DNA of 64,000 nt from Microbacteriaceae bacterium PS02067 (GTDB lineage Bacteria > Actinomycetota > Actinomycetes > Actinomycetales > Microbacteriaceae). Both the position numbers and the translations under genes were made by a program. Under the pieces are notes generated by a model. The model did no database searches and was not told the origin of the DNA. It saw only the letters and a program-made list of their open reading frames with translations. Below, piece after piece: positions 1 to 64,000 of this stretch; within the stretch, counting starts at the first letter, position 1, and the number at the start of each line of letters is the position of its first letter. The stretch is taken from NCBI GenBank assembly GCA_029960085.1, contig JASCPG010000001.1:62001-126000 (forward strand), in the 5' to 3' direction.

Positions 1-443
1 TCGAAGAGCATGCCGTCGGCGGTGTGCGCCTGCACAGAGGCGACGAAGTTCATCGGGAGTCCTGCGACGCCGACACCGTCGGGCTGGTCCAGGAGTTCGA
101 CGGATGCCGGCGCGAAGGACGCGACGTCGTCGATCGTCGGACGCAACTCCACGGGCACGGACTCCGGGGCCACGCAGTACCGGTCGTCATTGAACGGGCA
201 CTCCACGGCGATCGGACCGCCGCCGTTCGGGTTGTAGCGCGGACCGGCATCGACCGGCGCGCTGCCACCGCGGGGTTTCGATGGACCCGATCCGCCTCCG
301 GGTTTCGTTGCGCCGATCTCGACGGTGGAGCCGTCGGTCGAGGCGCTAGTGCAGGAGCCGAGCACCCAGTTGCACGACCGATCCGTGGTCAGTGGCGCGA
401 CAGCCGCGCTGAGGACGATTGCGGCGAGAACTAGGATCCGCAT
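1..443 (-). CDS. Secreted protein of unknown function, 5' part only
   Basis: The frame opens at the ATG ending at 443 and is still open at the window edge, so only 147 codons are present. It starts with a hydrophobic signal-peptide-like stretch (MRILVLAAIVLSAAVAP), then Cys24 and Cys31, a Gly/Ser/Pro/Lys-rich linker (about residues 45-75) and a more ordered part with a Cys pair (ECPFNDDRYC). Its start overlaps the stop of the upstream lipoprotein gene by 13 bases, so the two are probably cotranscribed and both act outside the membrane. The layout recalls actinobacterial secreted proteins with a PKD-type domain further on, but that part lies outside the window. No function is assigned. Confidence 0.75.
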   Translation of the reverse strand, partial: MRILVLAAIVLSAAVAPLTTDRSCNWVLGSCTSASTDGSTVEIGATKPGGGSGPSKPRGGSAPVDAGPRYNPNGGGPIAVECPFNDDRYCVAPESVPVELRPTIDDVASFAPASVELLDQPDGVGVAGLPMNFVASVQAHTADGMLF

Positions 444-964
444 GCGTGCTGTCCCTCGGCGCCCTCGATCAACGAGATCTTGAACGTTCCTAGCGACGCG
501 ACCAGCGTCACTCGGAGGCTTTGGCGAGGCGGCCTGTCCGCACTGACTTGAGAGGCCCCCGAGCGGTCGGTTACGTCGAGCTTGCTCACGTCGATGCAAG
601 CGAACATCGACGCCGTGCCGGTGCTATCCGTCCACTTGTCGGGTTCGGTTGCAACCACTGTGGCAGTCCCCGACATGGTGTAGCCGTCGGCGTGATAGGC
701 GGAGAGTCGTTTGCGTTCATAGTCGTTCTGTTCGCCTGTCGTCAGCGCAAACAGGGGCTCAAACGACTCGGGTTCGCTGACCACGATCCGATTGTTCGCG
801 TTCACGTACGCATTGATCGTCGCCTCCGCCGCCGCGAACGCCTCCTCCTCCGATGCGAACCCCGTCGGGGTCGGCGAGGGCGCGGGCCCTGGCGCACACG
901 CGGCGAGTCCGACAACGATGAGCAGCGTCGCGCCAAGACCGGTCCACCGCGCAGCGAGAGTCAT
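431..964 (-). CDS. Putative lipoprotein, 177 aa
   Basis: The N-terminus has a hydrophobic segment ending in a lipobox (LAAC, Cys23), followed by a Pro/Ser/Thr linker, so the mature protein should be lipid-anchored on the outer face of the membrane. The rest is a compact soluble domain (about residues 38-177) with two later Cys (in FACIDV and near the C-terminus, QHACGS) that could form a disulfide. The ATG at 964 is supported by TACGGT ending 7 bases upstream, a leaderless arrangement. The frame is open for 2 kb further upstream, but that extension runs antisense to better genes and is not coding. I do not recognise the family. Confidence 0.8.
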   Translation of the reverse strand: MTLAARWTGLGATLLIVVGLAACAPGPAPSPTPTGFASEEEAFAAAEATINAYVNANNRIVVSEPESFEPLFALTTGEQNDYERKRLSAYHADGYTMSGTATVVATEPDKWTDSTGTASMFACIDVSKLDVTDRSGASQVSADRPPRQSLRVTLVASLGTFKISLIEGAEGQHACGS

Positions 965-1033
965 GCCGCCCACCGTAGTCAGAGGCGCCTGCGGTCCGCA
1001 CGGACTGTCCACAGGATGCGTAGGCTCGAAGGC

Positions 1034-1468
1034 ATGTCTTTCGGAGCCGCCGCGGCGCGCGGGCGCACGCTGCCCGAGGATGCGCGCTGCCCGTGCGGCG
1101 GCGGCGCGTTCGGCGCATGCTGCGGGCCGATCCTCGCGGGAGCCACGGCGCCGACGGCCGAGAGGCTCATGCGTTCGCGGTTCACCGCGTTCGCCGTGGG
1201 CGACGCCGCCCATCTCCGCGCGACGTGGCATCCGGCGACGGCACCGGATCGGCTCGACCTCGACGATGAACTCCGGTGGGAGCGACTGGACGTCATCGGA
1301 ACGACCGGCGGCGAGCCGGGGGCGGCGCGGGGCACGGTCGAGTTCCGTGCTCATTGGCGTTCGAACGACGGCCGGCAGGCCGGGGAGCTCCGCGAGACGA
1401 GCCGGTTCCGAACGATCGCGGGGCGTTGGCTCTACGTCGACGGCGACGTCGATCCCGACGGGGCGTAG
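1034..1468 (+). CDS. YchJ/UPF0225 family protein, 144 aa
   Basis: Small soluble protein with a Cys-rich N-terminal zinc-type motif (C19-P-C21 then C29-C30, in CPCGGGAFGACC) and the family's following RSRFTAFAVGD segment, as in YchJ/UPF0225 proteins, whose role is unknown. The C-terminal half (FRAHWRS, ETSRF, GRWLYVDGD) is a small NTF2-like or SnoaL-like fold typical of the family. The ATG at 1034 sits 7 bases after TAGGCT (1021-1026), suggesting a leaderless mRNA and fixing the start. The transporter gene follows after 9 bases and may be partly cotranscribed. Family assignment is firm; biochemical role unknown. Confidence 0.85.
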   Translation: MSFGAAAARGRTLPEDARCPCGGGAFGACCGPILAGATAPTAERLMRSRFTAFAVGDAAHLRATWHPATAPDRLDLDDELRWERLDVIGTTGGEPGAARGTVEFRAHWRSNDGRQAGELRETSRFRTIAGRWLYVDGDVDPDGA

Positions 1469-1477
1469 CGTTCTCCC

Positions 1478-2467
1478 ATGCCCACGCGTCCGGCACGTCC
1501 CGACACCGGTGAGCAGCCGCCGGAGTCCCTCGCGACGGTGCTCATCGCCCTCGGCGCGAACCTGCTCGTCGCGATGGCGAAGACGATCGCCGCTGCGCTC
1601 AGCGGCGCGGCCTCCATGGTCGCCGAAGCGGCGCACTCGTGGGCGGATACCGGCAACGAGGTCTTCCTCTACATCGCGGCACGGCGCAGCACGAAGCAGG
1701 CGGACGCCTCGCATCCCGTCGGCTACGGCCGCGAGGCATACGTCTGGTCGCTGTTCGCCGCCTTCGGACTGTTCGTCATCGGCGCGGGCGTCTCGATCAT
1801 GCACGGCATCCAGGAACTGCTCGACCCGGAACCGGCGACGCGTTTCGAGATCTCGTACGTCGTCCTCGCCGTCGCGTTCGTCCTCGAGGGCGTGTCGTTC
1901 CTGCAGGCGCTGCGTCAATCGCGACGGCAGGCGGCGCAATCCCAGCGTGACGTGCTCGACCACGTCATGCGCACGTCCGACCCGACGCTGCGGGCCGTCT
2001 TCTTCGAAGACGCGGCCGCGCTCATCGGACTTCTGATCGCTTTCGCCGGGATACTGCTGCACCAGATCACGGGCTCGTCCGTGCCCGACGCCGTCGGGTC
2101 GATCCTCGTCGGCATCCTGCTCGGCGTCGTGGCGACGGTCCTCATCAGCCAGAACCGGCGGTTCCTCGTCGGCGTCGCGATCGACCCGCGGCTGCGCGCG
2201 GCCGTGCTCCAGCGTCTTCTCGCGCACCCCGCGATCGCGCAGATCACCTACCTGCACATCGAGTACGTCGGTCCGGGCAGGGTGTTCCTCGTCGCCGCCG
2301 TCGACCTCGTCGGCGATACGCCGGAGCACGAGGCCGCCGCAACCCTGAACGCCATCGAGGACGAGGTCGCCGCGAGTCCGAGGGTCGCTTGGGCGGTGTT
2401 GACCCTGTCGAGGCCCGGCGCGCCCGCACTCGATCCGACGAATCCGGCGGACCCGTTCCGAGGCTGA
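1478..2467 (+). CDS. Cation diffusion facilitator (CDF) family transporter
   Basis: Membrane protein of 329 aa that should export divalent metal (Zn, Fe, Mn or similar) in exchange for protons. The first part has the CDF metal-site signature HSWAD (H53, D57) and the HPVGYGRE loop; further membrane segments run to about residue 220, and the C-terminal cytoplasmic domain (HPAIAQITYLHIEYVGPGR onward) is the dimerising CDF domain. The ATG at 1478 lies 6 bases after TAGCGT, which overlaps the stop of the YchJ-like gene, so it may have its own promoter inside the end of that gene. Metal specificity cannot be read from the sequence. Confidence 0.92.
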   Translation: MPTRPARPDTGEQPPESLATVLIALGANLLVAMAKTIAAALSGAASMVAEAAHSWADTGNEVFLYIAARRSTKQADASHPVGYGREAYVWSLFAAFGLFVIGAGVSIMHGIQELLDPEPATRFEISYVVLAVAFVLEGVSFLQALRQSRRQAAQSQRDVLDHVMRTSDPTLRAVFFEDAAALIGLLIAFAGILLHQITGSSVPDAVGSILVGILLGVVATVLISQNRRFLVGVAIDPRLRAAVLQRLLAHPAIAQITYLHIEYVGPGRVFLVAAVDLVGDTPEHEAAATLNAIEDEVAASPRVAWAVLTLSRPGAPALDPTNPADPFRG

Positions 2468-2481
2468 CGTCGTCGCGCTCG

Positions 2482-2844
2482 TCATCGCTTGATCTCCAGA
2501 TAGATCAGCCCCGCCGCGATCGGGGCGTGGCACGCGAGGGACGCGAGCCCAAGGCAGAGGGGGACCGTGTGGTACCGAAAGCTGACCCACGCCAGGGTCG
2601 CGACCGACAGCAGCAGTGTGACGCCCGCTGGGACGGTCAGTGCCCGCAGCATCACCGCCATGAGGAACATGCCGTCGGGCACCGCACTGAGCCCGAACAT
2701 CCATGCCCCGCCGGCCATGACCGCTCCGAGTGCGCTCAGCAGCAGCGTGACGGTACTCACGACGAGGAGCGTGACGGAGAAGCGGCGCTGCGGCCTCGGA
2801 AGGGATGCCGGGGATGCCGCGCGGGAGAGGGCGTGATCGCTCAT
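2482..2844 (-). CDS. Small integral membrane protein, 120 aa
   Basis: The protein has a short charged N-terminus (MSDHALSRAAS...) followed by about four hydrophobic segments between residues 25 and 115 and ends in a short basic tail (EIKR). It should sit in the cytoplasmic membrane. It is convergent with the cation transporter (14 bases apart) and divergent from rpsA. The frame is open further upstream, but the ATG at 2844 gives a start just before the basic-then-hydrophobic pattern expected of a membrane protein. No family recognised. Confidence 0.7.
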   Translation of the reverse strand: MSDHALSRAASPASLPRPQRRFSVTLLVVSTVTLLLSALGAVMAGGAWMFGLSAVPDGMFLMAVMLRALTVPAGVTLLLSVATLAWVSFRYHTVPLCLGLASLACHAPIAAGLIYLEIKR

Positions 2845-3002
2845 GCGCCGAGCATCGCCGAGTCCGGCCGTGCACTGTTGGGCGAAAGCCGCGATCCGTG
2901 GACAACTCGGCACGCATCGTCACTGTGGAGAGGGCGATGAAGGCCGCTGTGCAGCAGGCGCGAGCGACCGCACGGCACCACGCCGCACGACGTGTCCGTT
3001 CT

Positions 3003-3153
3003 GATACCATGAAATGTCACGCGTGTGGCCTTTTGGCGTGCGTGTGTGGCATCGAACGAACAATCCCATCGCCGGAACCCTGGCATCCGTTCGCCCCCGT
3101 GCGTTCGGACCGGACCGGCCCGACATCCAACCATCCCAAGGACAACCCACTAC
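3003..3153 (+). promoter_or_regulatory. rpsA promoter and leader
   Basis: An extended -10 (TGA then TACCAT, 3003-3010) predicts a transcript start near 3017 and a leader of about 137 bases before the rpsA ATG, long compared with the leaderless genes around it. The leader holds short G/T-rich runs but no hairpin I can define with confidence. With the stretch 2845-3002, this is the only >300-base gap in the first 40 kb; I see no gene in it. Confidence 0.5.
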
Positions 3154-4602
3154 ATGACTACCGCAACGACCGCCCCGGCCACCAAGCAGGTCGCCATCAA
3201 CGACATCGGATCTGCTGAAGACTTCCTGGCCGCGGTCGAGAAGACCCTCAAGTTCTTCAACGACGGAGACCTCATCGAAGGCACCGTCGTGAAGATCGAC
3301 CGCGACGAGGTCCTCCTCGACGTGGGCTACAAGACCGAGGGCGTCATCCCCTCGCGCGAGCTCTCGATCAAGCACGATGTCGACCCGAACGAGGTCGTCC
3401 AGGTCGGCGACGCGGTCGAGGCCCTCGTTCTCCAGAAGGAGGACAAGGAAGGCCGTCTGATCCTCTCCAAGAAGCGTGCCCAGTACGAGCGCGCATGGGG
3501 CGACGTCGAGAAGATCAAGGAGAACGACGGTGTCGTCACCGGCTCCGTGATCGAGGTCGTCAAGGGTGGTCTCATTGTCGACATCGGTCTGCGCGGCTTC
3601 CTGCCCGCGTCGCTCATCGAGCTGCGCCGCGTCCGCGACCTCACGCCGTACCTCGGCCAGGAGATCGAGGCGAAGATCCTCGAGCTCGACAAGAACCGCA
3701 ACAACGTCGTGCTCTCGCGCCGCGCCCTGCTCGAGCAGACGCAGTCCGAGTCGCGCACCACGTTCCTCAACAACCTGCACAAGGGTCAGGTCCGCAAGGG
3801 TGTCGTCTCGTCGATCGTCAACTTCGGTGCGTTCGTCGACCTCGGCGGTGTGGACGGCCTCGTGCACGTCTCCGAGCTGTCCTGGAAGCACATCGAGCAC
3901 GCCTCCGAGGTCGTCGAGGTGGGCCAGGAGGTCACCGTCGAGATCCTCGAGGTCGACCTCGACCGCGAGCGCGTCTCGCTGTCGCTGAAGGCGACGCAGG
4001 AGGACCCGTGGCAGGTCTTCGCCCGCACGCACGCGATCGGTCAGGTCGCGCCGGGCAAGGTCACCAAGCTCGTTCCGTTCGGTGCGTTCGTGCGCGTCGC
4101 GGACGGCATCGAGGGCCTCGTGCACATCTCGGAGCTGTCGGGCAAGCACGTCGAGCTCGCCGAGCAGGTCGTGTCGGTCGGCGAAGAGGTCTTCGTCAAG
4201 ATCATCGACATCGACCTCGAGCGTCGCCGCATCTCGCTGTCGCTCAAGCAGGCCAACGAGTCGGTCGACCCCAACGGCACCGAGTTCGACCCGGCGCTGT
4301 ACGGCATGACGACCGAGTACGACGAGAACGGCGAGTACAAGTACCCCGAGGGCTTCGACGCCGAGTCGGGCGCCTGGCTCGAGGGCTTCGACGCTCAGCG
4401 CGAGAAGTGGGAGCAGGAATACGCGGCTGCCCAGGCTCGCTGGGAGGCCCACAAGGTCGCCGTCGCGAAGGCGCTCGAGGCCGAGGCTGCCGCTCCGGTC
4501 GAGACCGGCGCGTCGAGCTTCTCGTCCGAGTCGAGCGCCGGCGGCACGCTGGCCGACGATGAGGCTCTCGCCGCTCTCCGCGAGAAGCTGTCGGGTCGCT
4601 GA
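3154..4602 (+). CDS. rpsA: 30S ribosomal protein S1
   Basis: The 482-aa product binds mRNA on the small ribosomal subunit. Four S1 RNA-binding repeats are visible at about residues 38-107, 123-190, 209-277 and 294-363; repeats 3 and 4 carry the canonical pattern (NFGAFVDLGGVDGLVHVSEL and PFGAFVRVADGIEGLVHISEL). An acidic, Glu/Ala-rich tail follows, as in actinobacterial S1. This is shorter than the six-repeat enterobacterial protein and normal for the phylum. The ATG at 3154 is chosen because the upstream in-frame stretch falls in the leader and lacks S1 similarity. A hairpin terminator follows the stop. Confidence 0.97.
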   Translation: MTTATTAPATKQVAINDIGSAEDFLAAVEKTLKFFNDGDLIEGTVVKIDRDEVLLDVGYKTEGVIPSRELSIKHDVDPNEVVQVGDAVEALVLQKEDKEGRLILSKKRAQYERAWGDVEKIKENDGVVTGSVIEVVKGGLIVDIGLRGFLPASLIELRRVRDLTPYLGQEIEAKILELDKNRNNVVLSRRALLEQTQSESRTTFLNNLHKGQVRKGVVSSIVNFGAFVDLGGVDGLVHVSELSWKHIEHASEVVEVGQEVTVEILEVDLDRERVSLSLKATQEDPWQVFARTHAIGQVAPGKVTKLVPFGAFVRVADGIEGLVHISELSGKHVELAEQVVSVGEEVFVKIIDIDLERRRISLSLKQANESVDPNGTEFDPALYGMTTEYDENGEYKYPEGFDAESGAWLEGFDAQREKWEQEYAAAQARWEAHKVAVAKALEAEAAAPVETGASSFSSESSAGGTLADDEALAALREKLSGR

Positions 4603-4629
4603 TCCGCTGATCACGCACTGATCCACGTG

Positions 4630-4663
4630 CGAAGGGCCGTCACCGCGAGGTGGCGGCCCTTCG
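4630..4663 (+). terminator. Hairpin terminator after rpsA
   Basis: A 15-base left arm (4630-4644) pairs with 4649-4663 around a GCGA loop, with a single G-T type mismatch. There is no T run, which is usual for high-GC actinobacterial terminators. It lies between the rpsA stop and the coaE promoter. Confidence 0.6.
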
Positions 4664-4684
4664 TCGTCGCCTAGGCTCGGACCC

Positions 4685-5287
4685 ATGCCTTTGATCGCAC
4701 TCACCGGCGGCATCGCGTCCGGCAAGTCCACGATCGCCCGGCGGCTGGCCGAGCACGGCGCCGTCGTCGTCGACGCCGACGCGATCGTGCGCGAGGTCCA
4801 GCAACCCGGCTCTCCGGTGCTGGATGCCATCGCCGCGACCTTCGGCTCGGGGGTGATCGCTCCCGACGGGTCGCTCGATCGTGCGGCGCTGGGTGCCCGC
4901 GTGTTCGGCGACGAGTCGGCGCTCGCGCGCCTCAACGCGATCGTGCACCCGGCCGTGCGGAAGGAGTCCGCGGCACGGTTCTCCGCCGCCTTCGCCGCCG
5001 ATCCCGGTGCCGTCATCGTCTACGACGTGCCCCTGCTCGTCGAGGCGCGGGTCGACGATCCGTGGGACCTGATCGTCGTCGCCGACGCGCCCGCGGCCGT
5101 GCGCGCGCGACGGCTCGTGGAGCTGCGCGGGCTCACCGCCGGCGAGGCATCCGCGCGCATCGCCGCCCAGGTGAGCGACGAGCGGCGGCGGGAGATCGCC
5201 GACATCGTGATCGACACGTCGGGCTCGATCGACGAGACCGTCGCGGCGACCGACGCATTGTGGGAGCGGCTTCAGGCGCGCGGCTGA
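4685..5287 (+). CDS. coaE: Dephospho-CoA kinase
   Basis: The enzyme phosphorylates dephospho-CoA at the ribose 3'-OH, the last step of coenzyme A synthesis, in the cytoplasm. The P-loop GGIASGKST is at residues 8-16, followed by the DADAIVREV segment and the YDVPLLVE motif typical of CoaE. At 200 aa it is a single-domain form without the C-terminal GrpB-like extension seen in some actinobacteria such as mycobacteria. The ATG follows TAGGCT (4672-4677) by 7 bases, pointing to a leaderless transcript independent of rpsA. Its 3' end overlaps the convergent DUF4126 gene by 16 bases. Confidence 0.95.
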   Translation: MPLIALTGGIASGKSTIARRLAEHGAVVVDADAIVREVQQPGSPVLDAIAATFGSGVIAPDGSLDRAALGARVFGDESALARLNAIVHPAVRKESAARFSAAFAADPGAVIVYDVPLLVEARVDDPWDLIVVADAPAAVRARRLVELRGLTAGEASARIAAQVSDERRREIADIVIDTSGSIDETVAATDALWERLQARG

Positions 5288-5865
5288 GCGGCTTTCGACA
5301 GGCGCCGGCGGCGGCGCAGCAGAGCGACGATCATGACGATCAGTCCGACGAGCAGCACCGCCGAGACGATCGGAACCACCACGGCGGTGATCGCGAGGGC
5401 GAAGGACGACAGGTCCTCGGCCGTCGAGAGCGCCGGCGCTGCGATGCCCGCGGTCGCGACATTCGCGACGGGGCGGACCGTCGCCTTCGCGGCATGCACG
5501 GCCAGCGCGATCACGATGCCGACCGCGATCGGCACCCACGCGCCGTTCTCGAACAGATGCGTGGGATCGGTCGCCGCTTCGGCACTCGCACCCGCGCCGA
5601 AGGCGATGCCGCCGGATGCCGGTCGGATGACCGTCTGGATGACGTCGTTGATCGAGTCGACCGCGGGGATCTTGTCGGCGACGATCTCGACGACGAGCAG
5701 CGCACCGACGATCCACAGGGCGGCGTCGCTGGAGAGCCAGGCCCAACCCGCAGGCAGATCGAACCCCGGGAGGAAGCGGTCCACCATGCCGAGCACGAAC
5801 AGCGGCATCCAGGCGTTGAGGCCCGCGGCCGCCGCAAGGCTCGACCCGACGAGGAACTCCAGCAT
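5272..5865 (-). CDS. DUF4126 family membrane protein
   Basis: The 197-aa protein begins with a hydrophobic, Ala-rich segment (SSLAAAAGLNAWMPLFVLG) typical of DUF4126, has the central DKIPAVDSINDVIQT motif, and ends with a strong membrane segment (about residues 160-183) and a basic tail. It should be an integral membrane protein of unknown role. The ATG at 5865 is preceded on its strand by TACGCT with a 6-base gap, again leaderless in design. It ends inside the 3' end of coaE (convergent, 16-base overlap). Confidence 0.85.
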   Translation of the reverse strand: MLEFLVGSSLAAAAGLNAWMPLFVLGMVDRFLPGFDLPAGWAWLSSDAALWIVGALLVVEIVADKIPAVDSINDVIQTVIRPASGGIAFGAGASAEAATDPTHLFENGAWVPIAVGIVIALAVHAAKATVRPVANVATAGIAAPALSTAEDLSSFALAITAVVVPIVSAVLLVGLIVMIVALLRRRRRLSKAAQPRA

Positions 5866-5939
5866 GTCCCCAGCGTAGGGACATCGAGCCGATATGCCGG
5901 TGCAACAGGGCGTTCACAGGGCGCGGTTAGCCTTCCGGC

Positions 5940-6014
5940 ATGAGCGACCCTGACTTCGAATGGGACGACTTCGCGACCGGCGACTTCGAATCCGGCGACG
6001 ACGAAGAGGCCTGA
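5940..6014 (+). CDS. Acidic 24-residue mini-protein candidate
   Basis: A very short reading frame that starts with ATG exactly 6 bases after TAGCCT (5928-5933), the same spacing as uvrB and several other genes here. It encodes MSDPDFEWDDFATGDFESGD plus DEEA, 24 residues, strongly acidic, with two GDFESGD/WDDF-like aspartate-aromatic blocks and no basic residue. It ends 56 bases before uvrB and is not in frame with it. No RBS is needed if the mRNA is leaderless. The promoter match and sensible codons (GAC, GGC, TTC) argue that it is translated; its function is unknown and chance cannot be ruled out. Confidence 0.5.
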   Translation: MSDPDFEWDDFATGDFESGDDEEA

Positions 6015-6070
6015 ACGCGCCGTCGGCGAACACCCGACCCGGTGTCGGTGGTGCCGCCTAGGCTGGAGTG

Positions 6071-8140
6071 ATGCAGCCCACGCGATCCGTCCGCCCGTTT
6101 GAGGTCGTCAGCGAATACGCCCCGAGCGGCGACCAGCCGCAGGCGATCGCCGAGCTCGCGGCACGCATCAACGCCGGGGAGACCGATGTCGTGCTGTTGG
6201 GCGCCACGGGTACGGGGAAGTCGGCGACGACGGCCTGGCTCGTCGAGCAGGTGCAGCGCCCGACCCTCGTGCTGGCGCACAACAAGACCCTCGCCGCGCA
6301 GCTGGCGAACGAGTTCCGCGAACTCATGCCGAACAACGCGGTCGAGTACTTCGTCAGCTACTACGACTACTACCAGCCCGAGGCGTACGTCCCGCAGACG
6401 GACACCTTCATCGAGAAGGACTCCTCGATCAACGCCGAGGTCGAACGGCTGCGCCATTCCACGACGAACGCGCTTCTGAGTCGGCGCGACGTCGTGGTGG
6501 TGTCGACCGTGTCGTGCATCTACGGGCTCGGCGCGCCCGAGGAGTATCTGCGCGCCATGGTGGCGCTGCAGGTGGGGGAGCGGTACGACCGTGACGCCCT
6601 CATCCGCAAGTTCATCGCGATGCAGTACAACCGCAACGACGTCGACTTCTCGCGCGGCAACTTCCGCGTGCGGGGCGACACGATCGAGATCATTCCGGTG
6701 TACGAAGAGTACGCCGTGCGGATCGAGCTGTTCGGAGACGAGATCGAAGCGCTCTACATGCTGCACCCGCTCACGGGCGACATCGTGCAGAAGCTCGACA
6801 GCGTGCCGATCTTCCCGGCATCCCACTACGTCGCCGGCACCGACACGGTCCACCGCGCGATCGGGACGATCGAGACGGAGCTCGGCGAGCGGCTGAAGGA
6901 GCTGGAGGGCCAGGGCAAGCTGCTCGAGGCGCAGCGCCTGCGCATGCGCACCACGTTCGACCTCGAGATGCTCCAGCAGCTCGGATTCTGTTCGGGCATC
7001 GAGAACTACTCGCGCCACCTCGACGGCCGAGAGGCGGGCGAGCCGCCGCACACGCTGCTCGACTTCTTCCCCGACGACTTCCTCCTCGTCATCGACGAGT
7101 CGCATGTGACGGTGCCGCAGATCGGTGCGATGTACGAGGGGGATGCCTCGCGCAAGCGCACGCTCGTCGACCACGGCTTCCGGCTGCCGAGCGCCATGGA
7201 CAACCGGCCGCTCCGGTTCGACGAGTTCAAGGAGCGCATCGGCCAGACAGTGTATCTCTCGGCGACGCCCGGGCGTTACGAGATGGGCATCGCCGACGGC
7301 GTGGTCGAGCAGATCATCCGCCCGACCGGCCTCGTCGACCCGCACATCGTCGTCAAGCCGTCGAAGGGGCAGATCGACGATCTGCTCGAAGAGATCCGCC
7401 TGCGCGTCGAGCGCGACGAGCGCGTGCTCGTGACGACGCTCACGAAGAAGATGGCGGAGGAGCTCACCGACTTCCTCGGCGAGCACGGCGTGCGCGTGCG
7501 CTACCTGCACTCCGACGTCGATACGCTCCGCCGTGTGGAACTGCTCACGGAGCTGCGCCAGGGCGTCTACGACGTGCTCGTCGGCATCAACCTGCTCCGC
7601 GAAGGTCTCGACCTGCCGGAGGTGTCGCTCGTCGCGATCCTCGACGCCGACAAAGAGGGATTCCTCCGCAGCGGCACGTCGCTCATCCAGACGATCGGGC
7701 GTGCGGCGCGAAACGTCTCGGGTGAAGTCCACATGTACGCCGACAACATGACCGACTCGATGCGGCTCGCGATCGAGGAGACCGATCGGCGCCGCGAGAA
7801 GCAGATCGCCTACAACACGGCCCACGGCATCGACCCGCAGCCGCTGCGCAAGAAGATCGCTGATATCACCGACGCGCTCGCGCGCGAGGCCTCCGACACG
7901 CAGGATCTGCTGTCGAAGAAGACGAAGTCGGGCAAGGGGAAGTCGCCGACCCCGCAGCTGCGCCGAGAAGGCATCGCCGCAGAGGGCGCCCGACAGATCG
8001 AGGCGACGATCGAGGACCTGACCGCGCAGATGCTGGCGGCGGCGGGGGAACTGAAGTTCGAGCTCGCCGGCCGGCTGCGCGATGAGGTGCAGGACCTCAA
8101 GAAGGAGCTGCGGGCCATGGAGCGCGCTGGTCACGCCTGA
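6071..8140 (+). CDS. uvrB: Excinuclease ABC subunit B
   Basis: UvrB is the helicase-like damage-verifying subunit of nucleotide excision repair; it is loaded by UvrA2 and recruits UvrC. Visible features: the N-terminal [19 protein letters not shown] motif, Walker A GATGTGKS (about residues 40-47), the beta-hairpin region [20 protein letters not shown], the helicase motif [11 protein letters not shown], ATPase motif VI (QTIGRAARN), and a C-terminal UVR helical pair that binds UvrC. Length (689 aa) is normal. I take the ATG at 6071 rather than the GTG three bases earlier because TAGGCT (6059-6064) ends 6 bases before it, matching the leaderless spacing seen elsewhere. It is 1.4 kb from uvrA and separately promoted. 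Confidence 0.97.
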
Positions 8141-8202
8141 ACGGCGGCGACGCGCGGCGGACGTGGGTGCCCCCGGGTGAGGGCGGTCAGCGCCGTGCGC
8201 GC

Positions 8203-8439
8203 TTACGGGCAGTGCATGAGGGGCTTCGGCCCCGTGCGGTCGAACTCGTGCTCCGACATGGGGTGGCCGCACAGCGGGCACGCACGCTCGGTGCGGGTCG
8301 GCTCCGGTGCGGTGTCGTAGGGGCCGACCGAGGCCGGTCCGGCGAAACGGATCAGGCGGGTGTTGAGGTAGCTGTACCAGCCGCCGGCAGCGCGGACGCG
8401 CTCACGCAGTGAAGGTCGCTCAGGCATAGCTTCATTCAT
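8203..8439 (-). CDS. Small zinc-ribbon-like protein, 78 aa
   Basis: The protein has a basic N-terminal half (SLRERVRAAGGWYSYLNTRL) and a C-terminal metal-binding-like pattern: C54-x2-C57, H59, H64 and a final H76-C77 (CPLCGHPMSEHE ... LMHCP). It probably binds zinc, but no function is known to me. The ATG at 8439 is chosen because TACACT on this strand ends 7 bases upstream; that -10 is covered by the palindrome between this gene and the OhrR-like regulator, so the regulator probably represses it. A second ATG four codons in (8427) is possible. Confidence 0.72.
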   Translation of the reverse strand: MNEAMPERPSLRERVRAAGGWYSYLNTRLIRFAGPASVGPYDTAPEPTRTERACPLCGHPMSEHEFDRTGPKPLMHCP

Positions 8440-8444
8440 AATCA

Positions 8445-8456
8445 TTAGTGTACTAA
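8445..8456. promoter_or_regulatory. Probable operator of the OhrR/MarR-type regulator
   Basis: TTAGTGTACTAA is an inverted repeat with 5-base arms (TTAGT/ACTAA) in the short divergent gap. It covers the -10 (TACACT) of the leftward zinc-ribbon gene and ends 8 bases before the -10 (TAGGAT, 8465-8470) of the regulator gene. The symmetry and position suit a winged-helix MarR-family dimer; binding itself is inferred. Confidence 0.55.
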
Positions 8457-8476
8457 ATAATCGATAGGATGGGCTC

Positions 8477-8944
8477 ATGCTCCGCATCGACGATCCCCGC
8501 GACCAGATGCTGAAGCTGGAGAACCAGCTCTGCTTCGCGCTCGTGACCGCCGCACGCAACGTCGTGGCGATCTACCGGCCGATCCTCGAGCCGCTGGGCC
8601 TCACCCACCCGCAGTACCTCGTGATGCTCGCCCTGTGGGAGCATGCGCCGCGTGCTCTCGGCGAGTTGGCGGAAGAACTGGCGATGGAGCCGGCGACCCT
8701 GTCGCCGCTCGTCAAGCGACTCGAGGCGCAGGGGCTCGTCACCCGCACACGCAGCACGGCGGACGAGCGGGTGCTGGAGCTCGGGCTCACCACCGAGGGA
8801 GCAGCCCTGCGGGAACGCGCGCTCGACGTGCCCCTGCAGGTCATGGCAGCGACGGGGATGAGCGTGCAGCAGATCGCCGCCGTCCGTGACGGTCTCGCGC
8901 CGTTCGCCGGCCCCAAGAGCGCGTCGCAGCGGCGCACCGCCTGA
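8477..8944 (+). CDS. OhrR-like MarR family transcriptional regulator
   Basis: 155-aa winged-helix regulator. The N-terminal block KLENQLCFAL with Cys19 matches the OhrR subgroup, in which this Cys senses organic hydroperoxides and releases the repressor from DNA. The recognition region (ELAEELAMEPATLSPLVKRLEAQG) and wing (RTRSTADERVLELGLT) are intact. The ATG lies 6 bases after TAGGAT. No ohr peroxidase gene is adjacent, which is unusual; the divergent neighbour is a small zinc-ribbon-like protein sharing the operator. Family is certain, the thiol-sensing role likely, the target gene inferred. Confidence 0.88.
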   Translation: MLRIDDPRDQMLKLENQLCFALVTAARNVVAIYRPILEPLGLTHPQYLVMLALWEHAPRALGELAEELAMEPATLSPLVKRLEAQGLVTRTRSTADERVLELGLTTEGAALRERALDVPLQVMAATGMSVQQIAAVRDGLAPFAGPKSASQRRTA

Positions 8945-8947
8945 CCC

Positions 8948-9428
8948 TCAGTCGCCCGCGACGGCCGCCTCGATCGCGGCGATGTCGATCTTCCGCATCG
9001 TCATCATCGCCTCGAAGGCCCGGGCGGCGACGGCGCCCCCCCGCTGCCATCGCGTCCGTCAGCGCGCGCGGTGTGATCTGCCAGTTCACTCCCCAGGCAT
9101 CCCGGCACCACCCGCACATGCTCTCTTCGCCGCCGTTCGAGACGATGGCGTCCCACAGGCGGTCGGTCTCCTCCTGATCGTCGGTGGCTATCTGGAACGA
9201 GAAGGCCTCGGACTGCGGGAACTGCGGGCCGCCGTTGAGCCCGATGCAGGGGATGCCGCACACCGTGAAGTCCACGGTCAGGACATCGCCGGACTTGCCG
9301 TCCGGGTAGTCTCCGGGGGCGCGATGGATGCCGCCGAGGCTGCTGTCGGGGAATGTCTCGGCGTAGAAGCGGGCCGCCTCCTCGGCGCCCCCGTCGTACC
9401 ACAGGCAGATCGTGTTCTTCGAGGTCAT
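8948..9428 (-). pseudogene. VOC/PhnB-like (3-demethylubiquinone methyltransferase-type) gene, frameshifted
   Basis: Starting at the ATG ending at 9428, with a strong GGAGG RBS, the frame gives a typical PhnB-like VOC protein (TICLWYDGGAEEAARFYAET, then VCGIPCIGLNGGPQFPQSEA and CGWCRDAWGVNWQITPRAL). About 30 codons before the expected end, at a run of seven G on the coding strand (9036-9042), the frame shifts: with six G the protein would end cleanly as ARAFEAMMTMRKIDIAAIEA and stop at 8948, 159 aa, whereas as written it runs into the neighbouring gene with an Arg-rich tail. Either a one-base slip in the genome or a sequencing error; the gene is otherwise intact. Confidence 0.8.
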
Positions 9429-9575
9429 GGGATCCTCCTTCGGGCCGCGGCGCCCCTCGGTGAAGCGCGCACGCACGGCACGCTAGTCCGCTTGCGGCGC
9501 TTGCGACAGGCCCCCGGCACTTCGCCCAGAGCGCACGTCGAGGCCAGTGTCGGAGGCCCCGCCTAGACTTGATCG

Positions 9576-12458
<2,883 letters not shown>

Positions 12459-12459
12459 T

Positions 12460-14370
12460 ATGGCGAACGCGCTTCCCTACAAGCCGAAGCCCGGCGAGAT
12501 CCCGACCCAGCCCGGGGTGTATCGCTTCCGCGATGCCGATGGGCGTGTGCTCTACGTCGGGAAGGCGAAGAACCTCCGGGCGCGGCTGTCGAACTACTTC
12601 GCGCCCCTGCACACGCTGCACGAGCGCACGCGCCGCATGGTGACGACGGCGACGTCCGTCGAGTGGACCGTCGTCGCGAGCGACGTCGAGTCGCTGCAGC
12701 TCGAGTACATGTGGATCCAGGAGTTCTCGCCACCGTTCAACGTGCGGTACAAGGACGACAAGTCGTACCCGTACATGGCGATCACGCTCGCCGATGAGGC
12801 TCCCCGTGTCATCGTGACTCGCAACCGACGCATCCCCGGTGCCCGGTACTTCGGCCCGTACCCCAAGATCTGGGCCGTCCACGACACGATCGACCTGATG
12901 ATCAAGGTCTTCCCGATCCGGACGTGCTCGGATGCCTCGTACAAGAAGGCGATGGCGACGGGGCGCCCCTGCTTCCCCGGCCAGATCGGGCGTTGCGGCG
13001 GCCCCTGCTCGATGAGGGTCACCGTCGAGGAGCACCGCGCCATCGTCGACGACTTCGTCGCTTTCATGGCCGGCGGTGACGCACGGTTCACGCGCCAGCT
13101 CACGGCGCGCATGCGCGAGGCATCCGCGGCGATGGACTATGAGTCGGCCGCGGTCTACCGCGACCGCCTGCAGGCGATCGACGCCGTCCTGAGCCGCAGT
13201 TCGCTCGTGCTCTCCGACGACACGGATGCCGACCTTTTCGGCATCGCGGAGGACGAGCTCTCCGCGGCGGTGCAGCACTTCGTCGTGCGCGGCGGCCGCG
13301 TGCGGGGTGTCCGGGCGACGACGATCGACAAGGAACTCGACATCGCGGGTGCGGACCTCGTCGACCAGGTGCTGCAGCGCACGTACGGGTCGGCGGCGGG
13401 CGACGAGATCCCGCGGCAGGTACTCGTCCCCTCACTCCCCGACGATGCGGCGGAGCTCGAGCAGTGGCTGCAGGAGCGTCGCGGCAAGCGCGTGACGCTC
13501 CAGGTCGCCCAGCGCGGACGGAAGGCCGACCTGCTGCGGACGGCGACCCTCAACGCGCAGCAGGCACTGCTCCTGCACAAGACGCGGCGCACCTCCGACT
13601 ACACGGCGCGCACGAAGGCCCTCACCGACCTGCAGGTCGCACTGGGCCTCGACGAGGCGCCGCTGCGCATCGAGTGCTACGACATCTCCCACCTGTCGGG
13701 CACGAACGTCGTGGCATCCATGGTCGTGTTCGAAGACGGGCTGCCACGGAAGGACCAGTACCGATCCTTCGGCGTCGCGGAGACGACCGACGACACCGAC
13801 TCGATGTACCAGGTGCTCATGCGTCGCCTCGCACACGTCGACCGCGATGACGCCCCCGCGCCGACTGTCGCGAGCGACGCCACCCCCGACACCGGCGAGG
13901 AGCCCGTGGTCACGGAGCGCAAGCGCCCGCGCTTCGCCTACCGCCCGCAGCTGCTCGTCGTCGACGGCGGCGCTCCGCAGGTCGCCGCTGCGGCACGCGC
14001 CCTCGCCGATGCGGGGCATCCCGAGATCGCCCTCTGCGGCATCGCGAAGCGTCTCGAGGAGATCTGGCTGCCAGGGGAGGAGTTCCCGGTGATCCTGCCG
14101 CGCACGTCCGAAGCGCTCTACCTCCTGCAGCGGCTGCGAGACGAGGCGCACCGCTTCGCGATCACGCACCAGCGCAGTCGGCGCAAACGTGACATCACGA
14201 CCGTGCTGAGCGAGGTGCCCGGCCTCGGCGAGGTGCGGATCAAAGCGCTCCTCAAGCACTTCGGCTCGGTCGCGGCCCTGAGCCGCGCGAGCGCCGACGA
14301 GATCACCGAGCTCCCCGGGATCGGGCCCAAGCTCGCCGCCGTGATCGAACAGCGCCTCGCGAATCGATAG
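12460..14370 (+). CDS. uvrC: Excinuclease ABC subunit C
   Basis: 636-aa dual-incision nuclease of excision repair. The N-terminal GIY-YIG domain ([25 protein letters not shown]) makes the 3' cut; a UVR motif near residue 225 ([20 protein letters not shown]) binds UvrB; the RNase H-like domain ([31 protein letters not shown]) makes the 5' cut; and C-terminal helix-hairpin-helix motifs ([30 protein letters not shown]) bind DNA. The start is the ATG one base after the uvrA stop. There is a short acidic insert (about residues 468-488) within the RNase H-like half. Confidence 0.97.
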
Positions 14371-14397
14371 TCTGTTCACAAAGCCTGGGGAGGACAC

Positions 14398-15273
14398 GTG
14401 ACCGAGGATCAGTCACCCGGTGAGGTCCTGATCGTCACCGGCATGTCCGGCGCCGGGAGGACGACCGCCGCCAACGCTCTGGAAGACCTCGACTGGTACG
14501 TCGTCGACAATCTGCCGCCGCAGATGCTGCGCCCGCTGCTCGAGCTCACCGAGCTCGCCGGGGGAGCGCTGCCGAAGATCGCGGCGGTCGTGGACGTGCG
14601 TGGCCGCGATCTGTTCCGGGAGCTCCCCGCGATCACGACGGCGCTGCGCGACGGGCGGCACCTCCGAGTGCTCTTCCTGGATGCCTCGGACGATGTCCTC
14701 GTGCGCCGGTTCGAGTCGGTGCGTCGACCACACCCGCTGCAGGGCGAGGGCACGATCCTCGACGGCATCCGCATCGAGCGTGAGCGGGTGAGCGCGATCC
14801 GCGCGTCCGCCGACGTCATCATCGACACGAGCGGCCTCAACATCCACCAGCTCGCGACGCGGGTCGTCGACCTCTTCAGCGAAGAGGGTGAGGCCCGGCA
14901 CACCGTGACCGTCATGAGCTTCGGCTTCAAGTACGGGCTCCCCACCGATGTCGACCTCGTCGCGGACATGCGGTTCCTGCCGAACCCGTTCTGGATCCCC
15001 GAGCTGAAGGGCCGCACGGGGGAGGAGGAGACGGTGCGCGAGTTCGTCCTGTCCCAGCCCGGGGCGCTCGAGTTCATCGACGCCTATGCGGCTGCCCTGC
15101 GCCCCGTCCTGGAGGGCTATCAGCGCGAGAACAAGCGGCATTCGGTCGTCGCGATCGGCTGCACGGGCGGCAAGCACCGCTCCGTCGTGACCGCGATCGA
15201 GCTCGCCGGACGGCTCGCGGAGGTGCCCGGTGTCGCCGTTCGGGTGAAGCACCGCGACCTCGGACGCGAGTAG
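14398..15273 (+). CDS. rapZ: RapZ/YvcJ family nucleotide-binding protein
   Basis: 291-aa P-loop protein. RapZ of enterobacteria is an RNA-binding adaptor that controls glmS; actinobacterial members hydrolyse nucleotides and have no settled target. The P-loop is GMSGAGRT (about residues 15-22) with Arg where Lys is usual, a change I recall as common in actinobacterial homologues. The family signatures [26 protein letters not shown] and [10 protein letters not shown] are intact. GTG start with a good RBS (GGGGAGGA, ending 5 bases upstream); TAGTCT just upstream of it (14368-14373, overlapping the end of uvrC) may be an additional promoter. Usually neighbour to yvcK and whiA; here whiA follows directly. 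Confidence 0.93.
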
Positions 15274-15314
15274 GCTGGACGCTCGTCCCCCCGCCTCACG
15301 ACCGAAGGATCGCC

Positions 15315-16292
15315 GTGTCTCCTACCCCCGACGTGAAGACCGAGCTGGCCGCCGTCCGCGACCCTCGTGCCACGGCCCGGGTGGCTGAGCTCACCGCGAT
15401 CCTGCGTTTCTCCGGCGGTCTGCACTCGATCGCCGGGCGCGTCGCCGTCGAGGCGGAGCTCGATTCGGACCTTCTCGCACGCCGCGTCGCCCGCGACATC
15501 ATGGAGCTCTACGGGGTGCGCCCGGAACTCCACCGTGTGCAGGCATCCGGCGGTCGCACGGGCGGTTCGTTCGCGGTCCGGTTGATCGACGGGGGAGAGA
15601 CCCTGGCGCGGCAGACGGGCCTTCTCGACCAGCGTCGCCGCCCCGTCCGCGGGCTGCCGAACAAGCTCACGACGGGTGCCCGTCACGACCTCGCCGCCGT
15701 CTGGCGGGGGGCCTTCCTCGCCGCGGGGACCCTGTCGGACCCGGGCCGCTCCGCAGCCCTCGAGATCTCCTGCCCGTCGGGTGAGGCCGCGATGGCCCTC
15801 GTCGGCGCCGCGCACCGCATCGGGATCGCCGCGAAGGCGCGCGAAGTCCGCGGGGTCCCGCGCGTCGTCGTGCGCGACGGCGAGGCGATCCGGGTCGCCC
15901 TCGCCGAGATGGGTGCCGTCCACACCGCGCAGGCGTGGGAGGAGCTCCGCCAGCGCCGCGAGGTGCGCGCGGGGGTCAACCGCCTCGTGAACTTCGACGA
16001 CGCGAACCTGCGCCGCTCGGCTCAGGCCGCGGTCGCCGCGTGCGCGCGCGTCGAGCGCGCGCTCGAGATCCTCGCCGACGAGGTGCCGGAGCATCTGCGT
16101 GAAGCGGGCGAGCTCCGCCTCGCCCACCGCGACGCGAGCCTCGACGAGCTCGGTCACCACGCCGACCCGCCGCTGACGAAGGACGCCGTGGCGGGGCGCA
16201 TCCGTCGTCTTCTCGCGATGGCCGACAAGAAGGCGACGGCCGAGGGCATCCCGGGTACGGAGTCCGCCGTCCCCGAGGGCTACGAGGACTGA
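15315..16292 (+). CDS. whiA: Sporulation/cell-division regulator WhiA
   Basis: 325-aa DNA-binding protein. In Streptomyces WhiA with WhiB switches on division genes; in non-sporulating actinobacteria it is thought to influence division and growth. The N-terminal half is a degenerate LAGLIDADG homing-endonuclease fold ([36 protein letters not shown]) and the C-terminal half a helix-turn-helix region ([22 protein letters not shown], then [15 protein letters not shown]). GTG start preceded by GAAGGATCGCC. TAGGCT (15272-15277) overlaps the rapZ stop and could give extra transcription. It ends 165 bases before sodA. Confidence 0.95.
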
Positions 16293-16391
16293 CCCTTTCT
16301 CCGCCTCGTCGCACCGGCTGCCGCGAACGGGCGATGGACGCCCCGTTACCGGCGGATGCCCGTGGGAACAACCCCCTGCCCGCGGCGTTGC

Positions 16392-16409
16392 ATCTCAATA
16401 GGATGAGAT
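16392..16409 (+). promoter_or_regulatory. sodA promoter with overlapping inverted repeat
   Basis: The -10 hexamer TAGGAT (16399-16404) lies in the spacer of an inverted repeat ATCTC-N8-GAGAT (16392-16396/16405-16409). A protein bound there would block polymerase, so sodA may be repressed in response to metal or oxidant; the regulator is unknown. The transcript would start near 16411, giving a leader of about 47 bases with an AGGAAGAAGAG RBS. Confidence 0.45.
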
Positions 16410-16457
16410 CGTCCCCTCGTCGCGCCTCGCGCGCGGCGCGAACAGGAAGAAGAGAAG

Positions 16458-17087
16458 ATGGCGACGTACACACTGCCGGACCTGCCGTACGACTACGCGG
16501 CACTCGAGCCCTATATCAGCGGCAAGATCATGCAGCTGCATCACGACAAGCACCACCAGGCCTACGTGACCGGTGCGAACACGGCACTCGAGCAGCTCGC
16601 TGAGGCCCGTGAGTCGGGGAACCTCGCGAACGTCAACAAGCTCGAGAAGGACCTCGCGTTCAACCTCGGTGGCCACGTGAACCACTCGATCTTCTGGACG
16701 AACCTCGCTCCCGCCACGGACGGCGGCGGTGGACAGCCCGAAGGCGAGCTGAAGTCGGCGATCGACGAGTTCTTCGGCGGCTTCGACAAGTTCCAGGCCC
16801 ACTTCACCGCGGCCGCAGCCGGCATCCAGGGTTCGGGCTGGGCCGTGCTCAGCTGGGACCCGATCGGCGAGCAGCTCATCATCCAGCAGCTGTTCGATCA
16901 GCAGTCGAACACGGCGCAGGGCACGATCCCGGTCTTCCAGCTCGACATGTGGGAGCACGCGTTCTACCTCGACTACCTCAACGTCAAGGCGGACTACGTC
17001 AAGGCGGTCTGGAACATCGCGAACTGGGGCAACGTCGCCGAGCGTTTTTCGACGGCGCGCGAGAAGACGGCCGGCCTGCTCAAGTAG
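16458..17087 (+). CDS. sodA: Superoxide dismutase (Fe/Mn family)
   Basis: 209-aa enzyme that dismutates superoxide. Metal ligands are visible: His in MQLHHDKHHQAYV, His in GGHVNHSIFW, and Asp/His in DMWEHAFYLDY. The GSGWAVLSWD motif precedes the C-terminal ligand block. Mn versus Fe cannot be settled from sequence alone; actinobacterial forms of this type are often Mn or cambialistic. The ATG at 16458 has a purine-rich RBS (AGGAAGAAGAG). A strong terminator follows, so it is a single-gene unit. Confidence 0.96.
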   Translation: MATYTLPDLPYDYAALEPYISGKIMQLHHDKHHQAYVTGANTALEQLAEARESGNLANVNKLEKDLAFNLGGHVNHSIFWTNLAPATDGGGGQPEGELKSAIDEFFGGFDKFQAHFTAAAAGIQGSGWAVLSWDPIGEQLIIQQLFDQQSNTAQGTIPVFQLDMWEHAFYLDYLNVKADYVKAVWNIANWGNVAERFSTAREKTAGLLK

Positions 17088-17106
17088 TAGTGTCGTGACC
17101 AGGTGA

Positions 17107-17152
17107 GGATGCCGGGTCCCTCCCGGCGACCGGGGAGACCCGGCATCCTTTT
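17107..17152 (+). terminator. Intrinsic terminator after sodA
   Basis: A 12-base perfect arm pair, 17107-17118 (GGATGCCGGGTC) with 17137-17148 (GACCCGGCATCC), followed by TTTT. The loop can itself fold (CCCGG/CCGGG). This is the most canonical terminator in the window and separates sodA from the glycolytic operon. Confidence 0.9.
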
Positions 17153-17171
17153 CCATTTGAAGAGATCGTGA

Positions 17172-18233
<1,062 letters not shown>

Positions 18234-18242
18234 GTTCACACC

Positions 18243-19460
18243 ATGGCTCTGCGTACCCTCGATTCCCTGGGTTCGCTGGCCGGTAAGCGTGTCATCGTCC
18301 GTGTTGACTTCAATGTCCCTCTGAAAGAGGGCGTCATCACGGACGATGGCCGTATCCGGGCGGCACTTCCCACTCTGAACCACCTCATCAACCAGGGCGC
18401 ACGCGTCATCGCGTGCTCGCACCTGGGGCGGCCCGACGGCGCGCCGGATGCGAAGTACAGCCTCGCGCCGGTGGCGCAGCGGCTCTCGGAGCTCCTCGGC
18501 AAGCCGGTCGCGTTCGCGGGCGACACCGTCGGCCAGTCCGCGCAGGACGCCGTCGCGGCGCTCGAGGACGGCGATGTCGCCGTGATCGAGAACCTCCGCT
18601 TCAACCCGGGCGAGACGGCGAAGGATGTCGCTGAACGGCGCGCCTTCGCCGAGCAGCTCGCGGCCCTCGGCGACGCGCTCGTGTCGGACGGCTTCGGTGT
18701 CGTGCACCGCAAGCAGGCGTCGGTGTACGAACTCGCCGAGATCCTGCCGTCCGCGGCCGGTTTCCTCATCGAGAAGGAGGTCGACGTGCTCGACCGCCTG
18801 ACCGAGAACCCCGCCCGCCCGTACGCCGTCGTCCTCGGCGGCTCGAAGGTGAGCGACAAGCTCGGCGTCATCGAGCACCTGCTGCCCCGCGCGGACAAGA
18901 TCCTCGTCGGCGGCGGCATGATGTTCACGTTCCTCGCCGCGCAGGGGTACAAGGTCGGCAAGAGCCTTCTCGAGGTCGACCAGATCGACACCGTCAAGGG
19001 CTACATCGCTCAGGCCGCCGAGCGCGGCGTGGAGCTCGTCCTTCCCGTCGACGCCGTCGTGGCATCCGGCTTCGCAGCCGACGCCGACCACGTCGTCGCC
19101 GCAGCGGACGCGCTCGAGGACACCCCCTTCGGTGCCGACGGCCTCGGCCTCGACATCGGTCCCGACACGGCGACGAACTTCGCCGAGGCGATCCGATCGT
19201 CGACGACGGTGTTCTGGAACGGCCCGATGGGCGTGTTCGAGATGCCGGCCTTCGCGGGCGGCACCCGTGCCGTCGCGCAGGCGCTCACCGAGGTCGACGG
19301 CCTGTCGGTCGTGGGCGGCGGTGACTCGGCGGCCGCGGTGCGGCAGTTGGGCTTCGCGGACGACCAGTTCGGTCACATCTCGACCGGCGGCGGTGCGAGC
19401 CTGGAGTTCCTGGAGGGCAAGAAGCTCCCCGGGCTGGAGATCCTCGGATGGGAGAGCTGA
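18243..19460 (+). CDS. pgk: Phosphoglycerate kinase
   Basis: 405-aa enzyme making ATP from 1,3-bisphosphoglycerate. Substrate-binding motifs RVDFNVPL and SHLGRPDG, the nucleotide-side motif [11 protein letters not shown] and the C-terminal [13 protein letters not shown] are present; the equivalent of DAFGTAHR reads [13 protein letters not shown], as in many actinobacteria. The ATG at 18243 lies nine bases after the gapA stop without a promoter, so it is cotranscribed. Its stop overlaps the tpiA start by one base (TGATG), implying coupled translation. Confidence 0.97.
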
Positions 19461-20242
19461 TGGCGCGCACACCGCTCATCGCCGGCAACTGGAAGATGAA
19501 CCTCGACCACCTGCAGGCGGTCGCCTTCGTGCAGAAGCTGCACTGGACGCTCAAGGATGCCGCCCACGAGGACGGCAGCGTCGAGGTCGCCCTCTTCCCG
19601 CCGTTCACGGACCTCCGCACGGTCCAGACGCTCCTCGACGCCGACAAGATCCCGTTCGCCCTGGGCGCGCAGGACCTGTCGACGAAGGACTCGGGTGCGT
19701 ACACGGGTGAGGTGTCGGGTGTCTTCCTGAACAAGCTCTCCTGCCGGTACGTGATCATCGGTCACTCCGAGCGTCGCGACTATCACCACGAGACGGACGA
19801 GATCGTCGCGGAGAAGGTCCAGGCGGCTCTGCGCAACTCCCTCGTGCCGGTCATCTGCGTCGGCGAGACGCTGGAGCAGCGCGAGGAGTCCGGCCCCACG
19901 GCCGTCTCGGTCGGTCAGCTGGAGGTCGCGCTCGAGGGCGTGCCCGCCGACGCCGACATCGTGGTCGCCTACGAGCCCGTCTGGGCGATCGGCACCGGCC
20001 AGGTCGCCTCCCCCGAGCAGGCGCAGGAAGTCTGCGCTGCCCTCCGGGCAGTGGTCGCCGACAAGCTCGGAGCGGATGCCGCGGCACGCACGCGCATCCT
20101 GTACGGCGGTTCGGTGAAGTCCGGCAACATCGCGAGCTTCATGCGCGAGCCCGACGTCGACGGCGCACTCGTCGGCGGCGCGAGCCTCGTCGCGGACGAG
20201 TTCGCGGCGATCATCCGCTACCAGAAGCACGTCGGCGTCTGA
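19460..20242 (+). CDS. tpiA: Triosephosphate isomerase
   Basis: 260-aa TIM barrel that interconverts dihydroxyacetone phosphate and glyceraldehyde-3-phosphate. Catalytic residues are visible: Lys in AGNWKMN, His in IIGHSERR and Glu in [12 protein letters not shown] place the start at the ATG sharing its A with the pgk stop (TGATG); an ATG 12 bases earlier (MGEL...) is in frame but would overlap pgk more and adds residues not typical of the family. GGAGAG just upstream serves as RBS. Confidence 0.96.
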
Positions 20243-20252
20243 CGCCGCCTGA

Positions 20253-20290
20253 CTGCGGGGTGCGTTCCCACGAGGGGGCGCGCCCCGCAG
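20253..20290 (+). terminator. Hairpin after tpiA
   Basis: Twelve-base arms (CTGCGGGGTGCG, 20253-20264, with CGCGCCCCGCAG, 20279-20290) form a stable stem with one G-T pair and a 14-base loop, but no T run. It ends five bases before the secG -10, so it probably separates the glycolytic transcript from secG-rbpA, perhaps incompletely. Confidence 0.55.
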
Positions 20291-20294
20291 CCGG

Positions 20295-20300
20295 TATACT
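20295..20300 (+). promoter_or_regulatory. -10 element of the secG-rbpA promoter
   Basis: TATACT, the best match to the sigma-70-like -10 consensus in the window, 48 bases before the secG GTG. It gives a leader of about 42 bases. Confidence 0.6.
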
Positions 20301-20348
20301 CGACCCTTGTGCGCCCTGCGGTGGGCGCTGCGAAAGGCTTCATCGACT

Positions 20349-20597
20349 GTGGACATCCTCGAGTTCGTGCTCCAGGTGGTGCTGGGAATCACCAGCCTCC
20401 TGCTGACACTCCTGATCCTCCTGCACAAGGGACGCGGCGGCGGCCTCTCCGACATGTTCGGCGGCGGCATGAGTTCCGCGATGGGATCGTCCGGTCTCGC
20501 CGAGCGCAACCTCAACCGCTTCACGGTCGTCCTGGCGCTCGTCTGGTTCCTGTCCATCGTCGCCCTCGGGCTCATCACGAAGTTCCAGGGTCTCTGA
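20349..20597 (+). CDS. secG: Preprotein translocase subunit SecG
   Basis: 82-aa membrane subunit of the SecYEG protein-export channel. Two membrane segments (about residues 2-24 and 56-76) flank the conserved cytoplasmic loop (LHKGRGGGLSDMFGGG, MGSSGLAERNLNRFT), the hallmark of SecG. The GTG at 20349 is chosen because the upstream in-frame codons read into the leader. The stop overlaps the rbpA ATG by one base (TGATG). The association with gap-pgk-tpi is widespread in bacteria. Confidence 0.93.
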   Translation: MDILEFVLQVVLGITSLLLTLLILLHKGRGGGLSDMFGGGMSSAMGSSGLAERNLNRFTVVLALVWFLSIVALGLITKFQGL

Positions 20598-20953
20598 TGG
20601 CTACCGGAGGAAACGCGATCCGCGGCACCCGCGTCGGTGCCGGCCCCATGGGCGAGCAGGACCACGGACACCACGCCGACCGCCTCGCGGTGTCGTACTG
20701 GGATGCCCTCGGCAACGAGACGGTGCGCTACTTCGCCGCCGGGATCGCCGAAGAGGAGATCCCCGAGACGATCGACTCGCCCCACTCGGGGCTTCCCGCA
20801 GGCCGCGACAAGGAGAACCCGCCGGCGCTCGCGAAGACCGAGCCGTACAAGACGCACCTCGCCTATGTGAAGGAGCGTCGCACCGAGGAAGAGGCGGACG
20901 CCCTCCTCGACGACGCGCTGCAGCAGCTGCGCGACCGGCGCGGCCAGGCCTGA
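20597..20953 (+). CDS. rbpA: RNA polymerase-binding protein RbpA, cysteine-free form
   Basis: 118-aa actinobacterial transcription factor that contacts the polymerase and group 1/2 sigma factors and stabilises open complexes. The N-terminal GNAIRGTRVGAGPMGE motif, the core (VSYWDALGNETVRYFAAG, then IPETIDSP, SGLPAGRDKENPP) and the C-terminal sigma-interaction helix (THLAYVKERRTEEEADALLD) are clear. Where Streptomyces RbpA has zinc-binding Cys (YWC...H, CPRCG), this protein has Asp/Ala and Ser/His, with no Cys at all, so the core fold must be zinc-free, as in mycobacterial RbpA. Coupled to secG by a TGATG overlap. Confidence 0.93.
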   Translation: MATGGNAIRGTRVGAGPMGEQDHGHHADRLAVSYWDALGNETVRYFAAGIAEEEIPETIDSPHSGLPAGRDKENPPALAKTEPYKTHLAYVKERRTEEEADALLDDALQQLRDRRGQA

Positions 20954-20969
20954 CCTCTACCGCGTCGCG

Positions 20970-20999
20970 GATCGAGCCCCATGCCGAACGGGGCCGATC
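20970..20999. terminator. Bidirectional hairpin between rbpA and pgl
   Basis: GATCGAGCCCC (20970-20980) pairs with GGGGCCGATC (20990-20999), one bulged A, nine-base loop. It sits in the 70-base gap between two convergent operons and could stop transcription from both sides. Confidence 0.5.
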
Positions 21000-21023
21000 C
21001 CGCACGGCACGATCCGTCGCGCG

Positions 21024-21803
21024 TCAGAACTCCTGGTCGATGAGCTCGGGCGGGACGCTCGCCGCGGCATCCTGATCGACGAAGAACAGCGTGCGCCTGC
21101 GCCCCTTCGCTCCCGCCGCGGGAACCGTCTCGTAGCTCGCGCCCGCGAGCGCGAGCCCGAGCGGGGACGCTTTGTCGACGCCCGACAGCACGAGCCACAC
21201 GCACCGCGCCGAGTTGATGACCGGTCGCGTGAGGGTCAGCCGGTTCTCCGGCGGCTTGGGGGAGTGCCGCACCGCGACGACCGAGCGATCCGTCACCTGG
21301 ATCTCGGGGCGGTCGGGGAAGAGCGAGGCGATGTGCCCGTCGGGTCCGACGCCCAGGAAGCAGAGGTAGAACTCGGGCCACGGATGCTCTTCCGTGCCGA
21401 ATCGCGCGAGGTCGGCGGCATACGACTGCGCGGCCGCCTCGAGGTCGGACACGTCGCCCGTCGTCGCCATCGCGTGCACGTTCTCGTCCGGGACGTCGAT
21501 GCGGTCGAGGAGGGCGGCGCGGGCACTCGCGTCGTTGCGCTCGGAGTCTCCGGCCGGGAGGAAACGCTCATCGCCCCACCAGAAGTGCACCGTCGACCAG
21601 TCGACATCGCTGCGCCTGGCATGCGAGCCCGCGGCGCGCAGCACCTCGGTGCCGATCGCACCGCCGGTGAGCACGATGTGCGAGGTCTTGCCCGCACCGG
21701 ATCGGCGGATGAGCCGGACGAGCAGCCGATCGGCGACGTCGGAGGCGAGGGTCGCCGCGTCCGCGCTGATCACGACCCGCTTCTCCGTCCACAACTGCGT
21801 CAT
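21024..21803 (-). CDS. pgl: 6-phosphogluconolactonase
   Basis: 259-aa enzyme that hydrolyses 6-phosphogluconolactone, second step of the oxidative pentose-phosphate pathway. The sugar-phosphate isomerase-like fold shows in ISADAATLASDVADRLL, the phosphate loop HIVLTGGAIG, VHFWWGDERFLP and FLGVGPDGHIASLFP, all family signatures. The ATG at 21803 lies eight bases after the opcA stop, so this is the last gene of the tkt-tal-pgi-zwf-opcA-pgl operon. Confidence 0.95.
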   Translation of the reverse strand: MTQLWTEKRVVISADAATLASDVADRLLVRLIRRSGAGKTSHIVLTGGAIGTEVLRAAGSHARRSDVDWSTVHFWWGDERFLPAGDSERNDASARAALLDRIDVPDENVHAMATTGDVSDLEAAAQSYAADLARFGTEEHPWPEFYLCFLGVGPDGHIASLFPDRPEIQVTDRSVVAVRHSPKPPENRLTLTRPVINSARCVWLVLSGVDKASPLGLALAGASYETVPAAGAKGRRRTLFFVDQDAAASVPPELIDQEF

Positions 21804-21811
21804 CGGGACTC

Positions 21812-22753
21812 CTACGTCTCGGTCGTGGTGGCCGGTCCCAGCAGGGCCCAACCCTCCGTGATCACTCGACCATACAGCAGGTCCGGGTCGAGCCTGCGCA
21901 GCTCCTCGGCGAGGCACTCGCGCAGGGTGCGACGGGGGAGGACGATGTCGTGCTCCGGCTGTCCGGGCTGCGTGAGCGCTGCGTCGATGTCGTTGCTGCG
22001 CTCGAGCAGGATGTCACCGTTCGCGCGGGTCAGACGCACGCGCTGGATGCCGTGCTCCCACTCCTCAGGCGCCGAATAGCGCCACACGACGGGAACGTCG
22101 AGCTTCAACCGGAGCCACGCCGCCAGAAGCCCCGTCGACGGAGAGCTGCCCGCGCCGACGACTTCGACGGCCGTGACCGGCTCGTACGGGGGCTGGTCGA
22201 GCACGGCGGCGAGCTGCTCGCGCCAATGCGTCAGACGCGTCCACGCGAGGTCCGTGTCGCCCGGCGCGTACGACGTGCCGAGCTGCGAGAGGCGATCCTT
22301 CGTGAACGGCTTCGTCGAGGCATCCGTGATCCGGCGCTGCGCCATGCGGCCGACGTCGGACGCCGATGGCACCGCCGGCGGGTAGTTCGGCCACCAGGCG
22401 ACGACGGGCGCGTCAGGGAGCAGGAGGCCCGTGATGAGCCCCTCCTGGTTGTCCGCCGCGGGACCATGGGCACGCAGCACGATGACCTCGCTCGCCCCGG
22501 CGTCGCCGCCCACGCGGATCTGGGCATCGAGCTTCGCGTCGCCCTCCGGGTTCGCGATCAGCACGATGACGCGCATCGGGTGTTCGCGCGAAGCGTCGTT
22601 CGCGGCCTCGATCGCCTCTTCGTGCAGGCCGTGTGTCGTCACGATGACGAGGGTGAGCACGCGTCCGAGCGCGACGGCTCCGCCCTCCTCGCGCACGCTC
22701 ACGAGGGAGCGGGCGATCTTCGAGACGGTGGTGTCGGGCAAATCGACGATCAC
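21812..22753 (-). CDS. opcA: Glucose-6-phosphate dehydrogenase assembly protein OpcA
   Basis: 313-aa actinobacterial/cyanobacterial protein needed for full activity or assembly of Zwf. Recognisable by its start (MIVDLPDTTVSKIARSLV), TLVIVTTHG, LPDAPVVAWWP and the C-terminal LAEELRRLDPD. It has no catalytic motif. The ATG overlaps the zwf stop by four bases (ATGA), which fits co-production with its partner. Confidence 0.94.
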   Translation of the reverse strand: MIVDLPDTTVSKIARSLVSVREEGGAVALGRVLTLVIVTTHGLHEEAIEAANDASREHPMRVIVLIANPEGDAKLDAQIRVGGDAGASEVIVLRAHGPAADNQEGLITGLLLPDAPVVAWWPNYPPAVPSASDVGRMAQRRITDASTKPFTKDRLSQLGTSYAPGDTDLAWTRLTHWREQLAAVLDQPPYEPVTAVEVVGAGSSPSTGLLAAWLRLKLDVPVVWRYSAPEEWEHGIQRVRLTRANGDILLERSNDIDAALTQPGQPEHDIVLPRRTLRECLAEELRRLDPDLLYGRVITEGWALLGPATTTET

Positions 22754-24300
22754 GGGCGCCTCCAGACGCGGCCGTCACGGGCCAAGAGCTCATCGGCGGA
22801 GGGGGGACCCCACGAGCCGGGGGAGTACTGCTCGAGCGGACCGCCGAGCTGTGCCCAGTACTGTTCGACGGGGTCGAGGATCTTCCAGGAGAGCTCGACC
22901 TCCTCGTGACGGGGGAACAGCGGCGGGTCGCCGAGGAGGACATCGAGGATGAGTCGTTCGTACGCCTCGGGGCTCGACTCGGTGAATGCGTGGCCGTAGC
23001 CGAAGTCCATCGTCACGTCGCGCACTTCGTTGCCTGCGCCGGGCACCTTGGATCCGAAGCGGATCGTGACGCCCTCATCGGGTTGCACGCGGATCACGAG
23101 GGCGTTCTGGCCGAGCTCGTGTGTCTGGTTGCGCTGGAAGAGCATCTGGGGTGCCCGCTTGAAGACGAGCGCGATCTCGGTGACGCGGCGGCCGAGCCGC
23201 TTGCCGGTGCGCAGGTAGAACGGCACGCCCGCCCAGCGGCGCGTGGCGATCTCGAGCTTCACCGCGGCGTACGTCTCGGTCGTCGAGTCGGGGTTCATCC
23301 CGTCCTCCGCGAGGAAGCCGGTCACCTCCTCGCCGCCCTGCCAGCCGCCCGCGTACTGTCCGCGCGCCGTGGCGGTGGTGAGGTCGTCCGGAAGGCGTAC
23401 GGTGGACAGCACCTTCTCCTTCTCGGCGCGCAGATCCGACGCCGACATGGAGATGGGCTCTTCCATCGCCGTGAGCGCCAGCAGCTGCAGCAGGTGGTTC
23501 TGGATGACGTCGCGCGCGGCGCCGATGCCGTCGTAGTAGCCGGCACGCCCGCCGACGCCGATGTCCTCGGCCATCGTGATCTGCACGTGGTCGACGTAGT
23601 TCGAGTTCCAGATGGGCTCGTACAGCTCGTTCGCGAAGCGCAGCGCCAGGATGTTCTGGACCGTCTCCTTGCCGAGGTAGTGGTCGATCCGGAAGATCGA
23701 ATCCGCCGGGAACGCGACCTCGAGCGCCGCGTTCAGCTCCCGCGCCGTCTGCAGGTCGGAGCCGAAGGGCTTCTCGATGACGACGCGGCGCCAGGCATCC
23801 GGGTTCGTGGACTTGTCGTCGACAAGGCCCGACTGCTTGAGCTGCTTCGCGACGATCGGGAAGTCGCGCGGCGGGATCGACAGGTAGAACGCGTGATTGC
23901 CCATCGTCCCGCGTTCGACGTCGAGCTTCTCGATCGTCTCGCGCAGGCGGCGGAAGGCGTCGTCGTCGCCGAACTCACCGGAGACGAAGCGGATGCCTTG
24001 GAGCAGCTGCCGCCACGTCTCCTCGCGGAACGGCGTGCGTGCGTACTGGCTCACCGAGTCGTGCACGACCTGCGCGAAGTCCTGGTCCTCCCAGTCGCGC
24101 CGGGCGAAGCCGACGAGGGCGAACCCGGGCGGCAGGAGGCCGCGGTTGGCGAGGTCGTACACGGCGGGCATGAGCTTCTTGCGGGACAGGTCGCCCGTCA
24201 CGCCGAAGATCACGAGGGCACTCGGCCCGGCGATCCGATTCAGGCGACGGTCTTCACTGTCACGCAGCGGGTTGTTCCCGCGCGAGATCTCCACGGTCAT
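22750..24300 (-). CDS. zwf: Glucose-6-phosphate 1-dehydrogenase
   Basis: 516-aa NADP-linked enzyme that opens the oxidative pentose-phosphate pathway. The coenzyme fingerprint IFGVTGDLSRKKLMPA (about residues 31-46) and the active-site signature RIDHYLGKETVQN with its Lys and His are intact; FRIDHYLGKE is preceded by the EKPFGSD substrate motif. The ATG at 24300 is 12 bases downstream of the pgi stop. Downstream, opcA overlaps by four bases. Confidence 0.97.
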   Translation of the reverse strand: MTVEISRGNNPLRDSEDRRLNRIAGPSALVIFGVTGDLSRKKLMPAVYDLANRGLLPPGFALVGFARRDWEDQDFAQVVHDSVSQYARTPFREETWRQLLQGIRFVSGEFGDDDAFRRLRETIEKLDVERGTMGNHAFYLSIPPRDFPIVAKQLKQSGLVDDKSTNPDAWRRVVIEKPFGSDLQTARELNAALEVAFPADSIFRIDHYLGKETVQNILALRFANELYEPIWNSNYVDHVQITMAEDIGVGGRAGYYDGIGAARDVIQNHLLQLLALTAMEEPISMSASDLRAEKEKVLSTVRLPDDLTTATARGQYAGGWQGGEEVTGFLAEDGMNPDSTTETYAAVKLEIATRRWAGVPFYLRTGKRLGRRVTEIALVFKRAPQMLFQRNQTHELGQNALVIRVQPDEGVTIRFGSKVPGAGNEVRDVTMDFGYGHAFTESSPEAYERLILDVLLGDPPLFPRHEEVELSWKILDPVEQYWAQLGGPLEQYSPGSWGPPSADELLARDGRVWRRP

Positions 24301-24312
24301 GGAATGGTGCTC

Positions 24313-25965
24313 CTACTGGGCGGCTTCGAACAGCGCCAGGACGTCGGACTGCGGGTCGGTGAGCGTCAGCGTCACGACCGGGCGTCCGTGGGCGGTGAGG
24401 ACGGCCGCGTCACCGGCGGCCTGCGCCGCGATGAGCTGGCCGAAGGTGAACGGGCGGCCGGGGATCTCGAGGTCGACCTCATCCGATCCGATGATCTGGA
24501 GGAAGACGCCCTCGGCGGGTCCACCCTTGTGGTACTGGCCCGTCGAGTGGAGGAACCGCGGGCCCCAGCCGAACGTCGTCGGGCGTCCGCTGTCGGCGGC
24601 GATGAGCTCTCGGAGGCCAGCGAGCTGCGGCAGCTCCACGCGGTCGACGTAGGCCTGGATGGCGACGTAGCCGGTGTCACCGAGGCGGCCGCGCAGCGCC
24701 GCCAGCACGCCCTCGAGGGTCTTCGTCTCGATGAGGGCGTCATCGGAGGCGCGCACCTCGACCGACCCCGCGCGGAACGCGGGCTCGCCGATCACCGGGC
24801 GTGAGTCGAGCAGTTCCCGGGTCGCCTGCTTGGCGGATTCGACGTCGGGCTGATCGAACGGGTTGATCCCGAGGAGGCGGCCCGCGATCGCCGTCGCATA
24901 CTCCCACACCACGAACTGCGCGCCGAGCGATCCGCTGATGAGGATCTCACCGGGGTGCTGCTCGATCAGTCGGAAGTGCACGGCGTCGTCGACGAGGCGC
25001 ACGAGCTGCATGTCGGCGGGGGTCCGCTCGACGTCCGCCTCGGGCGAGAGCGGCTCCAGGACGACCGGCAGGATACCGCTGCCCTCCTTGCCGGTCGACT
25101 CCGCGACGAGCTGCTCGATCCAGTCGGGAAGCCCGACGATGTGGGTGCCGTCGCTGATGAGGCCGAGCTTGTCACGGCGCACACCGTCCGCCGTGCCCGC
25201 GATGGCCGCGGCGAGGACCAGCGCGGGGTTCCGCGGGTCGTCGATGGCGACCTCGAGCAGCGTGGCATCCGCCTCGTCGAGGATCTCGGTGATCGGGACC
25301 CCGGCGAGGCCCGTCGGCACGAGGCCGAACGCGGTCAGTGCGGAGTAGCGTCCGCCGACGTTCGGGTCGGCGTTGAAGACACGGTATCCGGCAGCACGCG
25401 CGGATTCGTCGAGGGGCGAGCCCGGGTCCGTGACGACGACGATGCGCTCGGCGGGGTCGATCCCGAGATCGCGCCACGCGGCCTCGAAGGCGCGCCGCGC
25501 GGAGTCGGTCTCCACCGTGGATCCCGACTTCGACGACACGACGAGAACGGTCTCGTCGAGGCCTCCCGCGGTCGTCCCCTCGTCGTCGATGATCTCCCCG
25601 CCGTCGATCGCGGCCAGGACCTGGCCGGGCGCGGTCGAGTCGAGGATGACGAGAGGAACCCCCGCAGTCGCGGCGATCACTTCCGGCGCGAGTGACGAAC
25701 CGCCCATGCCGGCGAGGACGACCCGCGTGATGCCGCGCGCGACGAGATCCGCGCGCAGCGCCTCGATCTCGCGGACGAGCGGCCGCGACACCGAGACGGC
25801 GTCGACCCAGCCGAGACGTCGTGAGGCCTCGGCGGCTGCCGCCGGGCCCCACAGATCCGCGTCGCCGGCGGTGATCCCGCTGGCGACGAGGTCGTCCACG
25901 AGCCGCGGGAGCGTCGCGTCGACGACGTCCTCGGCGCGGCCCGAGACGTGGATCTCGAAGCTCAC
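24313..25965 (-). CDS. pgi: Glucose-6-phosphate isomerase
   Basis: 550-aa isomerase of glucose-6-phosphate and fructose-6-phosphate, of the form found beside transaldolase in actinobacteria. Phosphate-binding motifs [11 protein letters not shown] and [16 protein letters not shown], the [31 protein letters not shown] region (split across two conserved blocks) and the C-terminal [16 protein letters not shown] are visible. In some relatives this domain is fused to transaldolase; here the two are separate genes overlapping by four bases (GTGA at 25962-25965). GTG start. Confidence 0.95.
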
Positions 25966-27086
25966 CGGGCGATCTCCGGAGCGTCCGCGAGCGCCGTCGC
26001 GACGGTCTGCTTGAGGTCCTGCCACGATGCGATGAACTTCGCGACGCCTTCGTCTTCGAGGAGCTGCGTCACGTCGGCGATGTCGACGCCGAGCTCGGCG
26101 AGCTGCGCGAACACGAGGCGTGCGTCCTCGTAGCCGCCCGTGATGGTGTCACCCGTGATCACGCCGTGGTCGAAGGTCGCCTCGAGGGTCTTCTCGGGCA
26201 TCGTGTTGACGGTGCCCGGGGCGACGAGCTCCGTGACGTACAGCGTGTCCGGCAGCGCCGGGTCCTTGACGCCCGTCGACGCCCACAGCGGACGCTGGAC
26301 GTTCGCGCCGGCCGCGACGAGCTCCTGCGCGCGCGGGGCCGCGAACGTCTTCTCGAACAGCTCGTAGGCGAGGCGGGCGTTCGCGACGCCGGCCTTCGAC
26401 TTCAGAGCCTCGGCCTGCTCGCTCTCGTAGGCCGAGAGACGCTTGTCGACCTCGGTGTCCACGCGGGAGACGAAGAACGACGCGACGGAGTGGATCGTCG
26501 AGAGGTCGATGCCGTCGGCCTTCGCGCGCTCGAGGCCGGCGAGGTAGGCGTCGATGACCTCCGCGTAGCGCTCGAGGGAGAAGATCAGCGTCACGTTGAC
26601 GGAGATGCCCGCGCCGATCACCTCGGTGATCGCGGGGAGGCCGGCCTTGGTCGCCGGGATCTTGATGAGGGCGTTGGGGCGGTCGACGCTCGCCCACAGC
26701 TTCTTCGCCTCGGCGACGGTCGCCTCGGTGTCGTGCGCGAGGTCGGGGGAGACCTCGATCGAGACGCGGCCGTCGACGCCGCCCGTGGCGTCGAAGACGC
26801 CGCGGAAGATGTCGGCGGCGTCACGGACGTCGTCGGTCGTGAGCGAGAAGATCGCGTCGTCGACATCGGCACCGCGCCGCGCGAGCACGGCGATGCGGCC
26901 GCTGTACGAGTCGTCGCTCGCGCCGCCGATCGCGGCCTGGAAGATCGACGGGTTGGTCGTCACGCCCGTGACGTTGCGGGTCTCGATCAGCTCGGCGAGG
27001 TTGCCGGAGTTGATGCGTGCGCGGGACAGGTCGTCGAGCCAGATGCTGACGCCCGCGGCGGCGAGGTCCTGGGTGGGGGTGCTCAT
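25962..27086 (-). CDS. tal: Transaldolase
   Basis: 374-aa TIM-barrel enzyme of the non-oxidative pentose-phosphate branch. [12 protein letters not shown] near residue 47, the Schiff-base Lys in [12 protein letters not shown] and the [12 protein letters not shown] motif identify the actinobacterial-type transaldolase. The ATG at 27086 overlaps the tkt stop by four bases (ATGA), and the stop overlaps the pgi GTG by four, so translation is coupled through the cluster. Confidence 0.96.
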
Positions 27087-29161
27087 GCGTTCTCCTTGAC
27101 GGTTGCGCGGGCCGCGTCGACGACCGCGTCGGCGGTGATGCCGAACTTCTCGAACAGGGTCTTGTAGTCGGCGGAAGCGCCGAAGTGGTCGATGCCGACG
27201 GTGCGGCCACGGTCGCCGACGAGTCCGCGCCACAGTGGCGTCGACCCGGCCTCGACCGAGACGCGCGCCGTGACCGATGCCGGGAGGACCGACTCACGGT
27301 ACTCGGCGCTCTGCTCGGCGAACCACTCGAGCGACGGGGCCGAGACGACACGCGCCTGGATGCCCTCGGCGGCGAGCGTCTCGCGCGCCGCGACGGCGAG
27401 CTGAACCTCGGAGCCGGTGGCGATGAGGATCACGTCGGGCGTGCCGCCCTCGGCGTCGATGAGCACATACGCGCCCTTCGCGACACCGTCGGTCGTGGCG
27501 AAGCCGTCCTCGCCGCGCGGGAACACGGGGATGTTCTGGCGCGTGAGCGCGATCCCGACGGGGCCGCCCGAGGTGCGCCGCACGATCTCGAGCCAGGCGG
27601 CCGACGTCTCGTTGGCATCCGCGGGCCGGACGACCGTGAAGTTCGGGATCAGGCGCAGCGTCGACAGCTGCTCGATCGGCTGGTGGGTGGGTCCGTCCTC
27701 ACCGAGCGCGACGGAGTCGTGCGTCCACACGAACACCGACGGGATGTCCATGAGCGCCGCGAGGCGCACCGGCGGGCGCATGTAGTCGCTGAAGATCAGG
27801 AACGTGCCGCCGAACGGGCGGGTCGGGCCGTGGAGCTTGATGCCGTTGACGATGGCGCCCATGGCGTGCTCGCGGATGCCGAAGTGCAGCACACGTCCGT
27901 ACGGGTCGCCCGACCACTCGTGCGTCGACCACTCGGCCGGGATGAAGCTCTTGGCATCCTTGATCGTCGTGAGGTTCGACTCGGCGAGGTCCGCCGACCC
28001 GCCCCACAGCTCGGGGAGCTGCGCGGCGAGGGCGTTGATGACCTGCCCCGACGCGGCACGCGTCGAGACGTCCTTGCCGGACTCGAACGTCGGTGCGGAG
28101 AGGTCCTCGGGGAGGGCCCCCGCCTCGAGGCGGTCGAGGAGCGCCTTGCGCTCGGGGTTCGCGGCGGCCCACGCGTCGAAGTCCGCCTGCCATGCCGTGC
28201 GCGCCTGGGCGGCCCGCTCGGCGAGAGCGCGCGTGTGGGCGATCACGTCGTCCGCGACGACGAACGACTTCTCCGGGTCGAACCCGAGGACCCTCTTCGT
28301 CGCGGCGAGCTCGTCCGCGCCCAACGCGGAACCGTGGATCTTGCCCGTGTTCTGCTTGCCGGGGCTCGGCCAGCCGATGATCGTCTTCAGGATGATGAGA
28401 GACGGCTTCGAGGTCTCGCCCTTGGCCGCCTCGATCGCGGCGTAGAGTTCGGCGGCGTCCTCGACGTACTGACCGGTCTTCTTCCAGTCGACGGTCTGGA
28501 CCTGCCAGCCGTAGGCCTCGTAGCGCTTCGCGACGTCTTCCGTGAACGCGACGTTCGTGTCGTCCTCGATCGAGATCTGGTTCGAGTCGTAGATCGCGAT
28601 CAGGTTGCCGAGCTCCTGGTGGCCCGCGAGGCTGGATGCCTCGGACGTCACGCCCTCCTGCAGGTCGCCGTCACCCGCGATGACATACACGAAGTGGTCG
28701 AACGGGGACGTGCCCGCCGCGGCCTCCGGGTCGAACAGGCCGCGCTCGTAGCGGGCCGCGTACGCGAAGCCCACGGCGGAGGCGAGACCCTGGCCGAGCG
28801 GGCCCGTCGTGATCTCGACACCCTTGGTGTGGCCGTACTCGGGGTGGCCCGGCGTGAGGGATCCCCACGTGCGCAGCGCTTCGAGGTCGGACAGCTCGAG
28901 GCCGAACCCGCCGAGGTACAGCTGCACGTACTGCGTCAGCGACGAGTGCCCCGCCGAAAGGATGAAGCGGTCGCGGCCGAGCCAATCCGTGTCCGCCGGG
29001 TCGTGGCGCAGCACACGCTGGTACAGCAGATAGGCCGCCGGAGCCAGGCTCATCGCGGTGCCGGGGTGGCCGTTTCCGACCTTCTCCACGGCATCCGCTG
29101 CCAGCACGCGGGCGGTGTCCACCGCGCGCCGATCGATCTCATCCCATACCAGCTCAGACAC
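27083..29161 (-). CDS. tkt: Transketolase
   Basis: 692-aa thiamine-diphosphate enzyme that moves two-carbon units in the pentose-phosphate pathway. Visible motifs: [13 protein letters not shown] (substrate His), the ThDP-binding block from [13 protein letters not shown] to [13 protein letters not shown], and the C-terminal pyrimidine domain ([20 protein letters not shown]). GTG start at 29161, preceded by GAAAGGCGACC as RBS; the frame is open further up into the promoter region. It is first in the six-gene operon. TATGCT on this strand (29258-29263) is a plausible -10. Confidence 0.97.
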
Positions 29162-29257
29162 TCGGTCGCCTTTCGAGAGTGAAGCGCTCGGGCCGCTCGC
29201 GTAGCCTCTCGAATGAGGCCGATCGGGGGGAGCGACGCGACGCGCGCGTATGTCTTC

Positions 29258-29263
29258 AGCATA
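29258..29263 (-). promoter_or_regulatory. Probable -10 of the pentose-phosphate operon
   Basis: TATGCT on the minus strand, about 95 bases upstream of the tkt GTG. I see no good -35, so this is tentative. The 239-base divergent gap also holds the ctaB promoter. Confidence 0.3.
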
Positions 29264-29363
29264 GCGAAATCGCATGCCACGGGGGCCATGTGCGGCGGTG
29301 TGTGACAAATAGTGTTACCGCTCACAACAAATGGCCGGCCCGCGGCCTCTTCCGGCCATGTCG

Positions 29364-29369
29364 TAGACT
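29364..29369 (+). promoter_or_regulatory. -10 element of ctaB
   Basis: TAGACT 31 bases before the ctaB ATG, giving a short leader of about 25 bases with the RBS GCGGGAGCG. Confidence 0.45.
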
Positions 29370-29400
29370 TGTCGCGACTTTGCGGACAGCGGCGGGAGCG

Positions 29401-30327
29401 ATGGACATCACGACGATGCAGGGGAGCGTAGAGACCACCTCCCGACCCGGTTTCTCGCGAACCCTGAAGGCGTACATCGCCCTGACGAAGCCGCGCGTGC
29501 TCGAACTCCTCCTCGTCACGACCGTCCCGGTCATGATCCTCGCGCACGGCGGTGTGCCGAACCTGTGGCTCGTGCTCGCGACCGTCATCGGCGGTGCCAT
29601 GAGCGCGGGATCCGCGGCGGCGTTCAACATGTACCTCGACCGCGATATCGACGCGCACATGCATCGCACGGAGAAGCGCCCGATCGTGACCGGCGAGGTC
29701 TCGCCGCGGGCCGCGCTCGTGTTCGCGTGGGCGCTCGCGGTGGCATCCACCTTCTGGCTCTGCGTCACGACGAACTGGCTCGCCGCCGCGCTCAGCGTCG
29801 CCGCGATCTTCTTCTACGTCGTGATCTACACGATCATCCTGAAGCGTCGCACCGAGCAGAACATCGTGTGGGGCGGCATCGCCGGATGCTTCCCCGTCCT
29901 CATCGGATGGACCGCCGTCACGGGCTCGCTCGCCTGGACGCCGTTCATCCTGTTCCTCCTCGTGTTCCTGTGGACGCCGCCGCACTACTGGCCGCTCTCG
30001 ATGAAGTACAAGGGCGACTATCAGGAGGCCGACATCCCGATGCTCGGCGCGACGCGCGACGGGCTGCAGGTCGGGCTCCAGGTCATCCTCTACGCGTGGG
30101 CGACGGTCGCCTCGTCGCTGCTGCTCATCCCGGTCGCGGGCATGGGTCTGGTCTACAGCGTGTCGGCGGTCGTGCTCGGCGGTTGGTTCATCGTGGAGTC
30201 GCACGTGCTGTACAACCGTGCCGTGCGCGGTGAGCAGATCCGACCGATGCGCGTCTTCCACGCCTCGATCACCTATCTCACGCTCCTGTTCGTCGCCATC
30301 GCGGTCGATCCGCTGCTGAACTTCTGA
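29401..30327 (+). CDS. ctaB: Protohaem IX farnesyltransferase (haem O synthase)
   Basis: 308-aa UbiA-family membrane enzyme that attaches the farnesyl chain to haem B, giving haem O for terminal oxidases. The aspartate motif is in [20 protein letters not shown] and the second conserved loop in [14 protein letters not shown]; about nine membrane segments surround them, with [11 protein letters not shown] between. The ATG at 29401 follows the TAGACT promoter and GGGAG RBS; the open frame upstream is in the divergent promoter region. ctaA lies just beyond a small membrane gene on the opposite strand. Confidence 0.95.
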
Positions 30328-30360
30328 CGCCGGGCCGTCGAGCCCCGGCCGCGACGAATC

Positions 30361-30398
30361 GGGGGCCCGTCGATCTCCGATGGAGACGACGGACCCCC
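30361..30398. terminator. Hairpin between ctaB and the convergent small membrane gene
   Basis: GGGGGCCCGTCG pairs with CGACGGACCCCC with one C-A mismatch, and the inner TCTCC/GGAGA extends the stem. It lies in the 91-base gap between two convergent genes and could serve both. Confidence 0.6.
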
Positions 30399-30418
30399 GT
30401 TCAGTGCGACGGTTCCGC

Positions 30419-30844
30419 TCAGGCGCGAGGCGTCTCGGATTCGGTGACCGGTGCGGCCTCGACGATGTCGACGCTCTCCACGGTGTCGGCGGTCTTCGCG
30501 CTCTCTGCGGCTTCGACGACCGCGGGCTCCGCGGCGACGACGACATCCTCTTCCCACACAGGCGACTCGACGACGTCGGCCTGGGCCGGAGCGAGCGATG
30601 CGAGGGCGCCCACCGTGAGCGCGAGGGCGAACCCGATGAGGCCGATCCCCGTGAGGATCGCGCCGGCGACGGCCCAGATCTGACCCACGTAGACATCCGA
30701 GGTCGTCGCCGTGTTGCTCGTGAGCCCGGCATCCATCGACGCGAGCTTCGTGATCAGCAGATAGGCGCCGCCGGCGGTCGCGACGGCGGACCCGCCCACG
30801 AGCACCCAGAACGGGGTGCTGCGGTTGAGGCGGTGAGTGGACAT
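30419..30844 (-). CDS. Small membrane protein with acidic tail, 141 aa
   Basis: Two membrane segments (about residues 12-32 and 53-80) are joined by a short loop, and the last 50 residues form an Ala/Glu/Val-rich acidic tail that is probably cytoplasmic and disordered. Similar proteins in Microbacteriaceae sit at this place between ctaB and ctaA, which suggests a link with haem or oxidase assembly, but I know of no function. It lies 82 bases after the start region of ctaA's stop and has its own spacing. Confidence 0.75.
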   Translation of the reverse strand: MSTHRLNRSTPFWVLVGGSAVATAGGAYLLITKLASMDAGLTSNTATTSDVYVGQIWAVAGAILTGIGLIGFALALTVGALASLAPAQADVVESPVWEEDVVVAAEPAVVEAAESAKTADTVESVDIVEAAPVTESETPRA

Positions 30845-30926
30845 TCGGACTCCTTCGATCGTGCCGGTGCGTGCGCAACGGCCCTTCGACTATCGGGGTG
30901 GCGCCCCGGAGGGAGCGATGATCTCC

Positions 30927-31895
30927 CTATGAGCCGGCTGTGGAACCGCCGTCGGTGGTGAGAACGGCCAGGGGAGCCTTCAGGTACAGGACGACCGCGG
31001 TCATCGCGGCCACGAGGCATACGGCGAGCACCATGTGGATGTTGACGAGTGCGATGGGCAGGCCGGTGCGGGCCTGCCACAGGCCGATGACGATCTGGAC
31101 GAGTTCGACCGCGAGCAGGAGGCCCGTCCACAGCGGGAGGCGCAGGATCTTCGGCATCCGCAGCGATCCGACGAAGATGAGGACGCTCAGAGCGAAGAGG
31201 ACGTAGGCGGGCCAGCTGTGCACGTGCTGCCAGAAGATCGGATCCAGCCCGTTTCGCGCGGCCTCGTCGTCGCCGGCGTGCGGGCCGGATCCGGTGAGGA
31301 GGATGCCGATGGACACCGTCACCACGAGGACCGCGCTCGTCACGTGCACGAGGATCGCGTATCGCGTCGGCACGCCCAGGCGCCGCGGGCCGGGCGCCGC
31401 GTAGACGCGCACGACGTAGGCGGCGCCGAGTGCGACGAGCGCGGCGGAGATGAAGAAGTGGATGCCGACGAGGCTCGGCGGCAGGTGGAGCCACACGATC
31501 ACCCCGCCCACGACGGCCTGCAGGATGATCCCGATGCCGACCGCGAGGGTCAGGCGCGGGAGCTCCGGCCGCGTCTTCCACAGTCGCACGACGGACAGGA
31601 AGGCGAGGAGCGCGACCACGACGAGCACGCCCGTGAGCGTGCGGTTGCCGAACTCGATCAGGCCGTGGACGCCGAGGGGAGCGGTCGGTACGAGCGAGCC
31701 CTCCGTGCAGTACGGCCAGGTCTCGCAGCCCATGCCGGAGCCCGTCAGCCGCACGAGGCCTCCCGTGGCGACGATCACGATGTTGGTGATCAACACGAGC
31801 CAGGCGAGCACTCGCGTATAGCGCGTGATGCGGTCCGGCAGGAGGGTGCTCGCGATGGACGGGTGGGACGCCACGGAGGTGGGCGCGTCGGACAT
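30927..31895 (-). CDS. ctaA: Haem A synthase (COX15/CtaA family)
   Basis: 322-aa membrane enzyme that oxidises haem O to haem A for aa3-type cytochrome oxidase. Eight hydrophobic segments in two four-helix halves, an outer-face Cys pair in GMGCETWPYC, and His ligands in GVHGLIEFGNRTL, VGIHFFIS, WQHVHSWPAY and ALVNIHMV. The ATG at 31895 follows a GGAGGCGACAGCC RBS; the longer open frame upstream is Arg/Pro/Thr-rich and unlike the family. Divergent from the suf operon. Confidence 0.94.
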   Translation of the reverse strand: MSDAPTSVASHPSIASTLLPDRITRYTRVLAWLVLITNIVIVATGGLVRLTGSGMGCETWPYCTEGSLVPTAPLGVHGLIEFGNRTLTGVLVVVALLAFLSVVRLWKTRPELPRLTLAVGIGIILQAVVGGVIVWLHLPPSLVGIHFFISAALVALGAAYVVRVYAAPGPRRLGVPTRYAILVHVTSAVLVVTVSIGILLTGSGPHAGDDEAARNGLDPIFWQHVHSWPAYVLFALSVLIFVGSLRMPKILRLPLWTGLLLAVELVQIVIGLWQARTGLPIALVNIHMVLAVCLVAAMTAVVLYLKAPLAVLTTDGGSTAGS

Positions 31896-32145
31896 GGCTG
31901 TCGCCTCCTGAGGATGCGCCCGGCGGGCGCAGGCCGCGCCCGCGTCGGGCGTTGCCTGTAGGATTGGGGTGTGGGTCGGGTCGCTCCGCAAGGGCGATGG
32001 ACCACTCACAGTCTAGGCGCGCGACGCGCGCGACGAACGAAGACGCAGACGGCCCAGAACAGCGGCATCCCACCCCTCGCCAACTCCCGAGGGGAGGGGG
32101 GTGCCGGAGCGGATGACACCGCGTGGGCGCGAAGGAGGCAAGGCC

Positions 32146-33564
32146 ATGTCGGATGTGCTCATCGACCGACCGGAGCTGGATGGACTCGGTGTCTACGAGT
32201 TCGGCTGGCATGACCCGGACGCTGCGGGCGCCAGCGCGAAACGCGGCCTTTCCGAGGCGGTCGTGCGCGACATCTCCGCGCTGAAGGCCGAGCCCGAATG
32301 GATGCTGAAGACCCGTCTCAAGGGTCACCAGCTGTTCGGACGCAAGCCCATGCCCACGTGGGGCGCCGATCTGTCGGACATCGACTTCGACAACATCAAG
32401 TACTTCGTGCGCTCGACCGAGAAGCAGGCGCAGAGCTGGGAAGACCTCCCCGAAGACATCCGCAACACGTACGAGAAGCTCGGCATCCCCGAGGCGGAGC
32501 GCGCGCGCCTCGTCGCGGGCGTCGCGGCGCAGTACGAGTCCGAGGTCGTGTACCACCAGATCAACGAGGAGCTCGAGCGCCAGGGTGTCATCTTCATGGA
32601 CACCGACACGGCGCTGCGCGAGCACCCGGAGTTCTTCGAGGAGTACTTCGGCACCGTGATCCCCGCCGGCGACAACAAGTTCGCCGCTCTCAACACCGCG
32701 GTGTGGTCGGGCGGATCGTTCGTGTACGTGCCGCCGGGGGTCCACGTCGAGATCCCGCTGCAGGCCTACTTCCGCATCAACACGGAGAACATGGGCCAGT
32801 TCGAGCGGACGCTCATCATCGCCGACGAGGGCTCGTACGTCCACTACATCGAGGGCTGCACGGCCCCGATCTACAAGTCCGACTCGCTGCACTCGGCCGT
32901 CGTCGAGATCATCGTGAAGAAGAACGCACGCGTGCGCTACACGACGATCCAGAACTGGTCGAACAACGTCTACAACCTCGTCACGAAGCGCGCCGTCGCC
33001 CACGAGGGCGCGACGATGGAGTGGATCGACGGGAACATCGGCTCGAAGGTCACGATGAAGTACCCGTCGATCTTCCTCATGGGCGAGCACGCGAAGGGCG
33101 AGACGCTGTCGGTCGCGTTCGCAGGACCGGGCCAGCATCAGGATGCCGGCGCGAAGATGATCCACATGGCGCCGTACACGCAGTCCTCGATCGTCTCGAA
33201 GTCGATCGCCCGCGGAGGAGGCCGAGCCGGGTACCGCGGCGAGGTGCGCGTCGACGAGAAGGCGCACCACTCCGCGAACACCGTGCGCTGCGATGCGCTG
33301 TTGGTGGACACGAAGTCGCGCTCCGACACGTATCCCGCCATCGACATCCGGGTCGACGACGTGCAGCTCGGCCACGAGGCCACGGTCTCGAAGGTCAGCG
33401 AGGAGCAGCTGTTCTACCTCATGAGCCGGGGGATGCCGGAGGACGAGGCGATGGCCATGATCGTCCGCGGCTTCATCGAGCCGATCGCGCGCGAGCTGCC
33501 CATGGAGTATGCCCTCGAACTGAACAAGCTCATCGAGATGGGCATGGAAGGATCCGTCGGCTGA
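32146..33564 (+). CDS. sufB: Fe-S cluster assembly protein SufB
   Basis: 472-aa scaffold subunit of the SufBCD complex on which Fe-S clusters are built. The conserved [33 protein letters not shown], the beta-helix core and the CDALLVD Cys region ([15 protein letters not shown]) are all present. The ATG at 32146 has a strong RBS (GAAGGAGGCAAGG). Promoter TAGGAT at 31959-31964 would give a 176-base leader. It is first of sufB-sufD-Rieske-sufC-sufT, all tightly spaced. No SufR-type regulator gene is upstream. Confidence 0.96.
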
Positions 33565-34775
33565 TGACGACAGCGACTCAGGCCCCCGCCTCGGCGGAGG
33601 GCCACATCGACCCTGCCGCCGCGTTCGTCCCCGTGCAGACGCGCTCGGAGCGACTCACGTCCTTCGACCCCGCCGATTTCGGCACCCCCACGGGCCGTGA
33701 GGTGAACTGGAAGCACACGCCGCTCACGAAGCTCGCTCCGCTGTTCGTGAACGAGCCCGCGCCGCACGGTGTCGTCGAGGTCGAGGTGAGCGCGCCGGCA
33801 TCCGTCGAGCAGGCTCGTCTCGCGGTCGGCGTCGCACCCCGCGGCGAGGTCTTCCGCCCCGAGGACCTGCCGGCGGCGATCGCCTGGTCGCAGGAGGCCG
33901 ACGCCCCGCTCATCCGGATCCCTGCGGAGACCGAGCTCACCGAGCCCGTCGTCGTCCGCCTCACCGGCACGGGCGGAGTCGCGCACGCGCACGTCGTCAT
34001 CGAGGCGCAGCCGCACTCGCGCGCCACGGTCATCCTCCGCCACGAGGGCACCGTGCAGCAGGCGCAGAACGTCGAGATCGTCGTCCGCGACGGTGCCGCC
34101 CTGACCGTCGTGTCGGTGCAGCGCTGGGACGACGACGCCGTACATCTCGCGTCGCACCAGGCACGCGTCGACCGCGACGCGTCGCTGACGCACGTCGTCG
34201 TGAGCCTCGGCGGCGGCCTCGTGCGCGTGAACCCGTCGGTCGAACTCGCGGGCGCGGGCGCCGACGCGAAGCTGTACGGACTGTCGTTCGCCGACTCGGG
34301 TCAGCACCTGGAGAGCCAGGTGTACCTGCACCACAAGGGCCCGCACACCGTGGGCGACGTCCTCTACAAGGGGGCACTGCAGGGCGCCGGCGCGCACAGC
34401 GTGTGGATCGGCGACGTTCTCATCGGACCGGATGCCACGGGCACCGACTCGTACGAGGCGAACCGCAACCTGGTGCTCACCGAAGGGGCGCGCGCCGACT
34501 CGATCCCGAACCTCGAGATCGAGACCGGCGATATCCTCGGCGCCGGCCACGCGAGCGCCACGGGACGCTTCGACGACGAGCAGCTCTTCTATCTGCAGGC
34601 GCGTGGCATCGCGGAGGACGAGGCGCGACGCCTCGTCGTGCTCGGCTTCCTCGCCGAGATCATCCAGAAGATCGGTGTCGAGGACCTCCAGACGGAGCTC
34701 GTCGACGCGATCGAGGCGGAGCTCGCCCTCACCGAAGGACTTGCCACGGTCGCCGACGGCGAGGCATCCGCATGA
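33564..34775 (+). CDS. sufD: Fe-S cluster assembly protein SufD
   Basis: 403-aa partner of SufB in the SufBC2D complex; it lacks cluster-assembly Cys and acts in iron acquisition and complex stability. NWKHTPLTKLAPL near the start, the beta-helix core (HLESQVYLHHKGPHT, YKGALQGAGAHSVWIG) and the C-terminal FDDEQLFYLQARGIAEDEARRL block shared with SufB identify it. Start overlaps the sufB stop by one base (TGATG), and its stop overlaps the next gene by four. Confidence 0.95.
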   Translation: MTTATQAPASAEGHIDPAAAFVPVQTRSERLTSFDPADFGTPTGREVNWKHTPLTKLAPLFVNEPAPHGVVEVEVSAPASVEQARLAVGVAPRGEVFRPEDLPAAIAWSQEADAPLIRIPAETELTEPVVVRLTGTGGVAHAHVVIEAQPHSRATVILRHEGTVQQAQNVEIVVRDGAALTVVSVQRWDDDAVHLASHQARVDRDASLTHVVVSLGGGLVRVNPSVELAGAGADAKLYGLSFADSGQHLESQVYLHHKGPHTVGDVLYKGALQGAGAHSVWIGDVLIGPDATGTDSYEANRNLVLTEGARADSIPNLEIETGDILGAGHASATGRFDDEQLFYLQARGIAEDEARRLVVLGFLAEIIQKIGVEDLQTELVDAIEAELALTEGLATVADGEASA

Positions 34776-35101
34776 CCGCGCAGAAGGTGCTGAATCTCAG
34801 CGATCTGGAGCAGGACACCGCCGTGCGCGTGGAGGTCGACGGTGTGCCGATCGCCGTCGTGCTCGATTCGAACGGCGAGGTGCACGCCATCGGCGACACG
34901 TGCACGCACGGCGACGTCTCCCTCGCCGACGGCTTCGTCGAGGGCGAGACCCTCGAGTGCTGGGCGCACGGTTCGGCGTTCTCGCTGCGCACCGGCCGCC
35001 CCCTCAATCTTCCGGCGTACGAGCCGGTGCCCGTCTATGAGGTCACGATCGACGGGGACGACGTCCTCATCGACCCGACCGTGACCAAAGAAGTGAACTG
35101 A
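34772..35101 (+). CDS. Rieske [2Fe-2S] ferredoxin
   Basis: 109-aa soluble Rieske-type protein with both ligand pairs: C-T-H in GDTCTHGDVS and C-W-A-H in ECWAHGSAF. It resembles ferredoxin subunits of non-haem oxygenases but is fixed inside the suf operon in many actinobacteria, between sufD and sufC, so it more likely serves as an electron carrier or early client in cluster assembly. The ATG overlaps the sufD stop (ATGA). Role inferred from context. Confidence 0.92.
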   Translation: MTAQKVLNLSDLEQDTAVRVEVDGVPIAVVLDSNGEVHAIGDTCTHGDVSLADGFVEGETLECWAHGSAFSLRTGRPLNLPAYEPVPVYEVTIDGDDVLIDPTVTKEVN

Positions 35102-35114
35102 AGAAGGTACTGAC

Positions 35115-35885
35115 ATGGCTGTTCTCGAGATCCGCGACCTGCACGTCACCGTCGAGACCGACGAGGGCACGACGCCCATCCTCAACGGTGTGACCCTCAC
35201 CGTCCGCACCGGCGAGACCCACGCGATCATGGGCCCCAACGGCTCCGGCAAATCGACGCTCGCGTACACGATCGCCGGGCACCCGAAGTACACCGTGACG
35301 TCGGGCTCCATCACGCTCGACGGCGAGGACGTCCTCGCGATGTCCGTCGACGAGCGGGCGCGCGCAGGTCTTTTCCTCGCGATGCAGTACCCGGTGGAGA
35401 TCCCCGGGGTGACCGTGACGAACTTCCTCCGCACCGCGAAGACGGCCGTCGACGGCGAGGCGCCCGCCATCCGGGCGTGGACGAAGGACGTCAAGGAGGC
35501 CATGAAGAACCTCCGCATGGACCCCAAGTTCGCCGCGCGCAACGTCAACGAGGGCTTCTCGGGCGGCGAGAAGAAGCGACACGAGATCCTGCAGCTCGAA
35601 CTGCTGAAGCCGAAGATCGCGGTGCTCGACGAGACCGACTCGGGCCTCGACGTCGACGCGCTGAAGATCGTGTCGGAGGGTGTCAACCGCGCCAAGGAGG
35701 CGACCGACCTCGGTGTGCTGCTCATCACGCACTACACGCGGATCCTGCGCTACATCACCCCCGACTTCGTGCACGTGCTCGTCAAGGGCCGCGTCGCGGA
35801 AGAGGGCGGTCCGGAGCTCGCGGAGCGCCTCGAGAACGAGGGCTACGACCGCTACCTCGACCCCGCCGCCCCGATCGAAGCCTAG
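35115..35885 (+). CDS. sufC: Fe-S cluster assembly ATPase SufC
   Basis: 256-aa ABC-type ATPase that drives the SufBCD scaffold; it is cytosolic and not a transporter. Walker A GPNGSGKSTLAYTI, the SufC-type signature FSGGEKKRHEILQ, Walker B IAVLDETDSGLDVDALK and the HYTRILRYITPDFVHVL switch region are intact. It starts 13 bases after the Rieske gene with GAAGAAGG as RBS. Confidence 0.97.
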   Translation: MAVLEIRDLHVTVETDEGTTPILNGVTLTVRTGETHAIMGPNGSGKSTLAYTIAGHPKYTVTSGSITLDGEDVLAMSVDERARAGLFLAMQYPVEIPGVTVTNFLRTAKTAVDGEAPAIRAWTKDVKEAMKNLRMDPKFAARNVNEGFSGGEKKRHEILQLELLKPKIAVLDETDSGLDVDALKIVSEGVNRAKEATDLGVLLITHYTRILRYITPDFVHVLVKGRVAEEGGPELAERLENEGYDRYLDPAAPIEA

Positions 35886-35894
35886 GATCGACGC

Positions 35895-36224
35895 ATGACC
35901 GCGACTCTCAGCCCTGAGAAGTACGACGACGTCACCGAGGCGCTCAAGGACGTCATGGATCCCGAACTCGGGATCAACGTCGTCGACCTCGGACTCATCT
36001 ACGACCTCTCATGGGATGACGAGAACGATGCTCTCGTCATCCACATGACGCTCACGTCGGCGGGATGCCCCCTCACCGACGTCCTCGAAGAGCAGACCGC
36101 GCAGGCGCTCGATGAGGTCGTCGAGCGGTTCCGCATCAACTGGGTGTGGATGCCCCCGTGGGGCCCCGAGCGGATCACGGACGACGGGCGCGACATGATG
36201 CGCGCCCTCGGTTTCGCGATCTGA
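35895..36224 (+). CDS. sufT: SufT-like MIP18/DUF59 Fe-S maturation factor
   Basis: 109-aa protein of the DUF59/MIP18 family, helpers in maturing Fe-S proteins. MDPELGINVVDLGLIYD and the conserved Cys in TLTSAGCPLTDVLEEQ are the family hallmarks; WMPPWGPERITDDGR closes the domain. Nine bases after sufC, so last gene of the operon. The cysteine desulfurase (sufS) and sulfur carrier (sufU), which usually stand before this gene in other actinobacteria, are missing here. Confidence 0.93.
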   Translation: MTATLSPEKYDDVTEALKDVMDPELGINVVDLGLIYDLSWDDENDALVIHMTLTSAGCPLTDVLEEQTAQALDEVVERFRINWVWMPPWGPERITDDGRDMMRALGFAI

Positions 36225-36267
36225 CACGTTTCCGCTCGGTGCCGGTCGCGGTCGATAGGCTCGTCGA

Positions 36268-37443
36268 GTGAGCACCGCGCCCGTCGAAGCCCTGCAGACC
36301 CTGCCGATCGAGACGCTGCGGCGTCGCTCGAGCACGAAATGGCGAACCTACCCCGAGGACGTCATCCCGATGTTCGTCGCGGAGACGGATTTCCCGCTGG
36401 CTCCGCGGATCACCGAGGTGCTGGCCGAGGCCGTCGCGATCGGCGACACGGGCTACACGCCGCCGGACCCCGGCATCCGCACGGCCTTCGCGGCGTTCGC
36501 GGAACGCCGGTTCGGGTGGGCGATCGATCGCGACCGCATCCGCACGACCGCCGACGTCATGATGGGCGTCGTCGAACTGCTCAGGGCGACGACGTCTCCG
36601 GGCGACCGCGTCGTGACGACACCGCCCGTCTACCCGCCCTTCGTGCTGTGCATCGAAGAGGCGGGATGCCTCGTCGAGCCCGTGCCGCTTCGCGACACCG
36701 GCGCCGCGTGGGAACTCGACCTCGACGGCATCGACGCGGCCCTCGCGGGCGGTGCGCGGGTCGTGCTGTTGTGCAACCCGCACAACCCGACCGGGTCGGT
36801 GCACAGTGCGGAGTCGCTGCGCGCACTCGCCGATATCGCGGAGCGTCACGGTGCGACGGTGATCAGCGACGAGATCCATGCTCCGCTCGTGCACGACGGG
36901 GTGGCGTTCACGCCGTTCCTCGCGGCGTCCGAGGCCGCCGCGCGTGTCGGGTACGCCGTGACGAGCGCATCGAAGGCCTACAACCTCGCGGGGCTCAAGT
37001 GCGCGCTCATCGTGACGGCGTCGGATGCCACGACCCAGATCGTCAAAGACCTCAACCCCGAGGTGGAGTGGCGGACGGGACTCTTCGGGGCGATGGCAGG
37101 TGTCGCGGCGTTCGATGAGGCATCGGATGCGTGGCTCGATGCGGAGCGAGCGGCCCTCGACCACAACCGCGCGCTCCTCGGGGACCTGCTCGCAGAGCAC
37201 CTCCCGCTCGCGGTGTACCGCGCGCCCGACGCGGGCTACCTCGCCTGGATCGACGTGTCCGCCTATGGGTGGGGAGACGACCCGGCGGTGCTTCTGCGCA
37301 CCGCCGCCAAGGTCGCCCTCCACCACGGCCCGCAGTTCGGCCCGCAGGGCATCGGGTTCGTGCGCCTGAACTTCGGCTGTTCGCCCGACCTGCTCACCGA
37401 AGCGGTGACGCGGATCGGGGCCGTCGCGCGCGCCGGCTCCTAG
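36268..37443 (+). CDS. PLP-dependent C-S lyase, MalY/PatB family
   Basis: 391-aa fold-type I PLP enzyme. The PLP Lys lies in SASKAYNLAGLKCA, with LLCNPHNPTGSVHS and VISDEIHAPLV as cofactor contacts. MalY/PatB proteins cleave cystathionine or cysteine conjugates to release a thiol, ammonia and a keto acid; some act only as regulators. GTG start 6 bases after TAGGCT (36256-36261), so it has its own leaderless transcript although only 43 bases separate it from sufT. It could supply or recycle sulfur near the suf genes, but that is speculation. Confidence 0.9.
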   Translation: MSTAPVEALQTLPIETLRRRSSTKWRTYPEDVIPMFVAETDFPLAPRITEVLAEAVAIGDTGYTPPDPGIRTAFAAFAERRFGWAIDRDRIRTTADVMMGVVELLRATTSPGDRVVTTPPVYPPFVLCIEEAGCLVEPVPLRDTGAAWELDLDGIDAALAGGARVVLLCNPHNPTGSVHSAESLRALADIAERHGATVISDEIHAPLVHDGVAFTPFLAASEAAARVGYAVTSASKAYNLAGLKCALIVTASDATTQIVKDLNPEVEWRTGLFGAMAGVAAFDEASDAWLDAERAALDHNRALLGDLLAEHLPLAVYRAPDAGYLAWIDVSAYGWGDDPAVLLRTAAKVALHHGPQFGPQGIGFVRLNFGCSPDLLTEAVTRIGAVARAGS

Positions 37444-38357
37444 ACCTCGGCGCGACCGAGGCGCCAGTAGCCCATGAACGCGACGGCGCGGCGGTCGACG
37501 CCGTGGGAGGCGACCAGGTGGCGGCGGAGAGTCTTGATCGCGCCTGCTTCGCCGGCCAGCCACGCGTAGAGGGGGGCGCTCTTCAGGGCTGCGCCGCCCT
37601 TCGCCGTGCGGGGGACCTCCCAGAGGATGTCGCGATCGATGTCGATCTCCTCGACCTCGGCGCCGCGCCCCGCGGGGACCAACGTCGCGGCCGACGCCTC
37701 CACGGCCGCGACGAGGTGCTCGTGGCGGGTGCCGCCGCCGGCGACGCCCCGCCCGGCGACGTGGTACGAGAACCCCGGGTGGACCGGGAGGTAGGCAGCA
37801 TCGGCGGCATCCGGCACCTCCAGCACGACGACGCCGCGCGCCTCGCGGGGGAGCTGTTCCAGGATGACGGCGATCGCGGGCGCCGCGGTTTCATCACCGG
37901 CGAGGAGGATGTCGGCGGTCTGCGCCGGCGGCACGAAGTCGATGCCGTAGCTGACGCCCTCGTGCGCGGTCGTCGGCGCGAAGATCAGGACCTCGTCGCC
38001 GACCTGGGCGCGCGCGATCCAGGCGGAGGCGGGGCCGAGGACGTCGTGCGAGACCATGTCGATGTCGACCTCGCGCGCCGCCGGGCGGACGTAACGGGTC
38101 GTGTAGGTCCGGAACGGTGGGCGGGATGCCTCGTCCATCTGCCGCCACTGGGTCCACCAATCCTCGCCCGTGGGCATGGCGTCGATCGGGGTGGCTTCCG
38201 TCGGGAAGACCACCTTGATGCGCTGGTCGAGGCCCGGGTCGCCGTAGTCGGCGAGATCGTCGCCGCCGAAGGTGAAGCGCCGGAAGCTCGGGGTGAGGTC
38301 GGTGATCGCGGTCACGCGGGCGCGGAAGAAGCGGCTGTGCGGGCGGGCGGAGGTCAT
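37440..38357 (-). CDS. Siderophore-interacting protein (flavin ferric-siderophore reductase)
   Basis: 305-aa SIP-family flavoprotein that reduces Fe3+-siderophore in the cytoplasm to release iron. The FAD motif is [11 protein letters not shown] (about residues 85-95), followed by the SIP C-terminal domain ([20 protein letters not shown], then [16 protein letters not shown] and the terminal [16 protein letters not shown]). It is last in the five-gene uptake operon, its start overlapping the ATPase stop by four bases (ATGA). Convergent with the lyase gene, stops overlapping by four bases. Confidence 0.94.
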
Positions 38358-39196
38358 CGGTGGGCTCCTGGGCGGCTCTCGGTGACGGACGGATCGGGTA
38401 GGACGCGGTGACGGCCGCGGGGGAGGACGAGGGGCGTCCCCGAGACGGGGTCGTCGATCACCTGGCAATCGAGGTCGAACACCTCGCCGATGAGTTCGGC
38501 GGTGACCACCTCGCGCGGCGCGCCGGCGGCGATGATCCGTCCGTCCTTCAGCGCGACGAGATGGTCCGCGTAGCGTGCGGCGAGGTTGATGTCGTGCAGC
38601 ACCATCACGACGGTCGTGCCGCGGTCGCGGTTGAGATCGTGGAGGAGGTCGAGGATCTCGACCTGGTGTGCCACATCGAGGAACGTCGTCGGCTCGTCGA
38701 GCAGAAGGATGTCCGTCTCCTGAGCGAGCGCCATCGCGATCCACACCCGCTGGCGCTGGCCTCCGGAGAGTTCGTCGACGCTCCGATCGGCGAGGTCGGT
38801 CGTGCCGGTCGCGGCGAGGGCCGCGGCGACGACCTGGTAGTCGTTGGCGCTCCACCGCGACAGCAGCCGCTGGTGCGGGTGGCGACCCCGCCCGACGAGG
38901 TCGGCGACGGCGATCCCCTCGGGAGCCACGGGACTCTGGGGAAGGAGACCGAGGAGTCTCGCAACCTCTTTGGTGGGACGCGCGCGGATATCGGCGCCGT
39001 CGAGAACCACGCGCCCGTCGTGCGGAGTCAGCAGGCGTGCGAGCGCGCGCAGCAGCGTCGACTTGCCGCAGCCGTTGGCGCCGACGATGGCCGTGACGCG
39101 CCCTGCGGGTATCTCGAGTCCGAGGGTGTCGATCACGGTGCGGTCGCCGTACGCGAGGGTGAGATCCTCGGTCGCGAGCGTGTGGGTGTCGGTCAT
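38354..39196 (-). CDS. Iron-siderophore ABC transporter, ATP-binding protein
   Basis: 280-aa FepC/FhuC-type ATPase powering ferric-siderophore import. Walker [15 protein letters not shown], signature [18 protein letters not shown], Walker [17 protein letters not shown] and the His switch ([18 protein letters not shown]) are present. The ATG overlaps the upstream permease stop by four bases. The C-terminus [20 protein letters not shown] is typical of this subgroup. Confidence 0.95.
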
Positions 39197-40275
39197 AGCG
39201 CGCCTCCCGCGCGGTTCGTGCGGATCAGCAGGTAGATGAGGTACGGCGCGCCGAGCACGCCGGTGACGACGCCGACGGGGTAGCGGCCGTCGAAGGCGAA
39301 CTGCCCGGCGAGGTCGGCGAGCAGGACGAGCAGAGCCCCGACGAGTCCCGACGGCAGCAGCAGCCCGGCGCCGGGGCCGACGAGCCGCGCGGCGATGGGT
39401 CCTGCCATGAATGCCACGAAGGCGATGGGTCCTGCGGCGGCGGTCGCGAACGCGAGGAGAGCGACCGCGCCCACGATGAGGATCAGTCGCACCGCGCCGA
39501 CGCGAACACCGAGCGCTGCGGCCGTGTCGTCGCCGAGGCGGAGTGCGTCGAGGCTCCGTCCCTGCAGGAGCATCGTCGGCACGAGCACGGCCGCGGCGAC
39601 CGCGAGGGGCAGGACGGCCTCCCACGTCGCTCCGTTGAGCGATCCGCTGATCCACCGCATCGCCGCCTGGAGGTCCCACGCCGCGGCTTGCGAGAGGACG
39701 TAGGTCACGACGGCGTTGAGCATGGCGGCGACACCGATCCCGATGAGGATCAGGCGCGTTCCGGCGAACCCGCCCCGGTGGGAGAGCAGGTAGATCGCGA
39801 GGGCCGTGGCGAGGGCGCCGACGAGAGCGAGCGCCGAGACGGCGCCGCCGGAGAGGGAGAGGAACACGATCCCGAACACGGCGGCTGCGCTCGCGCCCGA
39901 CGAGATGCCGATGATGTCGGGGGATGCCAAGGGGTTCCGCAGGAGCGACTGGAACGTCACGCCCGCCATTCCGAAGGCGAGCCCGGCGAGGACGCCCATG
40001 GTCGCGCGGGGCAGGCGCAGGCGGCCGACCGTGAACGAGGCGCCCGGCACCTGTTCCCCGAAGACGACGCGGACGACGTCTCCGAGGGAGTAGAACGTGT
40101 TGCCCACCAGGAGGGTCGTCGTGTAGACGGCGACGACCGCGATCAGCAGTACGGCGACGACCCAGACGCGTCGCCGTGCGCGCCGCCGCCGCCCGGCGAT
40201 GACGGCGTCAACGGAGCTCTCGTCGGCGGACGACGGGTACGCGTGCGCCCCGTGGAGGACGGTCGCGGCGTTCAC
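39193..40275 (-). CDS. Iron-siderophore ABC transporter, permease (FecCD family)
   Basis: 360-aa permease with about ten membrane segments after a basic cytoplasmic N-terminus ([10 protein letters not shown]). FecCD hallmarks: [39 protein letters not shown], and the ATPase-coupling region [18 protein letters not shown] start, overlapping the first permease stop (GTGA). Forms the membrane channel with the other permease. Confidence 0.94.
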
Positions 40276-41318
40276 AGTTCCCGCACCTTCTGACGGCGCA
40301 CGATCCAGATGAATACGGGCGCACCGACGAGCGCCGTCACGACGCCCACCTGGATCTCGGCGGGGCGGGCGACGAGTCGGCCGAGCACGTCGGCGGCGAC
40401 GAGCAGCACGGCCCCACCGAGCGCCGCTCCCGGCAGAAGCCAGCGGTGATCGGTGCCGACGAGCAGTCGGACGAGATGCGGGATGACGAGGCCGACGAAC
40501 CCGATGGGTCCGGCGATCGCGGTGGCCGCACCGCACAGCACCACGGCGCCGAGGGCGGAGACGAGGCGCGTGCGGTTGACGCGCTCGCCGAGACTCGTCG
40601 CGACGTCGTCGCCCAGCGCGAGCGAGTTCATCCCCCGCGCGCACACGACGGTGATCACCGCGCCCACGAGCAGGATGGGGGCGGCGACGCCGATGCGGTC
40701 CCACGTCGCCCCGCCGACGCCGCCGATCTGCCAGAACCGGAAGCTCTCCATGACATCGACGCGCGGCAGCAGGATCGCACTCACGAGCGAGGTCATCGCA
40801 GCGGTCGTCGCGGCGCCCGCGAGCGCGAGCTTGAGCGGGGTGGCGCCCCCGGCACCGAGCGAGCCGACGGCGTACACGAACACCGACGCGATCGCCGCGC
40901 CGACGATCGCGATCGCCATCGTCGCGTAGGCGCCGGAGAGGGAGAAGAACGTGAGCCCGACCACGACGGCGAGCGCGGCGCCGCCCGAGACGCCGAAGAT
41001 CCCGGGATCGGCGAGCGGGTTCCGCGTCACGGCCTGCATGGATGTGCCCGCGAGGGCGAGGCTTGCGCCGACGAGGAGGGCGAGGACCGTGCGTGGCATC
41101 CGCGCGGCGACCGCGGCCGAGGAGATCGTCGAGGTGTCGCCCGTGACGCCCGCGACGATGTCGGCGAAGGACACGTCGCGGACGCCGAATGCGACGGATG
41201 CCACGCACAGCACCACGAGGAGGGCGATAGCCGCCCCGAACCACGCCAGACGCACGACCGTCGGGCGTCGCAGCGAGGCGATGTCCGACGGTCGTGCGTC
41301 GAGCGTGGCGTTGGTCAC
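40272..41318 (-). CDS. Iron-siderophore ABC transporter, permease (FecCD family)
   Basis: 348-aa permease, paralogue of the next gene, with RMPRTVLALLVGASLALAG, QAVTRNPLADPGIFGVSGGA and the coupling helix ALGDDVATSLGERV. Nine to ten membrane segments. GTG start sharing GTGA with the stop of the binding-protein gene. Two dissimilar FecCD permeases make a heterodimeric channel, as in Fep systems. Confidence 0.94.
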   Translation of the reverse strand: MTNATLDARPSDIASLRRPTVVRLAWFGAAIALLVVLCVASVAFGVRDVSFADIVAGVTGDTSTISSAAVAARMPRTVLALLVGASLALAGTSMQAVTRNPLADPGIFGVSGGAALAVVVGLTFFSLSGAYATMAIAIVGAAIASVFVYAVGSLGAGGATPLKLALAGAATTAAMTSLVSAILLPRVDVMESFRFWQIGGVGGATWDRIGVAAPILLVGAVITVVCARGMNSLALGDDVATSLGERVNRTRLVSALGAVVLCGAATAIAGPIGFVGLVIPHLVRLLVGTDHRWLLPGAALGGAVLLVAADVLGRLVARPAEIQVGVVTALVGAPVFIWIVRRQKVREL

Positions 41319-42370
41319 GCCTGGGGCTCGAGGGCCGAGGCGAGCAGGGCGAAGTAGCGGTCTATGCCCCACGGGATCGACAGGGGGGAGGGGTTCGCCG
41401 ACGCGGCCAGGGGAGTGCTGTTCTCCAGGATCGCGACGCGTCCCTCCTTGATCGCCGGGATCTTGGCCAGCAGCGGGTCGGCCTGCAGGGTCGCGACGGT
41501 CGAGCCGTCCTTCTCGCCGTAGGTCACGAACAGGTCCACATCGGCGAACCGGTCCGCCTGTTCCGCGCTGACGCTGACGTAGAACTTGTCGGGGTTCGCC
41601 GCGCTCTCCTCCTGGACGATCGTGGGGATCGGCATCCCGATGCTCTTGAGGAAGCCCGGGCGGGTGTCGGCGGTCGTGTAGAAGCCGATCTGGCTGAGGT
41701 CGGCCTGGTCGATGTACGAGAACAGAAGGCGCGAGTCGGCCAGGCGCGGGTGGGCGTCGAGGGCCGTCGTGACCTGGGTGTGAAGATCCTCGATGAGCTT
41801 CCGGCCGCTCGCGGCGAGGCCGATCGCTTCGGAGTTCATCGTGATCATGTCGTCGAGCGAGGTGCCCCACGCGACGTCCGGGTAGGCGACCACGGGCGCG
41901 ATCGCGGACAGGGTGTCGTAGTCCTCCTGCGTGATGCCGGAGTACGACGCCAGGATCACATCCGGCTTCGTGTCGGCGACCTTCTCGAAGGGGATGCCGT
42001 CGGTCTCGTCGAACAGGACCGGGGTGTCCGCGCCGAGTTCCGTCAGCTTGTCCTCGACCCACGGGAGCACGCCGTCGCCGTCGTCGTCGCCCCACGTCGC
42101 CTTGCTCATGCCGACGGGGACGACGCCGAGTGCGAGGGGAACCTCGTGGTTCGCCCATGCGACGGTCGCGATGCGCTCGGGCTTCTTCGTGATCGTGGTG
42201 TCTCCATAGACGTGGTGGATCGTCACCGGGAAGGTGCCGTCAGCGAGTTCGGCGCCCGCCGAAGGGCCGGCGTCGGCAGACGTTCCGGACGGCGAGGCGG
42301 CGCCGGCGCAGCCGCTGAGGGCGAGAGCGGCGACGACGGCAAGAGCGGCGGCGAGGCGAGGTCGGTGCAC
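41315..42370 (-). CDS. Iron-siderophore ABC transporter, substrate-binding lipoprotein
   Basis: 351-aa FepB/FhuD-type binding lipoprotein. Signal peptide with lipobox LSGC (Cys21), then the periplasmic-binding fold starting VTIHHVYGDTTITKKPERIATV and containing the long alpha-helical linker typical of siderophore binders. GTG start with GAAGGATCTCGTC as RBS. First gene of a five-gene operon with every junction overlapping by four bases. A DtxR/IdeR-like box lies 24 bases upstream, so it should be made under iron limitation. The siderophore is unknown. Confidence 0.94.
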   Translation of the reverse strand: MHRPRLAAALAVVAALALSGCAGAASPSGTSADAGPSAGAELADGTFPVTIHHVYGDTTITKKPERIATVAWANHEVPLALGVVPVGMSKATWGDDDGDGVLPWVEDKLTELGADTPVLFDETDGIPFEKVADTKPDVILASYSGITQEDYDTLSAIAPVVAYPDVAWGTSLDDMITMNSEAIGLAASGRKLIEDLHTQVTTALDAHPRLADSRLLFSYIDQADLSQIGFYTTADTRPGFLKSIGMPIPTIVQEESAANPDKFYVSVSAEQADRFADVDLFVTYGEKDGSTVATLQADPLLAKIPAIKEGRVAILENSTPLAASANPSPLSIPWGIDRYFALLASALEPQA

Positions 42371-42393
42371 GACGAGATCCTTCGATCGAGAAG

Positions 42394-42412
42394 TTAGGAC
42401 AGGCTTACATTA
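42394..42412. promoter_or_regulatory. DtxR/IdeR-type iron box
   Basis: TTAGGACAGGCTTACATTA matches the DtxR/IdeR consensus (TTAGGTTAGGCTAACCTAA) at 14 of 19 positions by my alignment, including the TTAGG arm and the AGGCT centre. Placed over the promoter region of the siderophore-uptake operon. Repression with Fe2+ is inferred. Confidence 0.75.
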
Positions 42413-42479
42413 CTTCGATGAAGGTCGCCGATGCCAACTCCGCTGCAGGCCGGCTGAAGGTCGTCGCCGCATATGCAGC

Positions 42480-42510
42480 GGCCCCGCGCACCCAGACGGG
42501 CGGCGGGGCC
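42480..42510 (-). terminator. Hairpin downstream of bioY
   Basis: GGCCCCGC (42480-42487) pairs perfectly with GCGGGGCC (42503-42510) around a 15-base loop, 24 bases past the bioY stop. No T run on the bioY strand. Confidence 0.45.
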
Positions 42511-42533
42511 GAAGGCAGAGACAGCGTGGCTGA

Positions 42534-43166
42534 TCAGGCCTTCTTCGCGGCATCGATCGCGCGGACCGCTGCCCAGGTTCCCGGGATGAGCAGTGCGGCG
42601 AGGGCCGCCTTCACGAGGCCGCCGACGACGAACGGCCACAGGCCGAATGCCAGAATCTCGGAGAGGCCGAAGGTCCCGCCGCCGACGACGTTGAGGATGA
42701 AAGCCATGTAGGGGATGCCGAAGGCGAACGGGATCGCGCTCGCGGCGACGAACCCGACGAACGCGAGCACCGGACGGCGATCCCACGCGCGCTCGGCGAA
42801 CCATCCCGCGACGAAGGCCGCGACGACGAATCCGATGATGAAGCCGAAACTCGGCTTCAGGACCGTCGCGATGCCGCCGGTGAACCCGGCGAACACGGGA
42901 AGGCCTACGAGGCCGGCGAACAGATAGGTCGCGAGCGATGCTGCGCCTCGTCGGGCGCCGAGGGCGGCCCCGACGACGACGACGCCGAGGGTCTGGCCTG
43001 TGATCGGCACGGGCCACAGCGGCACCTCGACCTGCGCGAGCGCTGCGACGGCGGCGGCGCCTGCGACGACCAGGCCCGCATCGAGCGCGAACGCGCGGGC
43101 ACGCGCGGAGGGGTGGGCGATGAGGTCTGCGAGCACGGGGCGCCGGGGCGAAACAGCGAGAGACAT
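42534..43166 (-). CDS. bioY: Biotin transporter BioY
   Basis: 210-aa S-component of an energy-coupling-factor biotin transporter, about six membrane segments. VPLWPVPITGQTLGVVVVGA and GARRGAASLATYLFAGLVGLP are the BioY signatures; YMAFILNVVGG and LWPFVVGGLVKAALAALL close the protein. The ATG at 43166 has a CAAGGAGTCCGC RBS. No bioMN energising genes are adjacent, so it works alone or with a shared ECF module. Promoter and twin palindromes lie upstream. Confidence 0.94.
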   Translation of the reverse strand: MSLAVSPRRPVLADLIAHPSARARAFALDAGLVVAGAAAVAALAQVEVPLWPVPITGQTLGVVVVGAALGARRGAASLATYLFAGLVGLPVFAGFTGGIATVLKPSFGFIIGFVVAAFVAGWFAERAWDRRPVLAFVGFVAASAIPFAFGIPYMAFILNVVGGGTFGLSEILAFGLWPFVVGGLVKAALAALLIPGTWAAVRAIDAAKKA

Positions 43167-43224
43167 GCGGACTCCTTGGGGGTGTGAAGGCTTCGAGGTG
43201 CCGGCGCGTGGCCGGTTGCGATTC

Positions 43225-43263
43225 AGCCTAGGGGTGGTCGACGCCGTCTTTATGGACGCCGTC
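43225..43263 (-). promoter_or_regulatory. bioY promoter with twin odd palindromes
   Basis: The -10 TAGGCT (minus strand, 43225-43230) has two copies of GACGCCGTC (43240-43248 and 43255-43263), each a 9-base odd palindrome (GACG-C-CGTC), 15 bases apart, across the -35 region. They look like tandem operator sites for a repressor, perhaps a biotin regulator; I cannot match them to a known biotin-regulator consensus. Confidence 0.45.
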
Positions 43264-43321
43264 CACGAAAGAACGCGCACATCGCTGTGCGCGGTGCACA
43301 GTGGTCGGTGGTCACAGCTTC

Positions 43322-43370
43322 GTGCGTGGTGCGTGGTGCGTTGTGCGTTGTGCGTTGTGCGTTGTGCGTG
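43322..43370. repeat. Heptamer tandem repeat, seven copies of GTGCGTK
   Basis: Seven perfect 7-base steps (GTGCGTG or GTGCGTT). It lies in the 447-base stretch 43167-43613 between bioY and the HNH gene, which otherwise holds the bioY promoter, a second heptamer tract and a hairpin, and no convincing gene. A GGGCTGT-type doublet follows directly (43373-43390). Confidence 0.95.
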
Positions 43371-43424
43371 GAGGGCTGTGGGCTGTGGGTGGTGATCTGC
43401 GCTCATTGCGCGTTGCGGCGGACT

Positions 43425-43466
43425 CTCCCTGCTCCCTGCTCCCTGCTCCCTGCTCCCTGCTCCCTG
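43425..43466. repeat. Heptamer tandem repeat, six copies of CTCCCTG
   Basis: Six perfect copies, 42 bases, strand-asymmetric (pyrimidine-rich). Because the unit is 7 bases, reading through it cycles all three frames; no RBS or stop arrangement suggests translation. Copy number is likely to vary between strains. Confidence 0.95.
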
Positions 43467-43531
43467 CTGCGGTACGCCGCGTAGAATGCGGTCTTCCGGT
43501 GGCCCGTCGCGAGCGGCGGGTGCGGGAAGTG

Positions 43532-43561
43532 CCGCCCCTCATGCAGTGCTCGGCGGGGCGG
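43532..43561 (-). terminator. Hairpin downstream of the HNH gene
   Basis: CCGCCCC (43532-43538) pairs with GGGGCGG (43555-43561), loop 16, 53 bases beyond the HNH stop on the minus strand. Confidence 0.35.
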
Positions 43562-43613
43562 TCGTCTCGCTTGCGCTCTGTTCCATGCGGAGCGCGACGC
43601 AGGGGCAGGACTG

Positions 43614-45071
43614 CTAAAACGGCGGCGGCGGCTCCGCGTCCGAGACCGAGCTGGGGGCGGGGGTGAAGGCCACCCGCGGCATCACCCGATCGGGGTAGCT
43701 ACGACCCGTCGGTGACGTCCATGTGATTGTGCCGTCGTCGGCCTTCGCATACGCCCACCGGGTGCCGTGCTTGAGGACGTGATGTCGGCGACAGAGCGTT
43801 GTCAGATTGTCTGACGCGGTCGCTCCGCCGAGGGCGGCGTCGTCGATATGGTCCACATCGCACCGTCGCGGCGGCAACATGCACCCGGGGAACCGGCAGC
43901 GCTCGTCGATCGCCCGGAGGTATCTGCGCAGGTCGGAACTCGGGCGGTACCGGTCCACCGCCAGCACCGCGCCCGTCACGGGGTGGGTCAGGACGCGATC
44001 CCATCCGGGTGCCGCACCCACGAGGTGGAGTGCGGTCGCGACGTCGACCGGCTGAACGCCGTCGAGCATCGCCGGCTCGAAGCGGCTGCGGGGCACGCCG
44101 GGCGCGCCGAAGTCACGGAATCCGCCGGAAGCGCGGGCCCCGCCGGGCCCACGGGCCCCGCCGGACCCAAAGACCTCGCCGGGATCGCCGGACCCCAAGA
44201 CCCCGCCGGGCTCGCCGGCCCCAGGGGCTCCGCTGGACGCCTCGGGCGCCTCGCACGCGCCGCCCAGAGTGAGCACCGGCACCGTCACGCTCACTGTCGC
44301 CGTGATCGCCCCGAGCAGCTCAGCGGGGCCATGCGCCACAGGCATCCCGGTCAGAGCGACATCGCACAGCAGATCGGCGCGCAGCTGGTCGAGCGTCCGC
44401 TCCTCGTCCGTCGCGGCGGCGGACACCGCGCGCGCCTGCTGCGTGAGGCGGTCGAGAATGCCGTGCGCGAGCGTTGCGGGAAGCAGCGCGGAAAGCTCGC
44501 TCATGCCGTCGTCGAGGTCTGCCGCCCGAACACACCGACCCTCGGCTGCATCGCGGTGCCGCTCGTCGAGCCCGCGCGGGAGCACGCGCTCCGCGGCGAC
44601 GCGCGCGAACGGCCGGAGACGTCCCGGGGTATCCCTGGCGGCGACCGCGAGGACTGCCTCTTCGTATCGCGATCGCAGCATGGCATCGTCGATGTGCGCA
44701 CCGGTCTCGACGATGACCCGTGCGTGCGCTCGGGAGATGAGCCCTTGCGCGAGTGCGTCGTGTGTGGCGGCGAACTGCTCTGCCAGGACGCTCGCCTCCC
44801 CGAGGCGCCGCTGGATCGTCCGGTCGGAGACCCGCAGCGCCGCGGCGAGCTCGGCAGCCACCTCGCGCACGGGGAGATCACCGTCGCCACGGGTCGCATC
44901 GACGTGCGCGAGCGCGAGCGCATTCGCCGCGTACAGAATCTGCTCCTCGATGGCCTCAAGTGAGGCCATCGCACGACGCGTCTCTACGATCGAGGCGGTC
45001 AGTGCGTCGAGCATCGCGGCATCCGTCGCCGTAAGCGACGGGGGCGGTGCCGGAGGCGCGGTATCGAACAT
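43614..45071 (-). CDS. DUF222 / HNH endonuclease domain protein
   Basis: 485-aa protein of the abundant actinobacterial DUF222-HNH family. The N-terminal helical DUF222 region (about residues 15-250) is followed by a Gly/Pro/Ser/Ala-rich low-complexity insert (about 275-325) and the C-terminal HNH motif: Cys in CRFPGCMLPPRRCDVDHI, then NLTTLCRRHHVLKHG. Metal ligands and the D-H catalytic pair look intact, so it may be an active nuclease; biological role of the family is unsettled. I choose the ATG at 45071 because CATAAT ends 7 bases upstream; an ATG ten codons earlier is possible. Confidence 0.88.
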   Translation of the reverse strand: MFDTAPPAPPPSLTATDAAMLDALTASIVETRRAMASLEAIEEQILYAANALALAHVDATRGDGDLPVREVAAELAAALRVSDRTIQRRLGEASVLAEQFAATHDALAQGLISRAHARVIVETGAHIDDAMLRSRYEEAVLAVAARDTPGRLRPFARVAAERVLPRGLDERHRDAAEGRCVRAADLDDGMSELSALLPATLAHGILDRLTQQARAVSAAATDEERTLDQLRADLLCDVALTGMPVAHGPAELLGAITATVSVTVPVLTLGGACEAPEASSGAPGAGEPGGVLGSGDPGEVFGSGGARGPGGARASGGFRDFGAPGVPRSRFEPAMLDGVQPVDVATALHLVGAAPGWDRVLTHPVTGAVLAVDRYRPSSDLRRYLRAIDERCRFPGCMLPPRRCDVDHIDDAALGGATASDNLTTLCRRHHVLKHGTRWAYAKADDGTITWTSPTGRSYPDRVMPRVAFTPAPSSVSDAEPPPPF

Positions 45072-45233
45072 AGATTCGATTATGCCGGGGGCCTCCGACA
45101 TCGGCCGCGCGGTCCGACGATGGTCCCGATAAGGGGCCGGTAGACTGGAGGTTCGGCATCCGTCCCGCCCCGCGATCACGCGCGGCCGAGGCATCCGCCG
45201 CAGACCCTCCCCTCCGAAGAACGGACATCCGCT

Positions 45234-46832
<1,599 letters not shown>

Positions 46833-46870
46833 TCTGCGGGTGCGTCCGGTGGCCGCGGGCCGTCGCGCAT

Positions 46871-46953
46871 CACCGAGGCAGGAGATCTCACCGAGGCAGG
46901 ACGAGTGAGCGCTCACATCTCCTGTGTCGGTGATTTCTCCTGTGTGGGGGATG
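46871..46953. repeat. Palindromic intergenic element, copy 1
   Basis: Imperfect inverted repeat. Two left blocks (CACCGAGGCAGGAG, CACCGAGGCAGGAC) and two right blocks (CTCCTGTGTCGGTG, CTCCTGTGTGGGGG) flank a perfect 12-base palindrome GTGAGCGCTCAC (46905-46916). Lies in the 405-base gap 46833-47237 between the convergent ABC-F and SURF1 genes, where I see no gene. Confidence 0.85.
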
Positions 46954-47079
46954 TCTGAGATGTCCGGGTTTGATGCGCGGGCGCGGACGCGAAGGGGTTG
47001 CTGCGTGGGCGCAGATGCCGGTGGGTGCGTTCCCGACGTGATCGATCTCGGCTGAGGCATCCGCTCGCCTCCGGCGTCT

Positions 47080-47170
47080 CACCAAGGCAGGAAATCTCAC
47101 CGAGGCAGGACGCGTGAGCGCTCACACCTCCTGTGTCGGTGAGTTCTCCTGTGTCGGTGATTACTCCTGT
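47080..47170. repeat. Palindromic intergenic element, copy 2
   Basis: Second copy of the element, same orientation, 209 bases from the first (centres GTGAGCGCTCAC at 46905 and 47114). It has the same left blocks with few changes (CACCAAGGCAGGAA) and three right blocks (CTCCTGTGTCGGTG, CTCCTGTGTCGGTG, CTCCTGTGTCCGGG), so the right side has gained a step. Confidence 0.85.
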
Positions 47171-47237
47171 GTCCGGGATGCCAGGGACGTTCGGAATGTC
47201 CGCGATGCCGAGTGACTGGGCGAACCCGGAGGTGGCC

Positions 47238-48164
47238 TCAGCGCTGGGAGTCGAGGAGGGCGTCCTCTTCGGCCATGTCGCGGTCGGGGGTCCGCGCGGG
47301 GCGGCGTCCGCGTGGCGCGCGCGCTGCAGGGGATGCCCCGGGGTCGCGCGACCCACCGCCGGACCCACCCGAACCGCCCGAGCCGTCGTCCGAACCCGCA
47401 GAACCATCCGACCCAGCGGCGGCATCCGCGGCATCCTCCCGACGGTGGCGCAACTCCGTGCGGATCATGTACCAGATGAACACGAAGCCCATCACGGCGA
47501 AGAGTATCCACTGGATCGCGTAGGAGAGATGCGGGCCCGGGTCCTCCGAGGGGGATTCGAGCGCCGTCGGTCGGGTCGGGGGAGCGGGATCCTCGGATGC
47601 CATGAGGCCGTACGCCCCGGTGATCATCGCGTCGTGCCCCGTCGTCGCTGCGATGAGCGGCAGGTTGATCGTCGGAATCTGGCCGGAGGGCGCCGACTGG
47701 GTCTCGTTGCGCAGCGGCTCACCGGGGAGGAGCCGGGCGATCACGGTCACCGCTCCCGCAGGCGGCGCGGGCACCTCGTCGGGGTCGGGCTGGTGCTGAC
47801 CCGGCGGCACCCAGCCGCGATCGATGACGAGGATGCGCCCGTCATCGGTCTGGAACGGCACGAGCACCTCGAAGGCGGCTGTACCGCCGTGCGCACGGTT
47901 GCGTACGAGCAGAGTGTCGTCCGCGAGATACCGGCCCTCGAGGCGCACGGGCTGCCACTGACGACCCGGGTCGAACGACCCGTCGGCGGCGATGGCATCC
48001 GCCAGCGCGACAGGTGCGGCGTCGTAGTTCGCGGCGACGAGCGCCAGCTGGCGCTCTCGTTCCTCGTTGCGGCTGAACTGCCAGTGCGAGAGGAAGGCGC
48101 ACGCGATCGCGAACGCGACGGCGAACGCGATGTATCCGGACCAGCGCAACGCGGTGCGGTTCAT
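47238..48164 (-). CDS. SURF1 family cytochrome oxidase assembly protein
   Basis: 308-aa membrane protein that helps load haem A into cytochrome c oxidase, fitting with ctaA/ctaB in this window. The N-terminal membrane helix (YIAFAVAFAIACAFLSHWQF), the external domain (QWQPVRLEGRYL, VLVPFQTDDGRILVIDRGWVP split over conserved blocks) and the C-terminal helix (LSYAIQWILFAVMGFVFIWY) are typical. Unusual is a tail of about 70 residues rich in Gly/Ser/Asp then Pro/Arg. The ATG overlaps the stop of the 68-aa gene (ATGA). Confidence 0.93.
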   Translation of the reverse strand: MNRTALRWSGYIAFAVAFAIACAFLSHWQFSRNEERERQLALVAANYDAAPVALADAIAADGSFDPGRQWQPVRLEGRYLADDTLLVRNRAHGGTAAFEVLVPFQTDDGRILVIDRGWVPPGQHQPDPDEVPAPPAGAVTVIARLLPGEPLRNETQSAPSGQIPTINLPLIAATTGHDAMITGAYGLMASEDPAPPTRPTALESPSEDPGPHLSYAIQWILFAVMGFVFIWYMIRTELRHRREDAADAAAGSDGSAGSDDGSGGSGGSGGGSRDPGASPAARAPRGRRPARTPDRDMAEEDALLDSQR

Positions 48165-48367
48165 GAGGGAATCTCCGAGACGGGCAGGGGTGCGACTTCG
48201 ACGGGGAAGTCCCGCGCCGCGAGGTAGTCGCGGAGATAGTCGACGTGGGCGTCGCACGCGGCCCAGATCTTGCGGCGGTCGGCCGCGTGGATGCGGGGGT
48301 TGCGCCAGATCACCTGCCACCGCGCGTCCTCGCGGCATCCGGCCCGGGAGCAGATCGCGTCGCTCAC
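48161..48367 (-). CDS. Small conserved-looking protein, 68 aa
   Basis: Cytosolic-looking protein with Cys6, Cys11 and a later Cys (CSRAGCREDARWQVIWRNP ... WAACDAHVDYLRDYL), spacing that could hold a metal. The GTG start overlaps the DUF3099 stop by four bases and its stop overlaps the SURF1 ATG by four, so the three genes are translated as a coupled set. Function not known; it may take part in oxidase assembly by association. Confidence 0.78.
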   Translation of the reverse strand: MSDAICSRAGCREDARWQVIWRNPRIHAADRRKIWAACDAHVDYLRDYLAARDFPVEVAPLPVSEIPS

Positions 48368-48723
48368 GGGGCATCCTCCGCGTCCGGTGGCGGTGGAGTG
48401 GTGTTCGACTCGCTGATGCGGATGACTCCCGTCGCGCCGGGCTCGACGGGAGCAGTGGATGCCGTGATCGCGCGCGCCGGCGGCACGGCGCGTTCGGCCG
48501 GTGCCGACGTGACGTTCGCGAACACCACGGCGATGTACGGCAGGAAGATCGCCGCCGCAGCGAACAGCACCGTCCACCAGCCGTACGGCTGCACGACCAC
48601 CATCAGGACGAAACAGACGACCCGCACCGCCATCATCGAGAAGTACAGCGTCATGCGGTGGTTCGCGTCGTCGCGCGGAGCGCGCGGAAGCGAGGTCGCA
48701 GACTGGGCGGGACGGTTCTTCAC
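48364..48723 (-). CDS. DUF3099 family membrane protein
   Basis: 119-aa actinobacterial protein. N-terminus with the typical SATSLPRAPRDDANHRMTLYFSMMA segments, two membrane helices (about residues 25-45 and 49-68) and a Pro/Ala/Ser-rich tail. GTG start at 48723; TAGGCT on this strand ends nine bases upstream, so the transcript would begin just before the start codon. First of three coupled genes ending with SURF1. Confidence 0.88.
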   Translation of the reverse strand: MKNRPAQSATSLPRAPRDDANHRMTLYFSMMAVRVVCFVLMVVVQPYGWWTVLFAAAAIFLPYIAVVFANVTSAPAERAVPPARAITASTAPVEPGATGVIRISESNTTPPPPDAEDAP

Positions 48724-48789
48724 GGTCGTCCCAGCCTACGCCGCCGCCCCGTCCACGGGTCAGCGGGATGCCGCCGAGCGGCCCACCGC

Positions 48790-49518
48790 TCAGTAGTATC
48801 TGCGCCAGCTCGTGCCCCAGAGGAGGGCCCCCAGCAGGAGGAACAGCACGGCGATGCCGACGCACACCCAGCCGATGATGACACCGGCGAGCGCGAACCC
48901 GCGGCCGCCTTCGCCCGTACGCCTGATCTGACCGAGCGAGACGTGGCCGAGCACGATCCCCACGATGAGCCCGAGTGCGAGGACCCCGGTCCAGGAGAGG
49001 ACGAGTCCGCCCAGGGACGAGGCGAACGAGGCGATCGCGAGCCCGTTGGTCTTGCGCGCCGGGACGTAGCCGTACGGGGCGGGCGTCGCGCCGTATGCAG
49101 TGGTGGGCGGGGCGGCATACGCATTGCCCGGAGCCGCGCCGTAGGCATTCGCCGGGGCGGCGCCATAGACGTTCGCCGCACCGTAGGCGTTCGGCGGGGG
49201 AGGACCGTACGGGCTCGAGGGCGTCGCTCCGTACGCGCCGGGCTGCGGCGTGCCGTAGGGGCTCGATGACGCGGACGGGGCGCCGTAGGGGCTCGCGGGA
49301 GCGGCGTACGGCGAGCCGGGGTAGGTCGGCGGCTCGTACGCGGGCGCCGCGGCCGGCGGTGTGTACGGCGCGCCGTAGCCCGCCGCGGGCGGCTCGGGCG
49401 GCTCGGGCGGCACGATCGGGGCCGCCGGCGCGATCGGCTCGGCGCCGGGGATCGGTTCGGAGGTCGCTCCAGGTACGGAGGCCGTCTGGTCGTTCTGGGG
49501 GCCTGCGGGGTCGGTCAC
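48790..49518 (-). CDS. DUF4190 domain membrane protein with Pro/Tyr/Gly-rich N-terminus
   Basis: 242-aa protein. Residues 1-150 are low complexity with many YGA/PYG repeats (AYGAA, SPYGAP and so on), probably disordered and cytoplasmic; residues 155-240 carry two membrane helices with the DUF4190 pattern (NGLAIASFASSLGGL, GLIVGIVLGHVSLGQIRRTGEGGRG). Such proteins are common in actinobacteria and of unknown role. GTG start with a GAGGAG RBS; TAGGCT about 30 bases upstream. Confidence 0.88.
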   Translation of the reverse strand: MTDPAGPQNDQTASVPGATSEPIPGAEPIAPAAPIVPPEPPEPPAAGYGAPYTPPAAAPAYEPPTYPGSPYAAPASPYGAPSASSSPYGTPQPGAYGATPSSPYGPPPPNAYGAANVYGAAPANAYGAAPGNAYAAPPTTAYGATPAPYGYVPARKTNGLAIASFASSLGGLVLSWTGVLALGLIVGIVLGHVSLGQIRRTGEGGRGFALAGVIIGWVCVGIAVLFLLLGALLWGTSWRRYY

Positions 49519-49602
49519 GGGGGGCTCCTCTCGCCTCCGGTCAGCCTACCCGCCTGAGCGCCCGGCGCTAGGCTGGTGCGGTCCTCGAACGATCGGAGAA
49601 AC

Positions 49603-50313
49603 ATGTCCTCGGACCGCGTCGTCCTCGTCACCGGTGGAAACCGCGGCATCGGCCGCGCGATCGCGGAGCGCTTCGTCGCGGCCGGGTACAAGACCGCCGT
49701 CACGGCGCGGTCGGGTGAAGGCCCCGAGGGGACGCTCACGGTGCGCGCCGACGTGACGGATGCCGCGTCGCTCGACGCCGCCTTCATCGAAGTCGAACAG
49801 CAGCTCGGTCCCGTCGAGATCGTCGTCGCGAACGCCGGCATCACGAAGGACACGCTCCTGCTTCGTATGACCGAGGACGACTTCGACTCGGTCGTCGCGA
49901 CGAACCTCGGCGGCACGTTCCGCGTCGTCAAGCGGGCGTCGAAGGGTATGCTGCGCGCCAAGTGGGGCCGCGTCATCCTCATCTCCAGCGTCGTCGGGCT
50001 GTACGGCTCGGCCGGACAGATCAACTACTCGTCATCGAAGGCCGCTCTCGTCGGCTTCGCCCGCTCGCTCACGCGCGAGCTGGGTGGTCGGGGTATCACC
50101 GCCAACGTCGTCGCGCCGGGCTTCATCGAGACCGACATGACCGCCGAACTCCCGGAGGAGACGCAGGCCGACTACAAGCGGAGCATCCCGGCGGGGCGCT
50201 TCGCGACCGCCGACGAGGTCGCGGGCGTCGTGACGTGGCTCGCCTCCGACGACGCCGCATACATCTCAGGCGCCGTCATCCCGGTCGACGGCGGCCTCGG
50301 CATGGGCCACTGA
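49603..50313 (+). CDS. fabG: 3-oxoacyl-ACP reductase-like SDR
   Basis: 236-aa short-chain dehydrogenase. Cofactor motif VTGGNRGIGRAIAE at the start, VANAGITKD, catalytic Ser in ISSVVGLYGS and Tyr/Lys in YSSSKAALVGF, and FabG-like ADVTDAASLDAAF/PGFIETDMT/VDGGLGMGH. The wording of the sequence is close to FabG/MabA, the NADPH ketoacyl-ACP reductase of fatty acid elongation; no inhA/enoyl reductase gene is adjacent. RBS CGGAGAAAC; promoter TAGGCT at 49569-49574. Confidence 0.88.
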   Translation: MSSDRVVLVTGGNRGIGRAIAERFVAAGYKTAVTARSGEGPEGTLTVRADVTDAASLDAAFIEVEQQLGPVEIVVANAGITKDTLLLRMTEDDFDSVVATNLGGTFRVVKRASKGMLRAKWGRVILISSVVGLYGSAGQINYSSSKAALVGFARSLTRELGGRGITANVVAPGFIETDMTAELPEETQADYKRSIPAGRFATADEVAGVVTWLASDDAAYISGAVIPVDGGLGMGH

Positions 50314-50385
50314 CCGCCGCGACGAACGAGGCATCCCGCAGCAGAGCCCGATGCCTGACGCGCTGATGGGCTGACAGACCGAAAC

Positions 50386-51021
50386 TCAGGGCAGGAGCGG
50401 GATGAGCTCGCGAAGGTCCACCGGACCGACGACGAGATTCGCCTGAGCGCGCACGGCGGGCTTCGCGTTGAACGCGACGCCGAGGCCTGCAGCCGCCATC
50501 ATGAGCAGATCGTTCGCGCCGTCGCCGACGGCGATCGTCCGGCGCGCCGGGATGCCGAGGCCGAGCGCCCACTCCCGCAGGGCTGCCGCTTTTCCCGCGG
50601 CATCCACGATCGCGCCGTCGACCTCGCCCGAGAGCTCCTCGTCCGCGACGGCGAGGCGGTTGGCGCGCCACCGGTCGACGCCGAGCGAGGGCGCCACGGT
50701 GTCGAGGATCTCGTGGAAACCGCCCGACACGACCGCCGCGACGCCGCCACGTGCGTGGATCTGCGTGATCAGCTCCGCCGCACCCGGTGTCGGCTCCACG
50801 CGTGCGAGCACCCGGGCGAATGCCGCGGTGCGGACGCCCTTCAGTGCTGCGACGCGCGTGCGGAGGCTCGTCGCGAAGTCGACTTCGCCACGCATCGCCG
50901 CCTCGGTGGCGGCGGCGACCTCGGCGCCGCGCCCCGCCTCGTCGGCGATGAGTTCGATCGCCTCATTGCGCAGGAGGGTCGAATCGGCATCGAACACGAC
51001 GAGGAAGCGGGCGTCAGGCAC
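50386..51021 (-). CDS. serB: Phosphoserine phosphatase SerB
   Basis: 211-aa HAD-superfamily enzyme, last step of serine synthesis. The nucleophile motif is FDADSTLL (DxDST), with VVSGGFHEIL as motif II and GDGANDLLMMAAAGLGVAFNAKP as the metal-binding motif. It is the short form without N-terminal ACT domains. GTG start 6 bases after TAGGTT on this strand, so leaderless. It follows glgC but 44 bases apart, with its own promoter. Confidence 0.93.
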   Translation of the reverse strand: MPDARFLVVFDADSTLLRNEAIELIADEAGRGAEVAAATEAAMRGEVDFATSLRTRVAALKGVRTAAFARVLARVEPTPGAAELITQIHARGGVAAVVSGGFHEILDTVAPSLGVDRWRANRLAVADEELSGEVDGAIVDAAGKAAALREWALGLGIPARRTIAVGDGANDLLMMAAAGLGVAFNAKPAVRAQANLVVGPVDLRELIPLLP

Positions 51022-51064
51022 CCGTCCAACCTACCGGGCGTCGTCCGGCGCCTCCGACGTCGTG

Positions 51065-52309
51065 TCAGCGGGGAACGCGCGCGTTCTTCCCGACGACCGT
51101 GATGCCGCTCTCGGTGACCGTGAACCCCCGCGAGAGGTCGAGTTCGCGGTCGACGCCGACTGTCGCGCCCGGCTCGAGCACGACGTTCTTGTCGAGGATC
51201 GCGCGATGCACGCGGGCTCCCGCTCCGACATCGACATGGTCGAACAGCACCGAGTCCGTGATCGTCGATCCACCCGCCGACAGGGTCCAGGGGCCCACGA
51301 CCGAGCGCTCGAGATGCGTTCCCGAGAGCACCGAGCCGAGCGACACGATCGAGTCGATCGCGTTCCCCATGCGCCCCACGCTGTCGCGGACGAACTTCGC
51401 CGGCGGGGAGTTGACCGCCTGCGAATGGATCGGCCAGCTCATGTTGTACAGGTTGAAGATCGGCAGCGTCGAGATCAGGTCCATGTGCGCGTCGAAGAAC
51501 GAGTCGATCGTCCCCACGTCGCGCCAGTAGTCGCGATCGCGATCGGTCGACCCGGGCACGTCGTTGCGCTTGAAGTCGTAGACCGCCGCCTCACCGCGGT
51601 TGACGAAGTAGGGGATGATGTCCCCACCCATGTCGTGGTTCGACGTCGACAGCTCGCCGTCGGCTTCGACGGCGGCGATGAGGGCATCCGCGTCGAAGAT
51701 GTAGTTGCCCATCGAGGCGAGCACCTCACCGGGGCTGTCGGGCAGTCCGGTCGGGTTCTGCGGCTTCTCGAGGAACTCGCGGATCGTGACGTTGTCGGCC
51801 GGGTCGAGATCGATGACGCCGAACTGGTTCGCGAGCGAGATCGGCTGGCGGATGCCGGCCACGGTGGCCTTCGCGCCGGACGCGATGTGCGCGTCGAGCA
51901 TCTGCTCGAAGTCCATCCGGTACACGTGGTCCGCCCCGATCACCATGACGATGTCGGGCTTCTCGTCCTGAATGAGGTTCAGCGACTGCAGGATCGCGTC
52001 GGCCGAGCCCGAGAACCAGCGCTTGCCGAGGCGCTGTTGCGCGGGCACGGATGCCACGTACGAGCTGAGCAACGCCGACATGCGCCACGTCTGCGAGATA
52101 TGGCGGTCGAGACTGTGCGATTTGTACTGCGTCAGCACGACGATCTGGCGAAGGCCGGAGTTGATGAGATTCGAGATCGCGAAATCGATCAGGCGGTATT
52201 GACCTCCGAAGGGCACGGCGGGTTTCGCGCGGTCCACCGTCAGAGGCATGAGGCGCTTTCCCTCGCCCCCGGCGAGGATGATTCCGAAGACCTTCGGCGC
52301 TGCAGGCAT
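51065..52309 (-). CDS. glgC: Glucose-1-phosphate adenylyltransferase
   Basis: 414-aa enzyme that makes ADP-glucose for glycogen. Nucleotide motif [24 protein letters not shown] (start region), [16 protein letters not shown], the catalytic [10 protein letters not shown] and the C-terminal beta-helix. The ATG at 52309 is 6 bases after TAGTGT on this strand. Divergent from glgA with only 47 bases between starts, so the two share a control region; in actinobacteria GlgA of this type may use ADP-glucose to make maltose-1-phosphate or glycogen primers. Confidence 0.96.
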
Positions 52310-52356
52310 AGCACCACACTATTCCCCCCGCGCGCGGATGTACTACCGTTCGAAAC

Positions 52357-53550
52357 ATGCGCGTCGACATCGTCACGAAGGAGTACCCCCCGGAGATCTA
52401 TGGAGGCGCAGGCGTCCATGTGACGGAGCTCGTGAAGGCCCTCCGCGAGAGCATCGAGGTGCAGGTGCGCGCCTTCGGTCAGGGCCGTGACGAAGCGGAC
52501 ACGACGTCCTACGGTGTGCCGGCCGAACTGTCGAGCGCGAATGCCGCCGTGCAGACCCTCGGCGTCGATCTCGAGATCGTGGGTGACGTCGCGGGAGCCG
52601 ATGTCGTGCACTCGCACACGTGGTACGCGAACTTCGCCGGGCATGTCGCCTCGCTCCTGCACGGCATCCCGCACGTCGTGACGGCCCACTCGCTCGAGCC
52701 CCTGCGCCCGTGGAAGGCCGAGCAGCTCGGCGGCGGCTACGCCGTGTCGAGCTACATCGAGAAGACCGCCTACGAGAACGCGGCGGCGGTCATCGCCGTG
52801 AGCGACGGCATGCGCCGCGACATCCTGCGCAGCTATCCGGGCCTCGACCCCGACAAGGTGCGGGTGATCTACAACGGGATCGATGTGGATGCCTGGCATC
52901 CGCGCACCGATCACGCCCTCCTCGAACGCTTCGGCATCGACCCGAACAAGCCGTCGGTCGTGTTCGTCGGTCGCATCACGCGCCAGAAGGGGCTGCCGTA
53001 CTTCCTTCGGGCGGCGGCGCATCTGCCGCGCGACGTCCAGGTGATCCTGTGCGCGGGCGCCCCCGACACGCCACAGATCATGGCGGAGGTCGAAGGCCTC
53101 GTGCGTGACCTCCAGGCAACGCGTGACGGGGTCGTCTGGATCGACGAGTTCCTCCAGCGCGACGAGTTGTGCGCGATCCTGACCTCGGCGACGACGTTCG
53201 TCTGCCCGAGCGTGTACGAGCCGCTCGGCATCGTGAACCTCGAGGCGATGGCGTGCGGAGCCGCGGTCGTCGGAACGGCGACCGGTGGCATCCCCGAAGT
53301 CGTCGTCGACGGCGTGACGGGCCGCCTCGTCCCCATCGAGCAGGTGCAGGACGGCACGGGCAGCCCGATCGATCCGGACAAGTTCGTCGCGGACCTCGTC
53401 GCCGTGCTGACCGAGGTCGTCTCCGACCCTGAGCGGGCGCGCGAATACGGTGCGGCGGGGCGTGAGCGCGCCGCGACCGAGTTCAGCTGGGCGGCGATCG
53501 CGGATGCCACGGCGGCGCTCTACCGAGAGGTCGCGTCGCACGAGGCGTAG
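52357..53550 (+). CDS. glgA: Glycogen synthase / GT4 glycosyltransferase GlgA
   Basis: 397-aa GT-B-fold glycosyltransferase, the actinobacterial GlgA (GlgM) type. TKEYPPEIYGGAGVHVTEL near the N-terminus, HSHTWYANFAGH, FVGRITRQKGLPYFLRA and the donor-site E-x7-E block PSVYEPLGIVNLEAMACG are intact. The Mycobacterium counterpart makes maltose-1-phosphate from ADP-glucose and glucose-1-phosphate, feeding GlgE; whether this one does is not decided by sequence alone. ATG at 52357, 7 bases after TACCGT. Confidence 0.93.
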   Translation: MRVDIVTKEYPPEIYGGAGVHVTELVKALRESIEVQVRAFGQGRDEADTTSYGVPAELSSANAAVQTLGVDLEIVGDVAGADVVHSHTWYANFAGHVASLLHGIPHVVTAHSLEPLRPWKAEQLGGGYAVSSYIEKTAYENAAAVIAVSDGMRRDILRSYPGLDPDKVRVIYNGIDVDAWHPRTDHALLERFGIDPNKPSVVFVGRITRQKGLPYFLRAAAHLPRDVQVILCAGAPDTPQIMAEVEGLVRDLQATRDGVVWIDEFLQRDELCAILTSATTFVCPSVYEPLGIVNLEAMACGAAVVGTATGGIPEVVVDGVTGRLVPIEQVQDGTGSPIDPDKFVADLVAVLTEVVSDPERAREYGAAGRERAATEFSWAAIADATAALYREVASHEA

Positions 53551-53576
53551 CGGGGGAAGGTCGATAGGCTGGACGC

Positions 53577-54359
53577 ATGCCCCAGGTGCTCGAGTTCGTC
53601 GATGTCGTCGTCCGCCGCAACGCGAGGAACATCGTCGACCACGTGGACTGGCGCGTCGATGACGACCAGCGCTGGGTGATCCTCGGCCCCAACGGTGCCG
53701 GCAAGACGACGATCCTGCAGCTGGCGGCGACGCTCCTGCATCCGACGTCGGGAACCGTGCAAGTGCTGGGGGAGACCCTCGGGCGTTCTGATGTGTTCGA
53801 GCTGCGGCCCCGCATCGGATTCGCGTCGTCGGCGATGGCACGCCGCGTGCCGCCCGAGGAGACGGTGCTCGACGTCGTCCTGACCGCCGCATACTCGGTG
53901 CTCGGGCGCTGGAACGAGCAGTACGAGTCGATCGACGAGCGCCGTGCGCGCCGCGTGCTGGCGGAGTGGAAGCTCGAGCACCTCGCCGAGCGCACCTTCG
54001 GCACGCTCTCCGACGGGGAGCAGAAGCGGGTGCAGATCGCCCGCGCGGTGATGACCGACCCCGAGCTGCTGCTCCTCGACGAGCCGACGGCGAGTCTCGA
54101 CCTCGGGGCCCGCGAGGAGCTCCTCGGCCTGCTGGGAGGATACGCGCAGGCTCCGACGACCCCGGCGATGGTGATGGTGACGCACCATGTCGAGGAGATC
54201 CCGGTGGGATTCACCCACGTCCTGCTGCTGCGTGACGGCGGTGTCGTCGCGGCAGGAGCGATCTCCGAGACACTCACGGCCGAGAACCTGTCGACGACAT
54301 TCGGGATGCCCATCGCGTTGAGCGAGGCCGACGGCCGCTTCGCAGCTCGCGCGTTCTGA
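53577..54359 (+). CDS. Stand-alone ABC ATP-binding protein
   Basis: 260-aa ATPase: Walker [15 protein letters not shown], Walker [14 protein letters not shown], switch His in [10 protein letters not shown]. The signature reads [15 protein letters not shown] instead of LSGGQ, as in the ModF/PhnK-like and YlmA group of orphan ABC ATPases, which are not coupled to a permease here. ATG 6 bases after TAGGCT (53565-53570). Function unknown. Confidence 0.9.
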
Positions 54360-54432
54360 TCCCCGGTCCGCACAGCCGGCCGCGGGCTGGTAACATAGTC
54401 CTTTGGTGCTCTCCGCACCGCAGACTTCCCTC

Positions 54433-54452
54433 GCCCTGGCAAAATCCAGGGC
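54433..54452 (+). ncRNA. rpmE2 leader hairpin (possible L31 autoregulatory leader)
   Basis: A perfect 7-base stem GCCCTGG/CCAGGGC with a 6-base loop (CAAAAT) lies 17 bases before the rpmE2 ATG, between the -10 (TAACAT, about 54391-54396) and the RBS. Actinobacterial L31 genes are known to carry autoregulatory leaders; I infer but cannot confirm that this is one. Confidence 0.4.
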
Positions 54453-54469
54453 ACCACGTAAGGAACCCC

Positions 54470-54721
54470 ATGAAGACTGACATCCACCCCGAGTACCAGG
54501 CGGTCGTGTTCCGCGACCTCGGCTCCGGCGAGACCTTCCTGACCCGTTCGACGGTCACGAGCGACAAGACGATCGAGCTCGACGGCGTCGAGTACCCCGT
54601 CATCGACGTCGAGATCTCGTCGGCGTCGCACCCGTTCTACACGGGCAAGCAGCGCATCATGGACTCGGCCGGTCGCGTCGAGAAGTTCAACCAGCGCTTC
54701 AAGAACTTCGGCTCGAAGTAA
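54470..54721 (+). CDS. rpmE2: 50S ribosomal protein L31 type B
   Basis: 83-aa ribosomal protein. It has the type B features: [38 protein letters not shown], and no zinc-binding Cys. Type B L31 replaces the zinc form when zinc is scarce, but in many actinobacteria it may be the main copy. RBS TAAGGAAC. Followed by a strong terminator. Confidence 0.95.
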
Positions 54722-54732
54722 CCTTCGCGCCC

Positions 54733-54760
54733 CAAGAGCCCCGCTTCGGCGGGGCTCTTG
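54733..54760 (+). terminator. Intrinsic terminator after rpmE2
   Basis: A 12-base perfect stem (CAAGAGCCCCGC with GCGGGGCTCTTG) capped by a TTCG tetraloop. It ends 29 bases before the hairpin array. Confidence 0.9.
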
Positions 54761-54788
54761 TCGTTTCCGCGGCGGTTGGTGTCCCCCC

Positions 54789-55785
54789 GGTCGTTGACCG
54801 AGCGAAGCGAGTGGAAACGTCGGTGGGCGCCGGGGGCGTTTCGACTCGTCGCTGCGCGGCTCGCTCAACGACCGGGGAATGCCTGCCCCTGGTCGTTGAC
54901 CGAGCGAAGCGAGTGGAAACGTCTGTGGCCCTGGCGCACGTTTCGACTCGCCGCTGCGCGCCTCGCTCAACGGCCGGAGATGCGGAACCCTCCGGTCGTT
55001 GACCGAGCGGAGCGAGTGGAAACGTCTGCGGCCCTGGGAGCGCGTTTCGACTCGCCGCTGCGCGGCTCGCCCAACGGCCGGAGATGCGGAACCCTCCGGT
55101 CGTTGACCGAGCGGAGCGAGTGGAAACGTCTGCGGCCCTGGGGGCACGTTTCGACTCGCCGCTGCGCGGCTCGCCCAACGCCCGGGGATGCGGAACCATC
55201 CGGTCGTTGACCGAGCGGAGCGAGTGGAAACGTCCCCGAGCACGGCTCCGTTTCGACTTGCCGCTGCGCGCCTCGCTCAACGCCCGGAGAGTGTCTGCCC
55301 CTGGTCGTTGACCGAGCGGAGCGAGTGGAAACGTCTGCGGCCCTGGGGGCACGTTTCGACTCGCCGCTGCGCGCCTCGCTCAACGACCGGAGATGCGGAA
55401 CCCTCCGGTCGTTGACCGAGCGCAGCGAGTGGAAACGTCCCCGAGCACCGCTCCGTTTCGACTCGCCGCTACGCGGCTCGCTCAACGACCGGGGGTGGTG
55501 CGCGGCTCGCTCAACGACCGGAGTATGCCTGCCTCCGGTCGTTGACCGAGCGCAGCGAGTGGAAACGTCTGCGGCCCCTGGGGGCACGTTTCGACTCGCC
55601 GCTGCGCGCCTCGCTCAACGCCCGGAGATGCGGAACCCTCCGGTCGTTGACCGAGCGAAGCGAGTGGAAACGTTGGTGGCACTGGGGGCGTTTCGACTCG
55701 CCGCTGCGCGGCTCGCTCAACGACCGGGGGTGGTGCGCGGCTCGCTCAACGACCGGGTGGTGCGCGGCTCGTTCAGCGACCGGGG
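54789..55785. repeat. Nine-unit tandem array of ~103-bp hairpin repeats
   Basis: Units begin with GGTCGTTGACCGAGCG at 54789, 54891, 54994, 55098, 55202, 55303, 55407, 55537 and 55642: period 101-105 except one 130-base step. Each unit has a left arm (GGTCGTTGACCGAGCG, then AGCGAGTGGAAACG), a G/C-rich spacer, a right arm (CGTTTCGACTCG, CGCTGCG, GCTCGCTCAACGACCGG) that is nearly the reverse complement of the left, and a short linker often reading GATGCGGAACCCTCC. Three extra right-arm stubs occur at 55496-55521, 55731-55757 and 55758-55784. It fills the gap between two convergent genes (54722-55801). Long open frames cross it on both strands but repeat the palindrome and are not genes. Confidence 0.97.
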
Positions 55786-55801
55786 CGGGGCGAGCGGGGC
55801 G

Positions 55802-56548
55802 TCAGCGGATGGGCCAGCTGCCGTCGAGGCGGTCGGCGGGGTCGATGCGGCCGATGCGGATGAAGTACTCCGTCAGGCTGTCGGCCTGCGCACGCGCCCA
55901 GCCGATCTGGGCGGTGTGAAGCTCCTCGACAGGACCGTCGAGCTCGTAGCGCCGCGCGAGCGCCTGCGCGACCCGTCCGGCGGCGATCGCATCGGCCTCC
56001 GCATCGTGCGCGCCCTCCAGCCGCACGGCGTAGTGCGCCGCGACGACCTCGAGCGTGCGCTTGCCCTTGCGGTACCGATCGTGCGCCTTGTCGAGGACGA
56101 GCGGATCGACGACCGGCGACGGATCGACGATCGGCGCCACCCCGTGACGGACGGCCTCGTGCTTGAGCAGCGAGAAGTCGAACGGCGCGTTGTAGGCAAC
56201 GACGGGGATGCCCGCTGCGAACAGCTCCTGCAGCGCCGTCACGATCTCGCCGACGACCTCGCGCGCCGGCGCGCCGTGCTGGCGGGCATGTTCGGTCGTG
56301 ATGCCGTGCACGGCCGTCGCACCCTCCGGGATGTCGACACCCGGATCGGCGAGCCACGACCGGGCGCGGATCACGGTGCCGTCAGCGCCCAAGAGCCCGA
56401 CATGCGCGCTCACGATCCGATCGCCCGCCACATCGACACCCGTCGTCTCGAGGTCGAACACGCCCACGGCATCCGCCCACGACGCCTGTGCGGGGCGTGC
56501 CGCCGGCACGTCATCGTCGTCCCAGAGGGGGAGCAGGCCGTCATCCAT
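55802..56548 (-). CDS. DnaQ-like 3'-5' exonuclease
   Basis: 248-aa DEDDh exonuclease: motif I FDLETTGVD, motif II AYNAPFDFSLL and motif III HDAEADAIAAGRVAQ are intact, with the HGITTEHARQHG segment between. Similar actinobacterial proteins are annotated as DNA polymerase III epsilon-like; this one lacks a polymerase-binding tail, so it may act alone in repair or RNA turnover. ATG 7 bases after TACCGT on this strand. Its stop is 17 bases past the array. Confidence 0.92.
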   Translation of the reverse strand: MDDGLLPLWDDDDVPAARPAQASWADAVGVFDLETTGVDVAGDRIVSAHVGLLGADGTVIRARSWLADPGVDIPEGATAVHGITTEHARQHGAPAREVVGEIVTALQELFAAGIPVVAYNAPFDFSLLKHEAVRHGVAPIVDPSPVVDPLVLDKAHDRYRKGKRTLEVVAAHYAVRLEGAHDAEADAIAAGRVAQALARRYELDGPVEELHTAQIGWARAQADSLTEYFIRIGRIDPADRLDGSWPIR

Positions 56549-56633
56549 GCCTTCGACGGTATGCGCACCCTCCGACACGGACGCGACGCCACGCGGGCGC
56601 GGAGCACGCGGGCGTCGCTCGTAGAATCGACGG

Positions 56634-57548
56634 GTGCCTGTGACCTCGCCCTATGCCGAGCGCCTGTCGGCCGTGCCCGTCGAGCGGCGAGAGGTCACAC
56701 TTTCCGGCGGAACGACCGCGTACTGGGTGTACGGGGATGCCGCGGCGCCGCAGACGCTCCTCATGGTGCACGGCTACCGCGGCGACCACCACGGGCTCGA
56801 GCCCGTCGTCGCGTACCTCGAGGGCATCCGGGTCATCTCACCGGACCTGCCCGGATTCGGGGAGACGCCGCCCCTGCACGGCCCCGACGGCACGGTCGCG
56901 GAGCACACGCTCGAGGCGTACGCCGGGTGGCTCACGGAGTTCGCCGCCGCCGTCGCACCGGGCGCGCCCATCCTCGGCCACTCGTTCGGGTCGATCGTCG
57001 TCTCGGCAGCCGTGGCGGGCGGGCTCGACACCCCGCGCGTCATCCTCGTCAATCCGATCGGCGCACCCGCCCTGGAGGGGCCGCGCGGCATCCTCACGCG
57101 CCTCGCGGTCTTCTACTACTGGGCCGGCGCGAAGCTGCCGAAACGGCTCGGCGATGCGCTCCTGCGCAACCGGGCCATCGTGCGCGTCATGAGCGTGTCG
57201 ATGGCGCAGACCCGCGACCCCGAGCTGCGCCGGTTCATCCACGACCAGCACGACACCTACTTCTCCCTCTTCGACGACCGCGACGTGCTGCACGAGGGCT
57301 TCGTGACGTCGGTGTCGAACGACGTGCGCCGGTTCGCGCCCGACATCGCCCAGCCGACGCTCCTCCTCGCCGCCGAGAAGGACGACATCACCCCCATCGA
57401 AGCGGAACGCCACCTGCGGACGCTGTTCCCGGATGCCGAACTCGTCGAGATCCCCGCGGTCGGGCACCTCATCCACTACGAGACGCCGCAGCGCGCGGCA
57501 TCCGAGATCATGCGGTTTCTTCGGCCTTCCGCCGACGGTACGCGATGA
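56634..57548 (+). CDS. Alpha/beta hydrolase
   Basis: 304-aa hydrolase with the oxyanion motif MVHGYRGDHHGLEP, the nucleophile elbow GHSFGSI (Ser about residue 120), an Asp in AEKDDITPIEAERH and catalytic His in VGHLIHYETPQ. The cap region includes an aromatic stretch (FYYWAGAKLPKRLG). Substrate unknown. GTG start 6 bases after TAGAAT (56622-56627). Overlaps the convergent CGNR gene by 41 bases. Confidence 0.9.
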   Translation: MPVTSPYAERLSAVPVERREVTLSGGTTAYWVYGDAAAPQTLLMVHGYRGDHHGLEPVVAYLEGIRVISPDLPGFGETPPLHGPDGTVAEHTLEAYAGWLTEFAAAVAPGAPILGHSFGSIVVSAAVAGGLDTPRVILVNPIGAPALEGPRGILTRLAVFYYWAGAKLPKRLGDALLRNRAIVRVMSVSMAQTRDPELRRFIHDQHDTYFSLFDDRDVLHEGFVTSVSNDVRRFAPDIAQPTLLLAAEKDDITPIEAERHLRTLFPDAELVEIPAVGHLIHYETPQRAASEIMRFLRPSADGTR

Positions 57549-58068
57549 CGTTCATGCGGTTACCGCAGTTTCCGGTGTCGCAGTAGCGCTTCGAGCCGTT
57601 CTTCGAGAAGTCGACGTAGACGGCGTCGCAGTCGTCGGCGGCGCACACGCGCACGCGGTCCCACTGATCGGCGCGGATGACGTCGACGAACGCCATCGCC
57701 GACTCGACGAGCATCCGCACCGACAGCGGCGCATCGGGCTCTGTCGCGTGGATGTGCCAGTCGAACTCGTCGTGCCGGACGAGTTGGGGGAGCGCCCTGC
57801 CGTCGCGGAGCATCGCGTTCACGAGCGGCACCGCCTCGTCGCGGCCGACGCGCCAGAGCTCGCGCAGACGGGGGCGATTGGCGCGCACGGCGGCGAGTTC
57901 GTCGTCGTCGCGGTGGAACGTGCCGGTGTAGGAGAACTCGTCCAGGTAGGCGTCGAAGTCGGCCTGGGTGCTCAGACGATCCTCGGCATCCACCCCGACC
58001 GTGGGGAGAGTGTTGACGAGCGCGGCCGCGGCGCGAAGTGACATCTCCGTGTCATGGATGAAGACCAC
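57508..58068 (-). CDS. CGNR zinc-finger transcriptional regulator
   Basis: 186-aa protein. The C-terminal CGNR zinc finger (VCAADDCDAVYVDFSKNGSK then YCDTGNCGNRMN) is a DNA-binding module; the N-terminal part (ABATE-like domain) is thought to sense a ligand. GTG start with CAGGAG RBS at 58068. Divergent from the EamA exporter with an inverted repeat between, so it likely controls that exporter and itself. Confidence 0.9.
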   Translation of the reverse strand: MVFIHDTEMSLRAAAALVNTLPTVGVDAEDRLSTQADFDAYLDEFSYTGTFHRDDDELAAVRANRPRLRELWRVGRDEAVPLVNAMLRDGRALPQLVRHDEFDWHIHATEPDAPLSVRMLVESAMAFVDVIRADQWDRVRVCAADDCDAVYVDFSKNGSKRYCDTGNCGNRMNVIAYRRRKAEETA

Positions 58069-58103
58069 GTTGACTCCTGACGTATGCGGGCGCTACTGTC
58101 ACC

Positions 58104-58115
58104 AGTGTAAACACT
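58104..58115. promoter_or_regulatory. Inverted repeat between the CGNR regulator and the EamA gene
   Basis: AGTGTAAACACT, 5-base arms around AA, in the 55-base divergent gap. Its minus-strand reading provides a TACACT -10-like hexamer for the regulator gene. Candidate operator for the CGNR protein. Confidence 0.4.
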
Positions 58116-58123
58116 CGACACTC

Positions 58124-59182
58124 ATGACAGGACCGCCGGTGACGCACACCGCTCCGCTCGAGATCCTCGCCCCGACCGCGCCCCCCGCCGCCTCGCGAAG
58201 TCGTCGGGCCACCGCTCGCACGAGCGGCATCGTCATGGCCGTCGCATCGGCCCTGGCGTTCTCGTCGTCCGGCCCGCTCGTCAAACCCCTGCTCGAAGCC
58301 GGCTGGTCGCTGTCGGCCGCGCTCATCGTGCGTATGGGGCTCGCGGGGCTCATCCTCTCGCCCGCCCTCGTCGTCGCCGTCCGTCGCGAGCGCACGTTCC
58401 TGCGCCGCCACTGGCTCTCCCTCCTCGCCTTCGGGCTCATCCCCGTGGCGGGGTGCCAGCTCCTGTTCTTCTCGGCGATGCAGCGGATGCCTGTCGCCGT
58501 GGCCCTCCTCATCCAGTACCTCGCGCCGGTCCTCCTCGTCGCATTCGTGTGGCTGCGCACGCGTCGCGCCCCGTCGCGCCTCGTGATTCTCGGCTCGATC
58601 GTCGCCGTAGTCGGTCTCGTCCTCGTCGTCGACATCTCGGGAGCGCGGTTCGACCTGATCGGCACCCTCCTCGCGCTCGGCGCCGCCGTCACGGTCTGCG
58701 TGTACTTCGTCATGAGCGAGCGCACCGGGGACGACCTGCCGCCGCTCGCCCTCGCCTCCGGCGGCCTCCTCGTCGGCGCGATGACGATGAGTGTCGTCGC
58801 CGCGGTCGGCGCGATCCCGTTCGCCGCGCCACCGGTGTCCGTCGTGTTCCGGGGTGTGGAGGTGCCCGGCATCCTCGCGATCCTCTGGGTCGGCGCGATC
58901 GGCACGACGCTCGGCTACGCCCTCGGCGTCATGGCCGTGCCGCGCGTCGGCTCGCGCCTCGCCTCGTTCATCGGCCTCAGCGAAGTGCTGTTCGCGCTCG
59001 GCTTCGCCTGGCTCCTCCTCGGTGAGACGCCAGCACCGATCCAGTTCGTCGGGGGAGCGGTGCTGCTCGCGGGGGTCGTGCTCGTGCGACTGGATGCCGG
59101 GGAGAACGACCGGGCGATCGCCGAGGCGGTCACGGTTCCCGTCGAGCCTCTTCCAGGATCGGCTTCACCCGATAGCCGATGA
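58124..59182 (+). CDS. EamA/DMT family exporter
   Basis: 352-aa membrane protein with about ten helices in two EamA repeats (ASALAFSSSGPLVKPLLEAG... and the second starting near ALGAAVTVCVYFVMSERT). RhaT/EamA proteins export amino acids or small metabolites; some import. I place the start at the ATG at 58124; the open frame further upstream runs through the divergent gap and the regulator. Its 3' end overlaps the convergent Lrp gene by 53 bases. Confidence 0.9.
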   Translation: MTGPPVTHTAPLEILAPTAPPAASRSRRATARTSGIVMAVASALAFSSSGPLVKPLLEAGWSLSAALIVRMGLAGLILSPALVVAVRRERTFLRRHWLSLLAFGLIPVAGCQLLFFSAMQRMPVAVALLIQYLAPVLLVAFVWLRTRRAPSRLVILGSIVAVVGLVLVVDISGARFDLIGTLLALGAAVTVCVYFVMSERTGDDLPPLALASGGLLVGAMTMSVVAAVGAIPFAAPPVSVVFRGVEVPGILAILWVGAIGTTLGYALGVMAVPRVGSRLASFIGLSEVLFALGFAWLLLGETPAPIQFVGGAVLLAGVVLVRLDAGENDRAIAEAVTVPVEPLPGSASPDSR

Positions 59183-59603
59183 CCTCGCCCATCACGAGCG
59201 AGGTCTCGGTGCGCTCGACGCCGTCGATCGCGAGGATGCGTGCATCGACGTCGAAGAGGTGCTGCGTGTCGCGCGCCGCGACGCGCACGAGGAGGTCGAC
59301 CGGACCGCTCATGCCGTGCGCCTGGATCACCTCGGGGATCGCCGCGATCTCGCGCGTGATGCGGGCGATCTCGGCCTGATGCACGGTGACGCTCACCATC
59401 GCCTCGATCGGCAGTCCGAGCGCGGCGGGCGACATCGCCCGCTCGAAGGAGTGGAACACTCCGGAGCGCTCGAGTCTCAGCATGCGGGCCTGGACGGTGT
59501 TGCGCGACAGCCCGAGGCGCTCGGCGAGTGCGACGACGGTCGCCCGGTGATCGTCGGCGAGGGCGTTCAGCAACTCGAGGTCGACGCGGTCGAGGGATCC
59601 CAT
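59130..59603 (-). CDS. Lrp/AsnC family transcriptional regulator
   Basis: 157-aa regulator: helix-turn-helix ALADDHRATVVALAERLGLS then RNTVQARMLRLERSGV at the N-terminus and a RAM ligand domain at the C-terminus (PIEAMVSVTVHQ, GPVDLLVRVAARD). Divergent from the 2-oxoacid dehydrogenase operon, with Lrp-type repeats between, so it is a likely BkdR-like activator or repressor responding to branched-chain amino acids. ATG at 59603; TACGGT eight bases upstream. Confidence 0.92.
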   Translation of the reverse strand: MGSLDRVDLELLNALADDHRATVVALAERLGLSRNTVQARMLRLERSGVFHSFERAMSPAALGLPIEAMVSVTVHQAEIARITREIAAIPEVIQAHGMSGPVDLLVRVAARDTQHLFDVDARILAIDGVERTETSLVMGEVIGYRVKPILEEARREP

Positions 59604-59638
59604 AGTGCACAACCGTAGCAGGCCATGATCGACCCTTC

Positions 59639-59653
59639 TGAGCAACATGCTCA
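59639..59653. promoter_or_regulatory. Lrp-type operator in the bkd promoter region
   Basis: TGAGCAACATGCTCA is a perfect 6-base-arm inverted repeat with a 3-base centre. A second half-site-like stretch (ATGCTTGAGC, 59667-59676) lies 20 bases on. Position between the Lrp gene and the dehydrogenase operon fits control of both. Confidence 0.6.
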
Positions 59654-59775
59654 AGAAGGAGTCGAATGCTTGAGCGAGGTGCGATGCCGACGTACCCTCG
59701 GGGCAGTCGGCGACGAGGCCGACGACCGGACGCGTCCCGTCCACAAGACTCCGGACGCACCCCGAAGGGATGACG

Positions 59776-60894
59776 ATGATGCACACCCTGACCACCCCCG
59801 CGACGCCGCTCACGGCGACCGACGACATCGCACAGCTACTGACAGAAGACGGCGCGCGCGTCAGCGACCCCCGGCTGGATCACTGGGCGGAGGGCATCGA
59901 CGTCGACACCCTCCGCGGGCTCTACCGCGACATGGCGATCACACGCCGCGTGGATGCCGAGGGCGTCGCCCTGCAGCGTCAGGGTCACCTGGGCCTGTGG
60001 GCGCCCGCGCAGGGCCAGGAGGCGATCCAGGTCGCGAGCGCGCGCGCCGCCCGAAGCGACGACTTCCTCTTCCCGTCCTACCGCGAGGTCGGCGTCCTCG
60101 TTGCGCGCGGCGGGCGCGCCGAAGACTTCGTCATGGCGTGGCGGGGCGAGTTCCACAGCACCTACGACCCGCGCGAACTCCACCTCGCGACGCCCCAGAT
60201 CATCATCGGCGCGCAGTCACTGCACGCGGTCGGGTACGGCATGGGCATCCAGCGCGACGGCGGAGACCAGGTCGCGGTCGCCTACTTCGGTGACGGCGCG
60301 ACGAGCCAGGGCGACGTCAACGAGGCGATGGTGTTCGCCTCGTCGTTCCAGTCTCCCGTCGTGTTCGTCTGCTCGAACAACCAGTGGGCGATCTCCGAGC
60401 CGGTGACGGTGCAGTCCCGGTTCCCGATCGCGGGGCGGGCTCCCGGCTTCGGCATCCCGAGCATGCGTGTCGACGGGAACGACGCCATCGCGTGCACCGC
60501 GGCGATGCGCTGGGCGCTCGATCACGCGCGCGGCGGTCAGGGGCCGGTCTTCCTCGAGGCGGTCACCTACCGGATGGGCCCGCACACGACCTCCGACGAC
60601 CCCACGCGCTATCGCGACAAGGACGAGGTCGAACGGTGGCGCCGCCGTGATCCGCTGCTGCGACTCGAAGCGCACCTGCGTGCGATCGGCGCCTTCGACG
60701 ACGCGTTCGCCGCGGACGTGGAGACTGCCGGGGGAGCCCTCGCGGCGCAGATGCGCGAGGCCGTGCTGACGGTGACGACGCGACCCGCCATCGAGGTGCT
60801 CGACGATGTGTACGCCGAACCGCATTCCGGCATCCAGCGGCAGCGCGAGCGCTTCGCCGCCTACCTCGACGGCTTCGCGGACGAGGAGGCCTGA
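59776..60894 (+). CDS. Branched-chain 2-oxoacid (or pyruvate-type) dehydrogenase E1 alpha
   Basis: 372-aa thiamine-diphosphate subunit. RDMAITRRVDAEGVALQRQG, the ThDP motif GDGATSQGDVNEAMVFASSF then CSNNQWAISEP, and the phosphorylation-loop-like TYRMGPHTTSDDPTRYR are typical. GHLGLWAPAQGQEAIQVASA suggests the actinobacterial branched-chain/pyruvate-like group. Three ATGs crowd the start (59770, 59776, 59779); the GAAGGGA RBS fits 59776 best. First of E1a-E1b-E2, with no E3 here. Confidence 0.93.
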   Translation: MMHTLTTPATPLTATDDIAQLLTEDGARVSDPRLDHWAEGIDVDTLRGLYRDMAITRRVDAEGVALQRQGHLGLWAPAQGQEAIQVASARAARSDDFLFPSYREVGVLVARGGRAEDFVMAWRGEFHSTYDPRELHLATPQIIIGAQSLHAVGYGMGIQRDGGDQVAVAYFGDGATSQGDVNEAMVFASSFQSPVVFVCSNNQWAISEPVTVQSRFPIAGRAPGFGIPSMRVDGNDAIACTAAMRWALDHARGGQGPVFLEAVTYRMGPHTTSDDPTRYRDKDEVERWRRRDPLLRLEAHLRAIGAFDDAFAADVETAGGALAAQMREAVLTVTTRPAIEVLDDVYAEPHSGIQRQRERFAAYLDGFADEEA

Positions 60895-60895
60895 G

Positions 60896-61906
60896 ATGGC
60901 GCAGCTCACGATGGGAAAGGCGCTGACGGCGGGGCTCCGGAGCGCCATGGCGCGCGATGACCGCGTGCTCGTGATGGGCGAGGACATCGGCAAGCTCGGC
61001 GGCGTCTTCCGCATCACCGACGGCCTGCAGGCGGAGTTCGGTGCGCAGCGCGTGCTCGACACGCCGCTCGCGGAGTCGGGGATCGTCGGGACCGCCGTCG
61101 GACTCGCCTATCGCGGCTTCCGGCCCGTCGTCGAGATCCAGTTCGACGGGTTCGTCTACCCGGCTTTCGATCAGATCGTCTGCCAGGTCGCGAAGCTCCA
61201 CTACCGGACGCGCGGCCGCGTGAACATGCCGATCACGATCCGGATCCCGTGGGCGGGAGGAGTCGGCGCGGCCGAGCACCACTCCGAATCGCCGGAGGCG
61301 TACTTCGTGCACACGGCGGGGCTCCGCGTCGTGGCGGTATCGAATCCGCAGGATGCCTACACGATGCTGCAGCAGGCCATCGCGTGCGACGATCCGGTCA
61401 TCTTCTTCGAGCCGAAGCGGCTCTACCACACCAAGGGTGAGGTCGACCTCGACGCTGATGTGTCGGACGCGCCGCCGATGGGGCTCGCGCGCGTCCTTCG
61501 CGAGGGGAGCGACGTCACCATCGTGACCTACGGCGCGCAAGTCGGAGTGGCGATGGATGCCGCGACCGCCGCCGAGGACGAAGGGATCTCGATCGAGGTG
61601 ATCGACCTCCGCTCGCTCTCGCCGGTCGACTATCGGACCGTGTCGTCGTCGGTCCGAAAGACCGGGCGGATGGTCGTGACACACGAGGCGGGCGGTGAGG
61701 CGGGCGTCGGCGCCGAGATCATCGCGAGCGTCACCGAGCAGTGCTTCCACCACCTCGAAGCGGCTCCCGTACGGGTCATGGGACACGACATCCCCTATCC
61801 GCCCGCGAAGCTCGAGAAGCACCACATCCCCGACCTCGACCGCGTCCTCGATGCCGTCGACCGGGTGATGGACCGCCCGAACAGCCTCTCGGAGGTGGCG
61901 CTGTGA
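60896..61906 (+). CDS. Branched-chain 2-oxoacid dehydrogenase E1 beta
   Basis: 336-aa partner of E1 alpha. VLVMGEDIGKLGGVFRIT, DTPLAESGIVGTAVGLAYRG, VEIQFDGFVYPAFDQIV and FFEPKRLYHTKGEV are conserved; the C-terminal transketolase fold ends in PYPPAKLEKHHIP. The ATG at 60896 is one base past the E1 alpha stop, with GAGGAGG upstream. Its stop overlaps the E2 GTG by four bases. Confidence 0.94.
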   Translation: MAQLTMGKALTAGLRSAMARDDRVLVMGEDIGKLGGVFRITDGLQAEFGAQRVLDTPLAESGIVGTAVGLAYRGFRPVVEIQFDGFVYPAFDQIVCQVAKLHYRTRGRVNMPITIRIPWAGGVGAAEHHSESPEAYFVHTAGLRVVAVSNPQDAYTMLQQAIACDDPVIFFEPKRLYHTKGEVDLDADVSDAPPMGLARVLREGSDVTIVTYGAQVGVAMDAATAAEDEGISIEVIDLRSLSPVDYRTVSSSVRKTGRMVVTHEAGGEAGVGAEIIASVTEQCFHHLEAAPVRVMGHDIPYPPAKLEKHHIPDLDRVLDAVDRVMDRPNSLSEVAL

Positions 61907-63276
61907 TCTCCGAGTTCCGTCTGCCCGACCTCGGTGAAGGACTGCCCGAGGCGGAGATCGTCCAATGGCTCGTCGCCGAGGGCGACGAGGTGCGCCTCAA
62001 CCAGCCGATCGCCGAGGTCGAGACCGCGAAGGCGATCGTGGAACTGCCCTCGCCGTTCGCCGGCGTCGTCCAGCGTCTGCACGCGGGCGCCGGAGACGTC
62101 GTCGAGGTCGGGAGCCCGCTCATCGAGATCGACGTACCGGGTGGTGCCGAGGAAGGCGACGGCGCGCAGGATGTCTCGTCCGCGGAACCGGACACCGTGG
62201 AACCCGCGTTCCCGGACGAACCGGAGCGCGCCGTGCCGAACCTCGTGGGCTACGGTGCGGCGCCCCGTGCAGCCGGGAGACCGCAGCGGCGAGCGCGCGG
62301 TGGACGCCCCGCGGCGGCGGAGACCGACACGGCCGTGCGCGAAGCGGCCCCGCACGACATCGTGGAGGAGGCGCCCCCCGCCGACGCGCGTCACGAGCGC
62401 CCGCGCTCCACGCCGCCCGTGCGGCTGCTCGCGAAACAGCTCGGCGTCGACCTGGCTCTCGTCGAGGCATCCGGCGTCACGGGCATCGTCCGACGCGAAG
62501 ACGTCGAGCGGTTCGCCGCACGCGATACGGTCGGGCCTGCCGCAGAGGCGGAGACGCCGGCGGCACCGACGGATGCCCGCGAAACGCGCATCCCCATCCG
62601 CGGGGTCCGCAAGGCGACCGCGGCGGCGATGGTCCGCAGCGCCTTCACCGCACCGCACGTGACGTGCTTCCTCGATGTGGACGTCACGGAGACGACGCGG
62701 CTCGTCGGTTCGCTCCGGTCCGATCCGCGTCTTGCAGAGCATCGCATCGGCATCCTCGCCGTCGTCGCGAAGGCGGTGTGCCTCGCCCTGCGCGCGGAGC
62801 CGTCGCTGAACTCTCGGTGGGACGAGGAGGCGGGCGAGATCGTCCAGCACCACTACGTCCATCTCGGGATCGCCGCTGCCACGGAGCGCGGGCTCATCGT
62901 CCCGCACGTCGCGGATGCCGACGCGATGACCCTGCCCGAGCTCGCCGACGCCATCCGCGAGCTCACGCAGACCGTGCGCAGCGGCCGTGCGACCCCGGCA
63001 TCCCTCACCGGCGGGACGTTCTCGCTCACGAACTTCGGGGTCTTCGGGGTGGATGCCGGGACCCCGATCCTCAACCCGCCCGAGGCCGGGATCCTCGGCC
63101 TCGGCGCCGTCCGGCGTCGGCCGTGGGAGCACGAGGGTGAGATCGCCCTCCGCGACGTCATGACGCTCAGCCTGTCGTTCGACCACCGGCTCGTGGACGG
63201 CGAACAGGGGTCGCGCTTCCTGGCCTCCGTCGGCGACGTGCTCCGCGAGCCCGGGCGGGCGATGCTGCTCCGCTGA
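61903..63276 (+). CDS. Branched-chain 2-oxoacid dehydrogenase E2 (dihydrolipoyl acyltransferase)
   Basis: 457-aa core subunit with three parts: one lipoyl domain (residues 1-77; lipoyl Lys in VETAKAIVEL), a peripheral-subunit-binding domain (about 175-215; VRLLAKQLGVDLALVEASG) and the catalytic acyltransferase domain ending with SFDHRLVDGEQGSRFL. Linkers are Ala/Pro/Glu/Arg-rich. GTG start, overlapping the E1 beta stop. With E1a and E1b it should oxidise branched-chain keto acids for acyl-CoA and fatty acid primers. Confidence 0.94.
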   Translation: MISEFRLPDLGEGLPEAEIVQWLVAEGDEVRLNQPIAEVETAKAIVELPSPFAGVVQRLHAGAGDVVEVGSPLIEIDVPGGAEEGDGAQDVSSAEPDTVEPAFPDEPERAVPNLVGYGAAPRAAGRPQRRARGGRPAAAETDTAVREAAPHDIVEEAPPADARHERPRSTPPVRLLAKQLGVDLALVEASGVTGIVRREDVERFAARDTVGPAAEAETPAAPTDARETRIPIRGVRKATAAAMVRSAFTAPHVTCFLDVDVTETTRLVGSLRSDPRLAEHRIGILAVVAKAVCLALRAEPSLNSRWDEEAGEIVQHHYVHLGIAAATERGLIVPHVADADAMTLPELADAIRELTQTVRSGRATPASLTGGTFSLTNFGVFGVDAGTPILNPPEAGILGLGAVRRRPWEHEGEIALRDVMTLSLSFDHRLVDGEQGSRFLASVGDVLREPGRAMLLR

Positions 63277-63283
63277 CGCCCGG

Positions 63284-63898
63284 TCAGTCCGCCGTGAGCG
63301 CGGCGTACGCCATGTCGGCGAGGATGTCGCTCACGACGGCCTCGTTCGGCACCGTGCGCATCGAGCGCACGGAGTGGGGCGTCGAGTTGATGAGACCGAA
63401 CCCGGCGTGCGCACGGATGTGGAGGTCGGCGGTGGTGCGGCCCGGGTGCAGCCGGGCGAGGACGCCCACCCACAGTTCGATGTAGGCGCGCTGCAACCGA
63501 CGCACCTCGGCCCGGTCGTCGTCGGTGAGGCGGGCGAGATCCCGGTCGTGCACGCGGATGACGTCGGAGCCGTGGATCGCGAACGCCACGTGGAAATCGA
63601 TGAGGTCGCGCAGCTGGTCGCCCGCGGCCGCATCGGACTGGAGTACGCGCTGCCCGCCTGCGAGCAGTCGCTCGCTCGCGCGGAGCAGGATCGCGCCGAG
63701 GATCGCGCGCTTGCTGGAGAAGTGCCGGTAGACGGCAGGGCCGGTGATCCCGACGGCGGAGCCGAGGTCTTCCAGGCTCACCCCGTCGAAGCCCTGGGCC
63801 GCGAACAGGCGCGCGGCTTCGCGCAGCAGGGAGTCGTGGCGTTCGGCCTTCGCGCGGTCGCGCCCGGTCGCAGATGCGGCAGGGGAGTGCGTTGCCAT
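63284..63898 (-). CDS. TetR family transcriptional regulator
   Basis: 204-aa repressor. N-terminal HTH: LLREAARLFAAQGFDGVSLE, AVGITGPAVYRHFSSKRAIL; C-terminal ligand domain with an aromatic dimer helix (AYIELWVGVLARL). It is 7 bases from the convergent dehydrogenase operon but its divergent neighbour to the right is outside the window; two identical-spacing operators lie upstream. Related regulators control acyl-CoA or leucine degradation genes. Confidence 0.92.
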   Translation of the reverse strand: MATHSPAASATGRDRAKAERHDSLLREAARLFAAQGFDGVSLEDLGSAVGITGPAVYRHFSSKRAILGAILLRASERLLAGGQRVLQSDAAAGDQLRDLIDFHVAFAIHGSDVIRVHDRDLARLTDDDRAEVRRLQRAYIELWVGVLARLHPGRTTADLHIRAHAGFGLINSTPHSVRSMRTVPNEAVVSDILADMAYAALTAD

Positions 63899-63901
63899 TC
63901 C

Positions 63902-63948
63902 GGTTAATCCTCGCTAACCTGGGTGCATTCGGTTATGGAACACTAACC
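63902..63948. promoter_or_regulatory. Two GGTTA-N8-TAACC operators upstream of the TetR gene
   Basis: GGTTA-N8-TAACC at 63902-63919 and again at 63931-63948, 29 bases apart (about three helical turns less two bases), on the divergent promoter. Each is a perfect 5-base-arm inverted repeat. Likely TetR sites controlling itself and the rightward operon. Confidence 0.6.
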
Positions 63949-64000
63949 CAACCGCGTCGGCGCTCGCCCGCGCGGGCGGCAACCCGTGATCGGATCGTGA

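Follow-up and report, generated by a model that had tools for sequence, protein, structure and literature searches.

A BIME-2-like tandem array of GGT-tagged palindromes in Microbacteriaceae bacterium PS02067

The array and its neighbouring genes

In Microbacteriaceae bacterium PS02067, a tandem array of palindromic units lies between two convergent genes, encoding ribosomal protein L31 on the plus strand and an exonuclease on the minus strand. The whole stretch of 64,000 nucleotides that was analysed is called the window below, and positions refer to it. The source genome (G000) is a 3.03-Mb draft of 164 contigs, and the copy number of the units is read from this draft assembly. The features of the locus are as follows.

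54470..54721, plus strand: ribosomal protein L31 gene (Pfam Ribosomal_L31)
54735..54762 (core 54743-54755), plus strand: terminator-like hairpin between L31 and the array (sequence scan)
54783..55785, no strand: whole array, nine inverted-heterodimer units and three truncated right arms (repeat and fold analysis)
54789..54875, no strand: unit 1, short arm (minus), 17-nt spacer and long arm (plus)
54891..54977, no strand: unit 2
54994..55081, no strand: unit 3
55098..55185, no strand: unit 4
55202..55287, no strand: unit 5
55303..55390, no strand: unit 6
55407..55492, no strand: unit 7
55499..55521, plus strand: truncated long-arm copy (3' half with tag), source of the 130-nt period
55537..55625, no strand: unit 8
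55642..55727, no strand: unit 9
55734..55783, plus strand: two further truncated long-arm copies, 27-nt period
55802..56578, minus strand: exonuclease gene, convergent with L31 (Pfam RNase_T)

The nine units span 54789-55727 and, with three truncated copies of the right arm (after units 7 and 9, at 55499, 55734 and 55761), the array reaches 55783. The nine left arms, each 31 nt long, start at 54789, 54891, 54994, 55098, 55202, 55303, 55407, 55537 and 55642, which gives periods of 102, 103, 104, 104, 101, 104, 130 and 105 in that order; the period of 130 nt arises because the truncated right arm at 55499 sits behind unit 7. Right arms, likewise nine, start at positions from 54837 to 55689. The spacers inside the units measure 16-19 nt and fall into a few classes that recur along the array, and the linkers between consecutive units measure 15-44 nt. 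Tandem Repeats Finder scored the portion 54783-55494 at 960-1055. When folded as RNA, the units reached -46 to -61 kcal/mol, and all nine were more stable than their shuffles (z -2.6 to -7.5; 100 dinucleotide shuffles each). An earlier, sequence-only reading of this stretch had described nine units with a period of 101-105 nt and one of 130, a long stem in each, recurrent spacer classes and a position between convergent genes; all of this is borne out, and the three truncated right arms are an addition.

Between the L31 stop codon and the start of the array are 61 nt, and about 16-18 nt separate its end from the stop codon of the exonuclease gene. As L31 has a terminator-like hairpin of its own ahead of the array, the L31 transcript probably does not need the array to end, although the scan that found this one hairpin would be expected to find 1.2 +/- 1.3 in shuffled sequence. 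A search of positions 54000-56600 against Rfam returned six matches up to E 1, none of which approached its gathering score, and a known RNA family was therefore rejected as the identity of the array. Carriage by phages or plasmids was rejected as well, since the 31-nt short-arm pattern had no exact match in viral contigs and positions 55400-55500 had no BLAST match in phages or plasmids.

Anatomy of the arms

Each unit of the array is an inverted heterodimer of a long (34-nt) and a short (28-nt) palindrome, with the tags outside and the spacer inside. Across the extended form of the family the palindromes range from 27 to 37 nt and fall into two classes, long arms of mostly 34-37 nt and short arms of 27-28 nt. 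The extended element follows the plan GGT - CGT - TGAGC - inner - GTCGAA - ACG, and a simple form follows the same plan as GGT - NNN - TGAGC-YT-GTCGAA - NNN. Neighbouring arms within 110 nt of each other are inverted in 183 of 225 pairs. This holds above all for a long arm next to a short one (165 of 167 pairs inverted); the orientation is direct in most short/short pairs (28 of 38) and mixed in long/long ones (12 direct, 8 inverted).

The arm family carries a one-sided tag, GGT(C) instead of GTAG or CGTC. ACC, which is GGT on the other strand, stands immediately beside one end of 306 of the 345 arms, and beside the opposite end of two; the full ACCGG adjoins 221 of the 345. The five tag positions are each 62-100% conserved in per-genome profiles, and the untagged side is variable save for a G beside the arm in most arms of genomes G052, G049 and G014 (204 of 345 overall). 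GTAG was found within 10 nt of a single arm among the 345. In the simple form, the 3-nt stem is perfectly paired in 39 of 43 copies, with several different stems, and ACC stands directly behind a perfect stem in 32 of the 43. Within 14 nt, ACC occurs on the tag side of 39 copies and on the other side of 13.

The two arms of every unit had also been said to differ at the same places (GACC against GAGC, GAGTGG against GAGTCG) by conserved asymmetry. The asymmetry is real and resides in the short arm, in which both differences are one coupled change, from G to C at position 7 and from C to G at position 22. Over 345 arms these positions read G...C in 289 and C...G in 54, all of the latter being short arms of G000, and two arms have a broken pair. 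The C...G change disrupts two pairs between the arms of a unit and preserves a pair within the arm; it may stem from one event that was then copied.

Several measures of pairing within single arms were compared with shuffles. In 38 distinct long arms, 93.1% of cells were paired, against 86.2 +/- 0.9 in shuffles, with a covariation score of 0.143 against 0.055; in 20 distinct short arms the values were 98.1% against 93.1% and 0.103 against 0.023. None of 500 shuffles reached the paired fraction and covariation score of either class. Both measures are inflated by the relatedness of the sequences, and the least inflated ones stood at shuffle level: in long arms, four pairs were changed on both sides against 3.0 in shuffles (reached by 150 of 500) and pair types numbered six against 6.3 (383 of 500), and in short arms both counts were one against 0.9 (457 of 500). 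In addition, six single arms folded as DNA no better than their shuffles (z -0.93 to +1.86); one whole unit tested in the same way gave z -5.05. Thus, pairing within the arm is suggested by the sequences, and a hairpin of the single arm is not established.

Distribution of the family

The arm motif has 91 exact matches in G000, and the reversed control has none. Besides the array, 154 arms at up to one mismatch were placed at 26 sites, in 23 regions around motif matches. The largest site, on contig 142 (locus L100), holds 27 arms and eleven others hold 6-13. The view that a nine-copy array is unusual is not supported by these counts, nor by an array of ten sister-variant copies, spaced 125-126 nt, among the matches listed for the single-contig genome G049. 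Single-contig genomes also contain array sites of the arms, with 12 arms in G052, 14 in G049 and six in G008.

The GAC variant, which is that of the array, is present in 18 of 59 Microbacterium genomes, G000 being included and the richest. A sister variant with GTC for GAC is present in 23 of the 59, with 243 copies in G049 and none in G000. The core string of the simple form is more widespread (53 of 59 genomes, at most 135 copies, in G019; reversed controls gave 0-1 per strand). In a family sample of 149 genomes, made up of 147 from other genera and two of Microbacterium (G000 and G034), matches were found in G000 and three others, of which two have a single extended copy and the third a single simple-form copy; the exact pattern is absent from G034. 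The tagged simple form was found in three of 246 genomes of the phylum, G000 included. The extended form is thus nearly confined to Microbacterium. The earlier statement that single dispersed copies of such palindromes are known in Microbacteriaceae is too wide for the extended form, whose two variants occur in that genus, since the other genera yielded it in two of 147 genomes, one copy each. Literature searches on the family and on its core strings, which covered open main texts and left figures, supplements and subscription papers outside their scope, returned no description of it.

The same site in related genomes

The closest named locus (L001), from the metagenome assembly of Microbacterium sp. 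SCN 70-27, has flanks that are 97-99% identical to those of the array. At the same site it holds six units, in a number and order unlike those of G000. Some of its units have close counterparts in the window: two positions separate window unit 7 from L001 unit 4, four separate units 2 and 1, four units 6 and 5, and eight units 1 and 3. Thus, arrays turn over. Long arms are more alike within arrays than between them (identity 0.832 over 210 pairs against 0.726 over 1806 pairs; 58-nt windows, 11 arrays of G000).

In 20 other loci of the Microbacterium type, the gap between the L31 and exonuclease genes is 46-131 bp in 13 and 205-909 bp in seven. The extended arm is absent from all loci from L002 to L080, and one simple palindrome of the superfamily lies in the same intergene of each of L002, L005, L014 and L068. 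The gap of 909 bp belongs to L006, in which the region after position 5855, between the exonuclease and L31 genes, has no arm of the array's family.

Gene context of the arms

Outside genome G014, 93 arm sites were classified, of which 42 lie between tandem genes, 27 between convergent and three between divergent genes; 15 fall within an ORF call and six at contig ends. The control consisted of intergenes without arms, 40 bp or longer, from these loci and from the window, and held 52 tandem, 17 convergent and 34 divergent cases. Arm sites avoid divergent intergenes (three of 72 intergenic arm sites against 34 of 103 in the control; Fisher p 1.3e-6) and are enriched in those between convergent genes (OR 3.0, p 0.0024). 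These figures rest on a home-made gene caller and on regions selected for containing arms, with relatives G052, G049, G038, G008 and G045 sampled for part of their copies. The sequence-only reading had held that copies placed at random inside genes would speak against a site-specific role; the avoidance of divergent, promoter-side intergenes goes against such random placement, although 15 of the 93 sites are within an ORF call.

Some arms lie in the gene for the error-prone DNA polymerase (dnaE2). In G045 they are in frame inside it (L204:2026-2059). In G000 they stand at two contig ends where the gene breaks off (L082:2469-2564 on contig 8 and L102:4132-4290 on contig 144), in the same orientation and about 60 nt apart, beginning near residue 820 of the piece in G000. 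REPs inside dnaE2 genes have been reported in a count that takes GTAG and CGTC elements together (PMC3733652). A separate arrangement was seen at L101:2504-2768, where four short arms in the same orientation are spaced at exactly 79 nt in one of the few divergent intergenes.

Candidate enzymes for mobilization

REPs with a GTAG tag are thought to spread via RAYT transposases. The RAYT/Y1 transposase domain (PF01797) had no match in G000 at E 1, in a search that was positive in E. coli. Among the 59 Microbacterium genomes, G000 included, PF01797 was found at E 0.001 in G041 only, itself without extended arms, and RAYT was rejected as the mobilizer. A transposon between inverted arms on contig 144 of G000 was also rejected, the content being ordinary genes. 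Of the 422 proteins called in the loci, 197 are encoded no more than 600 bp from an arm, and the whole set formed eight clusters of at least four; judged cluster by cluster, none reads as a transposase, and the sole repeat gene is one with DUF222 and HNH domains, present five times in G014 and once in G052.

In G014, 8 of 13 DUF222 genes (14 domain matches) stand between two arms whose orientation is that of a hairpin unit. Their proteins are 80-100% identical to one reference copy. The bracketed element (L104-L108, L237-L239) measures about 1.7 kb, ends in the palindrome arms and has about 42 nt of terminal repeat, and in five aligned copies the homology of about 1.7 kb stops at the arms. Of the exact arms listed for G014, 22 of 25 have a DUF222 match no more than about 1 kb away, and none of the remaining DUF222 matches is near a listed exact arm. 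HNH itself matches weakly, on the tail of the protein (PF01844, E 0.0017, below the Pfam cut-off). One of three homologues in G166 is bracketed by arms.

In G000, the five DUF222 genes have no arm in the surrounding 2.9-3.9 kb. Homologues were matched in 144 genomes, and in 30 of these one locus each was inspected; 27 of the loci are without an arm, and another, which is truncated by a contig end, has one on a single side. GAC-variant arms were found near DUF222 once in G036, at about 0.7 kb, and once in G052. DUF222-HNH was rejected as a general mobilizer, since arms are not near such genes in G000, nor in G038, G049, G008, G028 and G051, for which the places of the exact GAC variant and of DUF222 were compared by eye. 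The gene bracketed in two other species is a weak candidate mobilizer.

Comparison with known repeat families

The y, z1 and z2 units of E. coli measure 35, 29 and 37 nt and form y-z mosaics with a conserved stem mismatch (PMC8266576), and BIME-2 elements are tandem copies bound by gyrase (PMC2817692). As far as these accounts go, the array family resembles E. coli REP and BIME-2 elements in its length classes, alternating inversion, tandem repetition, stem mismatches, intergenic position and mosaic arrays. It differs in its GGT(C) tag, its unrelated sequence and the lack of a detected RAYT/TnpAREP. Two of the features of these systems are plainly present, namely many dispersed copies of a short, imperfect palindrome (the 91 exact copies in G000) and the tandem alternation of two classes (long/short neighbours almost always inverted, the nine units here and the 27 arms at L100). 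The GTAG tag and a cognate RAYT, both of them defining for classic REPs, were not found, and this counts against the BIME-2-like reading.

CGTC-tagged REPs without a dedicated transposase have been described (Di Nocera 2013, PMC3733652). According to that account, most REPs occur in tandem and convergent intergenes, and the CGTC elements come from five phyla, other than that of the array's host, and are mostly dimers, with large clusters in Neisseriae and Wolbachia only. The array family shares with them a one-sided unpaired tag, heterodimers (in some of their families) and tandem and convergent intergenes, and like them it may lack a dedicated transposase. Its GGT(C) tag and CGTT stem start differ from their CGTC (or TGTC, CCTC) tag and AT stem start, as the published consensus is given in the text. 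The main text of PMC3733652 uses none of the words actinobacteria, Microbacterium, Clavibacter and Leifsonia. RepRanger counts palindromic elements in three genomes of Actinomycetota, including an Arthrobacter, and its text contains neither Microbacterium nor RAYT (PMC12306157). REP-like palindromes are therefore already on record for Actinomycetota, in a source compared here by its counts.

The REP13E12/DUF222-HNH repeat genes are alike in being repeated, recombining DUF222 genes, bracketed by arms in two Microbacterium genomes. They differ in that they are not beside arms in G000, and the available descriptions of them mention no such palindromes. The linkers of 15-44 nt leave no room for the gene cassettes that separate attC sites in an integron array.

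Origin and possible roles of the array

In our judgement, the array is very probably a BIME-2-like cluster of a GGT-tagged REP family that lacks a detectable RAYT. Of the origins offered by the sequence-only reading, a mobile palindrome that expanded seems to fit best, with arms dispersed over genome and genus and an array whose number and order differ from those of a relative with nearly identical flanks. The first scattering of copies would have been due to a trans-acting enzyme, other than RAYT, working on the tagged hairpin. Once a unit was in place, unequal recombination or replication slippage between units would expand, shrink and partly homogenize the array, which would be tolerated because it lies beyond the 3' end of each gene. 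In that position, RNA hairpins of the array may protect the 3' end of the exonuclease mRNA or slow down antisense transcription that enters from the convergent gene. By analogy with BIME-2 of E. coli, a topoisomerase may bind the DNA of the array.

Selection at the locus for a functional structure, either a bidirectional transcription barrier or a stabilizer of mRNA 3' ends, is a possible though doubtful explanation, and one compatible with the BIME-2-like reading. It would accord with the stable RNA folds, the avoidance of divergent and enrichment of convergent intergenes, and the simple palindrome in the same intergene of four relatives. However, mere tolerance predicts the same bias of context, 13 of 20 relatives have short gaps and L002-L080 are without the extended arm. 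In addition, L31 owns a terminator-like hairpin, and neither copy number nor order is conserved in L001. An artefact, in which mis-assembly multiplied one or two units, is exceedingly unlikely. The draft is indeed fragmented and several arms lie at contig ends, but the units differ mutually by up to 28 positions, the separate assembly behind L001 shows six similar units at the same place, and arrays are also present in single-contig genomes.

Two further explanations turn on the DUF222-HNH gene. In one, which we regard as decidedly unlikely, a DUF222-HNH mobile element has the arms as its terminal repeats and the units as its MITE-like or empty-site derivatives, with HNH nicking or cutting the palindrome and repair spreading the copies. 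The eight bracketed genes of G014, with homology that ends at the arms, the proximity of most listed arms to DUF222 there and the bracketed homologue in G166 speak for such an element. The armless DUF222 loci of G000, the 27 armless homologue loci and the weak HNH match speak against it. The other, also unlikely, is that the GGT-tagged palindromes amount to a third superfamily of tagged REPs, with Microbacterium at its centre, E. coli-like long/short mosaics and no RAYT, which is moved by a different enzyme, the DUF222-HNH protein of G014 and G166 being the first candidate. If true, this would give the large DUF222/13E12 family a function.

The BIME-2-like reading adds a further class of one-sidedly tagged elements, with up to 243 copies of one variant per genome, in a genus in which 58 of 59 genomes lack a Y1-family match. 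A GGT-tagged family makes it testable what else may move or multiply a tagged hairpin. It also offers a comparison for those features of BIMEs that are independent of RAYT, such as the tag, the mismatched stem, the heterodimer rule and the placement at 3' ends.

Other repeats in and near the window

Another array lies about 1.3 kb before the start of the window (L083:2572-3203), again in a convergent intergene. It has at least 12 arms in alternation, and its short arms show the C...G variant. Within the window, a minus-strand DUF222 gene at 43614-45101 contains repeats of 18-27 nt, and tandem repeats of a heptamer lie beside it at 43322-43468 (about seven copies) and at 44122-44223 (about six).
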